Source: Listeria sp. PSOL-1 | GTDB taxonomy: Bacteria > Bacillota > Bacilli > Lactobacillales > Listeriaceae | DNA length: 64,000 nucleotides | Assembly: GCF_902806445.1 (NCBI RefSeq) | Contig: NZ_LR760298.1 | Location: forward strand, 682,001 to 746,000 | Direction of reading: 5' to 3' | Part shown: in pieces, positions 1-64,000 of the stretch | Position numbering within the stretch: the first letter of the stretch is position 1 | Layout of the letters: every line of letters starts with the position of its first letter | Made by a program: the position numbers and the translations under genes | The notes under the pieces: model-generated | Told to the model about the DNA's origin: nothing | Database searches by the model: none | Seen by the model: the letters and a program-made list of their open reading frames with translations, nothing else

Positions 1-699
1 CCAGATCAGCAGTTTGCCATTGTAGACGAAGCGATTGATGGTCATAAGAACGTTGCAAGCATTGGCTTTAAAGACAACGATGGCTCATTTTTAGCCGGTG
101 TTGTCGCCGCCCTCACAACAAAAACAAAGAAAGTAGGTTTTGTTGGTGGTGTCAAAGGAGCTGTTATTGATCGATTTGAAGCGGGTTTTACGGCTGGTGT
201 TAAAGCTGCAAATCCTGACGTCAAAGTAGAGGTCCAATATGCAAACGAGTTTGCCAAAGCAGATAAAGGACAGCAGATTGCTTCTGCGATGTATTCAGGT
301 GGTGTAGATGTTATTTTCCATGCTGCAGGGGCAACGGGTAATGGCGTATTTGCTGAAGCGAAAAATCTTAAGAAAAAAGACCCTAGTCGCGATGTTTGGG
401 TCATCGGTGTAGACCGTGATCAGTGGGATGAAGGCAAAGTAAAAGCGAACGATGGTAAGGAGTACAATGTCACTTTAGCTTCTGAAGTCAAACGTGTTGA
501 TATTGCTGTAGAAGACCTAGCTAAGCGCACAAAAGCCGGGAATTTCCCTGGTGGTAAAAAGCTTGAGTACGGGCTTGATAAAGATGCTGTAGGCTTATCT
601 CCTCATCAAGATAATATCTCAAAAGATGTTTTAACAAAAGTAGAGGAATATAAAAAGAAAATGATAAGCGGTGAAATTAAAGTTCCAAGCAAGCCTTAA
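1..699 (+). CDS. tcsA: BMP-family (PnrA-like) substrate-binding lipoprotein, C-terminal part
   Basis: The reading frame is open from the first base, so the N-terminus with its signal peptide and lipobox lies outside the window; about 232 residues are visible. The segment has the periplasmic-binding-protein fold of the BMP/PnrA family: a KVGFVGG strand followed by a DRFEAGF helix, the GVDVIFHAAGATGNGVF block, and the VWVIGVDRDQW strand that lines the ligand pocket. Family members bind purine nucleosides at the cell surface and pass them to an ABC importer. The three genes downstream encode exactly such an importer. In Listeria this protein is known as TcsA (CD4 T-cell-stimulating antigen). Assignment of the family is firm; the ligand is inferred. 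Confidence 0.9.
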   Translation, partial: PDQQFAIVDEAIDGHKNVASIGFKDNDGSFLAGVVAALTTKTKKVGFVGGVKGAVIDRFEAGFTAGVKAANPDVKVEVQYANEFAKADKGQQIASAMYSGGVDVIFHAAGATGNGVFAEAKNLKKKDPSRDVWVIGVDRDQWDEGKVKANDGKEYNVTLASEVKRVDIAVEDLAKRTKAGNFPGGKKLEYGLDKDAVGLSPHQDNISKDVLTKVEEYKKKMISGEIKVPSKP

Positions 700-701
700 T
701 T

Positions 702-826
702 AAAAAAGAGTTTGAGCCATAAATAGGAAAAACGTGTGTATTTAAGCACGACAATTGAGCGAAAATGTTCTAGAATCTTGTGCTTAACGCCGATTTATTT
801 TGTTTATGTGCTCAAGCTCTTTTTTG
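702..826. repeat. Palindromic intergenic element, copy 1 (also tcsA terminator)
   Basis: The arms GAGTTTGAGC..CATAAA (left) and TTTATGTGCTCAAGCTC (right) pair, and the element ends in a T-run, so it can terminate tcsA transcription. The right half carries the family core CGCCGATTTATTTTGTTTATG, shared with copies near 4.5, 36.4, 49.4 and 60.0 kb. Confidence 0.75.
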
Positions 827-921
827 GTTAAAAATGATTGCAAATCTTGCTCATTAGGAATAAACGCATTACATAAGAATGTGCGATGTTAATTGAAAAC
901 GGAATGGAAGGAAGTGCGAAT

Positions 922-2448
922 GTGGCGTATGTTATTGAAATGTTAGGAATCAGGAAAGAGTTTTCAGGATTTGTAGCGAACGATAACATTACCTTACAGT
1001 TAAAGCAGGGAGAAATTCATGCTCTGTTAGGTGAAAATGGTGCAGGGAAATCAACGTTAATGAATGTACTTTTTGGCTTGCATGAACCAGATGGAGGAGA
1101 AATACGTGTTCGCGGAAAAGAGCAAAACATTAGTAGCCCAAATAAAGCAAACGAACTCGGTATTGGTATGGTTCATCAGCATTTTATGTTAGTTGATAAA
1201 TTTACAGTAGCTGAAAATATAATTTTGGGAAAAGAGCCAAGTAAGCTTGGAATGATTGAAAAGAAAAAAGCGATCCAAGAAATAGAAGAAATTTCAGAAC
1301 GTTACGGGTTGCGTGTAAATCCACATGCGAAGGTTCGCGATATTTCAATTGGCATGCAACAACGTGTCGAAATTCTTAAAACACTTTATCGGGGCGCTAA
1401 TATTTTGATTTTTGATGAGCCAACAGCTGTCCTTACCCCACAAGAAATTAAAGAATTAACACAGATTATGCGAACGTTAATTAAAGAAGGAAAATCAATT
1501 ATTTTAATTACACATAAACTAAAAGAAATTATGGACGTTTGTGATCGTGTCACTGTCATTCGCCGTGGGAAAAGTATGGGGACCGTGAAGGTCTCTGAAA
1601 CCAACCCGCAAGAATTAGCGAATATGATGGTAGGGCGTGAAGTTATTTTTAAAACCGAAAAAAAGCCGAGTCTACCTGGAAGTGATGTCCTTGAAATTAA
1701 AGATCTAGTGGTAAAAGAAAGTCGGGGGATAGAAAGTGTACGTGGGCTTAATTTAACTGTTCGCTCAGGTGAGATTGTTGGAATTGCTGGTGTTGATGGA
1801 AATGGACAAAGCGAGTTAATCCAAGCAATTAGCGGTTTAACGAAAATAGCACATGGCTCGATTTCACTTAATGGAAGTTTTATTCATAACCGGAGACCTC
1901 GCAAAATTACTGAAGCTGGACTGGGCCATATTCCTGAAGATCGCCATAAACATGGATTAGTTCTTGAAATGACAATCGGTGAAAATATCGCGCTACAAAC
2001 CTATTATAAAAGGCCGATTTCTAACGCTGGTTTTTTGAATCATCAAGCGATGTATGATTTTGCCCGAGAATTGATTAAAGAATATGATGTGCGCACAAGT
2101 AGTGAATATGTTGCAGCAAAATCCCTTTCTGGAGGGAATCAGCAAAAAGCTATTATTGCCCGAGAAATTAGTCGTAATCCTGACTTTTTAATTGCAGCTC
2201 AGCCAACACGTGGCCTTGATGTTGGTGCTATTGAATTTATCCATAGACGTTTAATTGAAGAACGTGATAAAGGAAAAGCAGTTTTGTTAATGAGCTTTGA
2301 ACTAGATGAAATTATGAATGTGAGTGACCGAATTGCCGTCATTTATGAAGGTAAAATCGTTGCTATTGTGAAACCAGAAGAGACCACTGAACAAGAGCTA
2401 GGCCTACTCATGGCAGGAAGCAAAAAACGAACGGGGGCAGGATCATGA
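922..2448 (+). CDS. nupO: ABC importer ATPase, duplicated-domain nucleoside/simple-sugar type
   Basis: This is a 508-residue protein with two ABC ATPase halves, as in RbsA/YufO proteins. Half one has Walker A GENGAGKST, a degenerate signature ISIGMQQ and Walker B ILIFDEPTAVL. Half two has GVDGNGQSE in place of a canonical Walker A, signature LSGGNQQK and AAQPTRGLD. The degenerate second site is usual for the family. The start is taken as the GTG at 922, because AAGGAAG lies 7-8 bases upstream and the protein then begins MAYVIEMLGIRKEF like its homologues; an ATG at 886 in the same frame has no ribosome binding site. It overlaps the first permease gene by 4 bases. By homology to B. subtilis NupO (YufO) it powers nucleoside uptake. 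Confidence 0.9.
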   Translation: MAYVIEMLGIRKEFSGFVANDNITLQLKQGEIHALLGENGAGKSTLMNVLFGLHEPDGGEIRVRGKEQNISSPNKANELGIGMVHQHFMLVDKFTVAENIILGKEPSKLGMIEKKKAIQEIEEISERYGLRVNPHAKVRDISIGMQQRVEILKTLYRGANILIFDEPTAVLTPQEIKELTQIMRTLIKEGKSIILITHKLKEIMDVCDRVTVIRRGKSMGTVKVSETNPQELANMMVGREVIFKTEKKPSLPGSDVLEIKDLVVKESRGIESVRGLNLTVRSGEIVGIAGVDGNGQSELIQAISGLTKIAHGSISLNGSFIHNRRPRKITEAGLGHIPEDRHKHGLVLEMTIGENIALQTYYKRPISNAGFLNHQAMYDFARELIKEYDVRTSSEYVAAKSLSGGNQQKAIIAREISRNPDFLIAAQPTRGLDVGAIEFIHRRLIEERDKGKAVLLMSFELDEIMNVSDRIAVIYEGKIVAIVKPEETTEQELGLLMAGSKKRTGAGS

Positions 2449-3506
2449 CAAAGGTAAAATCAATGTTAAATGCACTCATTATTCCTGTAACAGCCGTTAT
2501 TTTAGGCCTTATTTCCGGAGCGCTAATCATGCTGTTTTTCGGGTACGATCCGATTATAGGTTACAGTGCGCTTATGAATGGAATCATTGGCCAGCCATAT
2601 TACATTGGGGAAACAATTCGGCAAGCTACACCTTATATTTTAGTCGGTTTATCCGTTGCAGTGGCTTTTAAAGCAGGTTTATTTAATATCGGAGCTGAAG
2701 GACAAATGCTTATGGGGTGGATTGGTTCAATTATTATGGCTGTTCATTTTGATGGTTTGACGAAATGGATTCACCTACCACTTGCTATTATTGTTGGTGC
2801 TTTATTTGGTGCTTTCTGGGCATTGATTCCAGGGGTTTTAAAAGCAACGCTTAAAGTTAATGAAGTAATTGTCACAATTATGCTAAACTATACAGCTCTT
2901 TATCTTTTTAATTATATCGTCCAAAACGTACTTACAAATCGATTAGATAAAACAGCTACGATTCATAATTCGGCATCACTTGCATCGGTCTTTTTACAAA
3001 AAGTAACCCAGTATTCAACGCTACACTGGGGGATTATGATTGCTATTGGTATGGCGATTATCATGTGGTTAGTATTAAATAAAACGACATTTGGTTATGA
3101 AATCGAAGCGGTTGGTTTCAATAAAAATGCCTCAAAATATGCAGGCATGAGTGTAAAAAAAACAATCATTACAGCAATGGTATTAGCAGGAACACTTGCT
3201 GGACTTGCTGGAGTGATGGAAGGCCTTGGTACATATGGAAATGCTTATATTTTGAATGCTTCTCCAGGTATCGGTTTTGATGGGATTGCGGTCGCCCTTC
3301 TTGGTGGAAGCTCACCGATTGGCATTATCTTCTCTGCGCTATTATTTGGCGCTCTTAAAATCGGTGCGCTAAATATGCCTGCTGTAGCTGGTGTTCCTAA
3401 TGAGCTTGTTAATGTCATTATCGCGCTTATCATTTTCTTTGTTGCGTCAAGTTATATCATTAATTTTGTGAGGTCAAAATTAAGAAGGGGAGTGAAGGCG
3501 GAATGA
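2445..3506 (+). CDS. nupP: ABC importer permease (BPD_transp_2 family), first subunit
   Basis: A hydrophobic 353-residue protein with roughly eight to ten membrane segments and the family block FNIGAEGQMLMGWIG near residue 80, typical of the branched-chain amino acid/ribose/nucleoside permease family. A second conserved stretch, GGSSPIGIIFSALLFGALKIG, lies near the C-terminus. It overlaps the ATPase gene by 4 bases and the next permease gene by 4 bases, so the three are translationally coupled. It forms the membrane heterodimer with the following gene. The nucleoside substrate is inferred from the YufOPQ-like arrangement with a BMP lipoprotein. Confidence 0.9.
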   Translation: MTKVKSMLNALIIPVTAVILGLISGALIMLFFGYDPIIGYSALMNGIIGQPYYIGETIRQATPYILVGLSVAVAFKAGLFNIGAEGQMLMGWIGSIIMAVHFDGLTKWIHLPLAIIVGALFGAFWALIPGVLKATLKVNEVIVTIMLNYTALYLFNYIVQNVLTNRLDKTATIHNSASLASVFLQKVTQYSTLHWGIMIAIGMAIIMWLVLNKTTFGYEIEAVGFNKNASKYAGMSVKKTIITAMVLAGTLAGLAGVMEGLGTYGNAYILNASPGIGFDGIAVALLGGSSPIGIIFSALLFGALKIGALNMPAVAGVPNELVNVIIALIIFFVASSYIINFVRSKLRRGVKAE

Positions 3507-4453
3507 CAGCGATTTTTGCAACGATTGTTTCAAGTACGCTGCTTATGGCTGGGCCACTTATTTTTACAGCGCTTGGCGGCGTTTTTTCTGAGCGCGGAGG
3601 AATTGTAAATATCGGCCTTGAAGGCATGATGGTCATGGGGGCCTTTTCAGCCATCGTCTTTAATTTAACTTTTCAAAATGTGTTTGGTGCACTTACACCG
3701 TGGATTGCTCTTGTTGCAGCAATGCTTGTTGGTGGCGTTTTTTCACTGATTCATGCTGTTGCTACCATCAATTTCCGGGCAAATCATGTTATTAGTGGTG
3801 TAGCCATTAATTTTTTAGCAACGGGTTTGTCTCTTTTTTTAGTTAAAGTCATTTATGGTAAAGGGCAAACAAGTCAGATTTCCTATTATTTTGGAAAACC
3901 AGATATCTCACTATTTAAAGATATTCCCATTATTGGTGAAATTTTCTTCAGAAATGTACCAGTAATGAGTTATGTTGCCATTCTTTTTGCTATTTTGGCT
4001 TATGTGATTATTTATAAAACTCGTTTTGGGCTTCGATTACGCTCTGTCGGTGAACATCCACTAGCAGCAGATACAATGGGGATAAAAGTGCGCTTTATGA
4101 GATACCAAGGGGTTATTATATCCGGCATTTTAGGGGGTCTTGGCGGCGCGGTTTACGCTCAAAGTTTTACACTCGACTTTAGCCATGCAACGATTTCTGG
4201 CCAAGGATATATGGCACTTGCAGCCATGATTTTTGGGAAATGGAATCCACTTGGTGCGATGGGGGCTGCTATTTTCTTCGGATTTGCGCAGTGCTTGGCT
4301 GTAACAGGAGGCACATTGCCATTCTTTAAAGAGATTCCTGATGTTTACTTGCAAATTGTTCCTTATGTGCTGACGATTTTGGCACTAGTTGGCTTTATTG
4401 GTAAATCAGAGGCACCGAAAGCTGATGGCGTTAATTATATTAAAGGCAAATAA
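3503..4453 (+). CDS. nupQ: ABC importer permease (BPD_transp_2 family), second subunit
   Basis: A 316-residue membrane protein with the diagnostic NIGLEGMMVMGAF motif near residue 37 and a C-terminal MALAAMIFGKWNPLGAMGAA segment matching the YufQ/NupQ branch of nucleoside permeases. It is the last gene of the tcsA-nupOPQ group and ends just before a palindromic element that probably terminates the operon. It pairs with the preceding permease. Confidence 0.9.
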   Translation: MTAIFATIVSSTLLMAGPLIFTALGGVFSERGGIVNIGLEGMMVMGAFSAIVFNLTFQNVFGALTPWIALVAAMLVGGVFSLIHAVATINFRANHVISGVAINFLATGLSLFLVKVIYGKGQTSQISYYFGKPDISLFKDIPIIGEIFFRNVPVMSYVAILFAILAYVIIYKTRFGLRLRSVGEHPLAADTMGIKVRFMRYQGVIISGILGGLGGAVYAQSFTLDFSHATISGQGYMALAAMIFGKWNPLGAMGAAIFFGFAQCLAVTGGTLPFFKEIPDVYLQIVPYVLTILALVGFIGKSEAPKADGVNYIKGK

Positions 4454-4460
4454 AACATGA

Positions 4461-4531
4461 TTTTGGGCCATAAATAAAATAAATCGAATGAAAACGTGTC
4501 GTCGATTTATTTCGTTTATGGCCTAATTTTT
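4461..4531. repeat. Palindromic intergenic element, copy 2 (nupQ terminator)
   Basis: A near-perfect inverted repeat of about 22 bp: the left arm GGCCATAAATAAAATAAATC(GA) at 4466-4487 and the right arm ending TTTATGGCC at 4523 match at 20 of 22 positions. A short T-run follows. It has the same core (AAATAAATCGA / TCGATTTATTT) as the copies at 702, 36410, 49366 and 59924, and probably terminates the nucleoside importer operon. Confidence 0.8.
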
Positions 4532-4615
4532 GCGTATAAAAGGGTTCATAATTGTAGAATCCTAGCGTTTACGGTAAAATAACTGATGGATAGCTAGATA
4601 GAAAGGGGTATGACG

Positions 4616-5893
4616 ATGCAAGTTTATCAAGAAAAAATTGGTGCTATAAACGTAAATTTACTTGAAACAGATAAATATAAGTCAAATCGAATCGTTTTTA
4701 AATTTAGGGCGCAATTAGAACGTGAAACTTTAACAAAGCGTTCTTTGCTTGCCATTTTATTTGAAACAAGCAACAAAAAATATCCGACACAAACGGCTTT
4801 TCGTAAAAAACTAGCTTATTTATATGGGGCTGATTTTTATACCTCCGTTGAAAAAAAAGGAAATGAACATATTTTAACTGTCATTTTAGACCTTGTGGAC
4901 GGGAAATTAGTGGCAGAAGGAGACAAGCTTTTAGAAGCAGCCTTTGCTTTTTTAACGACTGTTTTCTTTGAACCTCTTGTCTTTGATTATGCTTTTGATG
5001 ATGCGACACTGGAGGTTGAAAAAGCCAATCTAAGAAGCCGACTGGAAAGCATATTTGATGATAAAATTCGGTATGCAAATAAACGTTTAGTGGAAGAAAT
5101 GTCTGCTGGAGATGTTTTCGCTTATTCAGCATTAGGCGTGTTAGCGGATATTGACTCAATTACTGCTGAATCACTTTATACATATTATCAACAGTTTTTA
5201 GCTGATGATATCATTGATGTCTTTATTTGTGGCGATATTTCACGTGATAAAATCATCCCATTAATTGAAAAACTCCCTTTTAAAAAGCGGAATGAACGAA
5301 AAGCAAATCTTTTGGCGTTTGAAGCACGTAGTCAGTCACAAGAAATTAATGAAATACAGCCAATTAATCAAGGGAAGCTTGTGATCGGATATGGTACAAA
5401 TACTTTATTTGGCGATGATGACTTTGTGGCGATGCAATTAGCAAATGGGTTGCTTGGCCGCTATCCGAATTCCAAAATCTTTATTAATGTAAGAGAAAAA
5501 GAAAGCCTTGCTTATTATGCTTCAAGTGGCATTGATAGTTTTAAAGGCGTGATGTTAATTACTGCGGGAATTGATGAAAAAAATTATCAACAGGCACTAG
5601 CGATCATTGGTGAACAAGTAACAGCAATGAAAGAGGCGGACTTCACTGAAGAGGAGTTAGAGCAAACAAAACAAATGTATATTAACGAATTGCTAGAAAC
5701 AGGTGATAACGTGCAAGGTTTAATCGAACTTCATTATAACAATGTATTGCGTGGGAAAGATTTAACCTTAGAAAATTGGATTGAACAAATTAAGCAAACG
5801 ACGAAACAAGAAGTCGTCACGGCCATAAATAAGATCAAGCTAGATACCATTTATTTCTTGAGTAAAGGAGAAGCTATTCATGAAGAAAATTGA
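4616..5893 (+). CDS. M16-family peptidase-like protein without zinc motif (YmfF-like)
   Basis: A 425-residue protein related to the M16 (insulinase/pitrilysin) family; the best anchors are the YLYGADFYTSVEKKG and ISRDKI..IE regions and the NVREKESLAYYASSG block of the second domain. The zinc-binding HxxEH motif is absent, so it is probably the non-catalytic partner of the next gene's product, as in processing-peptidase-like pairs. The ATG at 4616 is preferred because AAAGGGG ends 7 bases upstream; the in-frame ATG at 4610 is only one base from it. It overlaps the next gene by 14 bases. It corresponds to B. subtilis ymfF. Confidence 0.85.
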   Translation: MQVYQEKIGAINVNLLETDKYKSNRIVFKFRAQLERETLTKRSLLAILFETSNKKYPTQTAFRKKLAYLYGADFYTSVEKKGNEHILTVILDLVDGKLVAEGDKLLEAAFAFLTTVFFEPLVFDYAFDDATLEVEKANLRSRLESIFDDKIRYANKRLVEEMSAGDVFAYSALGVLADIDSITAESLYTYYQQFLADDIIDVFICGDISRDKIIPLIEKLPFKKRNERKANLLAFEARSQSQEINEIQPINQGKLVIGYGTNTLFGDDDFVAMQLANGLLGRYPNSKIFINVREKESLAYYASSGIDSFKGVMLITAGIDEKNYQQALAIIGEQVTAMKEADFTEEELEQTKQMYINELLETGDNVQGLIELHYNNVLRGKDLTLENWIEQIKQTTKQEVVTAINKIKLDTIYFLSKGEAIHEEN

Positions 5894-7163
5894 TTTTAAA
5901 GAAGCTCGCGAAACGGTCTATCATGAAACGCTTGAAAACGGTCTAAAGGTCTTCTTGCTGCCTAAGACAGGGTTTAATAAGACGTATGCCATTTTTACAA
6001 CTAATTATGGTTCGATCGATAATACATTTGTGCCTATTGGTGAAAATAAACTTACACATGTACCAGATGGGATTGCTCATTTTTTAGAACATAAACTATT
6101 TGAAAAAGAAGATGGCGATGTCTTTTTTAAATTTGGTGAAAAAGGGGCCTTTACAAATGCTTTCACTTCTTTTACAAGAACAGCTTATTTGTTTTCTAGC
6201 ACATCAAATGTTTCAGAAAATCTAGAGATACTCATGGATTTTGTCCAAGAGCCCTATTTTACAGAGCAAACGGTTGAAAAAGAAAAAGGAATTATTGGGC
6301 AAGAAATCCAAATGTATGATGATGATGCGGATTTTCGTGTTTATTTTGGAGCGATTGAAAACATGTATCACCATCATCCGGTAAAAATTGATATTGCTGG
6401 TACAGTAGAATCCATTGCTGAAATTGATAAAGATTTGCTTTATCTTTGCTACAATACATTTTATCATCCAAGTAATATGGTTTTATTCGTTGTTGGGAAT
6501 TTAGAACCTGAAGAGATGATGGAACAAATTCGTCGTAATCAAGCTCAAAAAACATTTCCAGAAGCAAAACCAGTTAAGCGATCTTTTAAAGAAGAGCCAG
6601 CTGAAGTAGCAACAAAAATGCGTAAAATCAAGCTTCCTGTACAAATTGCTAAAAATCTTGTAGGCATTAAAGAAGATATTGGTAAACTATCCGGAATGGA
6701 CGCTGTAAAACATGAGATGAAAGCTAAAATCGCTTTAGAGTTGCTATTTGGGGCAACGAGCGATGCTTATCTAACGCTTTATAATGAAGGCGTCATTGAT
6801 GATACATTTGGTTTTGATTATTCACTACAAGATAGCTTTTCTTTTGTGCTTATTGGTGGCGATGCAAAAGATCCAGATGAACAAGCAAAACAAATTGTAA
6901 ACGTGTTTTTTGATACCGCGAAACATGGTGTCAGCGAAGAGGCGCTGGAACTTGTGAAACGGAAAAAAATTGGCCAATTTTTGCGTTCGCTTAATTCACA
7001 TGAGTTTATTGCTCAAATGTTTAGTCATTATATCTTTGAAGAGGCTTCTTTGTTTGATATCCAAGGAGCGATTTACGCGATTACAAAACAAGATATTGAC
7101 CAATTTTTACAGCATTTAGCTGATGAAAATCGTTTTACTACTTTCCAAATTTTACCCGAGTAA
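5880..7163 (+). CDS. M16-family zinc peptidase (YmfH-like)
   Basis: A 427-residue M16 metallopeptidase with the inverted zinc motif HFLEH near residue 67 (GIAHFLEHKLFEKEDGD) and a downstream glutamate-rich segment (EKEKGIIGQEIQMYDDD) that supplies the third ligand in this family. Both M16 domains are present. AAAGGAG lies upstream of the ATG, inside the end of the preceding gene, and the two are probably coupled and act as a heterodimer. The substrate is unknown. Homologues sit upstream of ymfI in B. subtilis and Listeria, as here. Confidence 0.88.
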   Translation: MKKIDFKEARETVYHETLENGLKVFLLPKTGFNKTYAIFTTNYGSIDNTFVPIGENKLTHVPDGIAHFLEHKLFEKEDGDVFFKFGEKGAFTNAFTSFTRTAYLFSSTSNVSENLEILMDFVQEPYFTEQTVEKEKGIIGQEIQMYDDDADFRVYFGAIENMYHHHPVKIDIAGTVESIAEIDKDLLYLCYNTFYHPSNMVLFVVGNLEPEEMMEQIRRNQAQKTFPEAKPVKRSFKEEPAEVATKMRKIKLPVQIAKNLVGIKEDIGKLSGMDAVKHEMKAKIALELLFGATSDAYLTLYNEGVIDDTFGFDYSLQDSFSFVLIGGDAKDPDEQAKQIVNVFFDTAKHGVSEEALELVKRKKIGQFLRSLNSHEFIAQMFSHYIFEEASLFDIQGAIYAITKQDIDQFLQHLADENRFTTFQILPE

Positions 7164-7250
7164 AATGATTTTTAGGAAATCTTAGTGAAAAAATGGTTTT
7201 TTTTTTCAAGTCATGCTATCATGAAGTAAATGGATATAAGGAGTTTTTGA

Positions 7251-7982
7251 TTGGATTTGGGACGTTTTAATTGTTTGATTATCGGTGCAAGTGGCGATAT
7301 TGGCACAGCAATTTCATTAAAGCTTGCCAAACGCGGTTATAACCTTTACTTACAATATAATAAAGGTGAAAAAGCGATTTCTTCTTTACTTAAGGAGCTT
7401 GCCCTTTTTCCGGGAGAATATATTCCAATCCAAGCTGATTTAAATGAGCACCAAAGTGTGACGACAATCAGCGAAAGTATATTCCAGCTTGATATGATGA
7501 TTTATGCTGCTGGAAATACTGTTTATAAGCTTTTAACAGATACAACAGACGACGAAATGAGTCAGCTTTGGAATGTTCATTTATACGCGATGATGCGCTT
7601 AGTACGTGATCTTTCACCGAAGATTACAAAGTCAGAACAAGGTCGCATTATATTGATTAGTTCGATTTGGGGAGAAATGGGTGCTGTCATGGAGTCGGTT
7701 TATTCCGCTGTTAAAGGCGGACAGATTACTTTTTCCAAAGCACTTAGCAAAGAACTAGCCTATAGTGGAACGACCGTGAACTGTATTACGCCAGGTGCTG
7801 TTGATACAAAAATGATGGATTTTTTTAATAGAGATGAAAAAGAAGCTACGGAAAGCGAGATCCCATTTGGTAGAATGGCGACCACCGATGAAGTAGCAAA
7901 TGCGGTTTTGTTTTTAGTTAGTGAAAATGCAAGCTACATTACTGGCCAAACGCTTGGGATAAATGGCGGTTGGCATATGTAG
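7251..7982 (+). CDS. Short-chain dehydrogenase/reductase (YmfI-like, FabG-related)
   Basis: A 243-residue SDR with the cofactor motif GASGDIG at residues 12-18, the active-site serine strand ILISSIWGE, the catalytic pair in YSAVK near residue 153, and the C-terminal ITGQTLGINGGWHM typical of FabG-type enzymes. Translation probably starts at the TTG at 7251, with AAGGAG about 9 bases upstream. It sits between the M16 pair and rodZ, an arrangement conserved in Bacillales. It reduces an unknown carbonyl substrate with NAD(P)H; a role in lipid metabolism is only suggested by the nearby pgsA. Confidence 0.88.
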   Translation: MDLGRFNCLIIGASGDIGTAISLKLAKRGYNLYLQYNKGEKAISSLLKELALFPGEYIPIQADLNEHQSVTTISESIFQLDMMIYAAGNTVYKLLTDTTDDEMSQLWNVHLYAMMRLVRDLSPKITKSEQGRIILISSIWGEMGAVMESVYSAVKGGQITFSKALSKELAYSGTTVNCITPGAVDTKMMDFFNRDEKEATESEIPFGRMATTDEVANAVLFLVSENASYITGQTLGINGGWHM

Positions 7983-8021
7983 TTTTTAAAAAGAAAATAA
8001 CTTATTGGCAGGTGTTTAATA

Positions 8022-8960
8022 TTGACTGAATTAGGCGATAAACTGAAGGCAGCACGTACGGAAAAAGGACTCAGTTTAGACGATCTACAACAAGTAACAA
8101 AAATACAAAAGCGTTATTTAGAAGCAATTGAACAAGGGAATTACTCAGTGATGCCGGGGAAGTTTTATGCAAGAGCTTTTATTAAACAATATGCTGAAGC
8201 AGTGGATTTAGATAGTGAAGCTTTGTTTAATGAATTTGAAACAGAAGTCCCTAAAACACAGCAAGAGGGCCCCGAACAAGAACAAAGGCGCGCTCGAAAA
8301 AAAGCGTCCTCACTTGCAGCTCATTCGGTCGGAGGAAGTGGTCATGGGCGTCATCGTTTGTTTGATATTTTACCTAAAGTTTTGATTGTGCTCTTTATCC
8401 TTTTTATTCTCTTTATTATTTGGTATTTTGTTTTTGCAAGTGGCGGTTCAAATGATAGTGCGACGAAAAACAAAAATAGCGATTCCAAAGTAAATCTCCA
8501 AGATGATACCAACTCGTCTTCCACCAAGAAATCAAACAGTAAGTCTGACGAAGAAAAGAAAAAAGCTGATAAAGACAAAAAAGAAGATGAAGAAAAGAAA
8601 AAAGAATCCGACAAAAAAACAGAAATTACTAAAGGCGAAACATCAGGTAACACCACAACGTATACTGTCAAAAACGCTGATAAATTAAGTGTTCAGGTCA
8701 GTGCAGAGGACGCAGCTTCGTGGATAGGTATTTCTGGAAAAAGTGGAAATAGCCTTTATAATAAAACGTTGAATGCTGGTGATAGCTCTGGATCAATTGA
8801 TGCCGGTAGCGAATCCACCATATCTATTGTTATTGGGAATGCGCCTGCTACAACAGTAAAAATTAACGACGAAAAAATCGAGCTTGACTCATCACCTGTT
8901 AAACAAGTCCTAACGATTAACCTTGAAAAGGATGAAGATACATCTTCTGATACTAACTAA
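8022..8960 (+). CDS. rodZ: RodZ-like cytoskeletal/cell-shape membrane protein (YmfM)
   Basis: The 312-residue layout is typical of RodZ: an N-terminal helix-turn-helix domain (residues 1-70, beginning ELGDKLKAARTEKGLSL), a basic linker, one membrane span at about 116-138, a Lys/Glu/Ser-rich low-complexity stretch of some 60 residues, and a C-terminal extracytoplasmic beta domain (DUF4115-like). RodZ links MreB filaments to the elongation machinery. The start is a TTG with GCAGGTG upstream. It precedes pgsA, as in B. subtilis and Listeria. Confidence 0.88.
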   Translation: MTELGDKLKAARTEKGLSLDDLQQVTKIQKRYLEAIEQGNYSVMPGKFYARAFIKQYAEAVDLDSEALFNEFETEVPKTQQEGPEQEQRRARKKASSLAAHSVGGSGHGRHRLFDILPKVLIVLFILFILFIIWYFVFASGGSNDSATKNKNSDSKVNLQDDTNSSSTKKSNSKSDEEKKKADKDKKEDEEKKKESDKKTEITKGETSGNTTTYTVKNADKLSVQVSAEDAASWIGISGKSGNSLYNKTLNAGDSSGSIDAGSESTISIVIGNAPATTVKINDEKIELDSSPVKQVLTINLEKDEDTSSDTN

Positions 8961-8970
8961 ATAATGTGAT

Positions 8971-9019
8971 AAGCATGGAGTAGAGAACGTAAATCCTTAT
9001 GATCTTCTACTTCATGCTT
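8971..9019. other. Inverted repeat between rodZ and pgsA
   Basis: The arms AAGCATGGAGTAGAG and CTTCTACTTCATGCTT pair over about 13 of 15 positions with a 16-base loop. No T-run follows, so it is more likely an RNA stability or attenuation hairpin than an intrinsic terminator. Its function is unknown. Confidence 0.4.
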
Positions 9020-9043
9020 TAGTACATAAAAGGAGCGAAAAAA

Positions 9044-9622
9044 ATGAATTTACCTAATAAGCTTACTGTAGCGCGTATAATTTTAATCCCTATTTTTGTT
9101 ATTTTGTGTGTTGTTCCATTTCATTTTGGAAGTATTTCATGGCTTGGTTCCACTATCCGGGTGACGAGTTTAATCGCAACGCTTATTTTTATTATAGCTG
9201 CTCTTACTGACTGGTTTGATGGTCATCTGGCTAGGAAGTATCATCTAATTACAAATTTTGGGAAATTTGCTGATCCAATGGCTGATAAATTACTTGTGAC
9301 TGCGGCTTTTATTGTTTTAGTTGAAATGCAGATTGCACCGGCTTGGGTCATCATTTTAATTATTAGTCGTGAACTAGCTGTTACTGGACTTCGATTGCTC
9401 TTGGTTGAGGCTGGAGAAGTGATGGCAGCAGGTCAACTTGGTAAGATTAAAACATTTACACAAATGATTGCTATTCCATTAATGTTACTTAATAATTTTC
9501 CATTTGCTTGGAGTGGTATTCGTGTAGATTTAATTTTCTTATACGTTTGTGCCTTTTTTGCGGTTTGGTCCGGTATTGATTATTTTTATAGAAATCGTGG
9601 TATTTTTAAGGGATCCATGTAA
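9044..9622 (+). CDS. pgsA: CDP-diacylglycerol--glycerol-3-phosphate 3-phosphatidyltransferase
   Basis: A 192-residue integral membrane enzyme carrying the complete CDP-alcohol phosphotransferase signature, DG-x2-AR-x8-G-x3-D-x3-D (from D59 through the FADPMADK aspartates). It condenses CDP-diacylglycerol with glycerol-3-phosphate to phosphatidylglycerol phosphate, the committed step to phosphatidylglycerol and cardiolipin. AAAGGAGCG precedes the ATG. A strong hairpin terminator follows the gene. Confidence 0.95.
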   Translation: MNLPNKLTVARIILIPIFVILCVVPFHFGSISWLGSTIRVTSLIATLIFIIAALTDWFDGHLARKYHLITNFGKFADPMADKLLVTAAFIVLVEMQIAPAWVIILIISRELAVTGLRLLLVEAGEVMAAGQLGKIKTFTQMIAIPLMLLNNFPFAWSGIRVDLIFLYVCAFFAVWSGIDYFYRNRGIFKGSM

Positions 9623-9633
9623 GTTTAAACGAT

Positions 9634-9677
9634 AACAAGCGCACGTATTCTTTCATTTCATCGTGCGCTTGTTTTTT
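9634..9677 (+). terminator. Rho-independent terminator after pgsA
   Basis: A perfect 12-bp stem (AACAAGCGCACG paired with CGTGCGCTTGTT), a 16-base loop and a run of T. It lies immediately before cinA. Confidence 0.9.
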
Positions 9678-9704
9678 ACTAGAACTGAAAGGGCGCGTTA
9701 TGTC

Positions 9705-10955
9705 ATGAAAAAAGCAGAAATCATTGCTGTTGGAACTGAACTTCTTCTTGGACAAATCATCAATTCAAACGCCACTTTTTTAGCAAAAGAACTTGCTGGA
9801 TTAGGGGTTTATACGTATTATCAGACCGTTGTAGGAGATAATCGTGAACGACTTTTAGAAGTAATTAAAGTTGCAGAATCAAGAAGCGATTTTCTTATTT
9901 TTACTGGAGGACTTGGACCAACAGAAGACGATATCACAAAGCAAGTTTTAGCTGAATATCTCGGTAAAAGTCTTATCATCGATGCAGAACACCTCCAAAA
10001 AATAGCGCATTACTTTACAGCCAATAAGCGCAAAATGACACAAAACAATCAGTTGCAAGCGTTGGTTATTCAAGGCGCACAAGTTTTAAAAAATGATGTC
10101 GGTTTTGCTGCTGGCATGTATTTGACTGAGAATAAACATGCTTATTTCTTACTTCCAGGTCCACCTTCTGAAATGCAGCCAATGTTTACAAACTATGCGA
10201 AACCGATTATCCTCGGGCTAAATGATGAAATGGTTCATTTAGAATCACGTATACTGCATTTTTTTGGGATAGGGGAATCGAAGCTAGCCGATGATTTAAG
10301 CGATTTAATTTCCAAACAAAGGAATCCAACAATTGCGACATATGCTAGTCAAGATGAAGTAGAAATCAGAATTACTGCTACTGCCAATACGAAAGAAGAA
10401 GCTTTGCAATTATTAGATGAGACTGAATTGAAGATACTTAAAAAAGAAAGGACTTATTTTTATGGCTACGGAAATACGTCATTAAAAGAAGTCGTTTCTA
10501 AAGAATTGTTAGAAAAAAAGATAACGATTTCAGCTGCTGAAAGTTTAACTGCTGGATTGTTTCAAGCAGAACTTGCCAGCATTCCCGGTATTTCAAAAAT
10601 TTTTGCAGGTGGCATGGTAACTTATAGCGAAGAGATAAAGCACCATTTGTTAAAGGTTAGGCAAGATGTGATTGAGCAAGAAGGTGTTGTTAGTGCAGCT
10701 TGTGCTAAAGAGATGGCCGATCATATACGTTTAGCTTGTCAAACTGAAATGGGGATTAGTTTTACTGGTGCTGTCGGTCCAGATGGTCTCGGAGGGCATC
10801 CTGCTGGCACAGTTTGGATTGGGTTAAGTGTGAGTGGTTTTGAAACAACGGCCTATTTATTTAAATTTGGAAAAGATCGTAATATGAATCGTCGAAAAGC
10901 AGTAAAACAAGGGTTTCAAGTGATTCGTAATTTTTTAGATAAACTTAAGGATTAA
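9705..10955 (+). CDS. cinA: CinA-family protein (nicotinamide-nucleotide amidase / MoeA-like)
   Basis: A 416-residue protein with the N-terminal molybdopterin-binding-like domain (EIIAVGTELLLGQIINSN, and FTGGLGPTEDD near residue 75) and the C-terminal CinA/PncC domain (AAESLTAGLF, SFTGAVGPDG, GTVWIGL). The PncC-type domain deamidates nicotinamide mononucleotide in NAD recycling; in competent bacteria cinA is often co-transcribed with recA. The start is the ATG at 9705 (MKKAEIIAVG), the family start; an upstream in-frame GTG at 9663 lies inside the pgsA terminator. recA follows. Confidence 0.93.
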   Translation: MKKAEIIAVGTELLLGQIINSNATFLAKELAGLGVYTYYQTVVGDNRERLLEVIKVAESRSDFLIFTGGLGPTEDDITKQVLAEYLGKSLIIDAEHLQKIAHYFTANKRKMTQNNQLQALVIQGAQVLKNDVGFAAGMYLTENKHAYFLLPGPPSEMQPMFTNYAKPIILGLNDEMVHLESRILHFFGIGESKLADDLSDLISKQRNPTIATYASQDEVEIRITATANTKEEALQLLDETELKILKKERTYFYGYGNTSLKEVVSKELLEKKITISAAESLTAGLFQAELASIPGISKIFAGGMVTYSEEIKHHLLKVRQDVIEQEGVVSAACAKEMADHIRLACQTEMGISFTGAVGPDGLGGHPAGTVWIGLSVSGFETTAYLFKFGKDRNMNRRKAVKQGFQVIRNFLDKLKD

Positions 10956-11066
10956 AAAGAGATAAAACCGAATGAACACGCCATATTTTCCAAGAAAAAA
11001 TAAATAGACGGACGATGGATTTCAAGCTATAATATTAGCTACAGAAGCGCTCTGTTTCATGTAAAT

Positions 11067-11094
11067 AAAAAAAGCGAACGTTTATTCGCTTTTT
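11067..11094 (+). terminator. Short hairpin terminator after cinA
   Basis: AAAAGCGAA and TTCGCTTTT form a 9-bp stem with a 6-base loop and a short T-run. The hairpin overlaps the LexA-like box upstream of recA, so the same palindrome may do two jobs. Confidence 0.65.
11075..11088. promoter_or_regulatory. Candidate LexA (SOS) box upstream of recA
   Basis: The site CGAACGTTTATTCG matches the Gram-positive SOS consensus CGAAC-N4-GTTCG with one mismatch in the right half. It ends 8 bases before the predicted recA -35 hexamer. RecA is a standard member of the LexA regulon. Confidence 0.6.
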
Positions 11095-11096
11095 GC

Positions 11097-11125
11097 TTGC
11101 TTATCATATTAAAATAAGATATAGT
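11097..11125 (+). promoter_or_regulatory. Predicted SigA promoter of recA
   Basis: TTGCTT (11097-11102) and TATAGT (11120-11125) are separated by 17 bases. The site lies about 65 bases upstream of the recA start and immediately after the LexA-like box. Confidence 0.65.
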
Positions 11126-11187
11126 AGTTCTAGGAATTATGGAAGTGAGAAATAAAGACTTTTCCAGAATAAGAAGGAGGCAATATT

Positions 11188-12231
11188 GTGAATGATCGTC
11201 AAGCGGCTTTAGAACAAGCATTAAAATCTATCGAAAAACAATTTGGTAAAGGTTCCATTATGAAACTTGGGGAGCATACTGATCAAAATATATCTACGGT
11301 ATCAAGTGGATCGCTAGCATTAGATATTGCACTTGGTGTGGGTGGTTATCCACGCGGAAGAATTGTTGAAATTTACGGCCCAGAGAGTTCTGGTAAAACA
11401 ACAGTAGCGCTACATGCTATTGCAGAAGTTCAAGCACAAGGCGGGACTGCAGCATTTATTGATGCTGAACACGCACTTGACCCAACATATGCTAAAAATT
11501 TGGGCGTAAATATTGATGAATTGCTTCTTTCTCAACCAGATACAGGTGAGCAAGCTCTTGAAATTGCTGAAGCGCTTGTCCGTAGTGGTGCAGTAGATAT
11601 TTTGATTATCGATTCGGTAGCAGCGCTTGTTCCTCGTGCTGAAATTGAAGGCGAAATGGGTGATGCACACGTAGGTTTACAAGCCCGTTTAATGTCTCAA
11701 GCATTGCGTAAGCTTTCAGGTGTTATTAACAAATCCAAGACCATTGCCGTTTTCATCAACCAAATCCGTGAAAAAGTTGGCGTTATGTTTGGAAACCCAG
11801 AAACAACACCAGGCGGAAGAGCATTGAAATTTTATTCAACAGTGCGTTTAGAAGTCAGACGAGCAGAACAATTAAAACAAGGAACAGAAGTCATTGGGAA
11901 TAAAACCAAGATAAAAGTAGTCAAAAACAAAGTAGCACCTCCATTTAGAGTCGCAGAAGTGGATATTATGTACGGAGAAGGAATCTCGCGTGAAGGTGAA
12001 CTTGTTGATATGGCTTCAGAAGTAGATGTTATTAACAAGAGCGGCTCGTGGTATTCCTATAATGAAGAGCGAATTGGTCAAGGACGTGAGAATGCTAAAC
12101 AATATCTCAGAGAAAATTCAACGATTCGTGACGAGATTTCAAAACGAGTTCGTGAAGAATATGAGATCGATATAGCAAAAGATGTGAATGAAGAGTCAGA
12201 CGATGAATTTAAGTTACTTGAAGATGAATAA
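11188..12231 (+). CDS. recA: Recombinase RecA
   Basis: A 347-residue RecA with Walker [10 protein letters not shown] at residues 64-72, Walker [15 protein letters not shown], the [20 protein letters not shown] loop-2 segment and the acidic C-terminal tail ([10 protein letters not shown]). It forms the strand-exchange filament and triggers LexA self-cleavage. Translation starts at GTG 11188 with AGAAGGAGG upstream. A 15-bp perfect hairpin terminator follows, and a LexA-like box precedes the promoter. Confidence 0.98.
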
Positions 12232-12240
12232 TATAAGGTT

Positions 12241-12283
12241 AAGGGATAGGTTCTTCCAGTAAAGAACCTATCCCTTATTTTTA
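12241..12283 (+). terminator. Rho-independent terminator after recA
   Basis: AAGGGATAGGTTCTT pairs perfectly with AAGAACCTATCCCTT (15 bp, 6-base loop), followed by TATTTTTA. Confidence 0.92.
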
Positions 12284-12375
12284 GTACATTTATTGTTCAT
12301 TTATGCAAAAATGTAATCGCTTACCCTATATTTATAAAATAATTTAGATTTTGCTCATTCTTTGTTACCCTTTCC

Positions 12376-12404
12376 TTGACAATGTCAGTTTTGATCTATA
12401 GAAT
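12376..12404 (+). promoter_or_regulatory. Predicted SigA promoter and structured leader of rny
   Basis: TTGACA (12376-12381) and TAGAAT (12399-12404) are 17 bases apart. The following 160-base leader contains small hairpins (GGGGAATCCCC; GCCGAA..TTCGGC at about 12502-12521) before the rny ribosome binding site. Nothing else is recognisable in the recA-rny gap. Confidence 0.65.
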
Positions 12405-12568
12405 TAAATTGTATATTTTACATCGTTATAGAACTAGGTATTTTATCAGTTGTATAGCGTACGTTGGGGAATCCCCTAATGAATGATGAAAAATACACTT
12501 GTGCCGAATTTTGTTTTCGGCTACCGACATAATCATAACGAAAATTGAATAGCAAAGGAGGTGTAAGG

Positions 12569-14131
12569 ATGACAATTGCAATCATAATCATCTCCAGCTT
12601 GCTTTTCTTAATCGTCGGTTTAGTTGTGGGCTCACTTGTTAATAAATCAAGTACACAAAAGAGACTTGTTGCTGCACGTGGCACTGCTGAATTAATTGTT
12701 GAAGATGCGAAGAAGGAAGCAGAAACAACAAAAAAAGAAGCGCTGCTAGAAGCAAAGGAAGAGAGCCATAAGTTACGTACTGAAATCGAAAATGAACTTC
12801 GTGGGCGAAGAGTCGAATTACAAAAATCAGAAAATCGCTTATTGCAAAGGGAGGAAAACCTCGACAGGAAAGATACTTCTTTGAGTAAACGAGAAGCTAC
12901 ACTTGAGAAAAAAGAGGAGAATATCAGTAAACGGCAACAACATATTGAAGAGAAGGAAAGCAAAATTGATGAGATGATGCAAAATAGGCAAGCTGAACTA
13001 GAGCGAATTTCTGCACTTTCAAAAGATGAAGCTAAACATATCATCCTTAACCAAGTAGAAGAAGAATTGTCCCATGACACTGCTATTATGGTAAAAGAGG
13101 CAGAAAATAGAGCCAAAGAAGAGGCTGATAAAAAGGCAAAGAATATTTTGTCACTTGCCATCCAGCGCTCTGCAGCTGACTATGTTGCTGAAACAACCGT
13201 ATCTGTTGTTTCATTACCAAATGACGAAATGAAGGGTAGAATAATTGGACGTGAAGGACGGAATATTCGGACACTCGAGACATTAACTGGCATTGATTTA
13301 ATCATTGATGATACACCCGAAGCAGTTATTTTATCAGGATTCGATCCTGTTCGTCGTGAAATTGCACGGATTGCTCTTGAAAAACTTGTTCAAGATGGGC
13401 GTATCCATCCAGCTCGAATTGAAGAGATGGTAGATAAGGCACGCAAAGAAGTTGATGAACATATTCGTGAGGTTGGTGAACAAGCAACCTTTGAAGTGGG
13501 TATTCATTCTATTCATCCTGATCTGATTAAGATTCTAGGACGTTTGCGTTACCGTACAAGCTATGGACAAAATGTACTTAATCACTCATTAGAAGTTGCA
13601 AACTTAGCTGGTATTTTAGCAGGAGAACTTGGCGAAGATGTGACACTTGCTAAACGTGCAGGTCTTTTACATGATATTGGTAAAGCAATTGATCATGAAA
13701 TTGAAGGTAGTCACGTTGAAATTGGCGTTGAGCTTGCAACAAAATATAAAGAAAATGAAGTGGTTATAAATAGTATTGCTTCACATCATGGTGACACGGA
13801 TCCAACATCGATTATTGCCGTGTTAGTAGCTGCTGCAGATGCACTTTCTGCTGCAAGACCAGGTGCTCGTAGTGAAACGCTTGAAAACTACATTCGTCGT
13901 CTTGAAAAATTAGAAGAGATCTCTGAATCCTATGAAGGTGTTGAGAAATCTTATGCTATCCAAGCGGGGCGTGAGGTACGTATCATGGTAGAACCTGAAG
14001 CGATTGACGACCTTGCTTCCTATCGATTAGCGCGCGATATCAGGAAACGAATTGAAGAAGAACTTGATTACCCTGGGCATATCAAGGTAACCGTGATTCG
14101 TGAAACACGGGCTGTAGAATATGCAAAATAA
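12569..14131 (+). CDS. rny: Ribonuclease Y
   Basis: A 520-residue RNase Y, the length of the B. subtilis enzyme: an N-terminal membrane anchor (residues 1-25), a long Lys/Glu-rich coiled coil (about 30-200), a KH domain ([13 protein letters not shown]) and an HD domain ([15 protein letters not shown]) supplying the metal-dependent catalytic site. It starts bulk mRNA decay at the membrane. The ATG at 12569 follows AAAGGAGGTG and gives the standard N-terminus; an in-frame TTG at 12545 overlaps that ribosome binding site. In Listeria and Bacillus ymdB normally follows, but here the next gene is ldh, marking a rearrangement junction. Confidence 0.96.
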
Positions 14132-14138
14132 GAATATC

Positions 14139-14172
14139 AAACACACATTCTATTTTTAGAGTGTGTGTTTTC
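14139..14172 (+). terminator. Hairpin terminator after rny
   Basis: AAACACACATTCT pairs with AGAGTGTGTGTTT over 13 bp (one G-T pair) with a 6-base loop and a short T tract. Confidence 0.8.
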
Positions 14173-14252
14173 ATGTTGTAGAAAACTTGTTTATGGAGAT
14201 AAGTATTATTTTCCTTCTCCGACAGACATTCGAACAGTATGACAAGAAACAC

Positions 14253-14282
14253 TTGCTTCAATCCAACTTTTTTGTGTAGAAT
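14253..14282 (+). promoter_or_regulatory. Possible promoter of the ldh-like gene
   Basis: TTGCTT (14253-14258) and TAGAAT (14277-14282) are 18 bases apart, about 30 bases before the start codon. The match is moderate. Confidence 0.4.
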
Positions 14283-14314
14283 AGACAAGACATAAGAATG
14301 GAAGGAAGTTTTAA

Positions 14315-15250
14315 ATGAAACCACGTAAAGTAATGATCATTGGCGCTGGGAACGTAGGTTCAGCAGCAGCTCATGCTTTTATTAATCAAAAATTTATTGA
14401 AGAATTAATTTTAGTCGATTTGAATGAGGAACGTGTGATGGGGCATCGTAAAGATTTAGCCGATGCAGCTGCATTTATGCCTGGAAAACTTGATATTTCC
14501 GTACGCGCTGCAAGTGACTGCAAAGATGTTGATATTGCGGTTATTACGGTAACAGCAGGTCCACTAAAAGTTGGTCAAACACGTCTTGATGAACTTAAAT
14601 CTACTTCAAATATTGTTGCCAAAATTATTCCAGAAATGATGAAAGGTGGCTTTAATGGCATTTTTTTAATTGCAACCAATCCATGTGATATTATTACATA
14701 TCAAGTTTGGAAATTATCTGGCTTACCTAAAGAGCGCGTCATAGGGACTGGTGTCTGGCTTGATACAACTCGTTTACGCCGCATTCTAGCCGAAGAGCTT
14801 GATATTGCAGCACAAAGTATCGATGCTTTTATTTTAGGAGAGCACGGGGATTCTCAGTTTCCCGTTTGGTCGCACTCTTCTATCTACGGGAAATCACTTA
14901 ATGATTATAGTAAAGCAAAACTTGGTGCTCCATTCGATTTAAAAGCAATTGGTGAGAAAGCAAAAAATATGGGATTTGAAATTTATCACCAAAAAGGGTG
15001 TACTGAATACGGAATTGGTGGGACAATCGTTGAAATTTGCCACCATATTTTTAGTGGAAGTCAGCGTGCGTTAACGGTTTCTTGCATTCTTTCTGGAGAA
15101 TATGGTGAAGATGGAATTGCGATAGGTGTCCCAGCTATCCTCACCCAAGATGGTGTGAAAGAAATTATTGAGCTTGAATTGAATGCGTCAGAAAAACAAG
15201 CTTTTACCGATTCAGCTCATGTTATTAAAGGGTATATTCAAGCTTTATAA
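14315..15250 (+). CDS. ldh: L-lactate dehydrogenase-family 2-hydroxyacid dehydrogenase
   Basis: A 311-residue member of the LDH/MDH family: Rossmann motif GAGNVGSAAA (residues 10-19), cofactor aspartate in LVDLN, the ATNPCDI strand, substrate arginine in LDTTRLRR and catalytic histidine in GEHGDSQFPVW. The mobile loop reads AGPLKVGQTRLDE instead of the usual ARQ-x-GE-x-R pattern of lactate dehydrogenases, so the substrate may be a different 2-keto acid. It corresponds to the second Ldh-like gene of Listeria (lmo1534 type) found next to ruvA. GGAAGG precedes the ATG. Confidence 0.85.
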   Translation: MKPRKVMIIGAGNVGSAAAHAFINQKFIEELILVDLNEERVMGHRKDLADAAAFMPGKLDISVRAASDCKDVDIAVITVTAGPLKVGQTRLDELKSTSNIVAKIIPEMMKGGFNGIFLIATNPCDIITYQVWKLSGLPKERVIGTGVWLDTTRLRRILAEELDIAAQSIDAFILGEHGDSQFPVWSHSSIYGKSLNDYSKAKLGAPFDLKAIGEKAKNMGFEIYHQKGCTEYGIGGTIVEICHHIFSGSQRALTVSCILSGEYGEDGIAIGVPAILTQDGVKEIIELELNASEKQAFTDSAHVIKGYIQAL

Positions 15251-15298
15251 TTAGCGATAATAGTATTATGTAAACTAAGATCCCTTAACCTTTTCCAT

Positions 15299-15312
15299 AG
15301 CACAAACGTTCG
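15299..15312. promoter_or_regulatory. Candidate LexA (SOS) box upstream of ruvA
   Basis: AGCACAAACGTTCG fits GAAC-N4-GTTC with one mismatch (GCAC for GAAC) and continues into GTTT as in the Listeria SOS consensus. A TGCTATCAT extended -10 lies 6 bases downstream. ruvAB is SOS-controlled in B. subtilis. Confidence 0.5.
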
Positions 15313-15363
15313 TTTTTATGCTATCATAAATAATAGAGTGTTTGAAAAGAGAGGACGAACTTG

Positions 15364-15963
15364 ATGTATGATTATATAAAAGGTGAAATCACTGAGATTA
15401 CACCACAAAATATTGTAATTGAAGCAGGACAAATTGGTTATTCAGTTATTACTGGAAATCCATTTTCATTCCAAGTTAATAAGGAAATCATTAAAATTTA
15501 TTTATATCAAAATGTACGCGAAGATAGCATCACATTATATGGCTTTAAGACAATTGATGAACGCTCATTATTTAAAAAATTACTTAGCGTTTCAGGAATT
15601 GGTCCAAAAAGCGCTTTAGCCATTGTTGCAGCTTCTGATGTGAAACAATTAATTACCGCAGTTGAAGCAGAAAATGATGTTTATTTAACTAAATTTCCAA
15701 GCGTTGGTAAAAAAACCGCACGCCAAATTATTTTGGATTTAAAAGGAAAGTTAGGAGATATCGTGGTCGATGAAATGACTACAGCGCATACTAAAGCGGA
15801 GATAACTGATGGATTAACACCAGAGCTTGAAGAAGCGATTTTAGCACTTGAAGCTCTTGGTTATAGCCCGCGTGAATTGAAGAAAGTATTATCTAAACTA
15901 AGTGAAAAGGCGTTGTCAAGTGACGAGTATATTAAATTAGCCTTGAAGTTGATGACAAAGTAA
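15364..15963 (+). CDS. ruvA: Holliday junction branch-migration protein RuvA
   Basis: A 199-residue RuvA with the N-terminal OB-fold (MYDYIKGEI), two helix-hairpin-helix motifs ([13 protein letters not shown] and [16 protein letters not shown]) and the C-terminal RuvB-binding three-helix domain. It binds four-way junctions and recruits RuvB. The ATG at 15364 gives the usual MYDYIKG start; a TTG directly before it is in frame. ruvB follows after 16 bases. Confidence 0.96.
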
Positions 15964-15979
15964 GAGGGAGGAACGTGGT

Positions 15980-16987
15980 ATGGATGAACGAATTGTTTCC
16001 GGCGAAAACGTTAATCAGGAAGAAGTATTCTTTGAAACGAGTTTGCGTCCACAATTTCTTTCTGAATATATTGGACAAGAAAAAGTAAAACATAACTTAG
16101 CGATCTTTATTGAAGCAGCAAAAATGCGGGAAGAATCACTTGATCATGTGCTTCTTTACGGGCCTCCTGGTCTTGGAAAAACGACGCTTGCGATGGTTAT
16201 AGCTAAGGAAATGGGTTCTGAGATTAAAACAACGAGTGGTCCTGCCATTGAACGTCCAGGCGATTTAGCAACCATCTTAACCTCACTTGAAGCTGGTGAT
16301 GTGCTTTTTATTGATGAAATCCACCGGTTAACAAAATCTGTTGAAGAAATTTTATATCCAGCAATGGAAGATTACTGCCTTGATATCGTGATTGGAAATG
16401 GTCCAACTGCGCGCTCTGTTCGCCTTGATTTGCCACCATTCACTCTCGTTGGTGCTACTACACGAGCAGGTCAATTATCTGCTCCACTACGTGACAGATT
16501 TGGTGTGGTTGATCATTTAGAATTTTATAATGAAACGGAGCTTCAAAATATTGTTTTAAGAACGGCAGCGATTTTAAATACCGAAATTAATTCAGATGGT
16601 GCACTTGAAATTGCTAGACGCTCACGCGGGACCCCAAGGATTGCGAATCGTTTACTTAAACGGGTGCGTGATTTTGCCCAAGTAAAAGGAAATGGTCTTG
16701 TTTCTTTTGAGATGGCGCGCGAGGCGTTAACCTTGTTACAAGTCGATCCAAGAGGTCTCGATACGATTGATCAAAAATTATTAAAAACAATTATCCAAGC
16801 TTTTCGCGGTGGGCCTGTTGGACTGGATACAATTTCTGCAAGCATCGGTGAAGAACGTGAAACCATTGAAGATATGCACGAACCATATCTTCTCCAAATT
16901 GGATTTTTACAACGGACACCTCGCGGGCGGCTCGCTACAGATGCTGCATACAAGCATCTTGGAATTCCAAATGAAAAAGGTGTTTAA
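15980..16987 (+). CDS. ruvB: Holliday junction helicase RuvB
   Basis: A 335-residue AAA+ ATPase: Walker [10 protein letters not shown] (61-69), Walker [10 protein letters not shown], sensor 1 GATTRAG, arginine finger region LRDRFGV, and a C-terminal winged helix with RTPRGR. It drives branch migration with RuvA. Its stop codon overlaps the first of two tandem ATGs of queA. Confidence 0.97.
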
Positions 16988-16989
16988 TG

Positions 16990-18018
16990 ATGAGAGTTGA
17001 AGATTTTGATTTTGATTTACCAGAAGAACTAATTGCTCAAACACCACTACAAGATCGTTCTTCTAGTCGTTTGATGGTTTTAAATAAAAAAACAGGAGCG
17101 ATCAAAGACCAAGCATTTACGAACATTCTTGATTATCTTACTCCGGGTGATGCACTTGTTTTAAATGATACACGCGTCTTACCAGCGCGTCTTTATGGTA
17201 TAAAAGAAGAAACCGGCGCGCGTGTTGAAGTTCTTCTTTTAAAGCCGCTTGAAAACGGAGCATATGAAACACTAGCCAAACCAGCAAAACGCGTTCATGT
17301 TGGGAACGAAATCATTTTTGGAAATGGTGAATTACGCGCGGTTTGTACAGAAGAGTTAGAACATGGAGGCCGTGTTTTTGAATTTCATTACGAAGGAATC
17401 TTTTATGAGGTTTTAGAAAAACTTGGTAAAATGCCACTTCCACCCTATATCAAAGAACAGCTTGAGGATCAAGATCGCTATCAAACGGTTTATGCAAAAG
17501 ACATGGGTTCAGCAGCAGCACCTACCGCAGGACTTCATTTTACAGAAGAGTTGCTAGAAAAAATAAAGCAAAAAGGCATTTCCATCAATTTCGTTACATT
17601 ACACGTGGGATTAGGTACTTTTCGTCCGGTAGATGTTGCTGATACAAGTGAACATAAGATGCATGCTGAATTTTATCGTTTAACAGAAGAGGTGGCTGAA
17701 GAATTGACGCGTGTTAAAAAACAGGGTGGCAAAATTATTGCTGTTGGGACGACATCGATTCGCACACTAGAAACGATTGCAACAAAGCATGATGGTCATC
17801 TTGTTGCTGATTCTGGGTGGACGGATATTTTTATTGCACCGGGGTATGAATTTAAAGCAGTTGATGCGCTCATCACGAATTTTCATTTGCCGAAATCAAC
17901 ATTAATTATGCTTGTATCTGCTTTATCAACACGCGAAAATATTTTAAATGCCTATAAGCATGCCGTTTCTGAAAAATACCGCTTTTTTAGTTTTGGCGAT
18001 GCAATGTTGATTTACTAA
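16990..18018 (+). CDS. queA: S-adenosylmethionine:tRNA ribosyltransferase-isomerase
   Basis: A 342-residue QueA. It begins [16 protein letters not shown] and contains [24 protein letters not shown] and the C-terminal [17 protein letters not shown] block, all family hallmarks. It transfers the ribosyl part of SAM to preQ1 in tRNA to form epoxyqueuosine. Two tandem ATGs (16987, 16990) are possible; the second is slightly better placed behind AAAAGGTG. It precedes tgt, the other queuosine gene. Confidence 0.96.
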
Positions 18019-18081
18019 AAAAACAATGAATAAAAGACTTGTGTTCTGTGCTTTTTTTCGATATGCTAGAAATTAGAGTAA

Positions 18082-19239
<1,158 letters not shown>

Positions 19240-19278
19240 ATATATTACTGTTAGATAGCTTGAAAGGAGCTGAAATAG

Positions 19279-19605
19279 TTGGCAAGTTTAGGAGCTTTTA
19301 TTCCAATAATTTTAATGATTATTTTGTTTTACTTCCTATTGATTCGCCCACAACAAAAGCGACAAAAAGAAGTAGCAAACATGCAAAATTCACTTTCAAA
19401 AGGTGATAAAATTATTACAATCGGAGGACTTCATGGTGTTGTTGAGGCTATTGAAGATGGTACGGTTGTTTTAAAATCTGGCAATACGAAATTAACTTTC
19501 GATCGAAATGCCATTCGTACTGTGCTTGAAAAAGGAAATAGAGTAGAAGCAAGTACTGAAGAAAAAGCGCCAGAAACAGAACAAAAAGATGAAGAACAGA
19601 AATAA
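19279..19605 (+). CDS. yajC: Preprotein translocase accessory subunit YajC
   Basis: A 108-residue protein with one N-terminal membrane span (residues 6-24, ending LIRPQQKR) followed by the small cytosolic beta domain with KGDKIITIGGLHGVVE. YajC associates with SecDF at the Sec translocon, and secDF lies just downstream. It starts at a TTG with GAAAGGAG upstream and ends at a hairpin terminator. Confidence 0.94.
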   Translation: MASLGAFIPIILMIILFYFLLIRPQQKRQKEVANMQNSLSKGDKIITIGGLHGVVEAIEDGTVVLKSGNTKLTFDRNAIRTVLEKGNRVEASTEEKAPETEQKDEEQK

Positions 19606-19608
19606 TTT

Positions 19609-19634
19609 AAAAACGCTATTCTCCTAGTTAGAAT
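19609..19634 (+). terminator. Hairpin terminator after yajC
   Basis: AAAACGCTATTCT pairs with AGAATGGCGTTTT (G-T pair included) with a 7-base loop and a T-run. Confidence 0.85.
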
Positions 19635-19741
19635 GGCGTTTTTTATATTTTTTATGCAGGTTTAAGTAAAATTATACTTTCCATTTTGTCAATAATTCGA
19701 TAAAATGAGAATAGTTGATTGTTATATGGGGAGGGGAATTT

Positions 19742-20041
19742 ATGACGGGAGCTTTTGAAAACTGGTATAAGAGGCTGGAACCAGCAATTTTAATTAAAGT
19801 AGAAGATTTTCATATCCTTGGTTACCGGGAAATAAAGATGAGTCACATATGGTCCTTTTTAACAGAAGTAAAATGGAGAAATGTTTCACCTCCAAGCCTG
19901 CATGAAGGAATTAATGATATTATGCAGATGAACATTGGGCAATTGATGCAGTTTATCACAACACCATCTAAAAAACAGGTGAAACAAAGTTTGTTAGATG
20001 AGACGCTTGTTCAAGAAGTTTTAAAGAGCGACGCGGACTGA
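19742..20041 (+). CDS. comN: Post-transcriptional regulator ComN-like (YrzD family)
   Basis: A 99-residue protein of the ComN/YrzD family, small and rich in aromatic residues (FENWYKRLEPAI, WSFLTEVKWRN), between yajC and secDF exactly as in Bacillus and Listeria. In B. subtilis ComN is needed for accumulation of comE operon mRNA. The ATG at 19742 follows GGGGAGGGG; an upstream in-frame start would include the ribosome binding site. The function in this organism is inferred only from the family. Confidence 0.8.
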   Translation: MTGAFENWYKRLEPAILIKVEDFHILGYREIKMSHIWSFLTEVKWRNVSPPSLHEGINDIMQMNIGQLMQFITTPSKKQVKQSLLDETLVQEVLKSDAD

Positions 20042-20069
20042 GTGTTCCATAAGGAGGAAAGATAAGGAA

Positions 20070-22334
20070 ATGGTTAAAAAAGGCAAGTTAATTACTTTCT
20101 TTTTAGTCGTGGCGATTGTTTTCGGTGTCGTTTTTGGTACTGCTAAAATGATGCTTGGAAAAATCAATCTCGGACTAGATTTGCAGGGCGGCTTTGAAGT
20201 TCTTTATGAAGTGAAGCCTGCAAATGGAAAAGGAAAAGTGGACAGACAAACACTTACTGATACTGTAAGTGCACTTGATCGTCGGATTAACAGCATTGGT
20301 GTAGCTGAGCCGTCGATTACAATTGAAGGGAATAATCGTATCCGCGTGCAATTAGCGGGAATTAAAGATCAAAATGAAGCAAGAAAGATGCTTTCAACGA
20401 CAGCTGAGTTATCTTTTAGAGATGCAAAAGATAACGTAAAGCTAGATGGATCTGATCTCGTTCCTGGTGGCGCTAAACAAGCTTTTGGTCAAAATAATAA
20501 TCCAATTGTTACGTTAAAATTAAAAAGTGCTGACAAATTTGCTAAAGTAACAAAAGAAATTGCAAATCAAACACCAAACAATCAATTGGTTATTTGGCTA
20601 GATTACAAAAAAGGTCAAAAATATGAAACTGAGAAAAGTAAAAAAAATCCGGCTTACTTATCTGCACCTAATGTAAGCAAAGTCATTGATGACAACAATG
20701 TTCAAATCGAAGGAAACTTCACTGCAAACGAAGCGAAAAACTTGGCTAATCTCTTAAACTCTGGTGCGCTTCCTGTTAAAATGAATGAGGTTTATTCTAC
20801 TTCTGTAGGTGCTCAATTTGGACAAGATGCTCTAAATGAAACAGTAATTGCTGGAATCGTCGGCGTGCTAGCAATTTTTGTCTTTATGATTGCTGTTTAC
20901 CGTTTACCAGGTATCGTTGCATCGATTACACTCATTGCTTATACGTATTTAGTGCTGCTTGTTTTAAGTTTGTTAAATGCAACGTTAACACTTCCGGGGA
21001 TTGCTGGATTAATTCTAGGAATCGGTATGGCTGTTGATGCCAATGTGATTACCTATGAGCGGATAAAAGAAGAGCTCAAAGTCGGAAGATCAACAAAAGC
21101 GGCCTTTGATGTTGGGAGTAAGGAAGCTTTCCGGGCCATTTTGGATGGAAACCTTACGACATTAATTGTTGCTTGTGTCCTCTTTTATTTCGGTACAAGT
21201 TCAATTAAAGGCTTTGCAACAGTATTAATCATCAGTATTTTATTAAGCTTCTTAACAGCTGTTTGGGGATCTCGTCTTTTACTTGGCCTTCTTGTTAAAA
21301 GCAATGTCCTTAATAATAAACCAGGATTATTTTCTGTTAATAAAAAACAAATTCATAGTCTGCATGATGGCGTAAGCACCTATGACTTGAAAACGCGTTT
21401 CGATCGCTTTGACTTTGTAAAACATCATCGTTTGTTCTTAGGTATTTTTACAACCATTACGATTGTTGGTATTATTTTGTTAGCAGTTTTCAAAATGAAC
21501 CTTGGCATCGACTTTGCAAGTGGTACTCGTGCTGAGATTACTTCAAATGCGAAGATCACACAATCAACGGTTGAAAAAGATCTAAAAGAAATTAATATGC
21601 CATCGGATAATATTACATTCCAAGGTAAAAATTCAACAACGGCAGTAATCTCTTATAAAGGCGCATTGAAACAAAATGAAGTAGCTAAATTTAAGTCTTA
21701 CTTCAGTGATAAATACAAACACGAACCAAGCATTAGCACCGTAACACCAACAGTTGGAAAAGAGCTTGCCAAAAACGGCATTTATGCACTTGCCATCGCT
21801 TCTGTTTTAATTGTGTTGTATATTGCGGTCCGCTTTGAGTTTTACATGGGTATTGCAGCGATTCTGTCACTTTTATTTGATGCCTTTACGATCTTCATCT
21901 TCTTTAGTATCTTTAGAATTGAAGTAGATTTAACCTTTATTGCAGCAGTTCTGACCGTAATCGGTTATTCGATTAATGACACGATTGTAACAGCTGACCG
22001 TGTTCGCGATATCGGTAAGAAAATGAAACGGTACAAAACGAAAGAAGATGTTGCTTTTGCAGTTAACCATGGTTTAAGACAGACATTTACTCGTTCCATC
22101 AATACTATTGTGACTGTTTTGATTACCGTTTTAGCACTTGTTATCTTTGGTAATGAATCAATCTTGAGCTTTTCAATCGCTCTTCTTGTGGGATTAATTT
22201 CCAGTGTATTCTCGTCCATATTTATGGCGATGCAGCTTTGGTACGTATTTAAATCCCATCAAGTAAATAAAAAAGGGCCACTTGATACAGTGAAGAAAAA
22301 GAAAAAACGCAATGCTGGTCAACCAGTTGTATAA
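20070..22334 (+). CDS. secDF: Protein translocase subunit SecDF (fused)
   Basis: A 754-residue SecD-SecF fusion with twelve expected membrane spans. The SecD half begins with a signal-anchor and the D1 motif LGLDLQGGFEVLYEV and has GIGMAVDANVITYERIKEEL in TM4. The SecF half starts near residue 440 and carries MNLGIDFASGTRAEI and VIGYSINDTIVTADRVRD. The conserved aspartate and arginine of the proton pathway are visible. It uses the proton gradient to pull proteins out of SecYEG. A strong terminator follows. Confidence 0.97.
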   Translation: MVKKGKLITFFLVVAIVFGVVFGTAKMMLGKINLGLDLQGGFEVLYEVKPANGKGKVDRQTLTDTVSALDRRINSIGVAEPSITIEGNNRIRVQLAGIKDQNEARKMLSTTAELSFRDAKDNVKLDGSDLVPGGAKQAFGQNNNPIVTLKLKSADKFAKVTKEIANQTPNNQLVIWLDYKKGQKYETEKSKKNPAYLSAPNVSKVIDDNNVQIEGNFTANEAKNLANLLNSGALPVKMNEVYSTSVGAQFGQDALNETVIAGIVGVLAIFVFMIAVYRLPGIVASITLIAYTYLVLLVLSLLNATLTLPGIAGLILGIGMAVDANVITYERIKEELKVGRSTKAAFDVGSKEAFRAILDGNLTTLIVACVLFYFGTSSIKGFATVLIISILLSFLTAVWGSRLLLGLLVKSNVLNNKPGLFSVNKKQIHSLHDGVSTYDLKTRFDRFDFVKHHRLFLGIFTTITIVGIILLAVFKMNLGIDFASGTRAEITSNAKITQSTVEKDLKEINMPSDNITFQGKNSTTAVISYKGALKQNEVAKFKSYFSDKYKHEPSISTVTPTVGKELAKNGIYALAIASVLIVLYIAVRFEFYMGIAAILSLLFDAFTIFIFFSIFRIEVDLTFIAAVLTVIGYSINDTIVTADRVRDIGKKMKRYKTKEDVAFAVNHGLRQTFTRSINTIVTVLITVLALVIFGNESILSFSIALLVGLISSVFSSIFMAMQLWYVFKSHQVNKKGPLDTVKKKKKRNAGQPVV

Positions 22335-22346
22335 TTAAAATACATG

Positions 22347-22378
22347 AACCGGGAACAGAGGTGTTCCCGGTTTTTTTA
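22347..22378 (+). terminator. Rho-independent terminator after secDF
   Basis: AACCGGGAACA pairs perfectly with TGTTCCCGGTT (11 bp, 4-base loop), followed by a run of T. Confidence 0.93.
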
Positions 22379-22400
22379 TAAGAGAAGTGGGGGATTTTAA

Positions 22401-22724
22401 ATGAAAATACAATGGCAAGTCGTAACAGGGATTGTTCTTGCTCTCATGATTGCAGTGTTTGCTGTCATTAATACGGATCCAGTAGAAGTGAATTTTTTAT
22501 TTACTAAAGCAGACTGGCCGCTTATTTTACTTATTCTAGGTTCAGTTTTAATCGGTTGTTTAATCATGTTCTTTTTAAATATCGCAAAAGCAAGACAAGC
22601 GAGAAAAGAAGTCAGACAATTGAACGAAGAAATTAACGATTTGAAAAGACAACTCGCAGCTGAAGAAGCACTCGGTATGAAAAAGATTGAACTGGAAAAA
22701 AATGAATCGAAGCAAGAATTCTAA
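22401..22724 (+). CDS. LapA-domain membrane protein (YrvD-like)
   Basis: A 107-residue protein with two predicted membrane helices (residues 5-25 and 40-62; the N-VNFLF motif lies between them) followed by a cytosolic coiled coil of about 40 residues rich in K, E and R. This is the LapA/DUF1049 architecture. The gene sits between secDF and recJ as in Listeria and B. subtilis yrvD. Its function in Gram-positives is unknown; in enterobacteria LapA helps regulate LpxC, which is absent from Firmicutes. Confidence 0.82.
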   Translation: MKIQWQVVTGIVLALMIAVFAVINTDPVEVNFLFTKADWPLILLILGSVLIGCLIMFFLNIAKARQARKEVRQLNEEINDLKRQLAAEEALGMKKIELEKNESKQEF

Positions 22725-22803
22725 AAAGTGAGCGCATTGTTTTAACTCATTACATAGCATACCAATTTTTTTGCTGGCGAAAACAACTAAAAACCGTAAA
22801 CAA

Positions 22804-22832
22804 TTGGCATTTTCTTATTTTTTCGCTATAAT
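22804..22832 (+). promoter_or_regulatory. Predicted SigA promoter of recJ
   Basis: TTGGCA (22804-22809) and TATAAT (22827-22832) are 17 bases apart, about 25 bases before the recJ start. This supports the start at 22858 rather than an upstream one. Confidence 0.75.
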
Positions 22833-22857
22833 AGGAAAGTTGAAAGGTGGGGAGCAA

Positions 22858-25170
22858 ATGATTGATGCAAAATACTCCTGGAAAATTGATCGAGTAGATG
22901 AAAACAAGACCAAACAAGTTAAAGATGCACTTCAAATCGATGAACAGTTAGCAAAAATCCTTTTAAAACGTGGTATAACAACAAAAGATCAATTGGATAA
23001 ATTTTTGCACCCCGAAAAGTATAGTGGTTACGATCCTTTTTTATTTTTTGAAATGGATAAAGCTGTTTCAAGAATTAACCAAGCTGTTCAAAATAAAGAG
23101 CGTATTTTAATTTACGGCGATTACGATGCGGACGGGGTCACGAGTATTGCTGTTCTTCATTATGCACTTAAAAAATTAGGCGCTGCGCCAGACTATTATA
23201 TCCCCAATCGTTTTACTGAAGGATATGGCCCAAATAAAGCGGCTTTAAAAAAAGCGAAGGATCAAGGGTATCATTTAATTATTACAGTGGATAATGGAAT
23301 TGCTGCACTTGATGAAATGAAATTTGCAAAAGAAATTGCTTTAGATGTTATTGTGACAGATCATCATGAAGCTCGCGCGGTAATGCCTGAAGCGATTGCT
23401 GTTATTCATCCTAAACATCCTAATTCGAAGTATCCGTTTCAAGAGCTTGCTGGCGTTGGTGTAAGTTATAAGCTGGCTCACGCTTTACTTGGAGAAGAAC
23501 CGACTGAGCTTCTTGACTTGGTTGCTGTTGGAACGGTCGCTGATTTGGTTGCACTAACAGATGAGAATCGTCTTTTTGTTCAAAAAGGACTGATGAAATT
23601 GCAGCAAAGTCCTAATTTAGGCCTTCAAGCACTCGCTAAAAAAGCAGGTGTCAAGCTAGAAGGAGTAAGTGAAGAAGCGATTGGATTTGCGCTAGCGCCA
23701 CGTCTTAATGCTGTTGGGCGTCTTGGTCCTGCTGATGCTTCTTGTGATCTTCTTTTAACAGTCGATGATAACGAAGCCACTTTTTTAGCAGAGAAAATTG
23801 ATATGGCTAATAAAGAGCGCCGTGAAATAGTGGCAAATATTACAACGGAAGCAACCGCTTTATTAGAAAATAAGAGCGAAATACCGCGCGTTATTGTCCT
23901 GGCAAACCCTGATTGGAATCCTGGTGTATTGGGGATTGTTGCTTCACGTATTGTAGAAAAATATAGTCGCCCTACAATTCTTCTTGCAGTTGATGAAGCT
24001 ACAGGTCTTGCTAAAGGTTCAGGGCGAAGTATCCAAGCGTTCCATTTATATCAAGCATTAGACAAAAATAGAGCACTTTTAGAAGCGTTTGGTGGACACC
24101 CAATGGCAGCAGGATTAACAGTTCAAATGGTCCATCTTCAGTCACTCATTGAAAACTTAAATGAACAAGCTAAGCAACTTCATGACGAAGATTTTCGTAA
24201 GGAACAATGCATTGAAGCCGAATTAGAATTAAGTACGGTCAGCCTTCCTTTCATAAAACAAATCGAGAAGCTAGCGCCATTTGGTATCTGCAATCCTAAG
24301 CCAATCTTTTTATTTAAAGAGATAGAATTTGCGAATACACGAAGGATTGGTGCAGATAAAACCCATTTAAAAACAACGCTTGCTAAAGAAAACAGCCGAC
24401 TTGATGCGGTTGGTTTTCATGTCGGTTTTTTAGCAGAAAAGATCGCTATCAATGCACAAGTGGATGTCATTGGGGAACTATCCATCAATGAATGGAACGG
24501 TAGCCAAAAAGCACAACTACAGTTAGTAGATGTAGCTGTCAGACACTGGCAGTTATTCGATGCCAGAAATCAAATAACTTGGAAAAAATTAATCGCTGAA
24601 AAAGCCATAGATGATCGGCTTTTCGTTTGTTTTCTTGAAGAAACCTATCAGCAACTTGCAGCTGAGCATCAACCAGTCTTACAACTCCCAACAACTCATC
24701 AGTTGCAAAAAACGACAATCAATGAGTTGATTATTGCGGATATGCCAAACGATCTTTTAGCTATTGAGCAAATTATTAGGGAAATCAAGCCAAAGAGACT
24801 TTATGTCCATTTTGGTAACTCACAGACAGAAGGATTTGATCGTTTACCAAGTAGAGCAGAATTTGCTACTTTTTATAAATTAATCAAGGAATTTCAGCCT
24901 TTCACTTTAGATAAATATATCCCGCGCTTATCACAAAAATTTGGTTGGAAAAAAGCGCAGATCGAATTTATGGCCAATGTGTTTTTCGAGCTGAAATTTG
25001 CTGAAATGGATAATGGAGCGATTACATTAACGCCTGTTCAATCTAAACGAGATTTAACAGAATCAAATTATTACAAAAAACAACAGCAACAAATTGAAAC
25101 ACATCAAAAGTTGCTTTATTCCAATTATCACGATTTATATCAATGGATGAAGCAGGTTCTTGAAACTTAA
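22858..25170 (+). CDS. recJ: Single-stranded-DNA-specific exonuclease RecJ
   Basis: A 770-residue RecJ: DHH domain with [10 protein letters not shown] (motif I), VTVDNGI-like [16 protein letters not shown] (motif III) and [23 protein letters not shown], then a DHHA1 domain with [15 protein letters not shown] and [12 protein letters not shown], an OB-fold, and a C-terminal extension usual for Firmicute RecJ. It digests single strands 5' to 3' in recombination and repair. The ATG at 22858 follows GGTGGGGAG and a good promoter. Confidence 0.95.
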
Positions 25171-25202
25171 ACTTGTTTGCCAAACGTTGGAGGAAAGAAA
25201 AT

Positions 25203-25724
25203 ATGGACTTAAATGAATTAAGAAATTATGTAGCGATTGTCAATGATTGGCCTAAAAAAGGCATTGTTTTTAAAGACATTACCCCACTTATGAATGATGG
25301 GGAAGCTTATAAATTTGCTACCGATCAAATTGTTGCGTATGCACGTAAACTTGACATTGATATTATTGTTGGCCCTGAAGCGCGAGGTTTTATCATTGGT
25401 TGCCCGGTAGCTTATGCATTAGGAATCGGCTTTGCACCTGTTCGAAAACCTAATAAATTGCCTCGAGAAACGATTGATATGGAATATGATTTAGAGTATG
25501 GAACGAACATCTTATCTATGCATCAAGATGCCATTAAGCCTGGGCAACGTGTGCTTATCACAGATGATTTACTTGCAACAGGCGGAACAATCGAAGCTAC
25601 GATTCACCTCGTTGAAAAATTAGGCGGTATTGTAGCAGGATGTGCCTTTTTAATCGAATTAACTGAACTTGAAGGACATAAAAAATTAAGTGGCTATGAC
25701 CGTTTGATTTTAATGGATTTTTAG
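25203..25724 (+). CDS. apt: Adenine phosphoribosyltransferase
   Basis: A 173-residue type I PRTase: FKDITPLM near the N-terminus, [15 protein letters not shown], and the PRPP-binding motif [13 protein letters not shown]. It converts adenine plus PRPP to AMP. The ATG at 25203 ([10 protein letters not shown]) has GGAGGAAAG upstream; an in-frame TTG ten codons earlier overlaps that site. It sits between recJ and relA, conserved in Bacillales. Confidence 0.96.
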
Positions 25725-25863
25725 AAATAAATGTAGAGGATAAGTCAATTTTGTACAAGTATTTGTGCAAGTTTTCGAAAGTCTGTCAAAAATCACGTAA
25801 GGGCGAGTGTTTATCGTTTATACTCTAAACCCGAATTACTTTATAAAGGTTATTTAATCGTGA

Positions 25864-25869
25864 TATAAT
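25864..25869 (+). promoter_or_regulatory. Extended -10 promoter upstream of relA
   Basis: TGATATAAT is an extended -10; TTATAA at 25841-25846 is a poor -35 at 17-base spacing. It lies about 95 bases before the relA start. The rest of the 240-base apt-relA gap shows nothing recognisable. Confidence 0.55.
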
Positions 25870-25964
25870 AAAAAATAAGAATCATTTTTTGAAAGGATTT
25901 GCTACTTTTATAGTGGCTTTTCTAAATTTTAGCTTTAAAAAATGGGAAAAGAGGGGGAAATGAG

Positions 25965-28175
25965 ATGGCTAAAGAAAAGAATTTAACTGCAGAACAAGTC
26001 ATTGAAATGGCTTCTCATTATATGAATAAAGAACATCTGACAATCGTTCAAAAAGCTTACGAGTTTGCTCGTGATTCTCACATTGAGCAATTTCGTAAAT
26101 CAGGTGAACCTTATATCCTTCATCCTATTCAAGTCGCTGGCATTTTGGTTGAACTTGAAATGGACCCATCAACTGTTGCAGCAGGATTTTTGCATGATGT
26201 TGTAGAAGATACAGACATCACATTAGCTGATTTAGAAAAGGCGTTTGGTGCTGAAGTAGCTATGCTTGTTGATGGTGTTACCAAACTAGGTAAAATCAAA
26301 TATAAATCACATCAAGAACAACAAGCTGAAAATCACCGAAAAATGTTTATTGCTATGGCAGAGGACATTCGTGTTATTTTAATCAAATTAGCTGACCGAT
26401 TGCATAATATGCGAACGCTTAAACATTTACCTGTTGAAAAGCAGCAGCGGATTGCTAATGAAACTTTAGAAATTTTTGCACCACTTGCTCATCGGTTAGG
26501 GATTAGCCGTGTAAAATGGGAGCTTGAAGATACAGCACTTCGCTATTTAAACCCGCAGCAATATTACCGAATTGTACATTTAATGAAGCAAAAACGCGGG
26601 GAACGGGAGCGCTATTTACAAGATGTGATTGACGGCGTAAATGAGAATTTGGATGAGCTGAAAATTAAAGCAGACATTTCTGGAAGACCAAAACATATTT
26701 ATTCTATTTATCGTAAAATGAGCGAACAGCACAAGCAATTTAATGAGATTTACGATCTGCTAGCTGTTCGAATTATTGTTAGTAGCATTAAAGATTGTTA
26801 TGCTGTCCTTGGCATTATTCATACGCGCTGGAAGCCAATGCCTGGGCGTTTTAAAGACTATATCGCCATGCCTAAATCAAATATGTATCAATCGCTTCAT
26901 ACAACGGTAATCGGTCCACAAGGTGAGCCGCTTGAAGTGCAAATCAGAACACATGAAATGCACCAAATCGCTGAATATGGGGTCGCAGCACATTGGGCAT
27001 ATAAAGAAGGCCGGCAGATGAATAGCAAAACCTCATTTGATAATAAAATGTCTTGGTTCCGTGAAATTCTCGAATACCAAAATGAATCAGATAATGCAGA
27101 AGAATTTATGGAATCATTAAAATTCGATTTATTTTCTGACGTGGTGTATGTCTTTACACCGAAAGGGGACGTTTTTGAGCTACCAAATGGTTCAGTACCA
27201 CTTGATTTTGCTTATCGTGTCCACACAGAAGTTGGAAATAAAACAATAGGCGCGAAAATAAACGGTAAAATTGTCACACTTGATTATAAATTAAAAACAG
27301 GAGACATCATTGAAATTTTGACATCAAAGCATTCCTATGGCCCAAGTCGTGATTGGCTTAAATTGGTGCAAACGTCACAAGCAAGAAATAAGATCAAACA
27401 ATTTTTTAAACGACAAACGAAAGAAGAAAACGTTGAAAAGGGCCATGATTTAGTTGAAAAAGAATTGCGTCAGCTCGATTTTGATCCAAAGAAAATTTTA
27501 ACAACAGAAAATCTTCATCGACTTGTTGAAAAATTAAACTTCTCACATGAAGATGATCTTTTTGCGGCTGTTGGCTATAATGGCATTACGGCGCTTCAGG
27601 TAGCCAATCGTTTGACTGAAAAATTACGTAAAGAACGCGCGAATGAAGAGAAGACAGGACGCCTTTTGAACCAACCTGAGACAAATAGCACAGAAGCTAA
27701 TAATGAAAAATTAAAAATCAAGCATAGTGCAGGAGTTGTCGTTCAGGGCATCGGGAATTTACTCATCCGCTTGTCACGTTGTTGTAATCCGGTTCCAGGT
27801 GACGCCATTGTCGGTTATATCACGAAAGGACGCGGTATTTCTATTCATCGCAAGGATTGCCCCAATGTGCACTCTGCTGAAAAGGATCGTCTTATCGAAG
27901 TGGAATGGGAAGAGGCAGATCTTGACGCTAAAACAGATTATAATGTTGATATTGAGATTTACGGATATAACCGGAGTGGGCTGTTAAATGATATTCTTCA
28001 AGTGATCAACAGTTTAACCTCTAATATTAATGGAGTGAATGCGAAAGTGGATAATAACAAGATGGCAACACTTGTTGTCACACTTCAAATCCATAATATC
28101 AGTCATCTACAACGTGTTGTTGATAAAATCAAGCAAATCCCAGATGTTTATACCGTTCGCAGGTTAATGAATTAG
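25965..28175 (+). CDS. relA: Bifunctional (p)ppGpp synthetase/hydrolase RelA/Rsh
   Basis: A 736-residue long Rsh. The HD hydrolase domain has HPIQVA, FLHDVVEDT and LADRLHNMRTL (residues 50-155). The synthetase domain includes RPKHIYSIYRKM and YDLLAVRIIV. TGS (about 390-450), zinc-finger/CC (SRCCNPVPGD) and ACT domains follow. Both active sites look intact, as expected for the single bifunctional enzyme of Firmicutes that makes and degrades the stringent alarmone. AGAGGGGG precedes the ATG; dtd follows after 12 bases. Confidence 0.96.
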   Translation: MAKEKNLTAEQVIEMASHYMNKEHLTIVQKAYEFARDSHIEQFRKSGEPYILHPIQVAGILVELEMDPSTVAAGFLHDVVEDTDITLADLEKAFGAEVAMLVDGVTKLGKIKYKSHQEQQAENHRKMFIAMAEDIRVILIKLADRLHNMRTLKHLPVEKQQRIANETLEIFAPLAHRLGISRVKWELEDTALRYLNPQQYYRIVHLMKQKRGERERYLQDVIDGVNENLDELKIKADISGRPKHIYSIYRKMSEQHKQFNEIYDLLAVRIIVSSIKDCYAVLGIIHTRWKPMPGRFKDYIAMPKSNMYQSLHTTVIGPQGEPLEVQIRTHEMHQIAEYGVAAHWAYKEGRQMNSKTSFDNKMSWFREILEYQNESDNAEEFMESLKFDLFSDVVYVFTPKGDVFELPNGSVPLDFAYRVHTEVGNKTIGAKINGKIVTLDYKLKTGDIIEILTSKHSYGPSRDWLKLVQTSQARNKIKQFFKRQTKEENVEKGHDLVEKELRQLDFDPKKILTTENLHRLVEKLNFSHEDDLFAAVGYNGITALQVANRLTEKLRKERANEEKTGRLLNQPETNSTEANNEKLKIKHSAGVVVQGIGNLLIRLSRCCNPVPGDAIVGYITKGRGISIHRKDCPNVHSAEKDRLIEVEWEEADLDAKTDYNVDIEIYGYNRSGLLNDILQVINSLTSNINGVNAKVDNNKMATLVVTLQIHNISHLQRVVDKIKQIPDVYTVRRLMN

Positions 28176-28187
28176 GAGGTTTTTGCA

Positions 28188-28640
28188 GTGCGTGTTTTAA
28201 TTCAAAGGTGTTTAGAAGCAAGTGTTACGATTGATGATGAGGTCATTGCTGAAATTGCCCAGGGCCTGACACTCTTTGTTGGCGTCACACATCAAGATAC
28301 TGAAAAAGAAGTCGATTATCTTGTAAAGAAAATTAGCAGCTTACGAATTTTTGAAGATGAAGCAGGAAAGATGAACCGCTCAATTACAGAAATTGAAGGT
28401 GATATTCTTTCAGTATCACAATTCACGTTATATGCAGATGCTAAAAAAGGTCGGCGTCCAAGTTTCATCCAAGCTGCTGAAAAAGAACAAGCAGAAGCTC
28501 TTTATGAACTACTGAACGAAAAGCTAGAAGACAGCGGAATCGGCATTGGACGTGGTGTATTTGGAGCAGACATGGATGTTCGCATTAATAACCATGGACC
28601 AGTTACCATAATGCTTGATACAGAAGAATTGTTGGACTGA
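28188..28640 (+). CDS. dtd: D-aminoacyl-tRNA deacylase
   Basis: A 150-residue DTD starting at GTG behind TTAGGAGG. Both family motifs are present: SQFTLYAD (SQxTL) near residue 78 and NNHGPVT (NxxGPxT) near residue 137. It hydrolyses D-amino acids, and glycine mischarged on tRNA-Ala, from tRNA. It is the last gene of the recJ-apt-relA-dtd run. Confidence 0.96.
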
Positions 28641-28666
28641 TCCTTACAAACAGAATAAAACAAAAA

Positions 28667-28716
28667 CAAGCTTTTCGTTTTGTAAATCTTACTAGACTTT
28701 CAAAACGAAAAGCTTG
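28667..28716 (-). terminator. Long perfect hairpin between dtd and the CRISPR array
   Basis: CAAGCTTTTCGTTTTG (28667-28682) pairs perfectly with CAAAACGAAAAGCTTG (28701-28716), a 16-bp stem with an 18-base loop. On the minus strand it is followed by TTTTTGTTTTATT, so it is a better terminator for transcripts from the CRISPR side than for dtd, though it could serve both. Confidence 0.75.
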
Positions 28717-28836
28717 AATTGTTGTGTTTGAAAAAGGCAGTTTATGATCAGGGGGTGAGTTGTAATGTTCTGTGATTTAAAGAACTTGTTTGTTCGAAAT
28801 AATGTAGTTCTAAAACTTATAGACATGATCTGATTT

Positions 28837-29004
28837 TTTTATAATAGATTCAAAACAACATAGCTCTAAAACACCACAATCTTCATTACTCAACACAAGC
28901 GTGTTTTGGAAGCATTCAAAACTACATAGCTCTAAAACAAATCCATTTGAGAAATATTTTCTAAAATAGTTTTGGAAGCATTCAAAACTACATAGCTCTA
29001 AAAC
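28837..29004 (-). CRISPR. Small type II-A CRISPR array (3 repeats, 2 spacers), no cas genes nearby
   Basis: Read on the minus strand, the 36-bp repeat begins GTTTTAGAGCTATGTA and ends GAATGCTTCCAAAAC, close to the Cas9-associated repeats of Listeria and Streptococcus. Identical copies lie at 28969-29004 and 28903-28938. A third at 28837-28872 has an intact 5' half and a decayed 3' half, as expected for the trailer-end repeat. The two spacers (28939-28968 and 28873-28902) are each 30 bp, the II-A norm. A weaker repeat-like remnant ending GTAGTTCTAAAAC (about 28781-28816) is only 20 bases further and may be an older decayed unit. No cas9, cas1, cas2, csn2 or tracrRNA anti-repeat is in this window. 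Confidence 0.93.
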
Positions 29005-29127
29005 CTCGTAGGACGTCCTAGTTCCCAAGGTTTCGTAATCGCGCCACTTGTCCATAGCAAGACTTCAGCTTGAATGCTTTTTATGATTTAGTCACTTCCA
29101 GTATTTAATAACGTCTAATTCATTATA
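29005..29127 (-). promoter_or_regulatory. CRISPR leader with anchoring motif and promoter
   Basis: On the minus strand the bases touching the first repeat are CTACGAG, matching the CTRCGAG leader-anchoring sequence used by one group of type II-A Cas1-Cas2 complexes. About 110 bases upstream is an extended -10, TGGTATAAT (hexamer at plus-strand 29122-29127), with only a weak -35. The array therefore keeps both adaptation and transcription signals. Confidence 0.75.
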
Positions 29128-29179
29128 CCATAGTTTCTAGAAATGCTAGAATATTTCTATTAAAATGACAGCGATTCAA

Positions 29180-29228
29180 ATAAAAAAAGAAACTCATCCG
29201 TAGCTTCATGAAAATCCGGATGGGTTCC
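29180..29228 (-). terminator. Terminator of the amidase gene
   Basis: Read on the minus strand, GGAACCCATCCG pairs with CGGATGAGTTTC (one mismatch), followed by seven T residues. Confidence 0.85.
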
Positions 29229-29235
29229 TTTTCTT

Positions 29236-30522
29236 TTAGTTAGCAAAATAATTTGAAAGGCCTTGGTAAACTGCTGTTGCTACGTGTTCACGGTAGCTTT
29301 TAGAATTGATTTTTTTCTCATCGCTTTTGGAACTTAGATAGCCAAGTTCAAGTAAGACAGCAGGTTGAGTGTTTTCACGAACGACATAGAAGTCACCAAT
29401 ACGAGCTCCACGGTTAGAAGTAGGAAGTTCTTTGCCTAGGCTTTGATTAATTGATTCGGCCAAGCTTTCATCTTTATTTTTGTAGTAGTAAGTCGTTTGT
29501 CCATGGACGCTTTTTTGATCTTCTTCAACGCTATCGAAATGTAGACTTACGAAAACATCTGCATGATATTCTTGGGCAATATTTGTGCGTGTTTTTAAAG
29601 AAACATATTCATCGCTTTCACGCGTCATAATCACTTTTGTACCGCTTTTACGTAATTTTTCAGCGAGGATTTTGGCCGTTTTTAATGTAGCTTTCTTTTC
29701 GATTGTTTCATCTGCACCTTTTGCACCGGGATCGTGTCCGCCGTGGCCGGGATCGATAACAATCGTTGCTTCAGACAAGCTTGTTGTTTTGGATTTTTCG
29801 ACAGGTGCAGCCTCTTTTGAACTTGAGATGTCGACTACCCAGTTTGCTACATAACCTTCTTTTCCGGAAGTTGTTGTGATTTTGTACCAATCGCCTTGTA
29901 CGCCATCAATGGAATAGCTTTGGCCAGAGTCGGCTTTTTCAATGACTGAACCATTTAAATTGGGCTTATTACGAATATTGGTTGCATTATCACGAATGGT
30001 TAATTTTTGTAGATTAGATCCGCTTGCTTTTGTGGTTGATTCGCGAATTTTGATGTATGAAGCATTTACCCAAGCATTTTGACCTTTGTACTGGATTTGA
30101 GCCCAACCATTTTGTTCACTAACGACATTAATTTGGTCACCAGTGTTTAACATACCAAGGCGTTCGCTGTCAGATGTTGGTTTTTTCCTGATATTTAAGC
30201 CACCGCTCGAAGTAACGACAGCGATACTATTACTTGCGGCGCTAACTTCGGTATTTTTTACTAACCAGCTGGCGACAAAACCAGTATTTCCATCTTTAAA
30301 TCTTACTTTGTACCATTTATTTTCTTCACCGATTACTTTTAAGACAGTATTTTTTCTTACTTGATGGGTTACATCATAAGCAAGTCCTGGGCCACTCCTG
30401 ACGTTGATAACTTCAGCTTGAACCGTCACTGTATTGGCATTTGCCATGGCAATGGTTGTCATAATTCCTGCAGCAATCAGTAAAAACGAAATAATGGTAA
30501 TCAATAACAAATTCTTTTTCAC
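29236..30522 (-). CDS. N-acetylmuramoyl-L-alanine amidase with SH3b repeats
   Basis: A 428-residue secreted or membrane-anchored wall hydrolase. A signal-anchor (residues 4-28) precedes three bacterial SH3 domains (about 32-93, 98-160 and 170-232; each has an INVRSGPG/LNIRKKPT/TNIRNKPN-type start and a WxxV/IxxxxGxxGWV-type end). An Amidase_3 catalytic domain follows (about 252-425) with zinc/catalytic residues in VIDPGHGGHDPGAKG, the glutamate in IEKKATLKTAK, the histidine in FVSLHFDS and the terminal glutamate in LLELGYLS. It cleaves the lactyl-alanine bond of peptidoglycan. It matches Listeria lmo1521 in position (dtd-amidase-hisS) and is divergent from hisS. Confidence 0.93.
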   Translation of the reverse strand: MKKNLLLITIISFLLIAAGIMTTIAMANANTVTVQAEVINVRSGPGLAYDVTHQVRKNTVLKVIGEENKWYKVRFKDGNTGFVASWLVKNTEVSAASNSIAVVTSSGGLNIRKKPTSDSERLGMLNTGDQINVVSEQNGWAQIQYKGQNAWVNASYIKIRESTTKASGSNLQKLTIRDNATNIRNKPNLNGSVIEKADSGQSYSIDGVQGDWYKITTTSGKEGYVANWVVDISSSKEAAPVEKSKTTSLSEATIVIDPGHGGHDPGAKGADETIEKKATLKTAKILAEKLRKSGTKVIMTRESDEYVSLKTRTNIAQEYHADVFVSLHFDSVEEDQKSVHGQTTYYYKNKDESLAESINQSLGKELPTSNRGARIGDFYVVRENTQPAVLLELGYLSSKSDEKKINSKSYREHVATAVYQGLSNYFAN

Positions 30523-30639
30523 GAAATGGGCACACCACCTAAAACTTCTCTATTAACTTATCATAACATTAAAATCGTACCATAAATTCGCTTTTCGGGA
30601 AACCTTTTACTGCCATTTTTTGAAAAAACGGACAGAATG

Positions 30640-30668
30640 TTGACTTTCTAAATGATTTTTAGTAATCT
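30640..30668 (+). promoter_or_regulatory. Predicted SigA promoter of the hisS-aspS T-box transcript
   Basis: TTGACT (30640-30645) and TAATCT (30663-30668) are 17 bases apart and lie about 20 bases before the T-box stem I. Confidence 0.65.
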
Positions 30669-30688
30669 AGTAATAATTCATAATAAGA

Positions 30689-30940
30689 AACCAGAGACGG
30701 AGAAAAGTACAAAAAATCCCTCCAATTTGTAGAGAGAATTTCGGATGCTGAAAGAAATTCATTGTGATATTTTTTGGAAAGACACTCTAGAGGTTTTGGC
30801 CAAACGATTTTTTCAAGTAGGTCAAGACGTATTTCGGCGTTAACGGAAAAAGTGGGAATTTTAGTTCCAATTAGGGTGGTACCACGGGTGAATAGTAATC
30901 TCTCGTCCCTTGTTTTTTGACAAGTGACGTGAGTTTTTTT
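30689..30940 (+). promoter_or_regulatory. T-box riboswitch of hisS-aspS
   Basis: The stem I base pairs AAACCAGAG (30689-) with CTCT..GGTTT (about 30785-30796). The specifier region on its 3' side reads GGAAAGACAC, containing GAC (Asp, 30781-30783) overlapping CAC (His, 30783-30785). The T-box consensus AGGGTGGTACCACGG lies at 30873-30887. A terminator follows: arms 30900-30913 and 30920-30933 pair at 12 of 14 positions, then a T-run to 30940; its 5' arm contains CGTCCCT, which would alternatively pair with the T-box sequence in the antiterminator. Uncharged tRNA binding allows read-through into hisS. Confidence 0.93.
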
Positions 30941-30975
30941 TGTGTATTTAAGAGAATTTTAGGAGGTCTAATGAG

Positions 30976-32247
30976 ATGAAATTTCAATTACCACGCGGCA
31001 CACGAGATATTTTGCCTGAAGAGGTGGCAAAATGGCATTTTTTAGAAAAAGCATTTATGAAGATTGCGGATAATTATCAATACCGTGAAATTCGTACGCC
31101 TATCTTTGAGCATACGGAGCTTTTTGAACGTGGCGTTGGTGATTCTACAGATATCGTTTCTAAAGAGATGTACACGTTTAATGACAAAGGTGGACGTAGT
31201 ATGACGCTTAGACCAGAAGGAACTGCACCTGTCGTGCGTGCTTTTGTTGAACACAAGATGTATGGTAACGTTGACCAGCCTGTGAAACTATTTTATCGTG
31301 GTTCAATGTTTCGCTACGAGCGTCCACAAGGGGGAAGGCAAAGACAATTTAATCAAATAGGTATTGAAGCGCTCGGAAGTGCTGATGCTTCAATCGATGC
31401 TGAAGTGATTTCACTTGCCATGAATTTCTTTTATAAGATCGGCTTGAAAAATATTCAACTAGTTATGAATAGCTTAGGTGATAAAGAGAGTAGACTACGT
31501 CATAGAGAAGCACTTATCAACCATTTTGAGCCGCAAATTGATGAGTTTTGTGAAGATTGTCAAAAGCGTCTGCACAAGAATCCACTTAGGATCCTAGATT
31601 GTAAAAAAGATCATGAACATCCACTTGTCAAAACGGCGCCGGCTATTTTAGCTTTTTTAAATGATGATTCGCTCGCCTATTTTGAGCAAGTAAAAGCGTA
31701 TTTACAAGCAATGAAAATTGATTTTACGGTGGATGCTACACTTGTACGTGGTTTGGATTATTATAATCATACAACTTTTGAGATTATGAGTATTGAAGAA
31801 GGCTTTGGTGCGAAAGCCACACTTTGCGGTGGTGGGCGTTATCATGGTTTAGTAGAAGAATTTGCCGGACCACAGACCCCAGGAATTGGCTTTGGTATGG
31901 GGGTAGAGCGTGTATTGCTTGCACTTGAAAAAGCGGACATTTCTTTACCAGAAAAGGAAGTTCTCACCTGCTACGTTATCACTGCACAAAAAGAAGCGAA
32001 CACAAAAGCTGTTGAACTTGTAAATACTTTACGTCAAGCAGACATTTCAGCAGAAAAAGACTATCTCGATCGTAAAATAAAAGGACAATTAAAAGATGCT
32101 AGTAGAAAAGGCGCACTTTATACAGTTATTTTAGGTGAAAGTGAACTTGAAACGGGAAAATATCAACTTAAAAATATGGCAACGGGTGAGCAGGAAGAAG
32201 TCGCTGAAACAGAATTAGTTGCTACTTTACTAACACGCATGAAATGA
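30976..32247 (+). CDS. hisS: Histidyl-tRNA synthetase
   Basis: A 423-residue class II synthetase: motif 1 around PIFEHTELFERGVG, motif 2 FYRGSMFRYERPQGGRQRQFNQIG, histidine motifs LVRGLDYYNHTTFE and GGGRYHGL, motif 3 GIGFGMGVERVLLAL, and the C-terminal anticodon-binding domain. It charges tRNA-His. TTAGGAGG precedes the ATG. It lies in a two-gene operon with aspS (12-base gap), controlled by the T-box upstream. Confidence 0.97.
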   Translation: MKFQLPRGTRDILPEEVAKWHFLEKAFMKIADNYQYREIRTPIFEHTELFERGVGDSTDIVSKEMYTFNDKGGRSMTLRPEGTAPVVRAFVEHKMYGNVDQPVKLFYRGSMFRYERPQGGRQRQFNQIGIEALGSADASIDAEVISLAMNFFYKIGLKNIQLVMNSLGDKESRLRHREALINHFEPQIDEFCEDCQKRLHKNPLRILDCKKDHEHPLVKTAPAILAFLNDDSLAYFEQVKAYLQAMKIDFTVDATLVRGLDYYNHTTFEIMSIEEGFGAKATLCGGGRYHGLVEEFAGPQTPGIGFGMGVERVLLALEKADISLPEKEVLTCYVITAQKEANTKAVELVNTLRQADISAEKDYLDRKIKGQLKDASRKGALYTVILGESELETGKYQLKNMATGEQEEVAETELVATLLTRMK

Positions 32248-32259
32248 GGAGGAATATCG

Positions 32260-34020
32260 TTGGAAAAAAGAACAACCTATTGTGGGCAAGTAACAGAAGA
32301 ATATATTGGGGAAGTCGTTGTTTTACATGGATGGGTGCAAAAAAGACGAGATTTAGGAGGTCTAATTTTTATTGATTTAAGAGATCGTTCTGGGATTGTA
32401 CAAGTCGTTTTTAATCCTGAAAGATCCGTTGAGGCCCTTGCTATTGCAGAAAAGGTACGCAGTGAATTTGTCGTTACGATTAAAGGAAAGGTAGTAAAGC
32501 GTAGTGATCAAGCGATAAATGAAAAAATTACTACTGGAAAAATAGAAATTTTAGCAGACGAAATTGCTATTTTAAATGCTTCAAAGACGCCTCCTTTTTA
32601 TATTGAAGATGGGATTAATGTTTCTGATGAGCTGCGCTTGAAATACAGGTACCTTGATCTTAGAAGACCAGAGATGAATAAAATTTTTAAAATGCGTCAT
32701 GATGTAACAAATGTTTTTCGTAGCAAATTAAATGAATTAGGATTTTATGATATCGAAACGCCTTATTTAACAAAAAGTACACCAGAAGGCGCGCGTGATT
32801 ATCTAGTGCCAAGTCGTGTGTATCCAGGATCGTTTTATGCTTTACCACAATCGCCACAAATTTTTAAGCAGCTGTTAATGACTGCTGGGTTTGATAAGTA
32901 TTACCAAATTGTACGCTGCTTTCGTGATGAGGATTTACGTGGAGATCGTCAGCCCGAATTTACCCAAATTGATTTGGAAACAAGCTTTTTAACGAAAGAA
33001 GAAATCCAATCGATCACAGAAGAGATGTTAGCTGCGATCGTTGCAAAAGTAACCGGTGAAAAACTGGAGCGCCCCTTCTTAAAAATGACATATCAAGAGG
33101 CAATGACACGTTTTGGTAGCGATAAGCCAGATATTCGCTTTGGTCTTGAATTAAAAGATGTCTCTCGTATTGTTCGTGACGTAACGTTTAATGTATTCTC
33201 TGGGACAATAGCAGGTGGGGGCGAAGTTAAGGCAATTAATGCGAAACAAGCAGCTAGTAAATATTCACGTAAAGAGATTGATGCACTTGGTGAATTTGTA
33301 GCAACTTATGGAGCAAAAGGTTTGGCTTGGATGAAAGTTGAGGCGGATGGGCTTAAAGGGCCGATTGCTAAATTTTTTGATGAAGAGAAAGAACAATTGC
33401 TTATCAGTGAATTAGAAGCGGAAGAAGGGGATTTGCTGCTTTTTGTGGCCGATCATAAGAATGTGGTTGCGGCAGCTCTTGGCGCTTTACGAGGAAAACT
33501 TGGAAAAGACCTTCAACTCATTGATGAAACTGAACTTGCTTTTCTTTGGGTTACAGATTGGCCATTATTCGAGTACGATGAAGAAGAAAAGCGTTTTACA
33601 GCGGCGCATCATCCATTTACATTGCCACGTAAAGAAGATCTTCCTTTACTTGAAACGAATCCAGAAAATGCGATGGCAGAAGCGTATGATATTGTTTTAA
33701 ACGGCTATGAAATTGGCGGGGGTTCACTTAGAATTTACCAAAAAGAAGTCCAACAGCAAATGTTCCGTGCACTTGGTTTTTCTGACGAAGCAGCAGAGAG
33801 CCAATTCGGCTTTTTGATGGATGCACTGGATTACGGGACGCCACCACATGGCGGAATTGCACTTGGGCTTGATCGGATTGTGATGATTTTAGCGGGGCGA
33901 ACAAATTTACGTGATACAATCGCTTTTCCGAAAACTGGTAGTGCGATTGATCCGTTAACAAATGCACCAGGAGAAGTTAGTGAAGCTCAACTTGCCGAAT
34001 TAAAACTTCATTTTGATTAA
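32260..34020 (+). CDS. aspS: Aspartyl-tRNA synthetase
   Basis: A 586-residue bacterial-type AspRS: N-terminal OB anticodon-binding domain ([20 protein letters not shown]), class II motif 2 [18 protein letters not shown], the bacterial GAD insertion (about 290-410) and motif 3 [15 protein letters not shown]. It starts at TTG behind GAGGAGG. It charges tRNA-Asp and is the second gene of the T-box operon. A bidirectional terminator follows. Confidence 0.97.
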
Positions 34021-34060
34021 AAAAAACAGCTTATGCGTTTTTTCGCATAAGCTGTTTTTT
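34021..34060. terminator. Bidirectional terminator between aspS and a convergent gene
   Basis: AAAAAACAGCTTATGCG pairs with CGCATAAGCTGTTTTTT around a short T loop, with A-runs and T-runs on the two sides. Confidence 0.93.
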
Positions 34061-34063
34061 TAA

Positions 34064-34438
34064 TCAAAAGTCAGCTTCTTCAATTTTAATGACTTTTACT
34101 TTATTAACAAGTAAACCTTGGTTTGCTTGATTTAACCAAAAAGGACCTTGAAGTTTAGCTTTGTCTTTTTGGTCTAGCGTTTTTTTATTATAAAAGGTCA
34201 AGTTAATCGTGTAGTATTTCCCTTTCTTTACCGACTGCCATTCGCTTTTGGCAAGGGGTAAAGTGATAACCTTATCACCAGCTCCGTCAATGCGACCACT
34301 GATAGTATAGTTGCTTAATTTTTTATCAACCGCAAAATTAAAGTTAAGTTCAACCCTCGATTTAGCATGATGATAATAAAGATAAGAAGCACCTAAAAGA
34401 AAGGCTGCAATAAGTGTGAAAATGGGAATCTTTCGCAT
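34064..34438 (-). CDS. Small single-span membrane protein of unknown function
   Basis: A 124-residue protein with a positively charged start (MRKIP), one hydrophobic segment (residues 5-21) and a mostly beta-predicted extracytoplasmic part rich in K, N and Y. I recognise no domain. The ATG at 34438 is preferred because the hydrophobic segment then sits at the N-terminus, though its GGAGG is 14 bases away; a TTG seven codons upstream is possible. It is convergent with aspS, in the place where Listeria has lmo1518-type hypothetical genes. Confidence 0.7.
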   Translation of the reverse strand: MRKIPIFTLIAAFLLGASYLYYHHAKSRVELNFNFAVDKKLSNYTISGRIDGAGDKVITLPLAKSEWQSVKKGKYYTINLTFYNKKTLDQKDKAKLQGPFWLNQANQGLLVNKVKVIKIEEADF

Positions 34439-34569
34439 AAGATTACAAGCGGCCTCCAATCCTAAAAATACATTTCCTTTCTCATTATAAGCGAGGTTGG
34501 GATTTTGTGGAAGGGGCTAAACACAATTCTCATTGTATTTTTAGAAAACAGGTCGAATTTTAATCAATC

Positions 34570-34989
34570 TTAAATATAAAACATATAGCCACTTGACTGA
34601 TCATCAGGATCATGTTGAATTAAATCAGCAAGCGTCGTATGATCTAAAATACGTCTAATCGCATCACGCATCATGATCCAAAGCTCGCGTTGTGCGGCTT
34701 CTTCATCTTCCAGACTTTCAACAAGGACGATGGGTCCTTCAAGTGTTCGGATCACATCGCCAGCAGTAATTTCACGTGGCGGGCCATTTAGGATATAGCC
34801 TCCGTGAGCGCCACGAATGCTTTTTATAATTCCAGCATTTCGCAGTGGGGCAACGAGCTGTTCTAAGTAATGTTCGGATAAATTTTTACTTGTTGCAATA
34901 CTTCGAAGAGAAACGGGGTTTTTGCCATAAGCACGAGCAAGTTCTAAAGCGATAGTCAGTCCATATCTGCCTTTTGTTGTGATTTTCAT
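34570..34989 (-). CDS. cymR: Rrf2-family regulator CymR
   Basis: A 139-residue Rrf2 protein: winged helix-turn-helix with MKITTKGRYGLTIALELA and LSEHYLEQLVAPLRNAGIIKSIRGAHGGYIL, then a dimerisation helix. It has no cysteine at all, so it cannot hold an iron-sulfur cluster like IscR/NsrR, which fits CymR, the repressor of cysteine and sulfur metabolism that senses O-acetylserine through CysK. GGAGG precedes the ATG. Its neighbours rarA and the cysteine desulfurase gene fit the conserved cymR neighbourhood, although an island now separates them. Confidence 0.88.
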   Translation of the reverse strand: MKITTKGRYGLTIALELARAYGKNPVSLRSIATSKNLSEHYLEQLVAPLRNAGIIKSIRGAHGGYILNGPPREITAGDVIRTLEGPIVLVESLEDEEAAQRELWIMMRDAIRRILDHTTLADLIQHDPDDQSSGYMFYI

Positions 34990-35112
34990 TTTATATAACC
35001 TCCATCAAACAATAAGCTTTCAATTATTATAACATAACTCTTTCACTAAATGCGCTGAGGTCTGCCTACTATGTTATACTAATAGGTAGAAGAAAAGTGA
35101 AGGAGATTAGTT

Positions 35113-36393
35113 ATGGCAATTCAACCATTAGCTTACCGAATGAGGCCCAAAACGCTTGATGAAATCGTTGGGCAAACTCATTTGGTAGGAAAAAATAAAA
35201 TAATTTATCGTATGGTTAAAGCAAAACAATTATCATCTATGATCTTATATGGCCCGCCTGGTATTGGCAAGACGTCAATTGCTTCGGCTATTGCTGGGAG
35301 TACCAAATATGCTTTTCGTACTTTAAATGCTGTGACAAATAATAAAAAGGATATGGAAGTGGTTGTTGCTGAAGCAAAAATGAGTGGCACGGTTATTCTT
35401 TTACTTGACGAGGTCCATCGCTTAGATAAAGCAAAGCAGGATTTTCTTTTACCACACCTTGAAAGCGGAGCGATTATTTTAATTGGCGCAACGACAAGCA
35501 ATCCATATATTGCGATTAATCCAGCAATTAGGAGTCGAACGCAAATTTTTGAATTAAAACCTTTAGCGAAAAATGAGATCATCAAAGCAATCAAGCGCGC
35601 TTTAAAAGATAAAGAACGCGGCTTAGGGGAGTATCAAGTAGAAGTAGAGGAAGAAGCATTGAATCATTTAGCTGTAGCAAGTAATGGTGATGTTAGAAGT
35701 GCTTTAAATGCTTTAGAATTAGCAGTTGTTTCGTCTGAAAAAGATGAAGCTGGACAAATTCAGATCACACTTGACGTTGCAGAAGAATGTTTACAGAAAA
35801 AAAGCTTAGCACATGATAAAGACGGGGATGCACACTATGATGTTTTAAGTGCCTTTCAAAAATCTGTTCGTGGCAGTGATGTAAATGCAGCACTGCATTA
35901 CATGGGACGATTGATTGAAGCAGGTGATTTAGTCAGTATTTCAAGAAGACTACTCGTTATGGCGTATGAAGATATTGGGCTTGCTAACCCTCAAGCAGGA
36001 GCGAGAACACTCGCTGCTATCCAAACTGCTGAAAAAATTGGCTTTCCAGAAGCAAGAATTCCGCTAGCAAATACTGTGATTGAGCTATGTTTATCGCCAA
36101 AATCTAATTCTGCTATTGTTGCGATCGATAAGTCGCTTAAAGATATTCGCCAAGGTTTAAGTGGTGAAGTACCTGCTCATTTGCGTGATGGACATTATTA
36201 CGGTGCTAGTGGGCTAGGGCGTGCTCTAGATTATAAATATCCACATAGTTATGAAAACGCTTGGGTAGATCAACAATATTTACCTGATAATCTCATGGAT
36301 AAAGTATATTACGAACCTAAATACACATCTAAATTTGAACAGACAATTGCTCAAGTGTATCAAAAGATTAACGAAAATAAAGCGAAAAAGTAA
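35113..36393 (+). CDS. rarA: Replication-associated recombination protein RarA (MgsA)
   Basis: A 426-residue AAA+ ATPase of the RarA/MgsA/WRNIP1 family: RMRPKTLDEIVGQTHLVG, Walker A GPPGIGKTS, Walker B LLLDEVHRLDKAKQ, sensor 1 GATTSNPY, then the tetramerisation domain with SYEDIGLANPQAG-like AYEDIGLANPQAG and GLGRALDYKYPHSYENAW. It acts at stalled replication forks. The ATG follows AAGGAG. An island begins shortly downstream. Confidence 0.95.
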   Translation: MAIQPLAYRMRPKTLDEIVGQTHLVGKNKIIYRMVKAKQLSSMILYGPPGIGKTSIASAIAGSTKYAFRTLNAVTNNKKDMEVVVAEAKMSGTVILLLDEVHRLDKAKQDFLLPHLESGAIILIGATTSNPYIAINPAIRSRTQIFELKPLAKNEIIKAIKRALKDKERGLGEYQVEVEEEALNHLAVASNGDVRSALNALELAVVSSEKDEAGQIQITLDVAEECLQKKSLAHDKDGDAHYDVLSAFQKSVRGSDVNAALHYMGRLIEAGDLVSISRRLLVMAYEDIGLANPQAGARTLAAIQTAEKIGFPEARIPLANTVIELCLSPKSNSAIVAIDKSLKDIRQGLSGEVPAHLRDGHYYGASGLGRALDYKYPHSYENAWVDQQYLPDNLMDKVYYEPKYTSKFEQTIAQVYQKINENKAKK

Positions 36394-36409
36394 GTTTGCT
36401 GTTTGTTAG

Positions 36410-36530
36410 TCTGAGGGCTCCTGCATTTTGAGCACAATAAATCGAGCGAAAGTGTTTGCATTGAAGAGGTTTGCCAGAAACCGGAAACTGTACGTGAGAA
36501 CCGGGAATTGGGCAAACCTTTTATTTTGTC
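36410..36530. repeat. Palindromic intergenic element, copy 3 (rarA terminator)
   Basis: It contains the family core AATAAATCGAGCGAAAG. Inside it AGGTTTGCC (36467-36475) pairs with GGCAAACCT (36511-36519), with a nested CCGG/CCGG, followed by TTTTATTTTG. It probably terminates rarA and marks the left edge of the island. Confidence 0.7.
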
Positions 36531-36545
36531 TGTCTTTTGGACTTA

Positions 36546-36906
36546 AATCCAGTGTTAAAAGCGAAATTTTCTGTTTTTATACACAGAAAATTCGTAAATA
36601 AAGAAAGAAATCGAATTCTAAATACATTTTATATTTTTTTTTAAAAGTAAACTTATATTATAGTAAAACTTTTTCACCGATAAGGAGGTGGACTCCATGT
36701 AAAATCGAAAGGAAGAAAAAGGATTAGCTAAACGTTCCAATACTCTAAAAATTTAGGTATATAGATTTTAATTTTTTGTTTGATCTGTTAATGAACATTC
36801 AAAGAAAAAAAGAAAGCGGTTTTATTCCTTTTGTTAGAGGGTGATCGTTCTAAAATTTAATTTAAAAGCATTAAACAAACTATTTTTATATGGGAGTAGT
36901 GAAAAA
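36546..36906 (+). other. Leader region of the island, with a start-stop mini-ORF
   Basis: This 360-base AT-rich stretch has no gene. It holds an inverted repeat (CGAAATTTTCTGT..ACAGAAAATTCG, about 36560-36594), a weak promoter-like TATAGT at 36659-36664, and a perfect ribosome binding site AAGGAGGTG (36682-36690) placed 6-8 bases before ATG-TAA (36697-36702). Beyond that TAA the same frame stays open for about 17 codons (NRKEEKGLAKRSNTLKI), so it may be a leader peptide with a nonsense codon or a true minimal ORF. Confidence 0.45.
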
Positions 36907-37956
36907 ATGTTTTGTATTGGAATACCGACGCTTAACGAAGCAGACAACATTGTTCAATTGACTAAGCAAATCGATCAATATGCACAAGAAATCGGCATAC
37001 AGATTATTTTAATTAATGCAGATAGCGGTAGTATAGACGGGACACCAGAAAAATTTTTACAAACAGAGACAAAATGTGAAAAAAGATCCTTTAAGCTTTC
37101 ACAACAAGGTAAAGGGAGAGCCGTTTTAAGAATCCTTAAGCACGCAGAAACGATTTCTGATCTTAAGGGGTGTTTGCTGATTGACGGGGATATTAAATCA
37201 TTAACACCTGCATGGATAAAGAAATTTACGGCTGCTTTAATCGACGGAGCGGATTACGTTCTCCCAAATTATAAGCGCAACTTTCAAGAGGGGAATACGA
37301 CAAATCATTTTGTATTTCCACTACTTACTTACCATTTTGGACAAGCTTGCCCAAGACAACCAATATCTGGTGATTGTGCTCTTTCTCTCCAGTTAATAAG
37401 AGCAGTACTTTCATCAGAAATAGCCTCACCTAGTGTTTTAAGGTATGGCATTGATATCTTTTTAACGCTAAATGCTTTATACGGAGCCTATACAGTGAAA
37501 GAGATTTCTTTAGATAAAAAAATTCACAATGCAAGCTTTTTAAAAATGGCAAAAATGTTTCCAGAAGTAGCAACATCGTATTTGAGTACATCTAGAAGTT
37601 TTTGGAATGATGATAAAACCCCTTCTGCACAAGTGAACAATGAATTACAACAGCAGATTTACTCCAATATGCACTTCTTAGATCCTAAAGATCCTATTGT
37701 TTATGAGAAAATTACTGATTTAGTAACAGGCTTTCCAGAGACAAAACAGCCATTCTCTTGGGCAAAAAAATTATGCGATTTTGAACAGGATAAGCGAGAA
37801 GATATTGATTCGATTGTGAAAGAATTGACACCATTTTTCCTAGTACAAGTAAAAAATTATTTATTAAAAATTCATAGCATTAAAGAAGCGAGGGAACACT
37901 TCTGTCAAGAAATTAATTCCCTGTTTCAATTATCCAATACAGAAATAAAAAAATAA
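36907..37956 (+). CDS. GT-A glycosyltransferase, GpgS/GT81-like (island gene 1)
   Basis: A 349-residue protein whose N-terminal half is a GT-A fold: IPTLNEADNI (6-15), INADSGSIDGT (36-46), the metal-binding DGD in LIDGDIKSL (93-95), GADYVLPNY, and RQPISGDCA (150-158), then RYGIDIFLTL near 180. The last set mirrors the RQPLSGE and GYGVEIGLL blocks of glucosyl-3-phosphoglycerate synthases. Such enzymes move glucose from an NDP-sugar to the 2-hydroxyl of a hydroxy acid. The C-terminal 110 residues are helical and unlike GpgS. The ATG at 36907 is chosen because the conserved fold starts there; an upstream GTG (36841) has no spaced ribosome binding site. The substrate is not known. Confidence 0.75.
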   Translation: MFCIGIPTLNEADNIVQLTKQIDQYAQEIGIQIILINADSGSIDGTPEKFLQTETKCEKRSFKLSQQGKGRAVLRILKHAETISDLKGCLLIDGDIKSLTPAWIKKFTAALIDGADYVLPNYKRNFQEGNTTNHFVFPLLTYHFGQACPRQPISGDCALSLQLIRAVLSSEIASPSVLRYGIDIFLTLNALYGAYTVKEISLDKKIHNASFLKMAKMFPEVATSYLSTSRSFWNDDKTPSAQVNNELQQQIYSNMHFLDPKDPIVYEKITDLVTGFPETKQPFSWAKKLCDFEQDKREDIDSIVKELTPFFLVQVKNYLLKIHSIKEAREHFCQEINSLFQLSNTEIKK

Positions 37957-38009
37957 ATCCGATGTGGAAGAGTCTTATTTATAATCAAGAAATATGGGGA
38001 TGATTAAAT

Positions 38010-38906
38010 TTGAGTAAATTACCAAGTTCATCATTAATTGGAAATCCAGTAAGTCATTCAGTATCCAATCTCTTGTTTAGCTATTTAGCGGAACTGACAG
38101 ATATGAAAGATTACAAGCATCAAAAAATGTTAGTAGAACATCTTTCAGCATTCGTTAAAACCGCAACGAAAAATGTAAGGTTTGGATATAATGTTACTTT
38201 GCCTTATAAAAGAGTCATCATGCCACTGCTTGATGATCTAAGCACCGAAGCCAAAACGATTGGCGCAGTGAATACCGTTATTTTTAGAAACGGTGAACAG
38301 GTGGGGTGCAATACAGATTGGTATGGCCTATATCAATCAATCAAAACATTCTATAAAGATTATCAGTCCATTGACAAGATTACAATATTAGGCACAGGAG
38401 GAGCTAGTCGAGCTGCGATCTACGCTGCTAAAAAGCTAGCTGCTAAAGTGGTAGTCGTTTATCGTGCTAATCCACTTAGTACAAATAGTCAGGAAATGAT
38501 GGAAGAAAGTAGCGAACTTGGTATTGAAATGGTCCCATATGACGCTTCAGTGCCGGCGATACGAACAAGCCAGTGTATTATTCAAACAACGTCAGCTGGA
38601 ATGATTGGGACAAATACTCAATTCCCTTTTGATGACGCAGTGTTAGCTGATCTTCTAAAAGATATTGGTAGTTGCAATTGTTATGTGGATGCTGTTTTTA
38701 ATCCAGTTGAAACTCCTACTTTGAAATTATTCAAAAATAGAGCGATGACAATTGATGGACTATGGATGATGATTTTTCAAGCGATCCAAGCACTATCTTT
38801 TTGGTCAAATAAGAATTTGAATTTTTCTACAAATGCATTAATAAGAGTACACAGACAATTAATGGCTGATATTAGCGCGTCAAATGAACCTAAGTATCAG
38901 GCTTAA
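38010..38906 (+). CDS. Shikimate dehydrogenase-family oxidoreductase (island gene 2)
   Basis: A 298-residue AroE/YdiB-fold protein. The substrate domain shows GNPVSHSVSNLLF (11-23), NVTLPYK with catalytic lysine 67, GAVNTVIF and NTDWYG with catalytic aspartate 103. The NAD(P) domain has LGTGGASRAA near 127. All catalytic residues of shikimate dehydrogenase are kept, but surrounding residues are divergent and the location among sugar and nucleotide genes suggests a polyhydroxy-acid or cyclitol substrate rather than the aromatic pathway. It starts at TTG, with GGGGATG upstream. It could instead make or use dehydroshikimate; the sequence alone cannot settle this. Confidence 0.82.
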   Translation: MSKLPSSSLIGNPVSHSVSNLLFSYLAELTDMKDYKHQKMLVEHLSAFVKTATKNVRFGYNVTLPYKRVIMPLLDDLSTEAKTIGAVNTVIFRNGEQVGCNTDWYGLYQSIKTFYKDYQSIDKITILGTGGASRAAIYAAKKLAAKVVVVYRANPLSTNSQEMMEESSELGIEMVPYDASVPAIRTSQCIIQTTSAGMIGTNTQFPFDDAVLADLLKDIGSCNCYVDAVFNPVETPTLKLFKNRAMTIDGLWMMIFQAIQALSFWSNKNLNFSTNALIRVHRQLMADISASNEPKYQA

Positions 38907-38960
38907 CGAAGAACACTGATAAATATAGATTACCACTACTGCGATAATAGGAGATAACAA

Positions 38961-40601
38961 GTGAAAACTTTTTTGAAAGAATATAAGACAGTTACGTTGA
39001 TAACCATTCTTTGCCGAGCAGTAGCTTCTATCTTAAAAGTGTTTACAGCTTTTTTTAGCGCTGACATGCTTAACAGTTTAGTGGAGAAAGAATATGATCA
39101 GTTTCTTATTTATACAGGATTATCTCTTCTTTTCTGGTTGCTTTTTGCCGTTTTTTATTATCTTTATCAATATTTAGCGGGAGTAGCTAGTCAGAAAATG
39201 ATCCAATCGATGAGGATGAAAATCTCACGCAATATTGCACACGCCAATATTGATAAAATTCATAAAACAAACACAGGAAAATTAGTATCTTGGATAACGA
39301 ATGATATGACCATTATTGAAAATCAATCATTGTCCCAGCTTTTTCTTGTAAGTGCAATCGTATTAGATACCATGTTTTCACTGATTGCGTTGTTCTCTTA
39401 TCATTGGAGCTTAATCCTATGTATTACTTTCTTTTCTATTTTTACCGTTTTTCTACCCCAAGTATTGAGTAGAAAACTAAAAAGAAAAAATAATGAAGTC
39501 GTTAACAACTATGAACAATTGAATAAGAAGGCAAGCGATCTATTTCATGGTTTCGATCTGTTATTTTTCTTTAATAGGACAAGCTTTATTGAAAAAGAAA
39601 TGCAGATGTTGAGTGAAAAAATGAAAACAGCCAAAATTCGTCTAACAGCAACTCAAGGTCAGATTACGGCACTGAGCACGCTTTCAAATGTTTTTAGCCA
39701 AATCCTCACGATGGCTTGGGCTGGATGGCTTTCGTATAGTGGGATAACAAGTATTGGCAGCGTAATCGCTATCAATTCATTAGGAAAGAATATATACGAC
39801 GGATTAATGAGATTAGCGCCAGCACTTGCAGATATTTACAGTATTTTTCCAATATATTCAAAGCATGCGCGTTTATCCTGCGACGAGGTAAACAACTTTT
39901 CAAGAAAAAAATTTTTAGAATTACCATCAACTAAAGAAGTCCCCATTATAGAGGCTACAGATATTACATGTAAGATTCATGATAGACAGTTATTCTTGCC
40001 TGCTACATTTAAACTTTTTCAAGGGCAAAAGTTAGCTTTAATTGGCCCATCTGGTATAGGGAAAAGTACATTGCTCCAAATGATGATAGGTGGAGTAGAA
40101 GCGGATCAGGGAAAGTTTTTCTATTGTGGAGAAGATATTTCTAAAATTGAAACAGCTACTTTAAGAAAGCATATTTTGTATTTTAATCAACATCCTTATA
40201 TTTTTGAGGACACAATACGAATGAACCTTACATTAGGTGATGACTACTCTGATCAAGTTATTTGGGATGCCTTGAAAAAAACAAAAATGGAAGAAGTCAT
40301 TTCAGCATTGCCTAAGGGATTGGATAGCTATTTAGGAAAAATGGGCAAAAGCTTATCAGGCGGGCAGTTACAAAGGTTGGCACTAGCTAGAGCTTTGATC
40401 CGAGAATATGATGTGATTTTATTAGATGAAAGTACCAATAGCTTGGACAAAGAGTTAGCCATTGAAATAGAAACAGAGCTTCTATCCAATCGTAAAATCA
40501 CGCTAGTTATGGTCACGCACCAAGTACACACAGAAAATATTGGGCTTTTTGATAGAGTCTATGAGTTGCTTCCTGCTGTACCACCATCTAAGAAGGCATA
40601 A
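38961..40601 (+). CDS. ABC exporter, fused membrane and ATPase domains (island gene 3)
   Basis: A 546-residue half-transporter: six membrane helices (about 10-290) and an ABC ATPase with Walker A GPSGIGKST (about 358), Q-loop YFNQHPYIFED, signature LSGGQLQRLALARAL, Walker B VILLDESTNSLD and H-loop MVTHQV. It would work as a homodimer. It starts at GTG behind TAGGAG. Its presence implies that the island's product, or a toxic intermediate, leaves the cell and that the transporter may give self-resistance. Confidence 0.9.
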   Translation: MKTFLKEYKTVTLITILCRAVASILKVFTAFFSADMLNSLVEKEYDQFLIYTGLSLLFWLLFAVFYYLYQYLAGVASQKMIQSMRMKISRNIAHANIDKIHKTNTGKLVSWITNDMTIIENQSLSQLFLVSAIVLDTMFSLIALFSYHWSLILCITFFSIFTVFLPQVLSRKLKRKNNEVVNNYEQLNKKASDLFHGFDLLFFFNRTSFIEKEMQMLSEKMKTAKIRLTATQGQITALSTLSNVFSQILTMAWAGWLSYSGITSIGSVIAINSLGKNIYDGLMRLAPALADIYSIFPIYSKHARLSCDEVNNFSRKKFLELPSTKEVPIIEATDITCKIHDRQLFLPATFKLFQGQKLALIGPSGIGKSTLLQMMIGGVEADQGKFFYCGEDISKIETATLRKHILYFNQHPYIFEDTIRMNLTLGDDYSDQVIWDALKKTKMEEVISALPKGLDSYLGKMGKSLSGGQLQRLALARALIREYDVILLDESTNSLDKELAIEIETELLSNRKITLVMVTHQVHTENIGLFDRVYELLPAVPPSKKA

Positions 40602-40623
40602 ATTTAATTAAGGAGTGTTTTTA

Positions 40624-41484
40624 ATGGCTATACAGTTAACGATCAACCTTGATGAAATTTCAGCAGATACAGCTTACGCGATGCGAGTTTTAAAAAAAAA
40701 TCATATCCATACGTGTGAATTAAGAACCATTGATGATCAAAATATTGTAACGCTGGATGTTGAAGCGATCAAGAAGTTAAAAAAACAACTCAATTCTTAT
40801 GATATTTCACCAATTGCTATAAGTAGCCCATTATTAAAGTGGTCTAGTAACAGAAGCAAAAATATCCCTTCCAATTTGGACTTGTTTGGAATCGATCAAA
40901 ACTTATCTAGCACGAAGAAAAACTTTTATATCGAGAATATACGCCAATTCGCTAATCTTCTTGAAGTTGATCGGATTAGAATATTCTCTTTTCTCGGGGA
41001 TATTGAATTTCCAGTTGAAAATTTATTTCAGGAACCTGACTTTCAACAAATTCTAACTGATCAATCTCATACGTATCTTATTGAAAATGAATTAGTTTGT
41101 TCAATATCTAGTCTATCAGAAATGACCAATCTAGCTAAAAAGATCACACAGTATAAGGCTAGCAATTTAGGGATTTGGTTAGATATTTCTAATTTATTTC
41201 AACTAGAAAAACAGATGACACTTCAAGATATTTATCCATTATTGCCACTTGTTAAGTATATTCACCTTAAGGACTATGTCTTCGATGCAAGTGGAGGCAT
41301 TCAGTATGTCCCTGTAGGTGATGGCATCATCCCGTATGCGGATTTATTACCAGAGATTATCCAAGAGATACCTACACAAAATAACGTGATATTAAGTATC
41401 GAAACACACGAGAAAAATCCAGACCGGAAAGAATATGCTTCACTCAAGTCATTTTATTTTATCAAAGAGATACTTAAGATTTAA
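40624..41484 (+). CDS. TIM-barrel sugar isomerase/epimerase-like protein (island gene 4)
   Basis: A 286-residue AP-endonuclease-2/xylose-isomerase-like barrel. The metal and active-site pattern is visible in the C-terminal half: LGIWLDISNLF, YIHLKDYV, the VGDGIIPYADLL glycine-aspartate-glycine turn, and ILSIETHE. The fold includes inosose dehydratase (IolE), hydroxypyruvate isomerase and 3-dehydroshikimate dehydratase, so epimerisation or dehydration of a keto-sugar or keto-cyclitol is likely. The ATG at 40624 has AAGGAG 9 bases upstream. It sits between the exporter and a Gfo/Idh dehydrogenase, a pairing common in sugar and inositol chemistry. Confidence 0.78.
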   Translation: MAIQLTINLDEISADTAYAMRVLKKNHIHTCELRTIDDQNIVTLDVEAIKKLKKQLNSYDISPIAISSPLLKWSSNRSKNIPSNLDLFGIDQNLSSTKKNFYIENIRQFANLLEVDRIRIFSFLGDIEFPVENLFQEPDFQQILTDQSHTYLIENELVCSISSLSEMTNLAKKITQYKASNLGIWLDISNLFQLEKQMTLQDIYPLLPLVKYIHLKDYVFDASGGIQYVPVGDGIIPYADLLPEIIQEIPTQNNVILSIETHEKNPDRKEYASLKSFYFIKEILKI

Positions 41485-41525
41485 AACTGACGATAAAGGT
41501 AATCACGATTTTAGAGAGGTGTAAG

Positions 41526-42500
41526 ATGAATAAAAAATTGTCTAAACGAGTATTAATGGTTGGCTTTGGAACGATGGGAAGAATCATGCTGAAGAAATGG
41601 CTCAATTATGTAGAAAACGTTGATGTCGTTGATATTAACCATGACCCTACCGAAAAAATATCAAAACGCGTTCAATTTTATTCCAGTTTAGAAAAGCTTA
41701 ACCAGGCCATTTCTCCTTCATTTTTTTATGATGTTGTCTATATATGTGTTCCTACTGATAAACATTTGCAAATTATTGAAGAACTTTTAATCGCAGAATA
41801 CCCGTTTAAAAAGATCCTAATTGAGAAGCCACTAACGAATGATATCCATGCTTTAAATAAAATTAATAACTTGGTTGAGAAATATTCACAAGTCGGGATT
41901 CAAGTATTTGTTCAAGAACAGTATTATCTTTCTAGTGCATTGGAAGCTTTGGAAATCATTTGCGGAACAAATGAGATTATCCAAATGGAGATCGAAATGT
42001 CTAAAGATCGAACATTGGATGAAGAAAAAGGAAGATTTAAGGATACAGTGCTTGGGACATTTGGAATTGAGTTTCCTCATATGTTAGCTATTTTGGATAA
42101 ACTTAACCTTCTTGAGCAGTTTGAAATTACAGATGTTGAATATCTTGAGCCAGATAGTTTCTACTCAGGGGTCACTGTTCAAGGTGAATCTAGTGGGATC
42201 AATATCATCTTAAAAAGCCATTTAGATGCAAAAAATATTAAGCGAAATGTGGCAATTACATCTGCTACAGGAGAGCAATGGGCTGCGTGGTTTGATCCTA
42301 TTCCTAATTTTTCGAGGTACTATTCTTCCATTTGTGACCAAACAGAAATCAATTATTTTTTTGATGATATGTTGGATCAAGTGGTACAACGAACACTCTC
42401 TGGACAATTGCCAACTTATTTTGATGTGTCCCATGCTAGTAAAATAGTAGATAAGCTATTCGCTTTAAAATGTCATAAAGGATTGATGGAGAAACCATGA
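41526..42500 (+). CDS. Gfo/Idh/MocA-family NAD-dependent oxidoreductase (island gene 5)
   Basis: A 324-residue protein with the Rossmann motif MVGFGTMGRIML, cofactor aspartate in VDINHD, VYICVPTDKHLQIIEEL and the family EKP motif (ILIEKPLTND, about 99-108). The C-terminal alpha/beta domain is less conserved; the usual D-x3-H catalytic pair is not obvious to me. Relatives oxidise or reduce sugars, cyclitols and UDP-sugars. It overlaps the next gene by 4 bases, so the two are probably coupled and may act in sequence. Confidence 0.8.
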   Translation: MNKKLSKRVLMVGFGTMGRIMLKKWLNYVENVDVVDINHDPTEKISKRVQFYSSLEKLNQAISPSFFYDVVYICVPTDKHLQIIEELLIAEYPFKKILIEKPLTNDIHALNKINNLVEKYSQVGIQVFVQEQYYLSSALEALEIICGTNEIIQMEIEMSKDRTLDEEKGRFKDTVLGTFGIEFPHMLAILDKLNLLEQFEITDVEYLEPDSFYSGVTVQGESSGINIILKSHLDAKNIKRNVAITSATGEQWAAWFDPIPNFSRYYSSICDQTEINYFFDDMLDQVVQRTLSGQLPTYFDVSHASKIVDKLFALKCHKGLMEKP

Positions 42501-43699
42501 AAAAAATAGCAGTTATTGGCCTTGGTTACGTTGGCCTAACACAAGCATTAGTTTTTTCAAAAAGCATCGCTGTTAGTGGTTTTGATAACGATGAGAAGAA
42601 GATCTTAGCGCTAGAAAAGCAGCAATATCTTACCTTAGAATCAAGAAATTGGGTCCACAAAGTTGGGAAGGAAAACTTAAATTTTTCTGTCAAGCATGTA
42701 GATAGCTTACTAGAAACAAGCTTTGACATCTACTTCATTTGTTTACCAACAGATTATTTAGCAGAAACAAAAAAAATGAATGTCACATCGATCGAGAAGG
42801 TAGTAAAGAGTATTGTTTCTGTTTATCCAACGGCGTCCATTGTTATTAAATCAACGGTTCCAGTTGGTTTTACAAAAAGTCTCAGTGAAAAATATCCTCA
42901 AGCAAACATTTGTATCATTCCAGAGTTTCTTAGAGAAGGCACTGCGATCTTAGATTTTGAACGGCCTGACCGGATTGTTATTGGTGGAGATCTTGAAAAA
43001 TGGTATCCACTTGAACAATTATACCTTTCAGTTATTCAAAAGAAAAATGTACCCATTCTTTATATGTCTGAAGAAGAAGCAGAGGCTGTGAAACTGTTTT
43101 CTAATGCCTATCTTGCTATGCGAGTCGCTTTCTTCAATGAACTTGATGAGTTTTCTCAGCAAAAAAATTTAAGATGCAACAAGATTATTCAAGGGATTTC
43201 TCATGATAAACGAATTGGGGATTATTATAATACGCCTTCATTTGGATTCGGCGGCTATTGTCTGCCAAAAGATACAAGGGCCTTGGTTTCGCTTATCGAT
43301 AAACAAACGAGTAAACTTATTCCTGCTATCATTGCTTCTAATGAGCAACGAGCCATCAATATTGCACTTAAGATTCTAGAAACTAAGCCTTCAGTTATAG
43401 GTGTTTATAGACTGACGATGAAAAAAGCAAGTGATAATTTTAGAGAAAGCCCATCAATTAAAATAATCAATTGTATTAAGTCGATATCGCCTAAGCAAGA
43501 GATTCAGATTTTTGAACCTTTACTAGATACTGATTTATTTAATGGAATGAAAGTTGTGCAGTCATTCCAATCTTTTCAACAAACAAGTGAGATTATTGTG
43601 GCTAACTATTACGACGAAGATCTCAAAGAAGTCGTTGGGAAAACGTTTACAAGAGATCGTTTCTTAGAAGAACTAATTTGTGAGGAGGAAAAGATATGA
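42497..43699 (+). CDS. UDP-glucose/GDP-mannose dehydrogenase-family protein (island gene 6)
   Basis: A 400-residue nucleotide-sugar dehydrogenase: NAD motif IGLGYVGL (7-14), VIKSTVPVGFT (116-126), IPEFLREGTAILDFERPDRIVIG (141-163), conserved lysine and asparagine in AVKLFSNAYLA (K199, N203), and the catalytic cysteine 255 in FGGYCLPKDT. The full set of UDP-glucose 6-dehydrogenase residues is present, so a two-step oxidation of a CH2OH to a carboxylate is expected, probably on an NDP-sugar. It overlaps both neighbours by 4 bases. In this setting it probably supplies a uronate or aldarate unit. Confidence 0.88.
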   Translation: MKKIAVIGLGYVGLTQALVFSKSIAVSGFDNDEKKILALEKQQYLTLESRNWVHKVGKENLNFSVKHVDSLLETSFDIYFICLPTDYLAETKKMNVTSIEKVVKSIVSVYPTASIVIKSTVPVGFTKSLSEKYPQANICIIPEFLREGTAILDFERPDRIVIGGDLEKWYPLEQLYLSVIQKKNVPILYMSEEEAEAVKLFSNAYLAMRVAFFNELDEFSQQKNLRCNKIIQGISHDKRIGDYYNTPSFGFGGYCLPKDTRALVSLIDKQTSKLIPAIIASNEQRAINIALKILETKPSVIGVYRLTMKKASDNFRESPSIKIINCIKSISPKQEIQIFEPLLDTDLFNGMKVVQSFQSFQQTSEIIVANYYDEDLKEVVGKTFTRDRFLEELICEEEKI

Positions 43700-44448
43700 C
43701 AGAAACTGGAATTCAAATCATAGGTATCCATGATTTACCTTCAGTTACCGCAGCAACTAATTTACTGGATTTTATTGAGCTAGGGATAAAAAGCCTTAAC
43801 CAATTACCTGCTGATGGGGATATCCTTTGTGTTGCTTCTAAAGTTGTGTCCATTTGTGAAAATAGGGTAATCAAGCTAAATGATGTCACACCATCAGATG
43901 TTGCTATCAAAATTCAGCGTGACTTTATTCCACGTAAAGATCCTCGTGTTATTCAAATTATTTTAGAACAAACTGGAGATTTAAGTGGTGAAAGAGTGGA
44001 GGTAAAGAAAGATTACATTGCTGGTTGGCTTCCTAATGGTAATAAGTTAACGAGCGCAGGCGTGGATAAATACGGGGACGAAGCTGTAGTTGTTCTTCCA
44101 GAAGATCCGGATTTAAGCGCACAACGAATATCAAACTTTTTATCTGAACGATATAAGAAAAAAGTGGCTGTTATCATCACAGATAGCGATGGACGCGAAG
44201 AAAAAATTGGCGCCACACAGATAGCTATTGGGCTTTTTGGGTTACCTGCTTTAAGAACAAACGCTAATTCACCCACTGAAAAAAAACCGAAAGAGACACT
44301 TTGTGATCTGCTAGCTGCTTCAGCTGCACTTGTAATGGGACAACGTGGTACAGGGGTTCCCTTAGCGGTTATTCATGGTTTAGATTTTACATTTGATCCT
44401 ACGAGCAAAATTTCAGATGCCCTTCATTCAAAAAATGATCTTAGTTAA
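43696..44448 (+). CDS. CofE-like (F420-0:gamma-glutamyl ligase family) amide ligase (island gene 7)
   Basis: A 250-residue protein covering the whole F420_ligase domain: GDILCVASKVVSICENRVI, a KDPRVIQIILEQ helix, NKLTSAGVDKYG, LPEDPDLSAQRI, VAVIITDSDGREEKIGATQIAIGLFGLPAL and a final GQRGTGVPLAVIHGL. CofE uses GTP to join glutamate to the carboxylate of F420-0. Listeriaceae do not make F420 and no other F420 gene is here, so it probably joins an amino acid to the acid made by the preceding dehydrogenase. The HHG that precedes the aspartate in true CofE proteins is replaced by a WLPNGN segment, suggesting a changed substrate. It overlaps the gene before it by 4 bases. Confidence 0.82.
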   Translation: MTETGIQIIGIHDLPSVTAATNLLDFIELGIKSLNQLPADGDILCVASKVVSICENRVIKLNDVTPSDVAIKIQRDFIPRKDPRVIQIILEQTGDLSGERVEVKKDYIAGWLPNGNKLTSAGVDKYGDEAVVVLPEDPDLSAQRISNFLSERYKKKVAVIITDSDGREEKIGATQIAIGLFGLPALRTNANSPTEKKPKETLCDLLAASAALVMGQRGTGVPLAVIHGLDFTFDPTSKISDALHSKNDLS

Positions 44449-44499
44449 GTAACAATAAAAAAATTTATAAAATATACGGAGAACGGAGTGGAGATATAT

Positions 44500-45741
44500 A
44501 TGAATATTTTTTATGATAATAACCTTATTCTTCCATCAGACAGCGCATACGAGGTAGTAGAAAGAAAAGGATTAGGACATCCCGATACATTAGCAGATGG
44601 TTTAGCTGAAGCGACTGAACTAGCCTATTGCCAATACTGTTTAGACCATTTTGGTGTTATCTTACATCACAATCTTGATAAATTAATGATTCTTGGTGGA
44701 TTAAGTCAACAAGTTTATGGTGGTGAGGCTTTTTCTAAACCAATTCGAGTGGTATTTATGGGGCGTGCAAGTACGTCGTATAATGGCGAGCCAATCCCTT
44801 TGTTTGAAATACAAAAAAAAGCAGCACAAGATTATCTAGCACGAATATTGCCACATCTTGATGTTAATGATCCAAATATGATCCAATTCGAATCTTTAAC
44901 TAGTGACCGCAGCACTCGTGAAAATTGGTTTTCTCCCCAATCGCTAGAAGATCTACCTGAATATAAAGAAAATCCAGTGGCAAATGATACAGCAGCAATG
45001 ATTAGTTACTGGCCATTAACAATCGCTGAACAATTAGCACTTAAAATTGAAGGGTACTTCTATCGTGATAATGAATCTGGCTTACCAGAACCTCGCTTTA
45101 AGGATATTGGACAAGATATTAAAGTAATGGTTATTAGAAATGACAACTGCTACAATGTAACCGTTGCTTTGCCATTAGTTACAACGCTTACTAAATCAAA
45201 AGAGGCTTACATGGCAAGGTTAGATGAAATGGAAAATGAAATTAGAGAATATATTGCGGATGCATTCCCTAGTGAAGATATCAAAATTATTGTCAATACA
45301 GTTAAGGATAAAAAAGAACGCAGATTTTATATGGTAACAGCTGGATCTGCCATCGACTTTGGCGAAGAGGGTGCTGTAGGTAGAGGAAACAAAACCCACG
45401 GAGTGATTGCTTCTTTACGACCTAACACAATGGAAGCACCTCAAGGGAAAAATCCTACTTACTTTGTAGGAAAAGTACTTGGTTATGCAACAGATCAACT
45501 CGCCAAAAAAATCTATGAAGAAACAAAACAACCTTGCGTCGTTGTGATGGAAGTAAATAACGGAGATCCATTATTTTCACCTTCTAAAATCATCATTTCA
45601 ACCAAAGCAGAAATCGATCAAAAGAAAGTAGATGCCTTAGTAGAAAGCATATTTTCAGAGGGAAGAAAAATAACAAGTCACATTGTATCCAGCAAATATT
45701 TTCTTCCACGAACTGACACTTTTAAACTAGGGGGTAAGTGA
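44500..45741 (+). CDS. Archaeal-type S-adenosylmethionine synthetase family protein (island gene 8)
   Basis: A 413-residue member of the AdoMet_Synthase (archaeal MAT) family, unrelated in sequence to bacterial MetK. Visible blocks are VERKGLGHPDTLADGLAEA (20-38), HHNLDKLMILGG, PIRVVFMGRAS, EEGAVGRGNKTHGVIASLRP and MEAPQGKNPTYFVGKVLGY. The ATP-binding blocks are kept, but the usual RPMSMEAAAGKNPVSHVGK is changed in several positions. Real archaeal MATs move the C5' adenosyl group of ATP to methionine sulfur. The host should have its own MetK, and the island has no methyltransferase, so transfer of adenosyl to another nucleophile is possible. The ATG at 44500 has GGAG 6 bases upstream; an in-frame GTG lies 12 bases earlier. 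Confidence 0.88.
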   Translation: MNIFYDNNLILPSDSAYEVVERKGLGHPDTLADGLAEATELAYCQYCLDHFGVILHHNLDKLMILGGLSQQVYGGEAFSKPIRVVFMGRASTSYNGEPIPLFEIQKKAAQDYLARILPHLDVNDPNMIQFESLTSDRSTRENWFSPQSLEDLPEYKENPVANDTAAMISYWPLTIAEQLALKIEGYFYRDNESGLPEPRFKDIGQDIKVMVIRNDNCYNVTVALPLVTTLTKSKEAYMARLDEMENEIREYIADAFPSEDIKIIVNTVKDKKERRFYMVTAGSAIDFGEEGAVGRGNKTHGVIASLRPNTMEAPQGKNPTYFVGKVLGYATDQLAKKIYEETKQPCVVVMEVNNGDPLFSPSKIIISTKAEIDQKKVDALVESIFSEGRKITSHIVSSKYFLPRTDTFKLGGK

Positions 45742-45742
45742 G

Positions 45743-46693
45743 TTGGCTCATCAACTGCCTACACTTAACTTTAGCGGTATAAAAATAGCAATCGATACGC
45801 TCATACCTGGAGTCTATTCACACATTCAAAATTTAAAAGAAAAAATTGGACTGTATAAAAGCACTGAAGAAAGCGAGATCATTGCTTCTGCTATCGTTGT
45901 TTTTGAAACAGCCGATTCATTTCAGGCATCTTTTTCACCAACGACCAATAAATTAACAATAAGCGGGCCATTTCAATCAGGCAAGCTAACGACTTCAATG
46001 TACTATGCTTGCGAGTATTTAGCAGAATCCCTATTAACTTGTGAAAATCATAGTGTTTTGATACATGGAGCAGCGATTTATTCTGACCAAATGAAAGCCG
46101 CCCAGTTGATTTTAGGTGAAAAAGGCGCAGGGAAAACATCGCTCACTTTAACACTTTGTAAACAAAAAGGATATCAACTTATTGGGAATGATGTTGTGCG
46201 CTTACGGCTAATTGATTCAAATCTATATACAGAAGGAGGGAGTGACTGGTTTCTTGTCAGGAAAACAGCAGTTCATTCATCAGAATGCTTATCATTTCTT
46301 AAACCAGCATTTGAAGCTTCTTCCAAAAAACAACTCGATGAATGGGATATTAAAAAAAGAATCACGCCTTCTGAAATAGGAATTGGAACATTTCAAACGT
46401 TAGCCCCATTAAAAAAGTGCGTTTATATTCGGATCGATCATCACCAAAGTCATGTTTATCAGAACTTATGGGAAAATGAACAAAAGCAGCTCATTCTTTT
46501 TGAAAACATTGGTCGGCGGATGAATAATCAAACGACACCATTTTTGGATCATAATGGCTACTTTTGGGGAGATCTTCCGCTAATAAAAAATGATGAAAAT
46601 CGTAAAGTTAGAAATGAAATCATGGCTGCTTTTGATAAAATGCCCATCCAAAAAATGTTTGCTAATTCATGCGAGGCATTAGCATCATTATAA
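45743..46693 (+). CDS. HPr-kinase-like P-loop kinase (island gene 9)
   Basis: A 316-residue protein. After a divergent N-terminal half, it has SVLIHGAAIY, Walker A GEKGAGKTS (125-133) and GYQLIGNDVVRL with acidic residue D150, the pattern of HPr kinase C-terminal domains and the HprK-related kinases found in biosynthetic clusters. It lacks the N-terminal domain and the P-tip motif of true HPrK, so HPr is an unlikely substrate. A role in phosphorylating a small molecule or intermediate is inferred. It starts at TTG one base after the preceding stop, with GGGGG upstream, and is the last gene of the island. Confidence 0.72.
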   Translation: MAHQLPTLNFSGIKIAIDTLIPGVYSHIQNLKEKIGLYKSTEESEIIASAIVVFETADSFQASFSPTTNKLTISGPFQSGKLTTSMYYACEYLAESLLTCENHSVLIHGAAIYSDQMKAAQLILGEKGAGKTSLTLTLCKQKGYQLIGNDVVRLRLIDSNLYTEGGSDWFLVRKTAVHSSECLSFLKPAFEASSKKQLDEWDIKKRITPSEIGIGTFQTLAPLKKCVYIRIDHHQSHVYQNLWENEQKQLILFENIGRRMNNQTTPFLDHNGYFWGDLPLIKNDENRKVRNEIMAAFDKMPIQKMFANSCEALASL

Positions 46694-46716
46694 AAAGACA
46701 ATAAAAGTTGCGCAAA

Positions 46717-46745
46717 TTGAAATCCATATTAAAATATGCTATCCT
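46717..46745 (+). promoter_or_regulatory. Promoter of 6S RNA
   Basis: TTGAAA (46717-46722), 17 bases, then the extended -10 TGCTATCCT (hexamer 46740-46745). The transcript would start at about 46752. Confidence 0.85.
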
Positions 46746-46751
46746 AAGGAA

Positions 46752-46955
46752 AGTAGAGAAACCCTAATGTATTCGTTATAATTCCTATATATTTGAACCG
46801 AACAATTATTTAGACCTTGGGAGCTTGGCGTTCAGATGCAGCGCACATGCCTTTACACGAGGACTTGCAAAACGTTTGGCAGAGCACCCACCTGCTTTTT
46901 CTGCGGGTTCAAAGGTTAGGAATCCTAAAAACGGTACGATTGGGGTTTCTTTTTT
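46752..46955 (+). ncRNA. ssrS: 6S RNA
   Basis: The roughly 200-base transcript folds as one long rod with a central bubble. AGAAACCCTAAT (46757-46768) pairs with ATTGGGGTTTCT (46939-46950), ATTCCTA (46781-46787) with TAGGAAT (46917-46923), and TTTGAACC (46792-46799) with GGTTCAAA (46906-46913). It ends in six T residues and has a strong SigA promoter. 6S RNA binds SigA-RNA polymerase as a promoter mimic in stationary phase. Its place in the cymR-rarA-iscS neighbourhood agrees with other Bacillales. Confidence 0.88.
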
Positions 46956-47016
46956 GTGAAAAGAACAGGAAGAAATCCAAATATACTTCGTTTAAATAAC
47001 TTAGTGATTTAGAGTT

Positions 47017-47045
47017 TTGATTAATCATTTAAATGCTGTTACAAT
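47017..47045 (+). promoter_or_regulatory. Predicted SigA promoter of the iscS-mnmA operon
   Basis: TTGATT (47017-47022) and TACAAT (47040-47045) are 17 bases apart, about 38 bases before the TTG start at 47083. This argues against a longer coding region starting at 47017. Confidence 0.7.
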
Positions 47046-47082
47046 AAAGTACGAAACTTTACCGCAAAAGGATGAGATTTCA

Positions 47083-49361
<2,279 letters not shown>

Positions 49362-49365
49362 TTTA

Positions 49366-49445
49366 GAAAAATTCGGCTACATTTTGAACAAAATAAATCG
49401 AGCGAAAGCAAAGCGCTTCTCGCCGATTTATTTTGTTTGTCGACC
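49366..49445. repeat. Palindromic intergenic element, copy 4 (mnmA terminator)
   Basis: AACAAAATAAATCGAGCG (49387-49404) pairs with CGCCGATTTATTTTGTT (49421-49437) with a single bulge. The loop AAAGCAAAGCGCTTCT contains a further small hairpin. This is the cleanest copy of the family. Confidence 0.8.
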
Positions 49446-49516
49446 AATCTAATCTGCTTTATGGTAAAATGTAAAGCATAGATAGCTAAAAATAGAAAAG
49501 TCAGGTGATTAGGAAG

Positions 49517-50185
49517 ATGGATAAAAACGAGCAAGGTATTCAATTGATGCAAGAAGGTAATTTAGAAGAAGCTGTAAAAATGTTTACTGAAGTTATCGAA
49601 GAGCATCCTAATGACCCAGTTGGTTATATTAATTTTGGCAATGTGCTTTTATCGCTGGATGATTTTGAACGAGCTGAGCTATTTTTTAAGCGAGCGATCG
49701 CATTAGATGATCATGTTCCAGCAGCTTACTATAGTTTAGGTAATTTATATTTTGAACTTGAGCGTTTTCAAGAAGCCGCTGAATGTTTTCAAAATGCAGT
49801 GAAAGATGGACTGGAAAATGGGGACGTCTTCTTTATGCTTGGTATGAGTTTTATTAATTTGGATAAAAACGCGCTTTCGTTGCCGTATCTTTTAAGGAGC
49901 ATAGAACTAGCCCCTGAAGACGGAGAGGCAACTTTTCAGTACGGAATTGCGCTTGCAAAAGAGGGCGTATATGAAGAAGCCATTGCGATGCTTGAAAGAA
50001 CACTTACACTTAAGCAGGAAGATGCCGATGCTTTGTATAACCTTGGTGCAGTTTATCTAACCTGGCAAGGAGATATTGTTTTGGCCAAAACTTATTTTGA
50101 ACGAGCCCTTCAGTCTGACAGCAATCATCTCTTAGCACAGAATGCAATCAATGCCATTTCTGATTTAGAATCAGAGGAAAAGTAA
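49517..50185 (+). CDS. Tetratricopeptide-repeat protein
   Basis: A 222-residue protein made almost wholly of TPR helices; at least five repeats are visible, with signature pairs such as G-x2-L...A...F...A (EGNLEEAVKMFTEVIEEHPND, DFERAELFFKRAIALDDHVP, RFQEAAECFQNAV, VYEEAIAMLERTL). TPRs mediate protein contacts; the partner is unknown. The gene lies between mnmA and recD2, as in Listeria (lmo1511 type) and B. subtilis yrrB. The ATG at 49517 is chosen for its distance from AGGTGA. Confidence 0.88.
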   Translation: MDKNEQGIQLMQEGNLEEAVKMFTEVIEEHPNDPVGYINFGNVLLSLDDFERAELFFKRAIALDDHVPAAYYSLGNLYFELERFQEAAECFQNAVKDGLENGDVFFMLGMSFINLDKNALSLPYLLRSIELAPEDGEATFQYGIALAKEGVYEEAIAMLERTLTLKQEDADALYNLGAVYLTWQGDIVLAKTYFERALQSDSNHLLAQNAINAISDLESEEK

Positions 50186-50204
50186 GCGAAAGAAGGTGTG
50201 AAAA

Positions 50205-52595
50205 ATGGAAGAGCAAGGTTCGTTTCAGTTATTTGAACAAAAAAATGAAGAATTATATATGAAGGGAACAGTGCTTTCAACCATTTTTCATAACGCTGAG
50301 AACCTTTTTTCTGTAGTGAGAATTGCTGTTACAGATACCAATACAGACTGGCAAGAAAAAGATATTATCGTAACTGGTTTTTTCCCAAAACTCTTAGAAC
50401 AAGAAGTTTACCAGTTTTTTGGAATCATGCAGGAGCATGCGAAGTTTGGCCAGCAATTTAAAGCCGAAAAATTTCATAAAGAAATGCCAAAATCAAAGCA
50501 AGCAATGATTAATTATTTATCAGGCGAGCTTTTTAAGGGGATTGGTAAAAAAACAGCGGAAGCCATTGTTGAAACCATTGGTGAAGACGCGATTAGTAGA
50601 GTACTTGAAAATCCTAGTTTGTTAAGTCAAGTCCCAAAACTCCCTAAAAAAGCTGCAGAAACACTTGTTGAAACATTACGAGAAAATCAAGGACTAGAAC
50701 ACGTGATGGTTGGTCTTAATGAATATGGCTTTGGACCACAACTTTCAATGAAAATTTTTCAAGTTTATAAACAAGATGCTTTAGATATACTCGAAAAAAA
50801 CCCTTATCGCCTAATTGAAGATGTCAAAGGTGTCGGTTTCCAACGAGCGGACGAACTTGGACGAAAGCTTGGGATTGAAGGAGACCATCCTATGCGGTTA
50901 CGTGCAGCGATTATTTATTGCTTGGATGTGGAGTCTTTAAAACAAGGTGATGTTTACTTGGAAAAGGACGAACTTCTAAACTATGCGAAACAACTCCTTG
51001 AACAAAGTGCACCAATTCAAATCGAAAACGAAAGCATCAAACGTGAACTTGCCGCACTTCAAGAAGAAGAAAAGCTAATCATTGAAAATACGCGTGTTTA
51101 CATGCCATCCCTTTATTTTGCTGAAAATGGTTTAACCCATCATTTAAAAAGAATCATGAAGCAAACAGAATACGCGGAAGAGTTCCCTGAATCCGAATTC
51201 TTATTAGCTCTTGGTGAGCTTGAAGAACGTCTAGGTGTGACGTATGGCTCATCGCAAAAAGATGCCTTAAAAGATGCGCTTATGTCACCGATGCTTGTTT
51301 TAACTGGTGGACCTGGAACGGGGAAAACGACAGTGATTAGAGGCATCGTTGAACTTTATAGCGAGTTAAATGGGGTTAGCTTAGATCCACATTCCTATAA
51401 AGGCGAAGAAAAGATGCCAATCCTACTTGCTGCTCCAACTGGACGTGCAGCTAAGCGAATGAGTGAGTCAACAGGTCTTCCAGCAACTACCATTCATCGT
51501 TTGCTAGGTATGAATGGACAAGAAGCACTTGATGATGACGCTGAGCGCACTGTAGATGGACGAATGCTTATTGTTGATGAAATGTCAATGGTTGACACAT
51601 GGCTTGCGAATCAGTTGTTCCGTGCTTTACCAAATCACATGCAAGTTATTTTAGTAGGAGACCAAGATCAGCTTCCTTCTGTTGGCCCTGGACAAGTGTT
51701 AAAAGATATCTTGAAGGCGAAAATCATTCCAACTGTTGAGTTAACTGATATTTATCGTCAAAAAGATGGTTCGTCTATCATCGAAATGGCGCATCACATT
51801 AAAGGTGGTTTTTTGCCTAATAATTTTGCTGAAAATAGCGCAGATCGTTCTTTTTTTCATTGTCATGCGAATCAGATTGCAGATGTTGTTGAACAAGTAG
51901 TTAAAAATGCCAGGGAGAAAGGTTTTCGTGCTAGAGATATCCAAGTCCTTGCACCGATGTATCGCGGACCAGCTGGTATTAATGTGTTAAATCGCAATTT
52001 GCAAGAAATTTTTAACCCAAATGAATCAGGAAAGCGAAAAGAAATCGTATTTGGCGACATTAAATATCGTGTGCATGATAAAGTCTTGCAATTAATAAAT
52101 CAGCCAGAAAAAAATGTGTTCAATGGGGATATTGGTGAAATCGTTTCACTAATGTACGCACGTGAAAATACTGAAAAACAAGATATGATTGTCGTGAAGT
52201 TCGATCAAACCGAAGTCACCTATTACCGGCAAGAATTCAATCAATTGACACATGCTTATTGCTGCTCGATTCATAAAGCGCAAGGCAGTGAATTCCCGAT
52301 TGTGATTATGCCAATTGTTCGTAGTTATTATCGCATGCTTAGGCGTGATTTGCTTTATACAGGAGTAACAAGGAGCAAGCGCTTTTTGATTTTATGCGGC
52401 GAGGAAGACGCTTTTCGAATGGGTGTCGAAAGAACAGCTGAAACAAGTCGTAAAACAACATTATATGAACGTTTGCTCAGTGAAGAAGAACTCGAACAAA
52501 TGAGTAACAAGAAAACACTCACTGAAGAAAATATCTCCTCGATTGACCCAATGATTGGAATGGATGGGATTTCGCCTTATCAGTTTATGGAGTGA
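50205..52595 (+). CDS. recD2: ATP-dependent DNA helicase RecD2
   Basis: A 796-residue SF1B helicase: N-terminal OB-like domain, tandem helix-hairpin-helix region (GELFKGIGKKTAEAI and DVKGVGFQRADEL), then motif I LTGGPGTGKTT, motif II MLIVDEMSMVD, motif III VGDQDQLPSVGPG, and motifs V-VI in AYCCSIHKAQGSEFP and LLYTGVTRSKR. Length and layout match RecD2 (YrrC), a RecBC-independent repair helicase. ATG follows AAGGTG, 19 bases after the TPR gene. Confidence 0.95.
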   Translation: MEEQGSFQLFEQKNEELYMKGTVLSTIFHNAENLFSVVRIAVTDTNTDWQEKDIIVTGFFPKLLEQEVYQFFGIMQEHAKFGQQFKAEKFHKEMPKSKQAMINYLSGELFKGIGKKTAEAIVETIGEDAISRVLENPSLLSQVPKLPKKAAETLVETLRENQGLEHVMVGLNEYGFGPQLSMKIFQVYKQDALDILEKNPYRLIEDVKGVGFQRADELGRKLGIEGDHPMRLRAAIIYCLDVESLKQGDVYLEKDELLNYAKQLLEQSAPIQIENESIKRELAALQEEEKLIIENTRVYMPSLYFAENGLTHHLKRIMKQTEYAEEFPESEFLLALGELEERLGVTYGSSQKDALKDALMSPMLVLTGGPGTGKTTVIRGIVELYSELNGVSLDPHSYKGEEKMPILLAAPTGRAAKRMSESTGLPATTIHRLLGMNGQEALDDDAERTVDGRMLIVDEMSMVDTWLANQLFRALPNHMQVILVGDQDQLPSVGPGQVLKDILKAKIIPTVELTDIYRQKDGSSIIEMAHHIKGGFLPNNFAENSADRSFFHCHANQIADVVEQVVKNAREKGFRARDIQVLAPMYRGPAGINVLNRNLQEIFNPNESGKRKEIVFGDIKYRVHDKVLQLINQPEKNVFNGDIGEIVSLMYARENTEKQDMIVVKFDQTEVTYYRQEFNQLTHAYCCSIHKAQGSEFPIVIMPIVRSYYRMLRRDLLYTGVTRSKRFLILCGEEDAFRMGVERTAETSRKTTLYERLLSEEELEQMSNKKTLTEENISSIDPMIGMDGISPYQFME

Positions 52596-52623
52596 TCAAG
52601 CATTTTATGGCTTCATTAGACAG

Positions 52624-52652
52624 TTGACAACTGAACATGACTACCCTATAAT
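52624..52652 (+). promoter_or_regulatory. SigA promoter of the alaS T-box transcript
   Basis: TTGACA (52624-52629), 17 bases, TATAAT (52647-52652): both hexamers are perfect. Confidence 0.92.
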
Positions 52653-52680
52653 TTAGTTATTATAATATTGCTTTGGTTTA

Positions 52681-52896
52681 AGTGAAAATATGGTTGCGCG
52701 GGACACTTCTATAAGAGAATCTTTCCTTTGGCTGAAAGAAAGATGTCGCTCGTTCTCGTAATTGCTCTTTCACAGGTGATTAAATCCGTTTATCTACGTT
52801 AAAGATACTTAAAAGAGGTAATGATGTCTTATATCATTGCAATCAGGGTGGTACCGCGAGCATTCGTCCCTGAAAGCATTGATATAGGGCTTTTTT
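52681..52896 (+). promoter_or_regulatory. T-box riboswitch of alaS
   Basis: The T-box consensus AGGGTGGTACCGCG lies at 52845-52858 and its partner CGTCCCT at 52865-52871. The stem I base is probably GTGAAA (52682-) with TTTCAC (52769-). An alanine specifier GCT is at 52764-52766 (a second GCT at 52748-52750 is possible). The leader ends in six T residues (52891-52896). A long pairing of 52828-52848 with 52868-52888 (18 of 21) encloses the T-box, so the terminator is less conventional than in the hisS leader. Confidence 0.9.
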
Positions 52897-52920
52897 GTTA
52901 TTCTAAAGGAGGAAAAAATG

Positions 52921-55554
52921 ATGAAACAATTAACAAGTAGTGAAGTCAGACAAATGTTTTTGGACTTCTTCAAAGAAAAAGGGCATCGAATTGAACCAAG
53001 CGCGCCCCTTGTACCTGTGAATGATCCAACGTTACTTTGGATTAACAGTGGTGTTGCCACGATGAAAAAATATTTTGATGGAAGTGTAACCCCAGATAAT
53101 CCAAGAATGGCTAACGCACAAAAATCAATTCGAACAAATGATATCGAGAATGTAGGGAAAACAGCAAGACATCATACTTTTTTTGAAATGCTTGGCAATT
53201 TTTCGATTGGTGATTATTTTAAAGAAGGTGCGATTGAATGGGCGTGGGAATTTTTAACAAGCGCTAAATGGATCGGCTTTGATCCAGAAAAGTTATATGT
53301 AACAGTCTATCCAGAAGATGAAGAAGCGAAGACAATTTGGCGAGAAAAAATAGGTTTAAGCGAGGATCATATTGTCGAGATTGAAGATAATTTCTGGGAC
53401 ATTGGAGCAGGTCCAAGTGGTCCAGATAGCGAGATTTTCTACGATCGTGGACCTGTTTTTGGTGATGATCCAACCGATCCTGAACTTTATCCAGGTGGTG
53501 AAAATGAGCGTTACTTAGAAATCTGGAACTTAGTATTCTCTCAATTTAATCATAACCCAGATGGTACTTACACACCGTTACCAAAACAAAATATTGATAC
53601 CGGGATGGGGCTTGAACGAATGGTTTCAATCATTCAAAACGCTCCGACAAATTTTGAAACAGATTTATTTATGCCAATTATTCGCGAAACAGAGCAAATT
53701 TCTAATGAAAAATATGCAGTAACGCCGGAAAAAGATGTCGCTTTTAAAGTGATTAGTGACCATATTCGGACCGTTGCTTTTGCTATAGGTGATGGAGCTT
53801 TACCATCTAATGAAGGCCGTGGTTATGTCCTTCGTCGTTTACTTCGTCGTGCGGTACGTTATGCTAAAATTTTAAATATCAATGAGCCATTTATGTATAA
53901 ATTAGTTCCTATAGTTGGACAAATTATGAATAGTTTTTATCCAGAAGTGGAAAAACAAGCAGCATTCATTCAAAAAGTGATCCGGAACGAAGAAGAGCGC
54001 TTCCATGAGACATTAAATGAAGGTTTGGCTATTTTAGAAGAGATCCTTGAAGAAGCAAAAACAAGCGGCAAAACCGCAATTAGTGGTACAGCAATCTTTA
54101 AACTGTATGATACGTATGGTTTTCCAGTTGAACTCACTGAAGAGTATGCGATTGATCATCATTTAAGTGTGGACCATGCTGGCTTTGAAGCTGAGATGGA
54201 AAAACAACGCGCACGTGCGAGATCTGCTCGAGCAGATACAAAATCAATGAATGTACAAGGCGATTTGCTTGGAAGCCTTACAGATGAAAGTGTCTTTGTT
54301 GGCTATGAAACACTTGAATGTACGTCGGAAATTCTTTATATGATCCAAGAAAATCATTTAGTTGAAGAAGCCAAGGCTTCAGAAGAAGTGCAAGTGATTT
54401 TTAAAGAGACGCCATTTTATGCTGAAAGTGGTGGGCAAGTTGCAGATCATGGGATCGTTCAAGCAGAAACGGGGTTTGCTTTTGTTTCAGATGTTCAAAA
54501 AGCGCCTAATAAACAAAATTTGCATCGCTTGACGGTTAAAGAAGGCTCCCTCAAATTAGGAGACACAGTAAAATTAACGGTTGACACTAAAAAACGGTTA
54601 GCCACCATTAAAAATCATACAGCGACCCATTTACTTCATCGTGCTTTAAAAGATACATTAGGTGAACATGTTAATCAGGCTGGATCACTTGTTGCACCTG
54701 ATCGCTTACGCTTTGATTTCTCGCATTTCGGTCAAATTAGCGAAGAAGAACTCAATAAAATGGAACAAATAGTCAATGAAAAGATTTGGGAACAACTAAA
54801 AGTTTCTATTACTGAGATGCCAATTAATGAAGCAAAAGAACTTGGTGCCATGGCTTTATTTGGTGAAAAGTATGGCGATATTGTTCGCGTCGTTCAAATT
54901 GGTGATTATAGCATCGAGCTTTGTGGTGGTGTTCATGTGAAAAACACCGCTGAGATTGGTTTGTTCAAAATCCAAAGTGAAACAGGTATAGGTGCTGGGA
55001 CTCGCCGAATCGAAGCACTTACAGGAGAAGCAGCTTATCAATTTATGAATGAACAAGAACAACTTTTAAAACAGGCTGCAAAACAATTAAAGACAACCAG
55101 TAAAGAAATCCCACAAAAAATTGAAACATTACAACAAGACATGAAAGAAGTGCGTCGTGAAAATGATTCCTTACAAGCAAAACTTAGCCATGCATCGAGT
55201 TCAGATATCTTTAGCAATCCAGTAGATGTCAATGGCGAAAAAGTGATCGCAAAACAAGTAAATGCCAAAGATATGGCAGCACTTCGTCAGTTTGCTGATA
55301 ACTGGAAAGAAAAGCAAATTGGCGGTATATTAGTATTAGGTGCGCTTCAAGGCGAAAAAGTTAATTTGCTTGCAGCTGTTTCAAAAGAAGCGCAGGAAAA
55401 AGGTTATCATGCTGGGAAATTGATTAAAGAAGTTGCTATAAGATGTGGTGGAAACGGTGGCGGGAAACCAGATCTAGCACAAGCAGGTGGTAAAAACCCA
55501 GCTGAACTTGAACAAGCGCTTGCAGCTGTCAAAGAGATTTTAGCAGCACAATAA
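52921..55554 (+). CDS. alaS: Alanyl-tRNA synthetase
   Basis: An 877-residue AlaRS: class II catalytic core ([52 protein letters not shown]), editing domain with the zinc motif [17 protein letters not shown] and the C-Ala domain with [15 protein letters not shown]. It charges and proofreads tRNA-Ala. AAAGGAGG precedes two tandem ATGs (52918 and 52921); the second is better spaced and gives the family N-terminus. It is controlled by the T-box upstream. Confidence 0.97.
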
Positions 55555-55643
55555 AAGGTCTTATTCCTTTGTCATTTAACTCTCCATAGTGTAAAATAGA
55601 AACAAAGCTGGATACTAGAAAGAAATGAGGTGTTACATTCATT

Positions 55644-55916
55644 ATGGACTCAAAAGAACAAACCATGTTTTATAATTTTGGGGATGATTCCATTGAAAAA
55701 AATGTCAAAATTTTGATGGGAACAGTGTATAGCGCGCTCCAAGAGAAAGGTTATAATCCCGTTAATCAGATTGTTGGTTATCTACTTTCAGGCGATCCAG
55801 CGTACATTCCTAGACATAATGATGCTCGGAATTTAATTCGTCGTTTAGAACGAGACGAGATTCTTGAAGAACTTGTTCGTTCCTACTTAAAAAACAATGA
55901 AATCGGTGGAAAATGA
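55644..55916 (+). CDS. yrzL: UPF0297 protein YrzL (IreB-like)
   Basis: A 90-residue protein with the family pattern [53 protein letters not shown]. The enterococcal member IreB is a target of the PASTA kinase IreK and affects cephalosporin resistance. GAGGTG precedes the ATG. It overlaps ruvX by 4 bases; yrzL-ruvX-yrzB after alaS is a conserved Firmicute order. Confidence 0.92.
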
Positions 55917-56329
55917 GAATCATGGGTTTAGATGTTGGCTCAAAAACAGTTGGTGTGGCAATAAGTGATGAACTAGGTTGGACTGCACAAGGGATTGAAA
56001 CGATTACAATTAATGAAGAAGCCAAGCAGTTTGGCTATAAACGTGTTCAAGAGCTTGTCCTGCTTTATCAAGTGGAGAAAGTCGTTGTCGGCTTACCCAA
56101 AAATATGAATAATACCATCGGACCACGGGCGGAAAGCTCACAAAAATATGCCGAAGTTCTTGCCAATCGTTTAGGGAAAGAAGTCGTTTTATGGGACGAA
56201 CGTTTAACGACAGCTCAAGCTGAAAGAACGCTACTTGAAGCAGATGTTAGTCGCAAAAAAAGAAAGCAAGTCATTGACAAGCTAGCAGCAGTTATGATTT
56301 TGCAATCTTATTTAGATGCACATAATTAA
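55913..56329 (+). CDS. ruvX: Holliday junction resolvase-like protein RuvX (YqgF)
   Basis: A 138-residue RNase H-fold protein: [16 protein letters not shown] with the first catalytic aspartate, [18 protein letters not shown], and [33 protein letters not shown] with the acidic site. In bacteria the family is needed for 16S rRNA 5'-end maturation and may also cut junctions. It overlaps yrzL; an internal ATG three codons later is possible. Confidence 0.95.
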
Positions 56330-56344
56330 GGAGAGGTGAATAAT

Positions 56345-56638
56345 ATGGCTGAAAAGCATGATCATGAAGAAGCAAACATCATTACGATTGTAAACGAAGA
56401 AGGAGTCGAGGAACAATTTGAGATTCTTTTTGACTTTGATTCTGATGAATTTGGTAAATCCTATGTCCTTTATTTCCCAGCAGGTGCTAGCGAAGACGAA
56501 GAAATTGAAATTATGGCTTCATCCTATATCCAAGATGAAGACGGAACGCAAGGCCGACTTGAACCTGTAGAAACCGATGAAGAATGGGACATGATTGAAG
56601 AAATTTTAGCTACTTTTTTGGCTGATGAAGAGGAATAA
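56345..56638 (+). CDS. yrzB: DUF1292 protein YrzB (UPF0473)
   Basis: A 97-residue, very acidic protein ([33 protein letters not shown], ...[19 protein letters not shown]) with the full DUF1292 domain. Its function is unknown. The ATG at 56345 follows AAGGAGAGG at good distance; an in-frame GTG at 56336 overlaps that site. It is the last gene of the alaS-yrzL-ruvX-yrzB group. Confidence 0.9.
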
Positions 56639-56642
56639 TAAT

Positions 56643-56681
56643 AAAAAAACTGTTAGCTAAAATATTAGTTAACAGTTTTTT
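56643..56681. terminator. Bidirectional terminator between yrzB and the DedA gene
   Basis: AAAAAACTGTTAGCTAA pairs with TTAGTTAACAGTTTTTT with one mismatch, suitable for both converging genes. Confidence 0.9.
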
Positions 56682-56685
56682 ATAT

Positions 56686-57318
56686 TCAATGCTCATTTTC
56701 TCTATGCGCTTTTTTACTCCAAATTCGGTAAGCTAGCCAAACAATGGTTAACAAACATAGGACTAAGATAACATATGTAATCGGGCGTGTATATTTTTCA
56801 ACAATTCCCCAATTTGAACCAAGTGTGTAACCAAACCAAGTTAAAAATAAATTCCACGGAATACAACCTAGAAGAGTATATAGCATGAATTTTGTAATAT
56901 TCATGTTAGCCATACCTGCTGGAAGGGAGATAAACGTTCGAATGACAGGCAACACTCGCCCGAAAAAAACAGCAGATGCACCGTAACGGTTAAACCATAG
57001 CTCGGCTTTATCCAAGTGTTTTAGGTTTAAAAAAAGGTATTTGCCATACCGAATAACAAGTGTCCGTCCACCTTTTTTCCCAATATAATAAGCAATGAAC
57101 GATCCTACTAAATTGCCAAGAATTCCAGCAATCACCACAAGCCAAAAGTTTAATTTACCAAGCTCGGCCATAAAACCGCCAAAGAGCATAACAACTTCAC
57201 TTGGGAGAGGGATACAAACACTTTCAATCAACATCGCAAGGAAAATGCCAACATGGCCAAGCGTATTAATTAAGAACATCACAAAATCTTGCAAAGCTTG
57301 AATAAGCGAGTGCAGCAT
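56686..57318 (-). CDS. DedA-family membrane protein
   Basis: A 210-residue integral membrane protein with the SNARE_assoc/DedA hallmarks: ESVCIPLPSEVVMLFGGF near residue 32, GSFIAYYIGKKGG, and FFGRVLPVIRTFISLPAGMANM with the conserved arginines. Family members include undecaprenyl-phosphate (UptA) and phosphatidylethanolamine flippases. It is transcribed against its neighbours. Which lipid it moves cannot be told from sequence. Confidence 0.9.
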   Translation of the reverse strand: MLHSLIQALQDFVMFLINTLGHVGIFLAMLIESVCIPLPSEVVMLFGGFMAELGKLNFWLVVIAGILGNLVGSFIAYYIGKKGGRTLVIRYGKYLFLNLKHLDKAELWFNRYGASAVFFGRVLPVIRTFISLPAGMANMNITKFMLYTLLGCIPWNLFLTWFGYTLGSNWGIVEKYTRPITYVILVLCLLTIVWLAYRIWSKKAHRENEH

Positions 57319-57465
57319 AAAAAGACTCCTTCTCTATTCATAAAAAACATATTTTTATTATAGCATATAAAAAATGCTTCTCAAGTTAAAATTTTAACAA
57401 AAACATAGCATTATCTAGTAAAAATAGGTATAATAAACAAAGAAAATGAAGAAACGAGGGTCCAT

Positions 57466-58536
57466 ATGCAAAAGTCAAAAGGCAAAATAATTACAATAGT
57501 TATTACTGCGATTGTAATTGTTCTTGTCATTGTTACTCTTTTAGGGTATTTTTATGTCAAAAATCAACTAGAAGCAAAGAATCCTGATGACCAGAAAAAG
57601 ATCATTGTTGAAATACCAAGTGGCTCAAATGTGACTAAAATCAGCGAAATTTTAGAAAAGGAAAAAGTCATTACGCATGCTAAAATTTTTTCCTTTTATG
57701 TAAAATATAAAGGAAATACTAAGTTAAAAGCTGGTAAATATGCACTTAGCCCTTCGATGAGTACAGAGCAGATCGTAAACGTTTTACAAAAAGGAAAAAC
57801 ATTTCTAACAGATAAGCTTACTATCCCAGAGGGCTATTCACTAGATCAAATTGCTGATCGCATGGTTTATTTTATGCCGCAATTAAAAAAAGCAGATATC
57901 CTAAAAGAAATGGATAATCAAGCATTTATCAATGAGATGATCAAGAAATACCCTAAATTACTTACAAAAGAAGTATTGAATGATAAGATCAAACATCCAC
58001 TTGAAGGCTACCTTTACCCAGCAACCTATACATTTAAAGAGAAAAAACCGAAGCCAAGCGAAATGATCGAAACGATGATTCAAACAACAGCTGAAAAAAT
58101 TGTTCCTTATGAAGCTGAGCTAAAAAAACAGCACAAAACGATTCATCAGCTTTTAACCATGTCATCAATCATCGAAACCGAAGCAACAAAAAATGCTGAT
58201 CGTAAGAAAATTGCCAGCGTTTTTTATAATAGGATTGCGAAAAAAATGCCATTACAAACAGATCCAACTGTTTTATACGCTCTTGGAAAACATAAAAGTC
58301 GAGTTGTGTATAAGGATTTAAAGATAGATTCGCCTTATAACACGTACACGAATAAAGGCCTACCCCCTGGCCCAATTGCAAATAGTAGTATAGCATCAAT
58401 CGAGGCAACACTTTATCCGAAAAAAACAGATTACCTTTACTTTTTGGCAAATGAAAAGACAGGTAAAGTCTATTTTTCAAAAACACTAGAAGAACATAAC
58501 AAGCTAAAAGAAGAACATATTACTAAGGATCATTAA
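57466..58536 (+). CDS. mltG: Endolytic murein transglycosylase MltG
   Basis: A 356-residue protein: N-terminal membrane anchor (residues 8-30), a LysM-like subdomain (VEIPSGSNVTKISEIL), and the YceG catalytic domain with the glutamate in MSSIIETEATKNADRKKIASVFYNRI and the LPPGPIANSSIASIEATLYP motif. It cuts nascent glycan strands and sets their length. AACGAGGG precedes the ATG, with a TATAAT at 57430-57435. Confidence 0.94.
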   Translation: MQKSKGKIITIVITAIVIVLVIVTLLGYFYVKNQLEAKNPDDQKKIIVEIPSGSNVTKISEILEKEKVITHAKIFSFYVKYKGNTKLKAGKYALSPSMSTEQIVNVLQKGKTFLTDKLTIPEGYSLDQIADRMVYFMPQLKKADILKEMDNQAFINEMIKKYPKLLTKEVLNDKIKHPLEGYLYPATYTFKEKKPKPSEMIETMIQTTAEKIVPYEAELKKQHKTIHQLLTMSSIIETEATKNADRKKIASVFYNRIAKKMPLQTDPTVLYALGKHKSRVVYKDLKIDSPYNTYTNKGLPPGPIANSSIASIEATLYPKKTDYLYFLANEKTGKVYFSKTLEEHNKLKEEHITKDH

Positions 58537-58553
58537 AAAGAGGGATTTTATTC

Positions 58554-59213
58554 ATGAATGAAAGTATCCACCAATATTTGCTTTCACAAGTACCTGAGAG
58601 CGAACCATTTTTTTTGAAATTAGAACAATATGCTAAAGAACATGGCGTACCGATTATGGAGCCAGACTCCATTTTTGCGATGCTTCAAATCATGCAAATT
58701 AGTAAGCCAAAACGAATTTTAGAAATTGGGACAGCGATTGGCTACTCTGCGCTAAGAATGTTTGCAGCGCTTCAAGATGTAGAAATTACGACAATGGAGC
58801 GTGATGAAGAGCGCTATGAGCAAGCTCGGAAAAATATTGCTTTATTTGGTGCTGAAAAAAACGTTAAAGCTTGCCTTGGGGATGCACTCGTTGATACGAG
58901 TATTTTGCAAGAAAATGGGCCTTATGATGCTATTTTCATCGATGCCGCTAAAGCACAATATGAGAAATTTTTCTATTTATATTCCCCGCTTTTATCTCAA
59001 AATGGTGTGATCTATAGCGATAATGTCTTATTTAAGGGCCTCGCTTTAGAATTAGATCAAGAAGCACAAAAAAAAGCGCGTGTTGCCCGTAAAATGCGTG
59101 AATTCAATGAATTTCTAAACAAACAGTCCGAGTTTACAACGTTTATTATTCCACTTGGTGATGGACTAGGAATCACCCAAAGAAAACGAAAACGAGGTGG
59201 AAAAAGTGAGTAG
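58554..59213 (+). CDS. trmR: SAM-dependent O-methyltransferase (YrrM/TrmR-like)
   Basis: A 219-residue class I methyltransferase of the O-methyltransferase_3 family: [15 protein letters not shown] (motif I), [38 protein letters not shown] with the metal/SAM aspartates, and [10 protein letters not shown]. subtilis TrmR (YrrM) methylates 5-hydroxyuridine 34 in tRNA; position between mltG and udk agrees with it. Its stop overlaps the udk start region, so translation is coupled. Confidence 0.88.
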
Positions 59214-59835
59214 AAAACCTGTTGTTGTTGGTGTTACTGGAGGTTCAGGATCCGGAAAAACCAGCGTATGCAAGAAAATATTTGAATCTTTTAAGGGTCA
59301 TTCCATTTTAATGCTTGAACAAGATTATTATTATAAAGACCAATCGCATTTATCTTTCAAAGAGCGCTTAGAAACGAATTATGATCATCCACTAGCGTTC
59401 GATACAGATCTACTCATCGATCATCTAAAAAAATTGCTGCACTATCAGCCTATCGAAAAACCAGTATATGATTACGCTACGCACACTCGTTCTGATAAGT
59501 TAATTTTTCAAGAACCGAAAGATGTGATCATTTTAGAAGGCATTTTAATTTTAGAGGATCCGCGTTTGCGCGACTTAATGGACATTAAAGTCTACGTCGA
59601 TACAGATGATGACATCCGCATCATCCGTCGTTTAATGCGTGATATTAAAGAGCGTGGACGTTCACTTGACTCGGTTATTGAACAATATTTAACTGTCGTT
59701 AAGCCAATGCACAATGAATTTATTGAGCCAACTAAAAAATACGCGAATATTATCATCCCAGAAGGCGGGCAAAATCATGTAGCGATTGATTTAATGACAA
59801 CCAAAATTGCCGCCGTCTTACAAGAAAATCTATAA
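59206..59835 (+). CDS. udk: Uridine kinase
   Basis: A 209-residue P-loop kinase: [13 protein letters not shown] (Walker A), [43 protein letters not shown] and [17 protein letters not shown]. It phosphorylates uridine and cytidine in salvage. The GTG at 59206 has GAGGTG 7 bases upstream and gives the usual 209 residues; an in-frame GTG at 59197 overlaps that site. Confidence 0.95.
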
Positions 59836-59869
59836 AAGAACTCATTAGACTTGTCAAATGGTTCTTTTT
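59834..59869 (+). terminator. Hairpin terminator after udk
   Basis: AAAAGAACTCATT pairs with AATGGTTCTTTT (one mismatch), followed by T residues. Confidence 0.8.
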
Positions 59870-59923
59870 ACGTTAAAATTTTCCTAGTAAATGAAAAAAT
59901 TTGAAGTAGATATTTAACAAAGC

Positions 59924-60058
59924 GTCTGGGACATAAATCAATGAATGCTAGTGCAACAAATCGAGCAAAAGCGTTTGTATTTCTTGGTTTTGGCAGAAGT
60001 CAGAAGCCTTAAAATCCAAGAATGCGAACGCTTGTCGTCGATTTATTTGCTTTATGTC
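59924..60058. repeat. Palindromic intergenic element, copy 5
   Basis: GTCTGGGACATAAAT at the left end faces TCGATTTATTTGCTTTATGTC at the right. An inner pair, AGCGTTTGTATTTCTTGG with CCAAGAATGCGAACGCTT, extends the hairpin to the centre. The core AAATCGAGCAAAAG is shared with the other copies. It lies directly upstream of the greA ribosome binding site. Confidence 0.78.
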
Positions 60059-60101
60059 AAAGGCACATATTGTAAATGTTGAGATAAAGGAGAGAAAGAA
60101 T

Positions 60102-60581
60102 TTGGCGACAGAAAAAAGTTACCCAATGACATTAGATGGTAAATTGAAACTTGAAGAAGAATTAAATAAATTAATTACGGTTACCCGTAAAGAAGTGGTT
60201 GAACGAATTAAAGTTGCCCGGAGTTTCGGTGATTTATCCGAGAATTCCGAGTATGATGCAGCGAAAGATGAGCAAGCATTTGTTGAAGGGCGCATTACAA
60301 CCATTGAAATGATGCTTCGAAATGCTCAAATTATTGATAGCGGTGATGCTAGCAATGATCTTGTCTCTCTAGGTAAAACAGTGACATTCACTGAAGTTCC
60401 AGGCGACGAAGAAGAAGCTTATACAATCGTTGGTAGTGCAGAAGCAGATCCTTTTGAAGGACGTATTTCAAATGATTCTCCAATTGCAAAAGCACTACTC
60501 GGTCATGGTATCGGTGAAACAGTTTCAATTCAAACGCCAGATGGCGAAATGAAAGTAAAAATTATTAAAATTGAGGCATAA
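60102..60581 (+). CDS. greA: Transcription elongation factor GreA
   Basis: A 159-residue GreA: N-terminal coiled coil with the acidic tip ([16 protein letters not shown]) and C-terminal FKBP-like domain ([29 protein letters not shown]). It rescues backtracked RNA polymerase by stimulating transcript cleavage. It starts at TTG 60102 ([10 protein letters not shown]) behind AAAGGAGAG; a longer frame from 60054 would begin inside the palindromic element. Confidence 0.95.
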
Positions 60582-60595
60582 TGCCATGATGAAAT

Positions 60596-60646
60596 AAGAG
60601 CAGATGTAAAATGAAGCTTAGAATGGCTTGTTTTAACTGCTCTTTT
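60596..60646 (+). terminator. Hairpin terminator after greA
   Basis: AAGAGCAG..TAAAA pairs with TTTTA..CTGCTCTT, followed by TTTTA. Confidence 0.7.
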
Positions 60647-60668
60647 TACAACTAAGGTGGTGAAATAG

Positions 60669-61280
60669 TTGGAACGAAACCAAAGGCCAAAACCAAATAA
60701 ACGGACAAAACAAAATCAAGTAGAGGGTTCACGTCTAAAACAAAATACACAACGCAAGAAAACCAATATTGTGTTAAATATTTTAATCATTATCGTAACC
60801 TTGCTCATTATCGGCTCGCTTTATGTTGTTTTTTATACAACCGATAAAGGAACTCAGCCAAAAGAAGTCAAAACGGCATCTTCTACCCATAAAAAAGAAG
60901 ATGCCAAAAAACCAAAGTCTGAAGATGAAAAAAAAGATGAAAAACAAACAAGTGATGATCCTAATGTTAAACAAGTGATTACAAAAGATTGGAAAGTAAC
61001 ACGAACAGAGCAAAGAGGAAATCATGTTAATTCGTATGACGCAACAAGCGTAGATTGGAAAGAAAAAATCAAAACTTTTTCTAGTGCAACGGGAATCAAG
61101 GAAAATAATATGACAGTTTGGTTTGTAGGGCGTGGTAAGGATCCTGCTACAGAAAGTGTAGGAACCATTAGCGAAAAACAAACACCTGATAAAGCTTATC
61201 GTGTGTATATTGCTTGGCGCGATGGCGAGGGTTGGCAGACAACAAAAATGGAAGAACTTAAATCAAATGATAAAAGATAA
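60669..61280 (+). CDS. YrrS-like membrane protein (DUF1510)
   Basis: A 203-residue protein: a very basic 35-residue cytosolic start (RPKPNKRTKQNQ), one membrane span (about 36-58), a Lys/Asp/Ser-rich linker and a compact extracytoplasmic domain from about residue 95 (WKVTRTEQRGNHVNSYDATSVDW, YRVYIAWRDGEGWQTTKMEEL). This matches the DUF1510/YrrS family found between greA and mtnN. Its function is unknown. It starts at TTG behind AAGGTGG. Confidence 0.85.
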   Translation: MERNQRPKPNKRTKQNQVEGSRLKQNTQRKKTNIVLNILIIIVTLLIIGSLYVVFYTTDKGTQPKEVKTASSTHKKEDAKKPKSEDEKKDEKQTSDDPNVKQVITKDWKVTRTEQRGNHVNSYDATSVDWKEKIKTFSSATGIKENNMTVWFVGRGKDPATESVGTISEKQTPDKAYRVYIAWRDGEGWQTTKMEELKSNDKR

Positions 61281-61336
61281 CAAACGCAGGGAGAATTCGT
61301 GTCTTTACCTGTGTTTTTAGTATGAGGAGAAAAAGA

Positions 61337-62041
61337 ATGAAAAGAATTGGTATTATTGGTGCAATGAAAGAAGAAATCACTTTTTTAAAAGCAGAAATGG
61401 AAGAAGTAGTGGAGAGTCAGATCGCAAATGTAAAATTTTACGACGGGAAGCTGTGTGGCAAAAGCGTTGTACTATTAGAATCTGGAATTGGGAAAGTAAA
61501 TGCTGCCATTAGTACGACCCTTTTAATGGATCATTTTAGTCCAGAAGTTATTATTAATACAGGATCAGCAGGGGGCGTTTCTAAAGAATTAAATATTGGA
61601 GATGTCATTATTTCTGATAAAGTTGTTCACGGAGATGTAGATGCCACTGCTTTTGGTTATGAGTATGGTCAAGTGCCGCAGATGCCAGCTTCTTATTTAG
61701 GAGATAGTGGATTTGCCCAGAAAGCAAAACGTATGTATGAGAAATATTTTGCCCAAACAGCCAATGTGGCAAGTTATGGTTTAGTTGTTACAACGGATTC
61801 GTTCATTGCAACAGAAGAAGAGCGCGAAAGAATTAAATCCCACTTTAAAGAAGTCAAAGCAGTCGAAATGGAAGCTGCTGCAATCAGCCAAGTAGCATAT
61901 CAATTTGGCGTGCCATTTGTTATTATTCGTGCGATTTCAGATGTTGCTGATAAAGAGGCAGCGGTCTCGTTTGATGCCTTTTTAAAAACCGCTGCCAAAG
62001 CTTCTTCTGTTTGTATTATGCAACTACTTGCAAATTGGTAG
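61337..62041 (+). CDS. mtnN: 5'-methylthioadenosine/S-adenosylhomocysteine nucleosidase
   Basis: A 234-residue MTAN: IGIIGAMKEEITFL with catalytic glutamate 12, LESGIGKVNAA, NTGSAGG, VEMEAAAISQVA with the nucleoside-binding glutamates, and RAISDVAD with the catalytic aspartate. It removes adenine from MTA and SAH in methyl-cycle recycling. The ATG at 61337 follows GAGGAG; an ATG five codons earlier overlaps it. Confidence 0.96.
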   Translation: MKRIGIIGAMKEEITFLKAEMEEVVESQIANVKFYDGKLCGKSVVLLESGIGKVNAAISTTLLMDHFSPEVIINTGSAGGVSKELNIGDVIISDKVVHGDVDATAFGYEYGQVPQMPASYLGDSGFAQKAKRMYEKYFAQTANVASYGLVVTTDSFIATEEERERIKSHFKEVKAVEMEAAAISQVAYQFGVPFVIIRAISDVADKEAAVSFDAFLKTAAKASSVCIMQLLANW

Positions 62042-62046
62042 TAGGA

Positions 62047-63840
62047 TCACATATCTTCAGTTAAACGCAAGAACTCTCGCACATCTTCTTCCGTTACCGC
62101 TAGTGTATCTTCCCAGAAAGAAGCTGTCGTTAGATCTACACCAAGGTGTTTTTGGGCAAGCTCTTCTGTTGTCATTTTCCCTGTATCTTTTAATAAAGCA
62201 ATATAATCGTCTTCATAGCTTGAACCTGTTTTGCGTGCATGCTGATAAATGCCAAGTGAGAATAAATAGCCAAATGTATAAGGAAAATTATAAAAAGGCA
62301 CGTCAGCAATATAAAAGTGAAGTTTAGAAGCCCAAAACTCAGGATGATATTCAGCGAGTGAGTCCATATAAGCTTCACGCTGAGCTTCTTCCATTAAGCG
62401 ATTTAAACTGTTGGCAGTTAAAACGCCTTTTTTTCGTGCTTCATAAAAACGTGTTTCAAATAAAAAGCGCGCATGAATATTCATGAAAAAGGCGATACTT
62501 CGTCCGATTTTATCTTCTAATAATGTTATTTTTTCTGCCTTTGTTTTTGCTTCTTTGACTGCGGCATCGGCAATGATCATTTCGGCAAAAGTAGATGCTG
62601 TTTCTGCAACATTCATAGCGTAATGTGTATTTTCATAAGGTTCATCTCGGAGCACATAAGAATGAAAAGCATGCCCAAGTTCATGTGCAAGCGTGGCTAC
62701 TGTTCCAGGGGCCCCGTCATAGGTCATAAAAATACGACTTTCTTTATTGATTGGAAAATCTGTACAAAAACCACCTGGACGCTTATTATCACGATTTTCT
62801 GCTTCAATCCAGCGATTTTTAAAAGCATGCTCAGCAAATTCTGCCATTTTAGGACTAAATGCGTTAAAATGGCGAAGAATAAATTCAGCACCTTCTTGGT
62901 AGCTATATTTTTTTGGTTCACCTTCAAGTAGTAAAGGTGCTTCAACATCGTAAAAACTCAATTTTTCTAAACCAAGTAATTTGGCCTTCCGTTCTAAGAA
63001 AGAAACAAAAATCGGTTTTTGCTCACGAATAACATGCCACATTGCTTTAAGTGTTTCAGGCTGCATTCGATTTAATGTAAGCGGTTCGTTGAGCACTTCT
63101 TTCGTGTCGCGAATCGCATATTTAGCAAGGCGGAATCCTGCTAAATGGTTAAGAGTGTCTGCAAAAATACGACGATTATTTTGCCAAGCTTCTGTATAAG
63201 CTTTAAATGTAGCCTTTCTAACAGCATGATCAGGATCATTTAATAAATTGAGCGCTTGACCCGGGGATATTTCTTTTTTTTCGTCTAGTTTAATACGCAT
63301 ATTGTTAACGATGGTGTCATAATGATCTGACCAGCCTTGATAGCCGTCAACAGACAAAGCATTGATGACCTCTTCTTGTGTTTTACTACCTTTTAATTTA
63401 CGATTTTCACGTGCTTCATTTAAAACAAAATGGATAGAATCCAATCCGTTGATTTGAAGGAGCTCTTCCCAAACAAGGTCTTCAATTTGGACAAATTTTT
63501 GGTGCCATTCGTCTTCAGCCGTTTGTAAAAGCGCATCATACGCGTAAATCAACGCACTAATTTCTACCGCTTTTTCATCAGTTACATCCGCAGAAGCAAG
63601 ACACTCTAAATAGGAACTCGCATTCATTAAGTTTTTGGAAATATCAGCTTGTTGATTGATAAGAAGCAAAAATTCAGCACTGTCTTCCTTGCTTTCAGGA
63701 ATGTTCCAGTTTTTGATATCTGAAATAAAGTGATCTAATGTTTCTTTTGCTTTTTCTAATGTTTCTTTTAATTCTGTAGAAGAGCTTCCACCTTGATAAA
63801 TGGAATCAAGTTCAAAAACATCTTGATACTGGTCTGACAT
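62047..63840 (-). CDS. pepF: Oligoendopeptidase F-family metallopeptidase
   Basis: A 597-residue M3B peptidase with the zinc motif HELGH in TLAHELGHAFHSYVL and the downstream glutamate in VAETASTFAEMI, plus the C-terminal FPYTFGYLFSLGIY helix of the family. It cleaves short peptides in the cytosol. The ATG at 63840 has GAGGAGG upstream on the minus strand. It is convergent with mtnN, with stops only 5 bases apart and no clear terminator between them. Confidence 0.94.
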   Translation of the reverse strand: MSDQYQDVFELDSIYQGGSSSTELKETLEKAKETLDHFISDIKNWNIPESKEDSAEFLLLINQQADISKNLMNASSYLECLASADVTDEKAVEISALIYAYDALLQTAEDEWHQKFVQIEDLVWEELLQINGLDSIHFVLNEARENRKLKGSKTQEEVINALSVDGYQGWSDHYDTIVNNMRIKLDEKKEISPGQALNLLNDPDHAVRKATFKAYTEAWQNNRRIFADTLNHLAGFRLAKYAIRDTKEVLNEPLTLNRMQPETLKAMWHVIREQKPIFVSFLERKAKLLGLEKLSFYDVEAPLLLEGEPKKYSYQEGAEFILRHFNAFSPKMAEFAEHAFKNRWIEAENRDNKRPGGFCTDFPINKESRIFMTYDGAPGTVATLAHELGHAFHSYVLRDEPYENTHYAMNVAETASTFAEMIIADAAVKEAKTKAEKITLLEDKIGRSIAFFMNIHARFLFETRFYEARKKGVLTANSLNRLMEEAQREAYMDSLAEYHPEFWASKLHFYIADVPFYNFPYTFGYLFSLGIYQHARKTGSSYEDDYIALLKDTGKMTTEELAQKHLGVDLTTASFWEDTLAVTEEDVREFLRLTEDM

Positions 63841-64000
63841 ATCTATTCCTCCTCGCAAACTACTCAGGTAAAATATACCCTATTATAGCATTAAACAAAA
63901 ATTTTTTTGTAAAAAAGGGCAAAAGATGTTAAAATTTTGTAGAATATCTACTTAAGATAGATAAGAACGTATACTTTGAATTGAGGTGCAACTGATTGTT
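63841..64000. other. Divergent region after pepF; possible start of a next gene
   Basis: The region is AT-rich. GAGGTG at 63983-63988 is followed 7 bases later by a TTG (63996), a plausible start of a plus-strand gene beyond the window. Too little is visible to name it. Confidence 0.3.

Follow-up and report, generated by a model that had tools for sequence, protein, structure and literature searches.

A natural precedent for a C5' ether of adenosine is provided by adenomycin, a Streptomyces nucleoside in which, according to the part of the source available to us, adenosine is joined in this way to inositol (PMC6540904). For thuringiensin, the available portion of a review gives a cluster comprised of thuA-G and thu1-4, and only deduces the involvement of ThuF and Thu1 in assembly (PMC4147579). 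The residue roles of the methionine adenosyltransferase (MAT) TkMAT, including the binding of both ribose and the methionine amino group by Asp283, follow the accessible part of PMC3853416. A search of open-licence papers found none that names the enzyme by which natural products acquire a C5' ether of adenosine.

Here we describe a nine-gene island within a 64,000-nucleotide stretch of DNA from Listeria sp. PSOL-1 (the window), for which the best explanation is a mobile, conserved operon for an exported small molecule containing adenosine. That the genes constitute a conserved biosynthetic operon is close to certain, and we place the probability that, in addition, the MAT-like protein of this operon transfers adenosyl to a hydroxyl acceptor at a little under one half (roughly 0.47).

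Gene content and borders of the island

The island is comprised of nine open reading frames (ORFs) on the forward strand, of 250-546 amino acids and free of internal stops, which together span positions 36907-46693 of the window. The genes and their bordering features are:

36394..36906, no strand assigned, left junction and island leader, directly after the rarA stop; nothing corresponding lies between rarA and 6S in four relatives
36907..37956, + strand, glycosyltransferase (GT) with the mannosylglycerate synthase fold, also GpgS-like; predicted acceptor a 2-hydroxy acid
38010..38906, + strand, AroE-like dehydrogenase (PF08501, 69.6 bits)
38961..40601, + strand, ABC exporter half-transporter, membrane and ATPase parts (PF00664 and PF00005, above cut-off)
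40615..41484, + strand, TIM-barrel sugar isomerase/epimerase-like protein (PF01261, 37.6 bits; alternative start ATG 40624)
41526..42500, + strand, Gfo/Idh/MocA-type NAD(P) oxidoreductase (PF01408, 46.4 bits)
42497..43699, + strand, UDP-glucose-dehydrogenase-like (UGDH-like) enzyme (PF03721, PF00984; TIGR03026, 285.4 bits, cut-off 189.8)
43696..44448, + strand, CofE-like ligase of the F420-0:glutamate ligase family (PF01996, 143.5 bits, cut-off 25)
44488..45741, + strand, MAT-like protein of the archaeal-type SAM-synthetase family, predicted adenosyltransferase (PF01941, 274.8 bits, cut-off 27; NF003362, 487.6, cut-off 481; alternative start ATG 44500)
45743..46693, + strand, HprK-like small-molecule kinase with a P-loop, from profile and fold evidence
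46717..46745, + strand, 6S RNA promoter-like element TTGAAA-17-TATCCT, from a promoter scan; right border of the island

The spacing between successive genes is 53, 54, 13, 41, -4, -4, 39 and 1 bases, so that the arrangement of same-strand genes with 4-base overlaps or short gaps described in the sequence-only reading is confirmed, two of the junctions being 4-base overlaps and the others short gaps. The listed start of the first gene is GTG 36841, and ATG 36907, which has GGGAG upstream, is preferred. The GC content of individual island genes lies between 0.329 and 0.388 as compared with 0.376 in the remaining window, and is overall only slightly lower. For ORFs so long and conserved, chance origin is no concern.

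The same reading held that the island splits a conserved rarA to 6S-iscS neighbourhood, and loci from the same genus bear this out. In all 11 of the other same-genus loci compared (taken from 24 other genomes of the genus where rarA was found) iscS lies approximately 300-400 bases after rarA, and 6S was found between the two genes in 4/4 loci scanned. The 6S RNA of the window occupies positions 46758-46950, and a promoter-like element similar to that listed above precedes 6S in four relatives. A search for direct repeats at the borders, with words of 10-20 bases, found none common to the 447-base left leader and the 70-base right flank.

Most of the family assignments proposed from the sequence were upheld by Pfam and NCBIfam; the exceptions are the HprK-like protein, for which the match is below the Pfam cut-off, and the GT, whose model is closer to mannosylglycerate synthase (MGS) than to GpgS. 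The GT has the MGS fold at an identity of 13-14% (2y4m/2bo4) and is 23-26% identical to GpgS across a shorter stretch; it keeps the GKG and DxD motifs plus the Thr and His at positions that align with GpgS. This fold lends circumstantial support to the proposed glycosylation of a 2-hydroxy acid. In the AroE-like protein K67 and D103 are invariant (14-row family alignment); the genome holds two PF08501 genes, the other copy being located at G000:C1:747647 (105.6 bits). Residues E157, D190 and H217 of the TIM-barrel protein are invariant and E263 nearly so (16-row alignment), and its profile matches include the AsbF, IolI, Art22 and UlaE structures. The top NCBIfam match of the Gfo/Idh/MocA protein is inositol 2-dehydrogenase, at 37 bits far under the cut-off, and the UGDH-like sequence contains a GGYCLPKD stretch which we take to be the catalytic motif.

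The CofE-like sequence matches the solved CofE structures 2phn, 7uld and 2g9i at E 1e-19, and scores 148.3 bits against TIGR01916, below the equivalog cut-off of 180.65. Synthesis of F420 itself was rejected, as the host genome gave no cofG match and a best cofD match of only 20.2 bits against a cut-off of 257.45; the presence of a CofE-like protein where cofG was not found is circumstantial evidence for the amidation that had been suggested. As the HprK-like protein reached only 19.8 bits of the 33.3 required by Pfam, its assignment needed both profile and fold evidence: the HprK/P catalytic-domain fold and a P-loop are present, and H108 and D150 are nearly invariant in a 24-row alignment. 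The fold speaks, circumstantially, for the predicted phosphorylation, and the genomic setting argues for a substrate other than HPr serine.

Active site and phylogeny of the MAT-like protein

The MAT-like protein of the operon falls within a single clade whose substrate site is altered. In the window protein H31, D210 and Y281 correspond to the catalytic His33, the ribose Asp201 and the adenine-stacking Tyr271 of TkMAT and are all kept, as are H60, N62 and N166, the equivalents of the methionine-carboxylate triad His62, Asn64 and Asn161, whereas Asp283 is replaced by Glu293. His33 and Asp201 are conserved in 69/69 aligned MAT rows and Tyr271 in 68/69; position 283 is Glu in all 34 rows of the window clade and Asp in all 35 other rows. 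The triad is broken in 9 of the 34 clade rows and in 6/6 rows linked to Ino1, and intact in 7/7 rows of the branch which includes TkMAT and MjMAT. The flexible loop of the window clade is rebuilt relative to archaeal MAT; the WFxP loop of the clade is also present in 20/23 rows labelled “other” and is therefore not clade-specific. The Asp to Glu substitution is, chemically, a conservative one.

In a tree built by a quick method the 34-row clade has an SH-aLRT support of 97; L020, labelled “core” by virtue of its HprK-like neighbour, falls outside it, and the loci L102 and L063, labelled “other”, fall inside. The “archaeal MAT” group was defined for this analysis, includes four proteobacterial plasmid rows and forms one supported branch. 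Because the clade represents a single evolutionary event, the match between Glu283 and gene context counts only once.

It could be argued that the protein is an ordinary SAM synthetase feeding methylation or another SAM-using step, so that the product need not contain adenosine at all. All catalytic residues are kept, the window protein also retains the methionine-carboxylate residues, its NF003362 methionine adenosyltransferase score is just over the cut-off, and methyltransferase genes adjoin operon genes in L011 (FkbM) and L102. However, a standard metK is present in the host, which disfavours housekeeping SAM synthesis, as well as in 13 of the 19 other host genomes tested; no SAM-using enzyme was found among the island families or the shared core families; and the clade-wide Glu283 and the broken triad in 9 of the 34 members also tell against this reading, which we regard as rather unlikely. 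The six host genomes in which no bacterial metK was found are all MAGs of 0.5-1.5 Mb, and in these the MAT-like protein could be the sole MAT.

Less probable still is the adenosylation of some other nucleophile (an amine, thiol, carboxylate or non-methionine amino acid), which would give a SAM-like, ester- or amine-linked product. The carboxylate-binding residues are intact in 25/34 clade rows, thus suggesting an acidic acceptor, and Glu283 could pair with an altered group; against this, the partner enzymes come from sugar and polyol families, and the window island holds no sulfur-transfer or aminotransferase family. For the C5' transfer from ATP envisaged from the sequence, the retained His, ribose Asp and Tyr together with the clade-wide Asp to Glu change amount to circumstantial support.

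Co-occurrence and distribution

A set of 80 loci was chosen from 355 relatives by MAT similarity alone, near-duplicates being counted. Using family profiles which were seeded with the window proteins and built from matches in the same loci (the Gfo and TIM profiles overlook annotated neighbours), the 36 loci with Glu at TkMAT position 283 were found to contain HprK-like (33), GT (33), CofE (31), TIM (23) and AroE (17) genes, as compared with HprK-like in four, CofE in one and GT in none of the 44 loci with Asp. Pairwise distances of MAT, HprK, GT and CofE correlate at 0.88-0.96 across 27 loci (leaving out L002, L016, L045, L053 and L055, which are the window itself or near-duplicates), and for every pair 0/2000 permutations were as high. 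Across phyla, the island genes are inherited together as a unit. Five loci (L010-L013 and L016), all with a UGDH-like gene, contain eight of the nine window families. The full set of nine is not universal, as a UGDH-like gene was seen in five of the 80 loci and the core of the other mapped loci has no ABC exporter next to it (ABC matches lie farther out in several). L013 carries an MFS gene, and relatives of this gene occur in L012 and L016.

As a variation around the core, CofE and GT are separated in L018 by a LarA-like hydroxy-acid racemase domain. Shikimate chemistry, a lead raised by the AroE-like protein and the AsbF-like TIM barrel, was set aside as less likely, given that in L006 and L007 TIM and Gfo remain paired near MAT without AroE.

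Archaeal-type MATs at E 1e-60 or better are found in four of 395 genomes of the order, and the three besides that of the window sit in a cluster with Ino1 and an HprK-like gene. The island itself is present in 1/25 genomes of the genus. Copies of the operon occur on plasmids, including an archaeal plasmid, and in ultra-small Patescibacteria; to our knowledge, little has been reported on specialised metabolites in the last two settings. Such a patchy distribution, with plasmid copies, fits specialised metabolism, which tells against a compatible-solute or cell-surface glycan operon of the mannosylglycerate type with recruited side enzymes and a product without adenosine. The MGS fold of the GT and the UGDH-like gene of L010-L013 and L016 would suit the latter, but we know of no role for MAT, CofE or HprK partners in solute pathways and regard it as very unlikely. 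Eight of the nine island proteins (the ABC exporter not included) gave no PADLOC match to defence systems, and none of the 165 IMG/VR stretches which matched a pattern encoded a relative.

One finding named in advance as counting against an unrecognised pathway equipped with an exporter of its own was absence of co-occurrence elsewhere. These genes do co-occur elsewhere and no paper describing the gene set was found, an absence which is weak as only open-licence papers were covered; the claim thus stands, and the pathway is apparently common to bacteria and archaea, widely shared and undescribed.

Proposed pathway

In the pathway we favour, that of adenosyl transfer to a hydroxyl, the Gfo/Idh/MocA, TIM-barrel, AroE-like and UGDH-like enzymes would carry out oxidation, enolisation and reduction to yield a sugar, cyclitol or sugar acid. 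The MGS/GpgS-like GT would glycosylate a 2-hydroxy acid at its hydroxyl, and the CofE-like ligase may add an amino acid to the carboxylate of that acid, much as phospholactate is extended in F420-0. On the MAT-like enzyme, C5' of ATP would then be attacked by a glycoside or polyol hydroxyl that takes the place of the methionine sulfur, giving a C5' ether and triphosphate. Phosphorylation of a hydroxyl by the HprK-like kinase may be either the final step or a means of self-protection, and the ABC exporter would secrete the product.

A more general proposal, which we offer tentatively, is that this branch of archaeal-type MATs consists of O-adenosyltransferases acting from ATP C5' on polyol or glycoside hydroxyls, as a rule partnered by an HprK-like kinase. 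Operons of two types, with Ino1 for cyclitols or with the MGS-like GT and CofE for glycosyl acids, would then be the way in which C5'-ether nucleosides, adenomycin and perhaps thuringiensin among them, are generally made across bacteria, Patescibacteria and haloarchaea. The paired kinase might even use the released pyrophosphate. The candidate for the C5'-ether enzyme is one family with a conserved active-site signature and a fixed set of partner genes, represented by 36/80 loci (some near-identical). A pathway built on an altered SAM synthetase, which would join adenosine to a sugar acid and not to methionine, may account for the biosynthesis of a rare type of nucleoside.

Comparison with known systems

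The island ligase is in the same Pfam family as CofE but below the NCBIfam F420_cofE cut-off, and the kinase shares with HprK/P the catalytic-domain fold, the P-loop and HG and ND stretches, which are presumably the HprK/P motifs, but is under the Pfam cut-off and sits in biosynthetic operons. The GT has fold and motifs in common with MGS and GpgS, both of which act on 2-hydroxy acids. With TkMAT and MjMAT the MAT-like protein shares a whole-length family match, the catalytic His, the ribose Asp and the adenine-stacking Tyr; it differs in Glu for Asp283, the rebuilt flexible loop, its separate clade and its redundancy with host metK.

The thuringiensin cluster resembles the island in its UGDH, GT and small-molecule kinase and in its adenosine-glucose-diacid-phosphate logic, and an AMP-binding plus carrier protein encoded alongside in Streptococcus loci recalls the NRPS-like Thu2, as far as the available portion of the review goes (PMC4147579). 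However, the thu gene list given there includes neither MAT nor CofE, and no B. thuringiensis record was among the matches listed for MAT, CofE (30 of 55 records), HprK-like or GT in searches of 72,556 plasmid records, a collection which the thu plasmid may lie outside. Kinship with the thuringiensin locus was accordingly not borne out, the likeness noted in the sequence-only reading being one of logic alone, and it is highly improbable that the island is a homologue of that pathway making an insecticidal exotoxin.

Adenomycin, an adenosine-cyclitol C5' ether plus a sugar, has the bond type expected of a MAT-like O-adenosyltransferase. Clusters of MAT and HprK-like genes linked to Ino1 (L103, L115-L117, L059 and L074) could suit chemistry of the adenomycin type, whereas the window island, which is without Ino1, is distinct from them.

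The island and its insertion site

The window corresponds to G000:C1:682001-746000 of a single-contig genome of 2.10 Mb. Reading of the ORFs confirmed the nine genes that the sequence-only reading had placed here, all on the + strand, with 4-base overlaps in two gene pairs and remaining gaps of 1 to 54 bases. The family names were matched by Pfam and NCBIfam with two refinements: the HprK match falls below the Pfam cut-off, and the glycosyltransferase (GT) is nearer to mannosylglycerate synthase than to GpgS.

28903-29004: CRISPR repeat (Rfam CRISPR-DR22), two copies with one spacer
36682-36702: island leader, a strong ribosome-binding site (AAGGAGGTGGA) then ATG TAA, a start-stop minimal ORF
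36907-46693, + strand: nine genes encoding GT, AroE-like, ABC exporter, TIM barrel, Gfo/Idh/MocA, UGDH-like, CofE-like, MAT-like (archaeal-type SAM synthetase) and HprK-like proteins

The order rarA, 6S, iscS, mnmA, TPR gene, recD2 is typical of Bacilli, Listeria among them. rarA has iscS close by in all 11 other same-genus loci fetched, with 6S between them in 4/4 scanned, and sequence comparison puts the right border of the island directly 5' of the 6S promoter and the left near the rarA stop; the island thus interrupts this neighbourhood, as had been proposed, and is a clean insertion. When 25 genomes of the genus (G000-G024) were searched with the MAT protein, the window's genome was the sole carrier of the island gene; G003 has a MAT 31% identical to it in a different gene setting.

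Partial copies of the CRISPR repeat were seen by eye upstream of the two listed, which look like an orphan mini-array because no ORF of at least 100 aa lies between 28640 and 29236.

Conservation of the gene set

A four-sequence alignment of MAT-like proteins, used to scan the GTDB contigs, gave 355 relatives, the best 80 of which were kept, selected on MAT similarity alone. Mapping of these 80 by tblastn and profiles upheld the expectation that the island genes co-occur elsewhere. Plain tblastn found AroE, TIM, CofE, Gfo, MAT, HprK, GT and UGDH all together in L010-L013 and L016 (Macrococcus carouselicus, Streptococcus pseudoporcinus, two more streptococcal records and one MAG), and the profile map added loci from Patescibacteria and Actinomycetota, from MAGs of clostridia and bacilli and from one alphaproteobacterial MAG, in which one gene or another is often missing. 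L008, a Streptomyces plasmid, has TIM, Gfo, MAT, HprK-like, GT, CofE and AroE consecutively, another (L004) the same set without AroE, and a Halorussus plasmid TIM, Gfo, AroE, MAT, GT and an HprK-like gene; CofE was not found on the Halorussus locus.

Among the 80 loci, 37 have an HprK-like gene, 33 GT, 32 CofE, 23 TIM and 17 AroE, the Gfo and TIM counts being underestimates since their profiles are narrow; at least two of HprK-like, GT and CofE occur in 34. Pairwise distances of MAT, HprK, GT and CofE correlate at 0.88 to 0.96 across 27 loci, with 0/2000 permutations equally high for each pair. The operon is a genuine unit, and its genes travel together.

Variant and partial sets were also encountered. 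A Micromonospora version (L022 3240-11158) additionally holds a radical-SAM/B12 protein and a 3-dehydroquinate-synthase-like gene. On Streptomyces plasmids, L006 11021-18168 and the matching stretch of L007 form a third MAT-linked set, without CofE: GT, MAT, TIM barrel, Gfo/Idh/MocA, AAA or hypothetical protein, carbamoyltransferase and NUDIX. In the endosymbiont Candidatus Megaera polyxenophila, a plasmid (L107 5935-12699) carries a consecutive run of genes for MAT-like, xylose-isomerase-like and NUDIX proteins and for four oxidoreductases/dehydrogenases. On a Lactobacillus amylovorus plasmid (L005 11965-12690), a solitary CofE-like gene shares 47% identity with that of the window and is possibly a remnant; it adjoins a NUDIX gene, with tet(W) about 5.5 kb beyond.

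The active site of the MAT-like protein

In TkMAT, the archaeal enzyme of T. kodakarensis, His33 is catalytic, Asp201 contacts ribose, Asp283 both ribose and the methionine amino group, and His62, Asn64 and Asn161 the carboxylate (available text of PMC3853416). His33 and Asp201 are conserved in 69/69 aligned rows and Tyr271 in 68/69. The position of Asp283 is Glu293 in the window protein; it is Glu in all 34 rows of the window's clade (a quick tree gives this clade an SH-aLRT of 97) and Asp in the remaining 35.

Of the 80 loci, 36 have Glu and 44 have Asp at this position. A GT or CofE gene is present within the fetched stretch in 35/36 Glu loci versus 1/44 Asp loci, a match that may count as one evolutionary event rather than 36, because the clade can have a single origin. 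The lone Asp locus has a CofE 7 kb distant, and the lone Glu exception (L063) is a contig of 3.3 kb.

The carboxylate triad is intact in the window protein, in 7/7 rows of the branch with TkMAT and MjMAT, a second archaeal MAT, and in 19/23 'other' rows. It is broken in 9/34 clade rows and in all six rows linked to Inos-1-P_synth (Ino1), so the methionine site is under altered constraint in the family; for the window enzyme by itself, this does not prove that methionine use was lost.

Ino1-linked relatives

Only four of 395 genomes of the order carry a MAT of the archaeal type at an E-value of 1e-60 or lower. Besides the window's, the other three sit in clusters with Ino1, adjacent in two and one gene off in the third, and the pairing recurs on a Parageobacillus plasmid and in two actinobacterial loci. 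HprK-like genes are present in all six Ino1-linked clusters (profile scores are weak for the four from Bacillota, at 36-56 bits), and therefore the MAT and HprK-like pair is common to the cyclitol and glycosyl-acid types. A DegT aminotransferase was Pfam-confirmed in two of the clusters. The G003 cluster, from the window's own genus (L115 7175-12682), is distinct, combining Ino1, archaeal-type MAT, DegT aminotransferase, SDR and HprK-like genes; it is possibly an aminocyclitol-adenosine pathway.

Proposed product and comparison with known pathways

No description of this gene set was found in the open-licence literature searched; we rate the island as a new family of biosynthetic operon, with a real chance of a new activity in its central enzyme. 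The reaction types are read from the known chemistry of the families, while the adenosyl acceptor, the step order and the product are inferred; the likeliest product would be an exported phosphorylated glycosyl-hydroxy acid with an amide cap and adenosine attached through C5'.

The sequence-only reading had likened this scheme to thuringiensin. The thuringiensin gene list in the available text of PMC4147579 contains neither MAT nor CofE, and a plasmid record search with four core island proteins returned no B. thuringiensis plasmid among the matches listed; the parallel is therefore one of logic alone. In adenomycin, an ether joins adenosine C5' to an inositol (available text of PMC6540904), and we infer that a hydroxyl-using MAT could form this type of bond.
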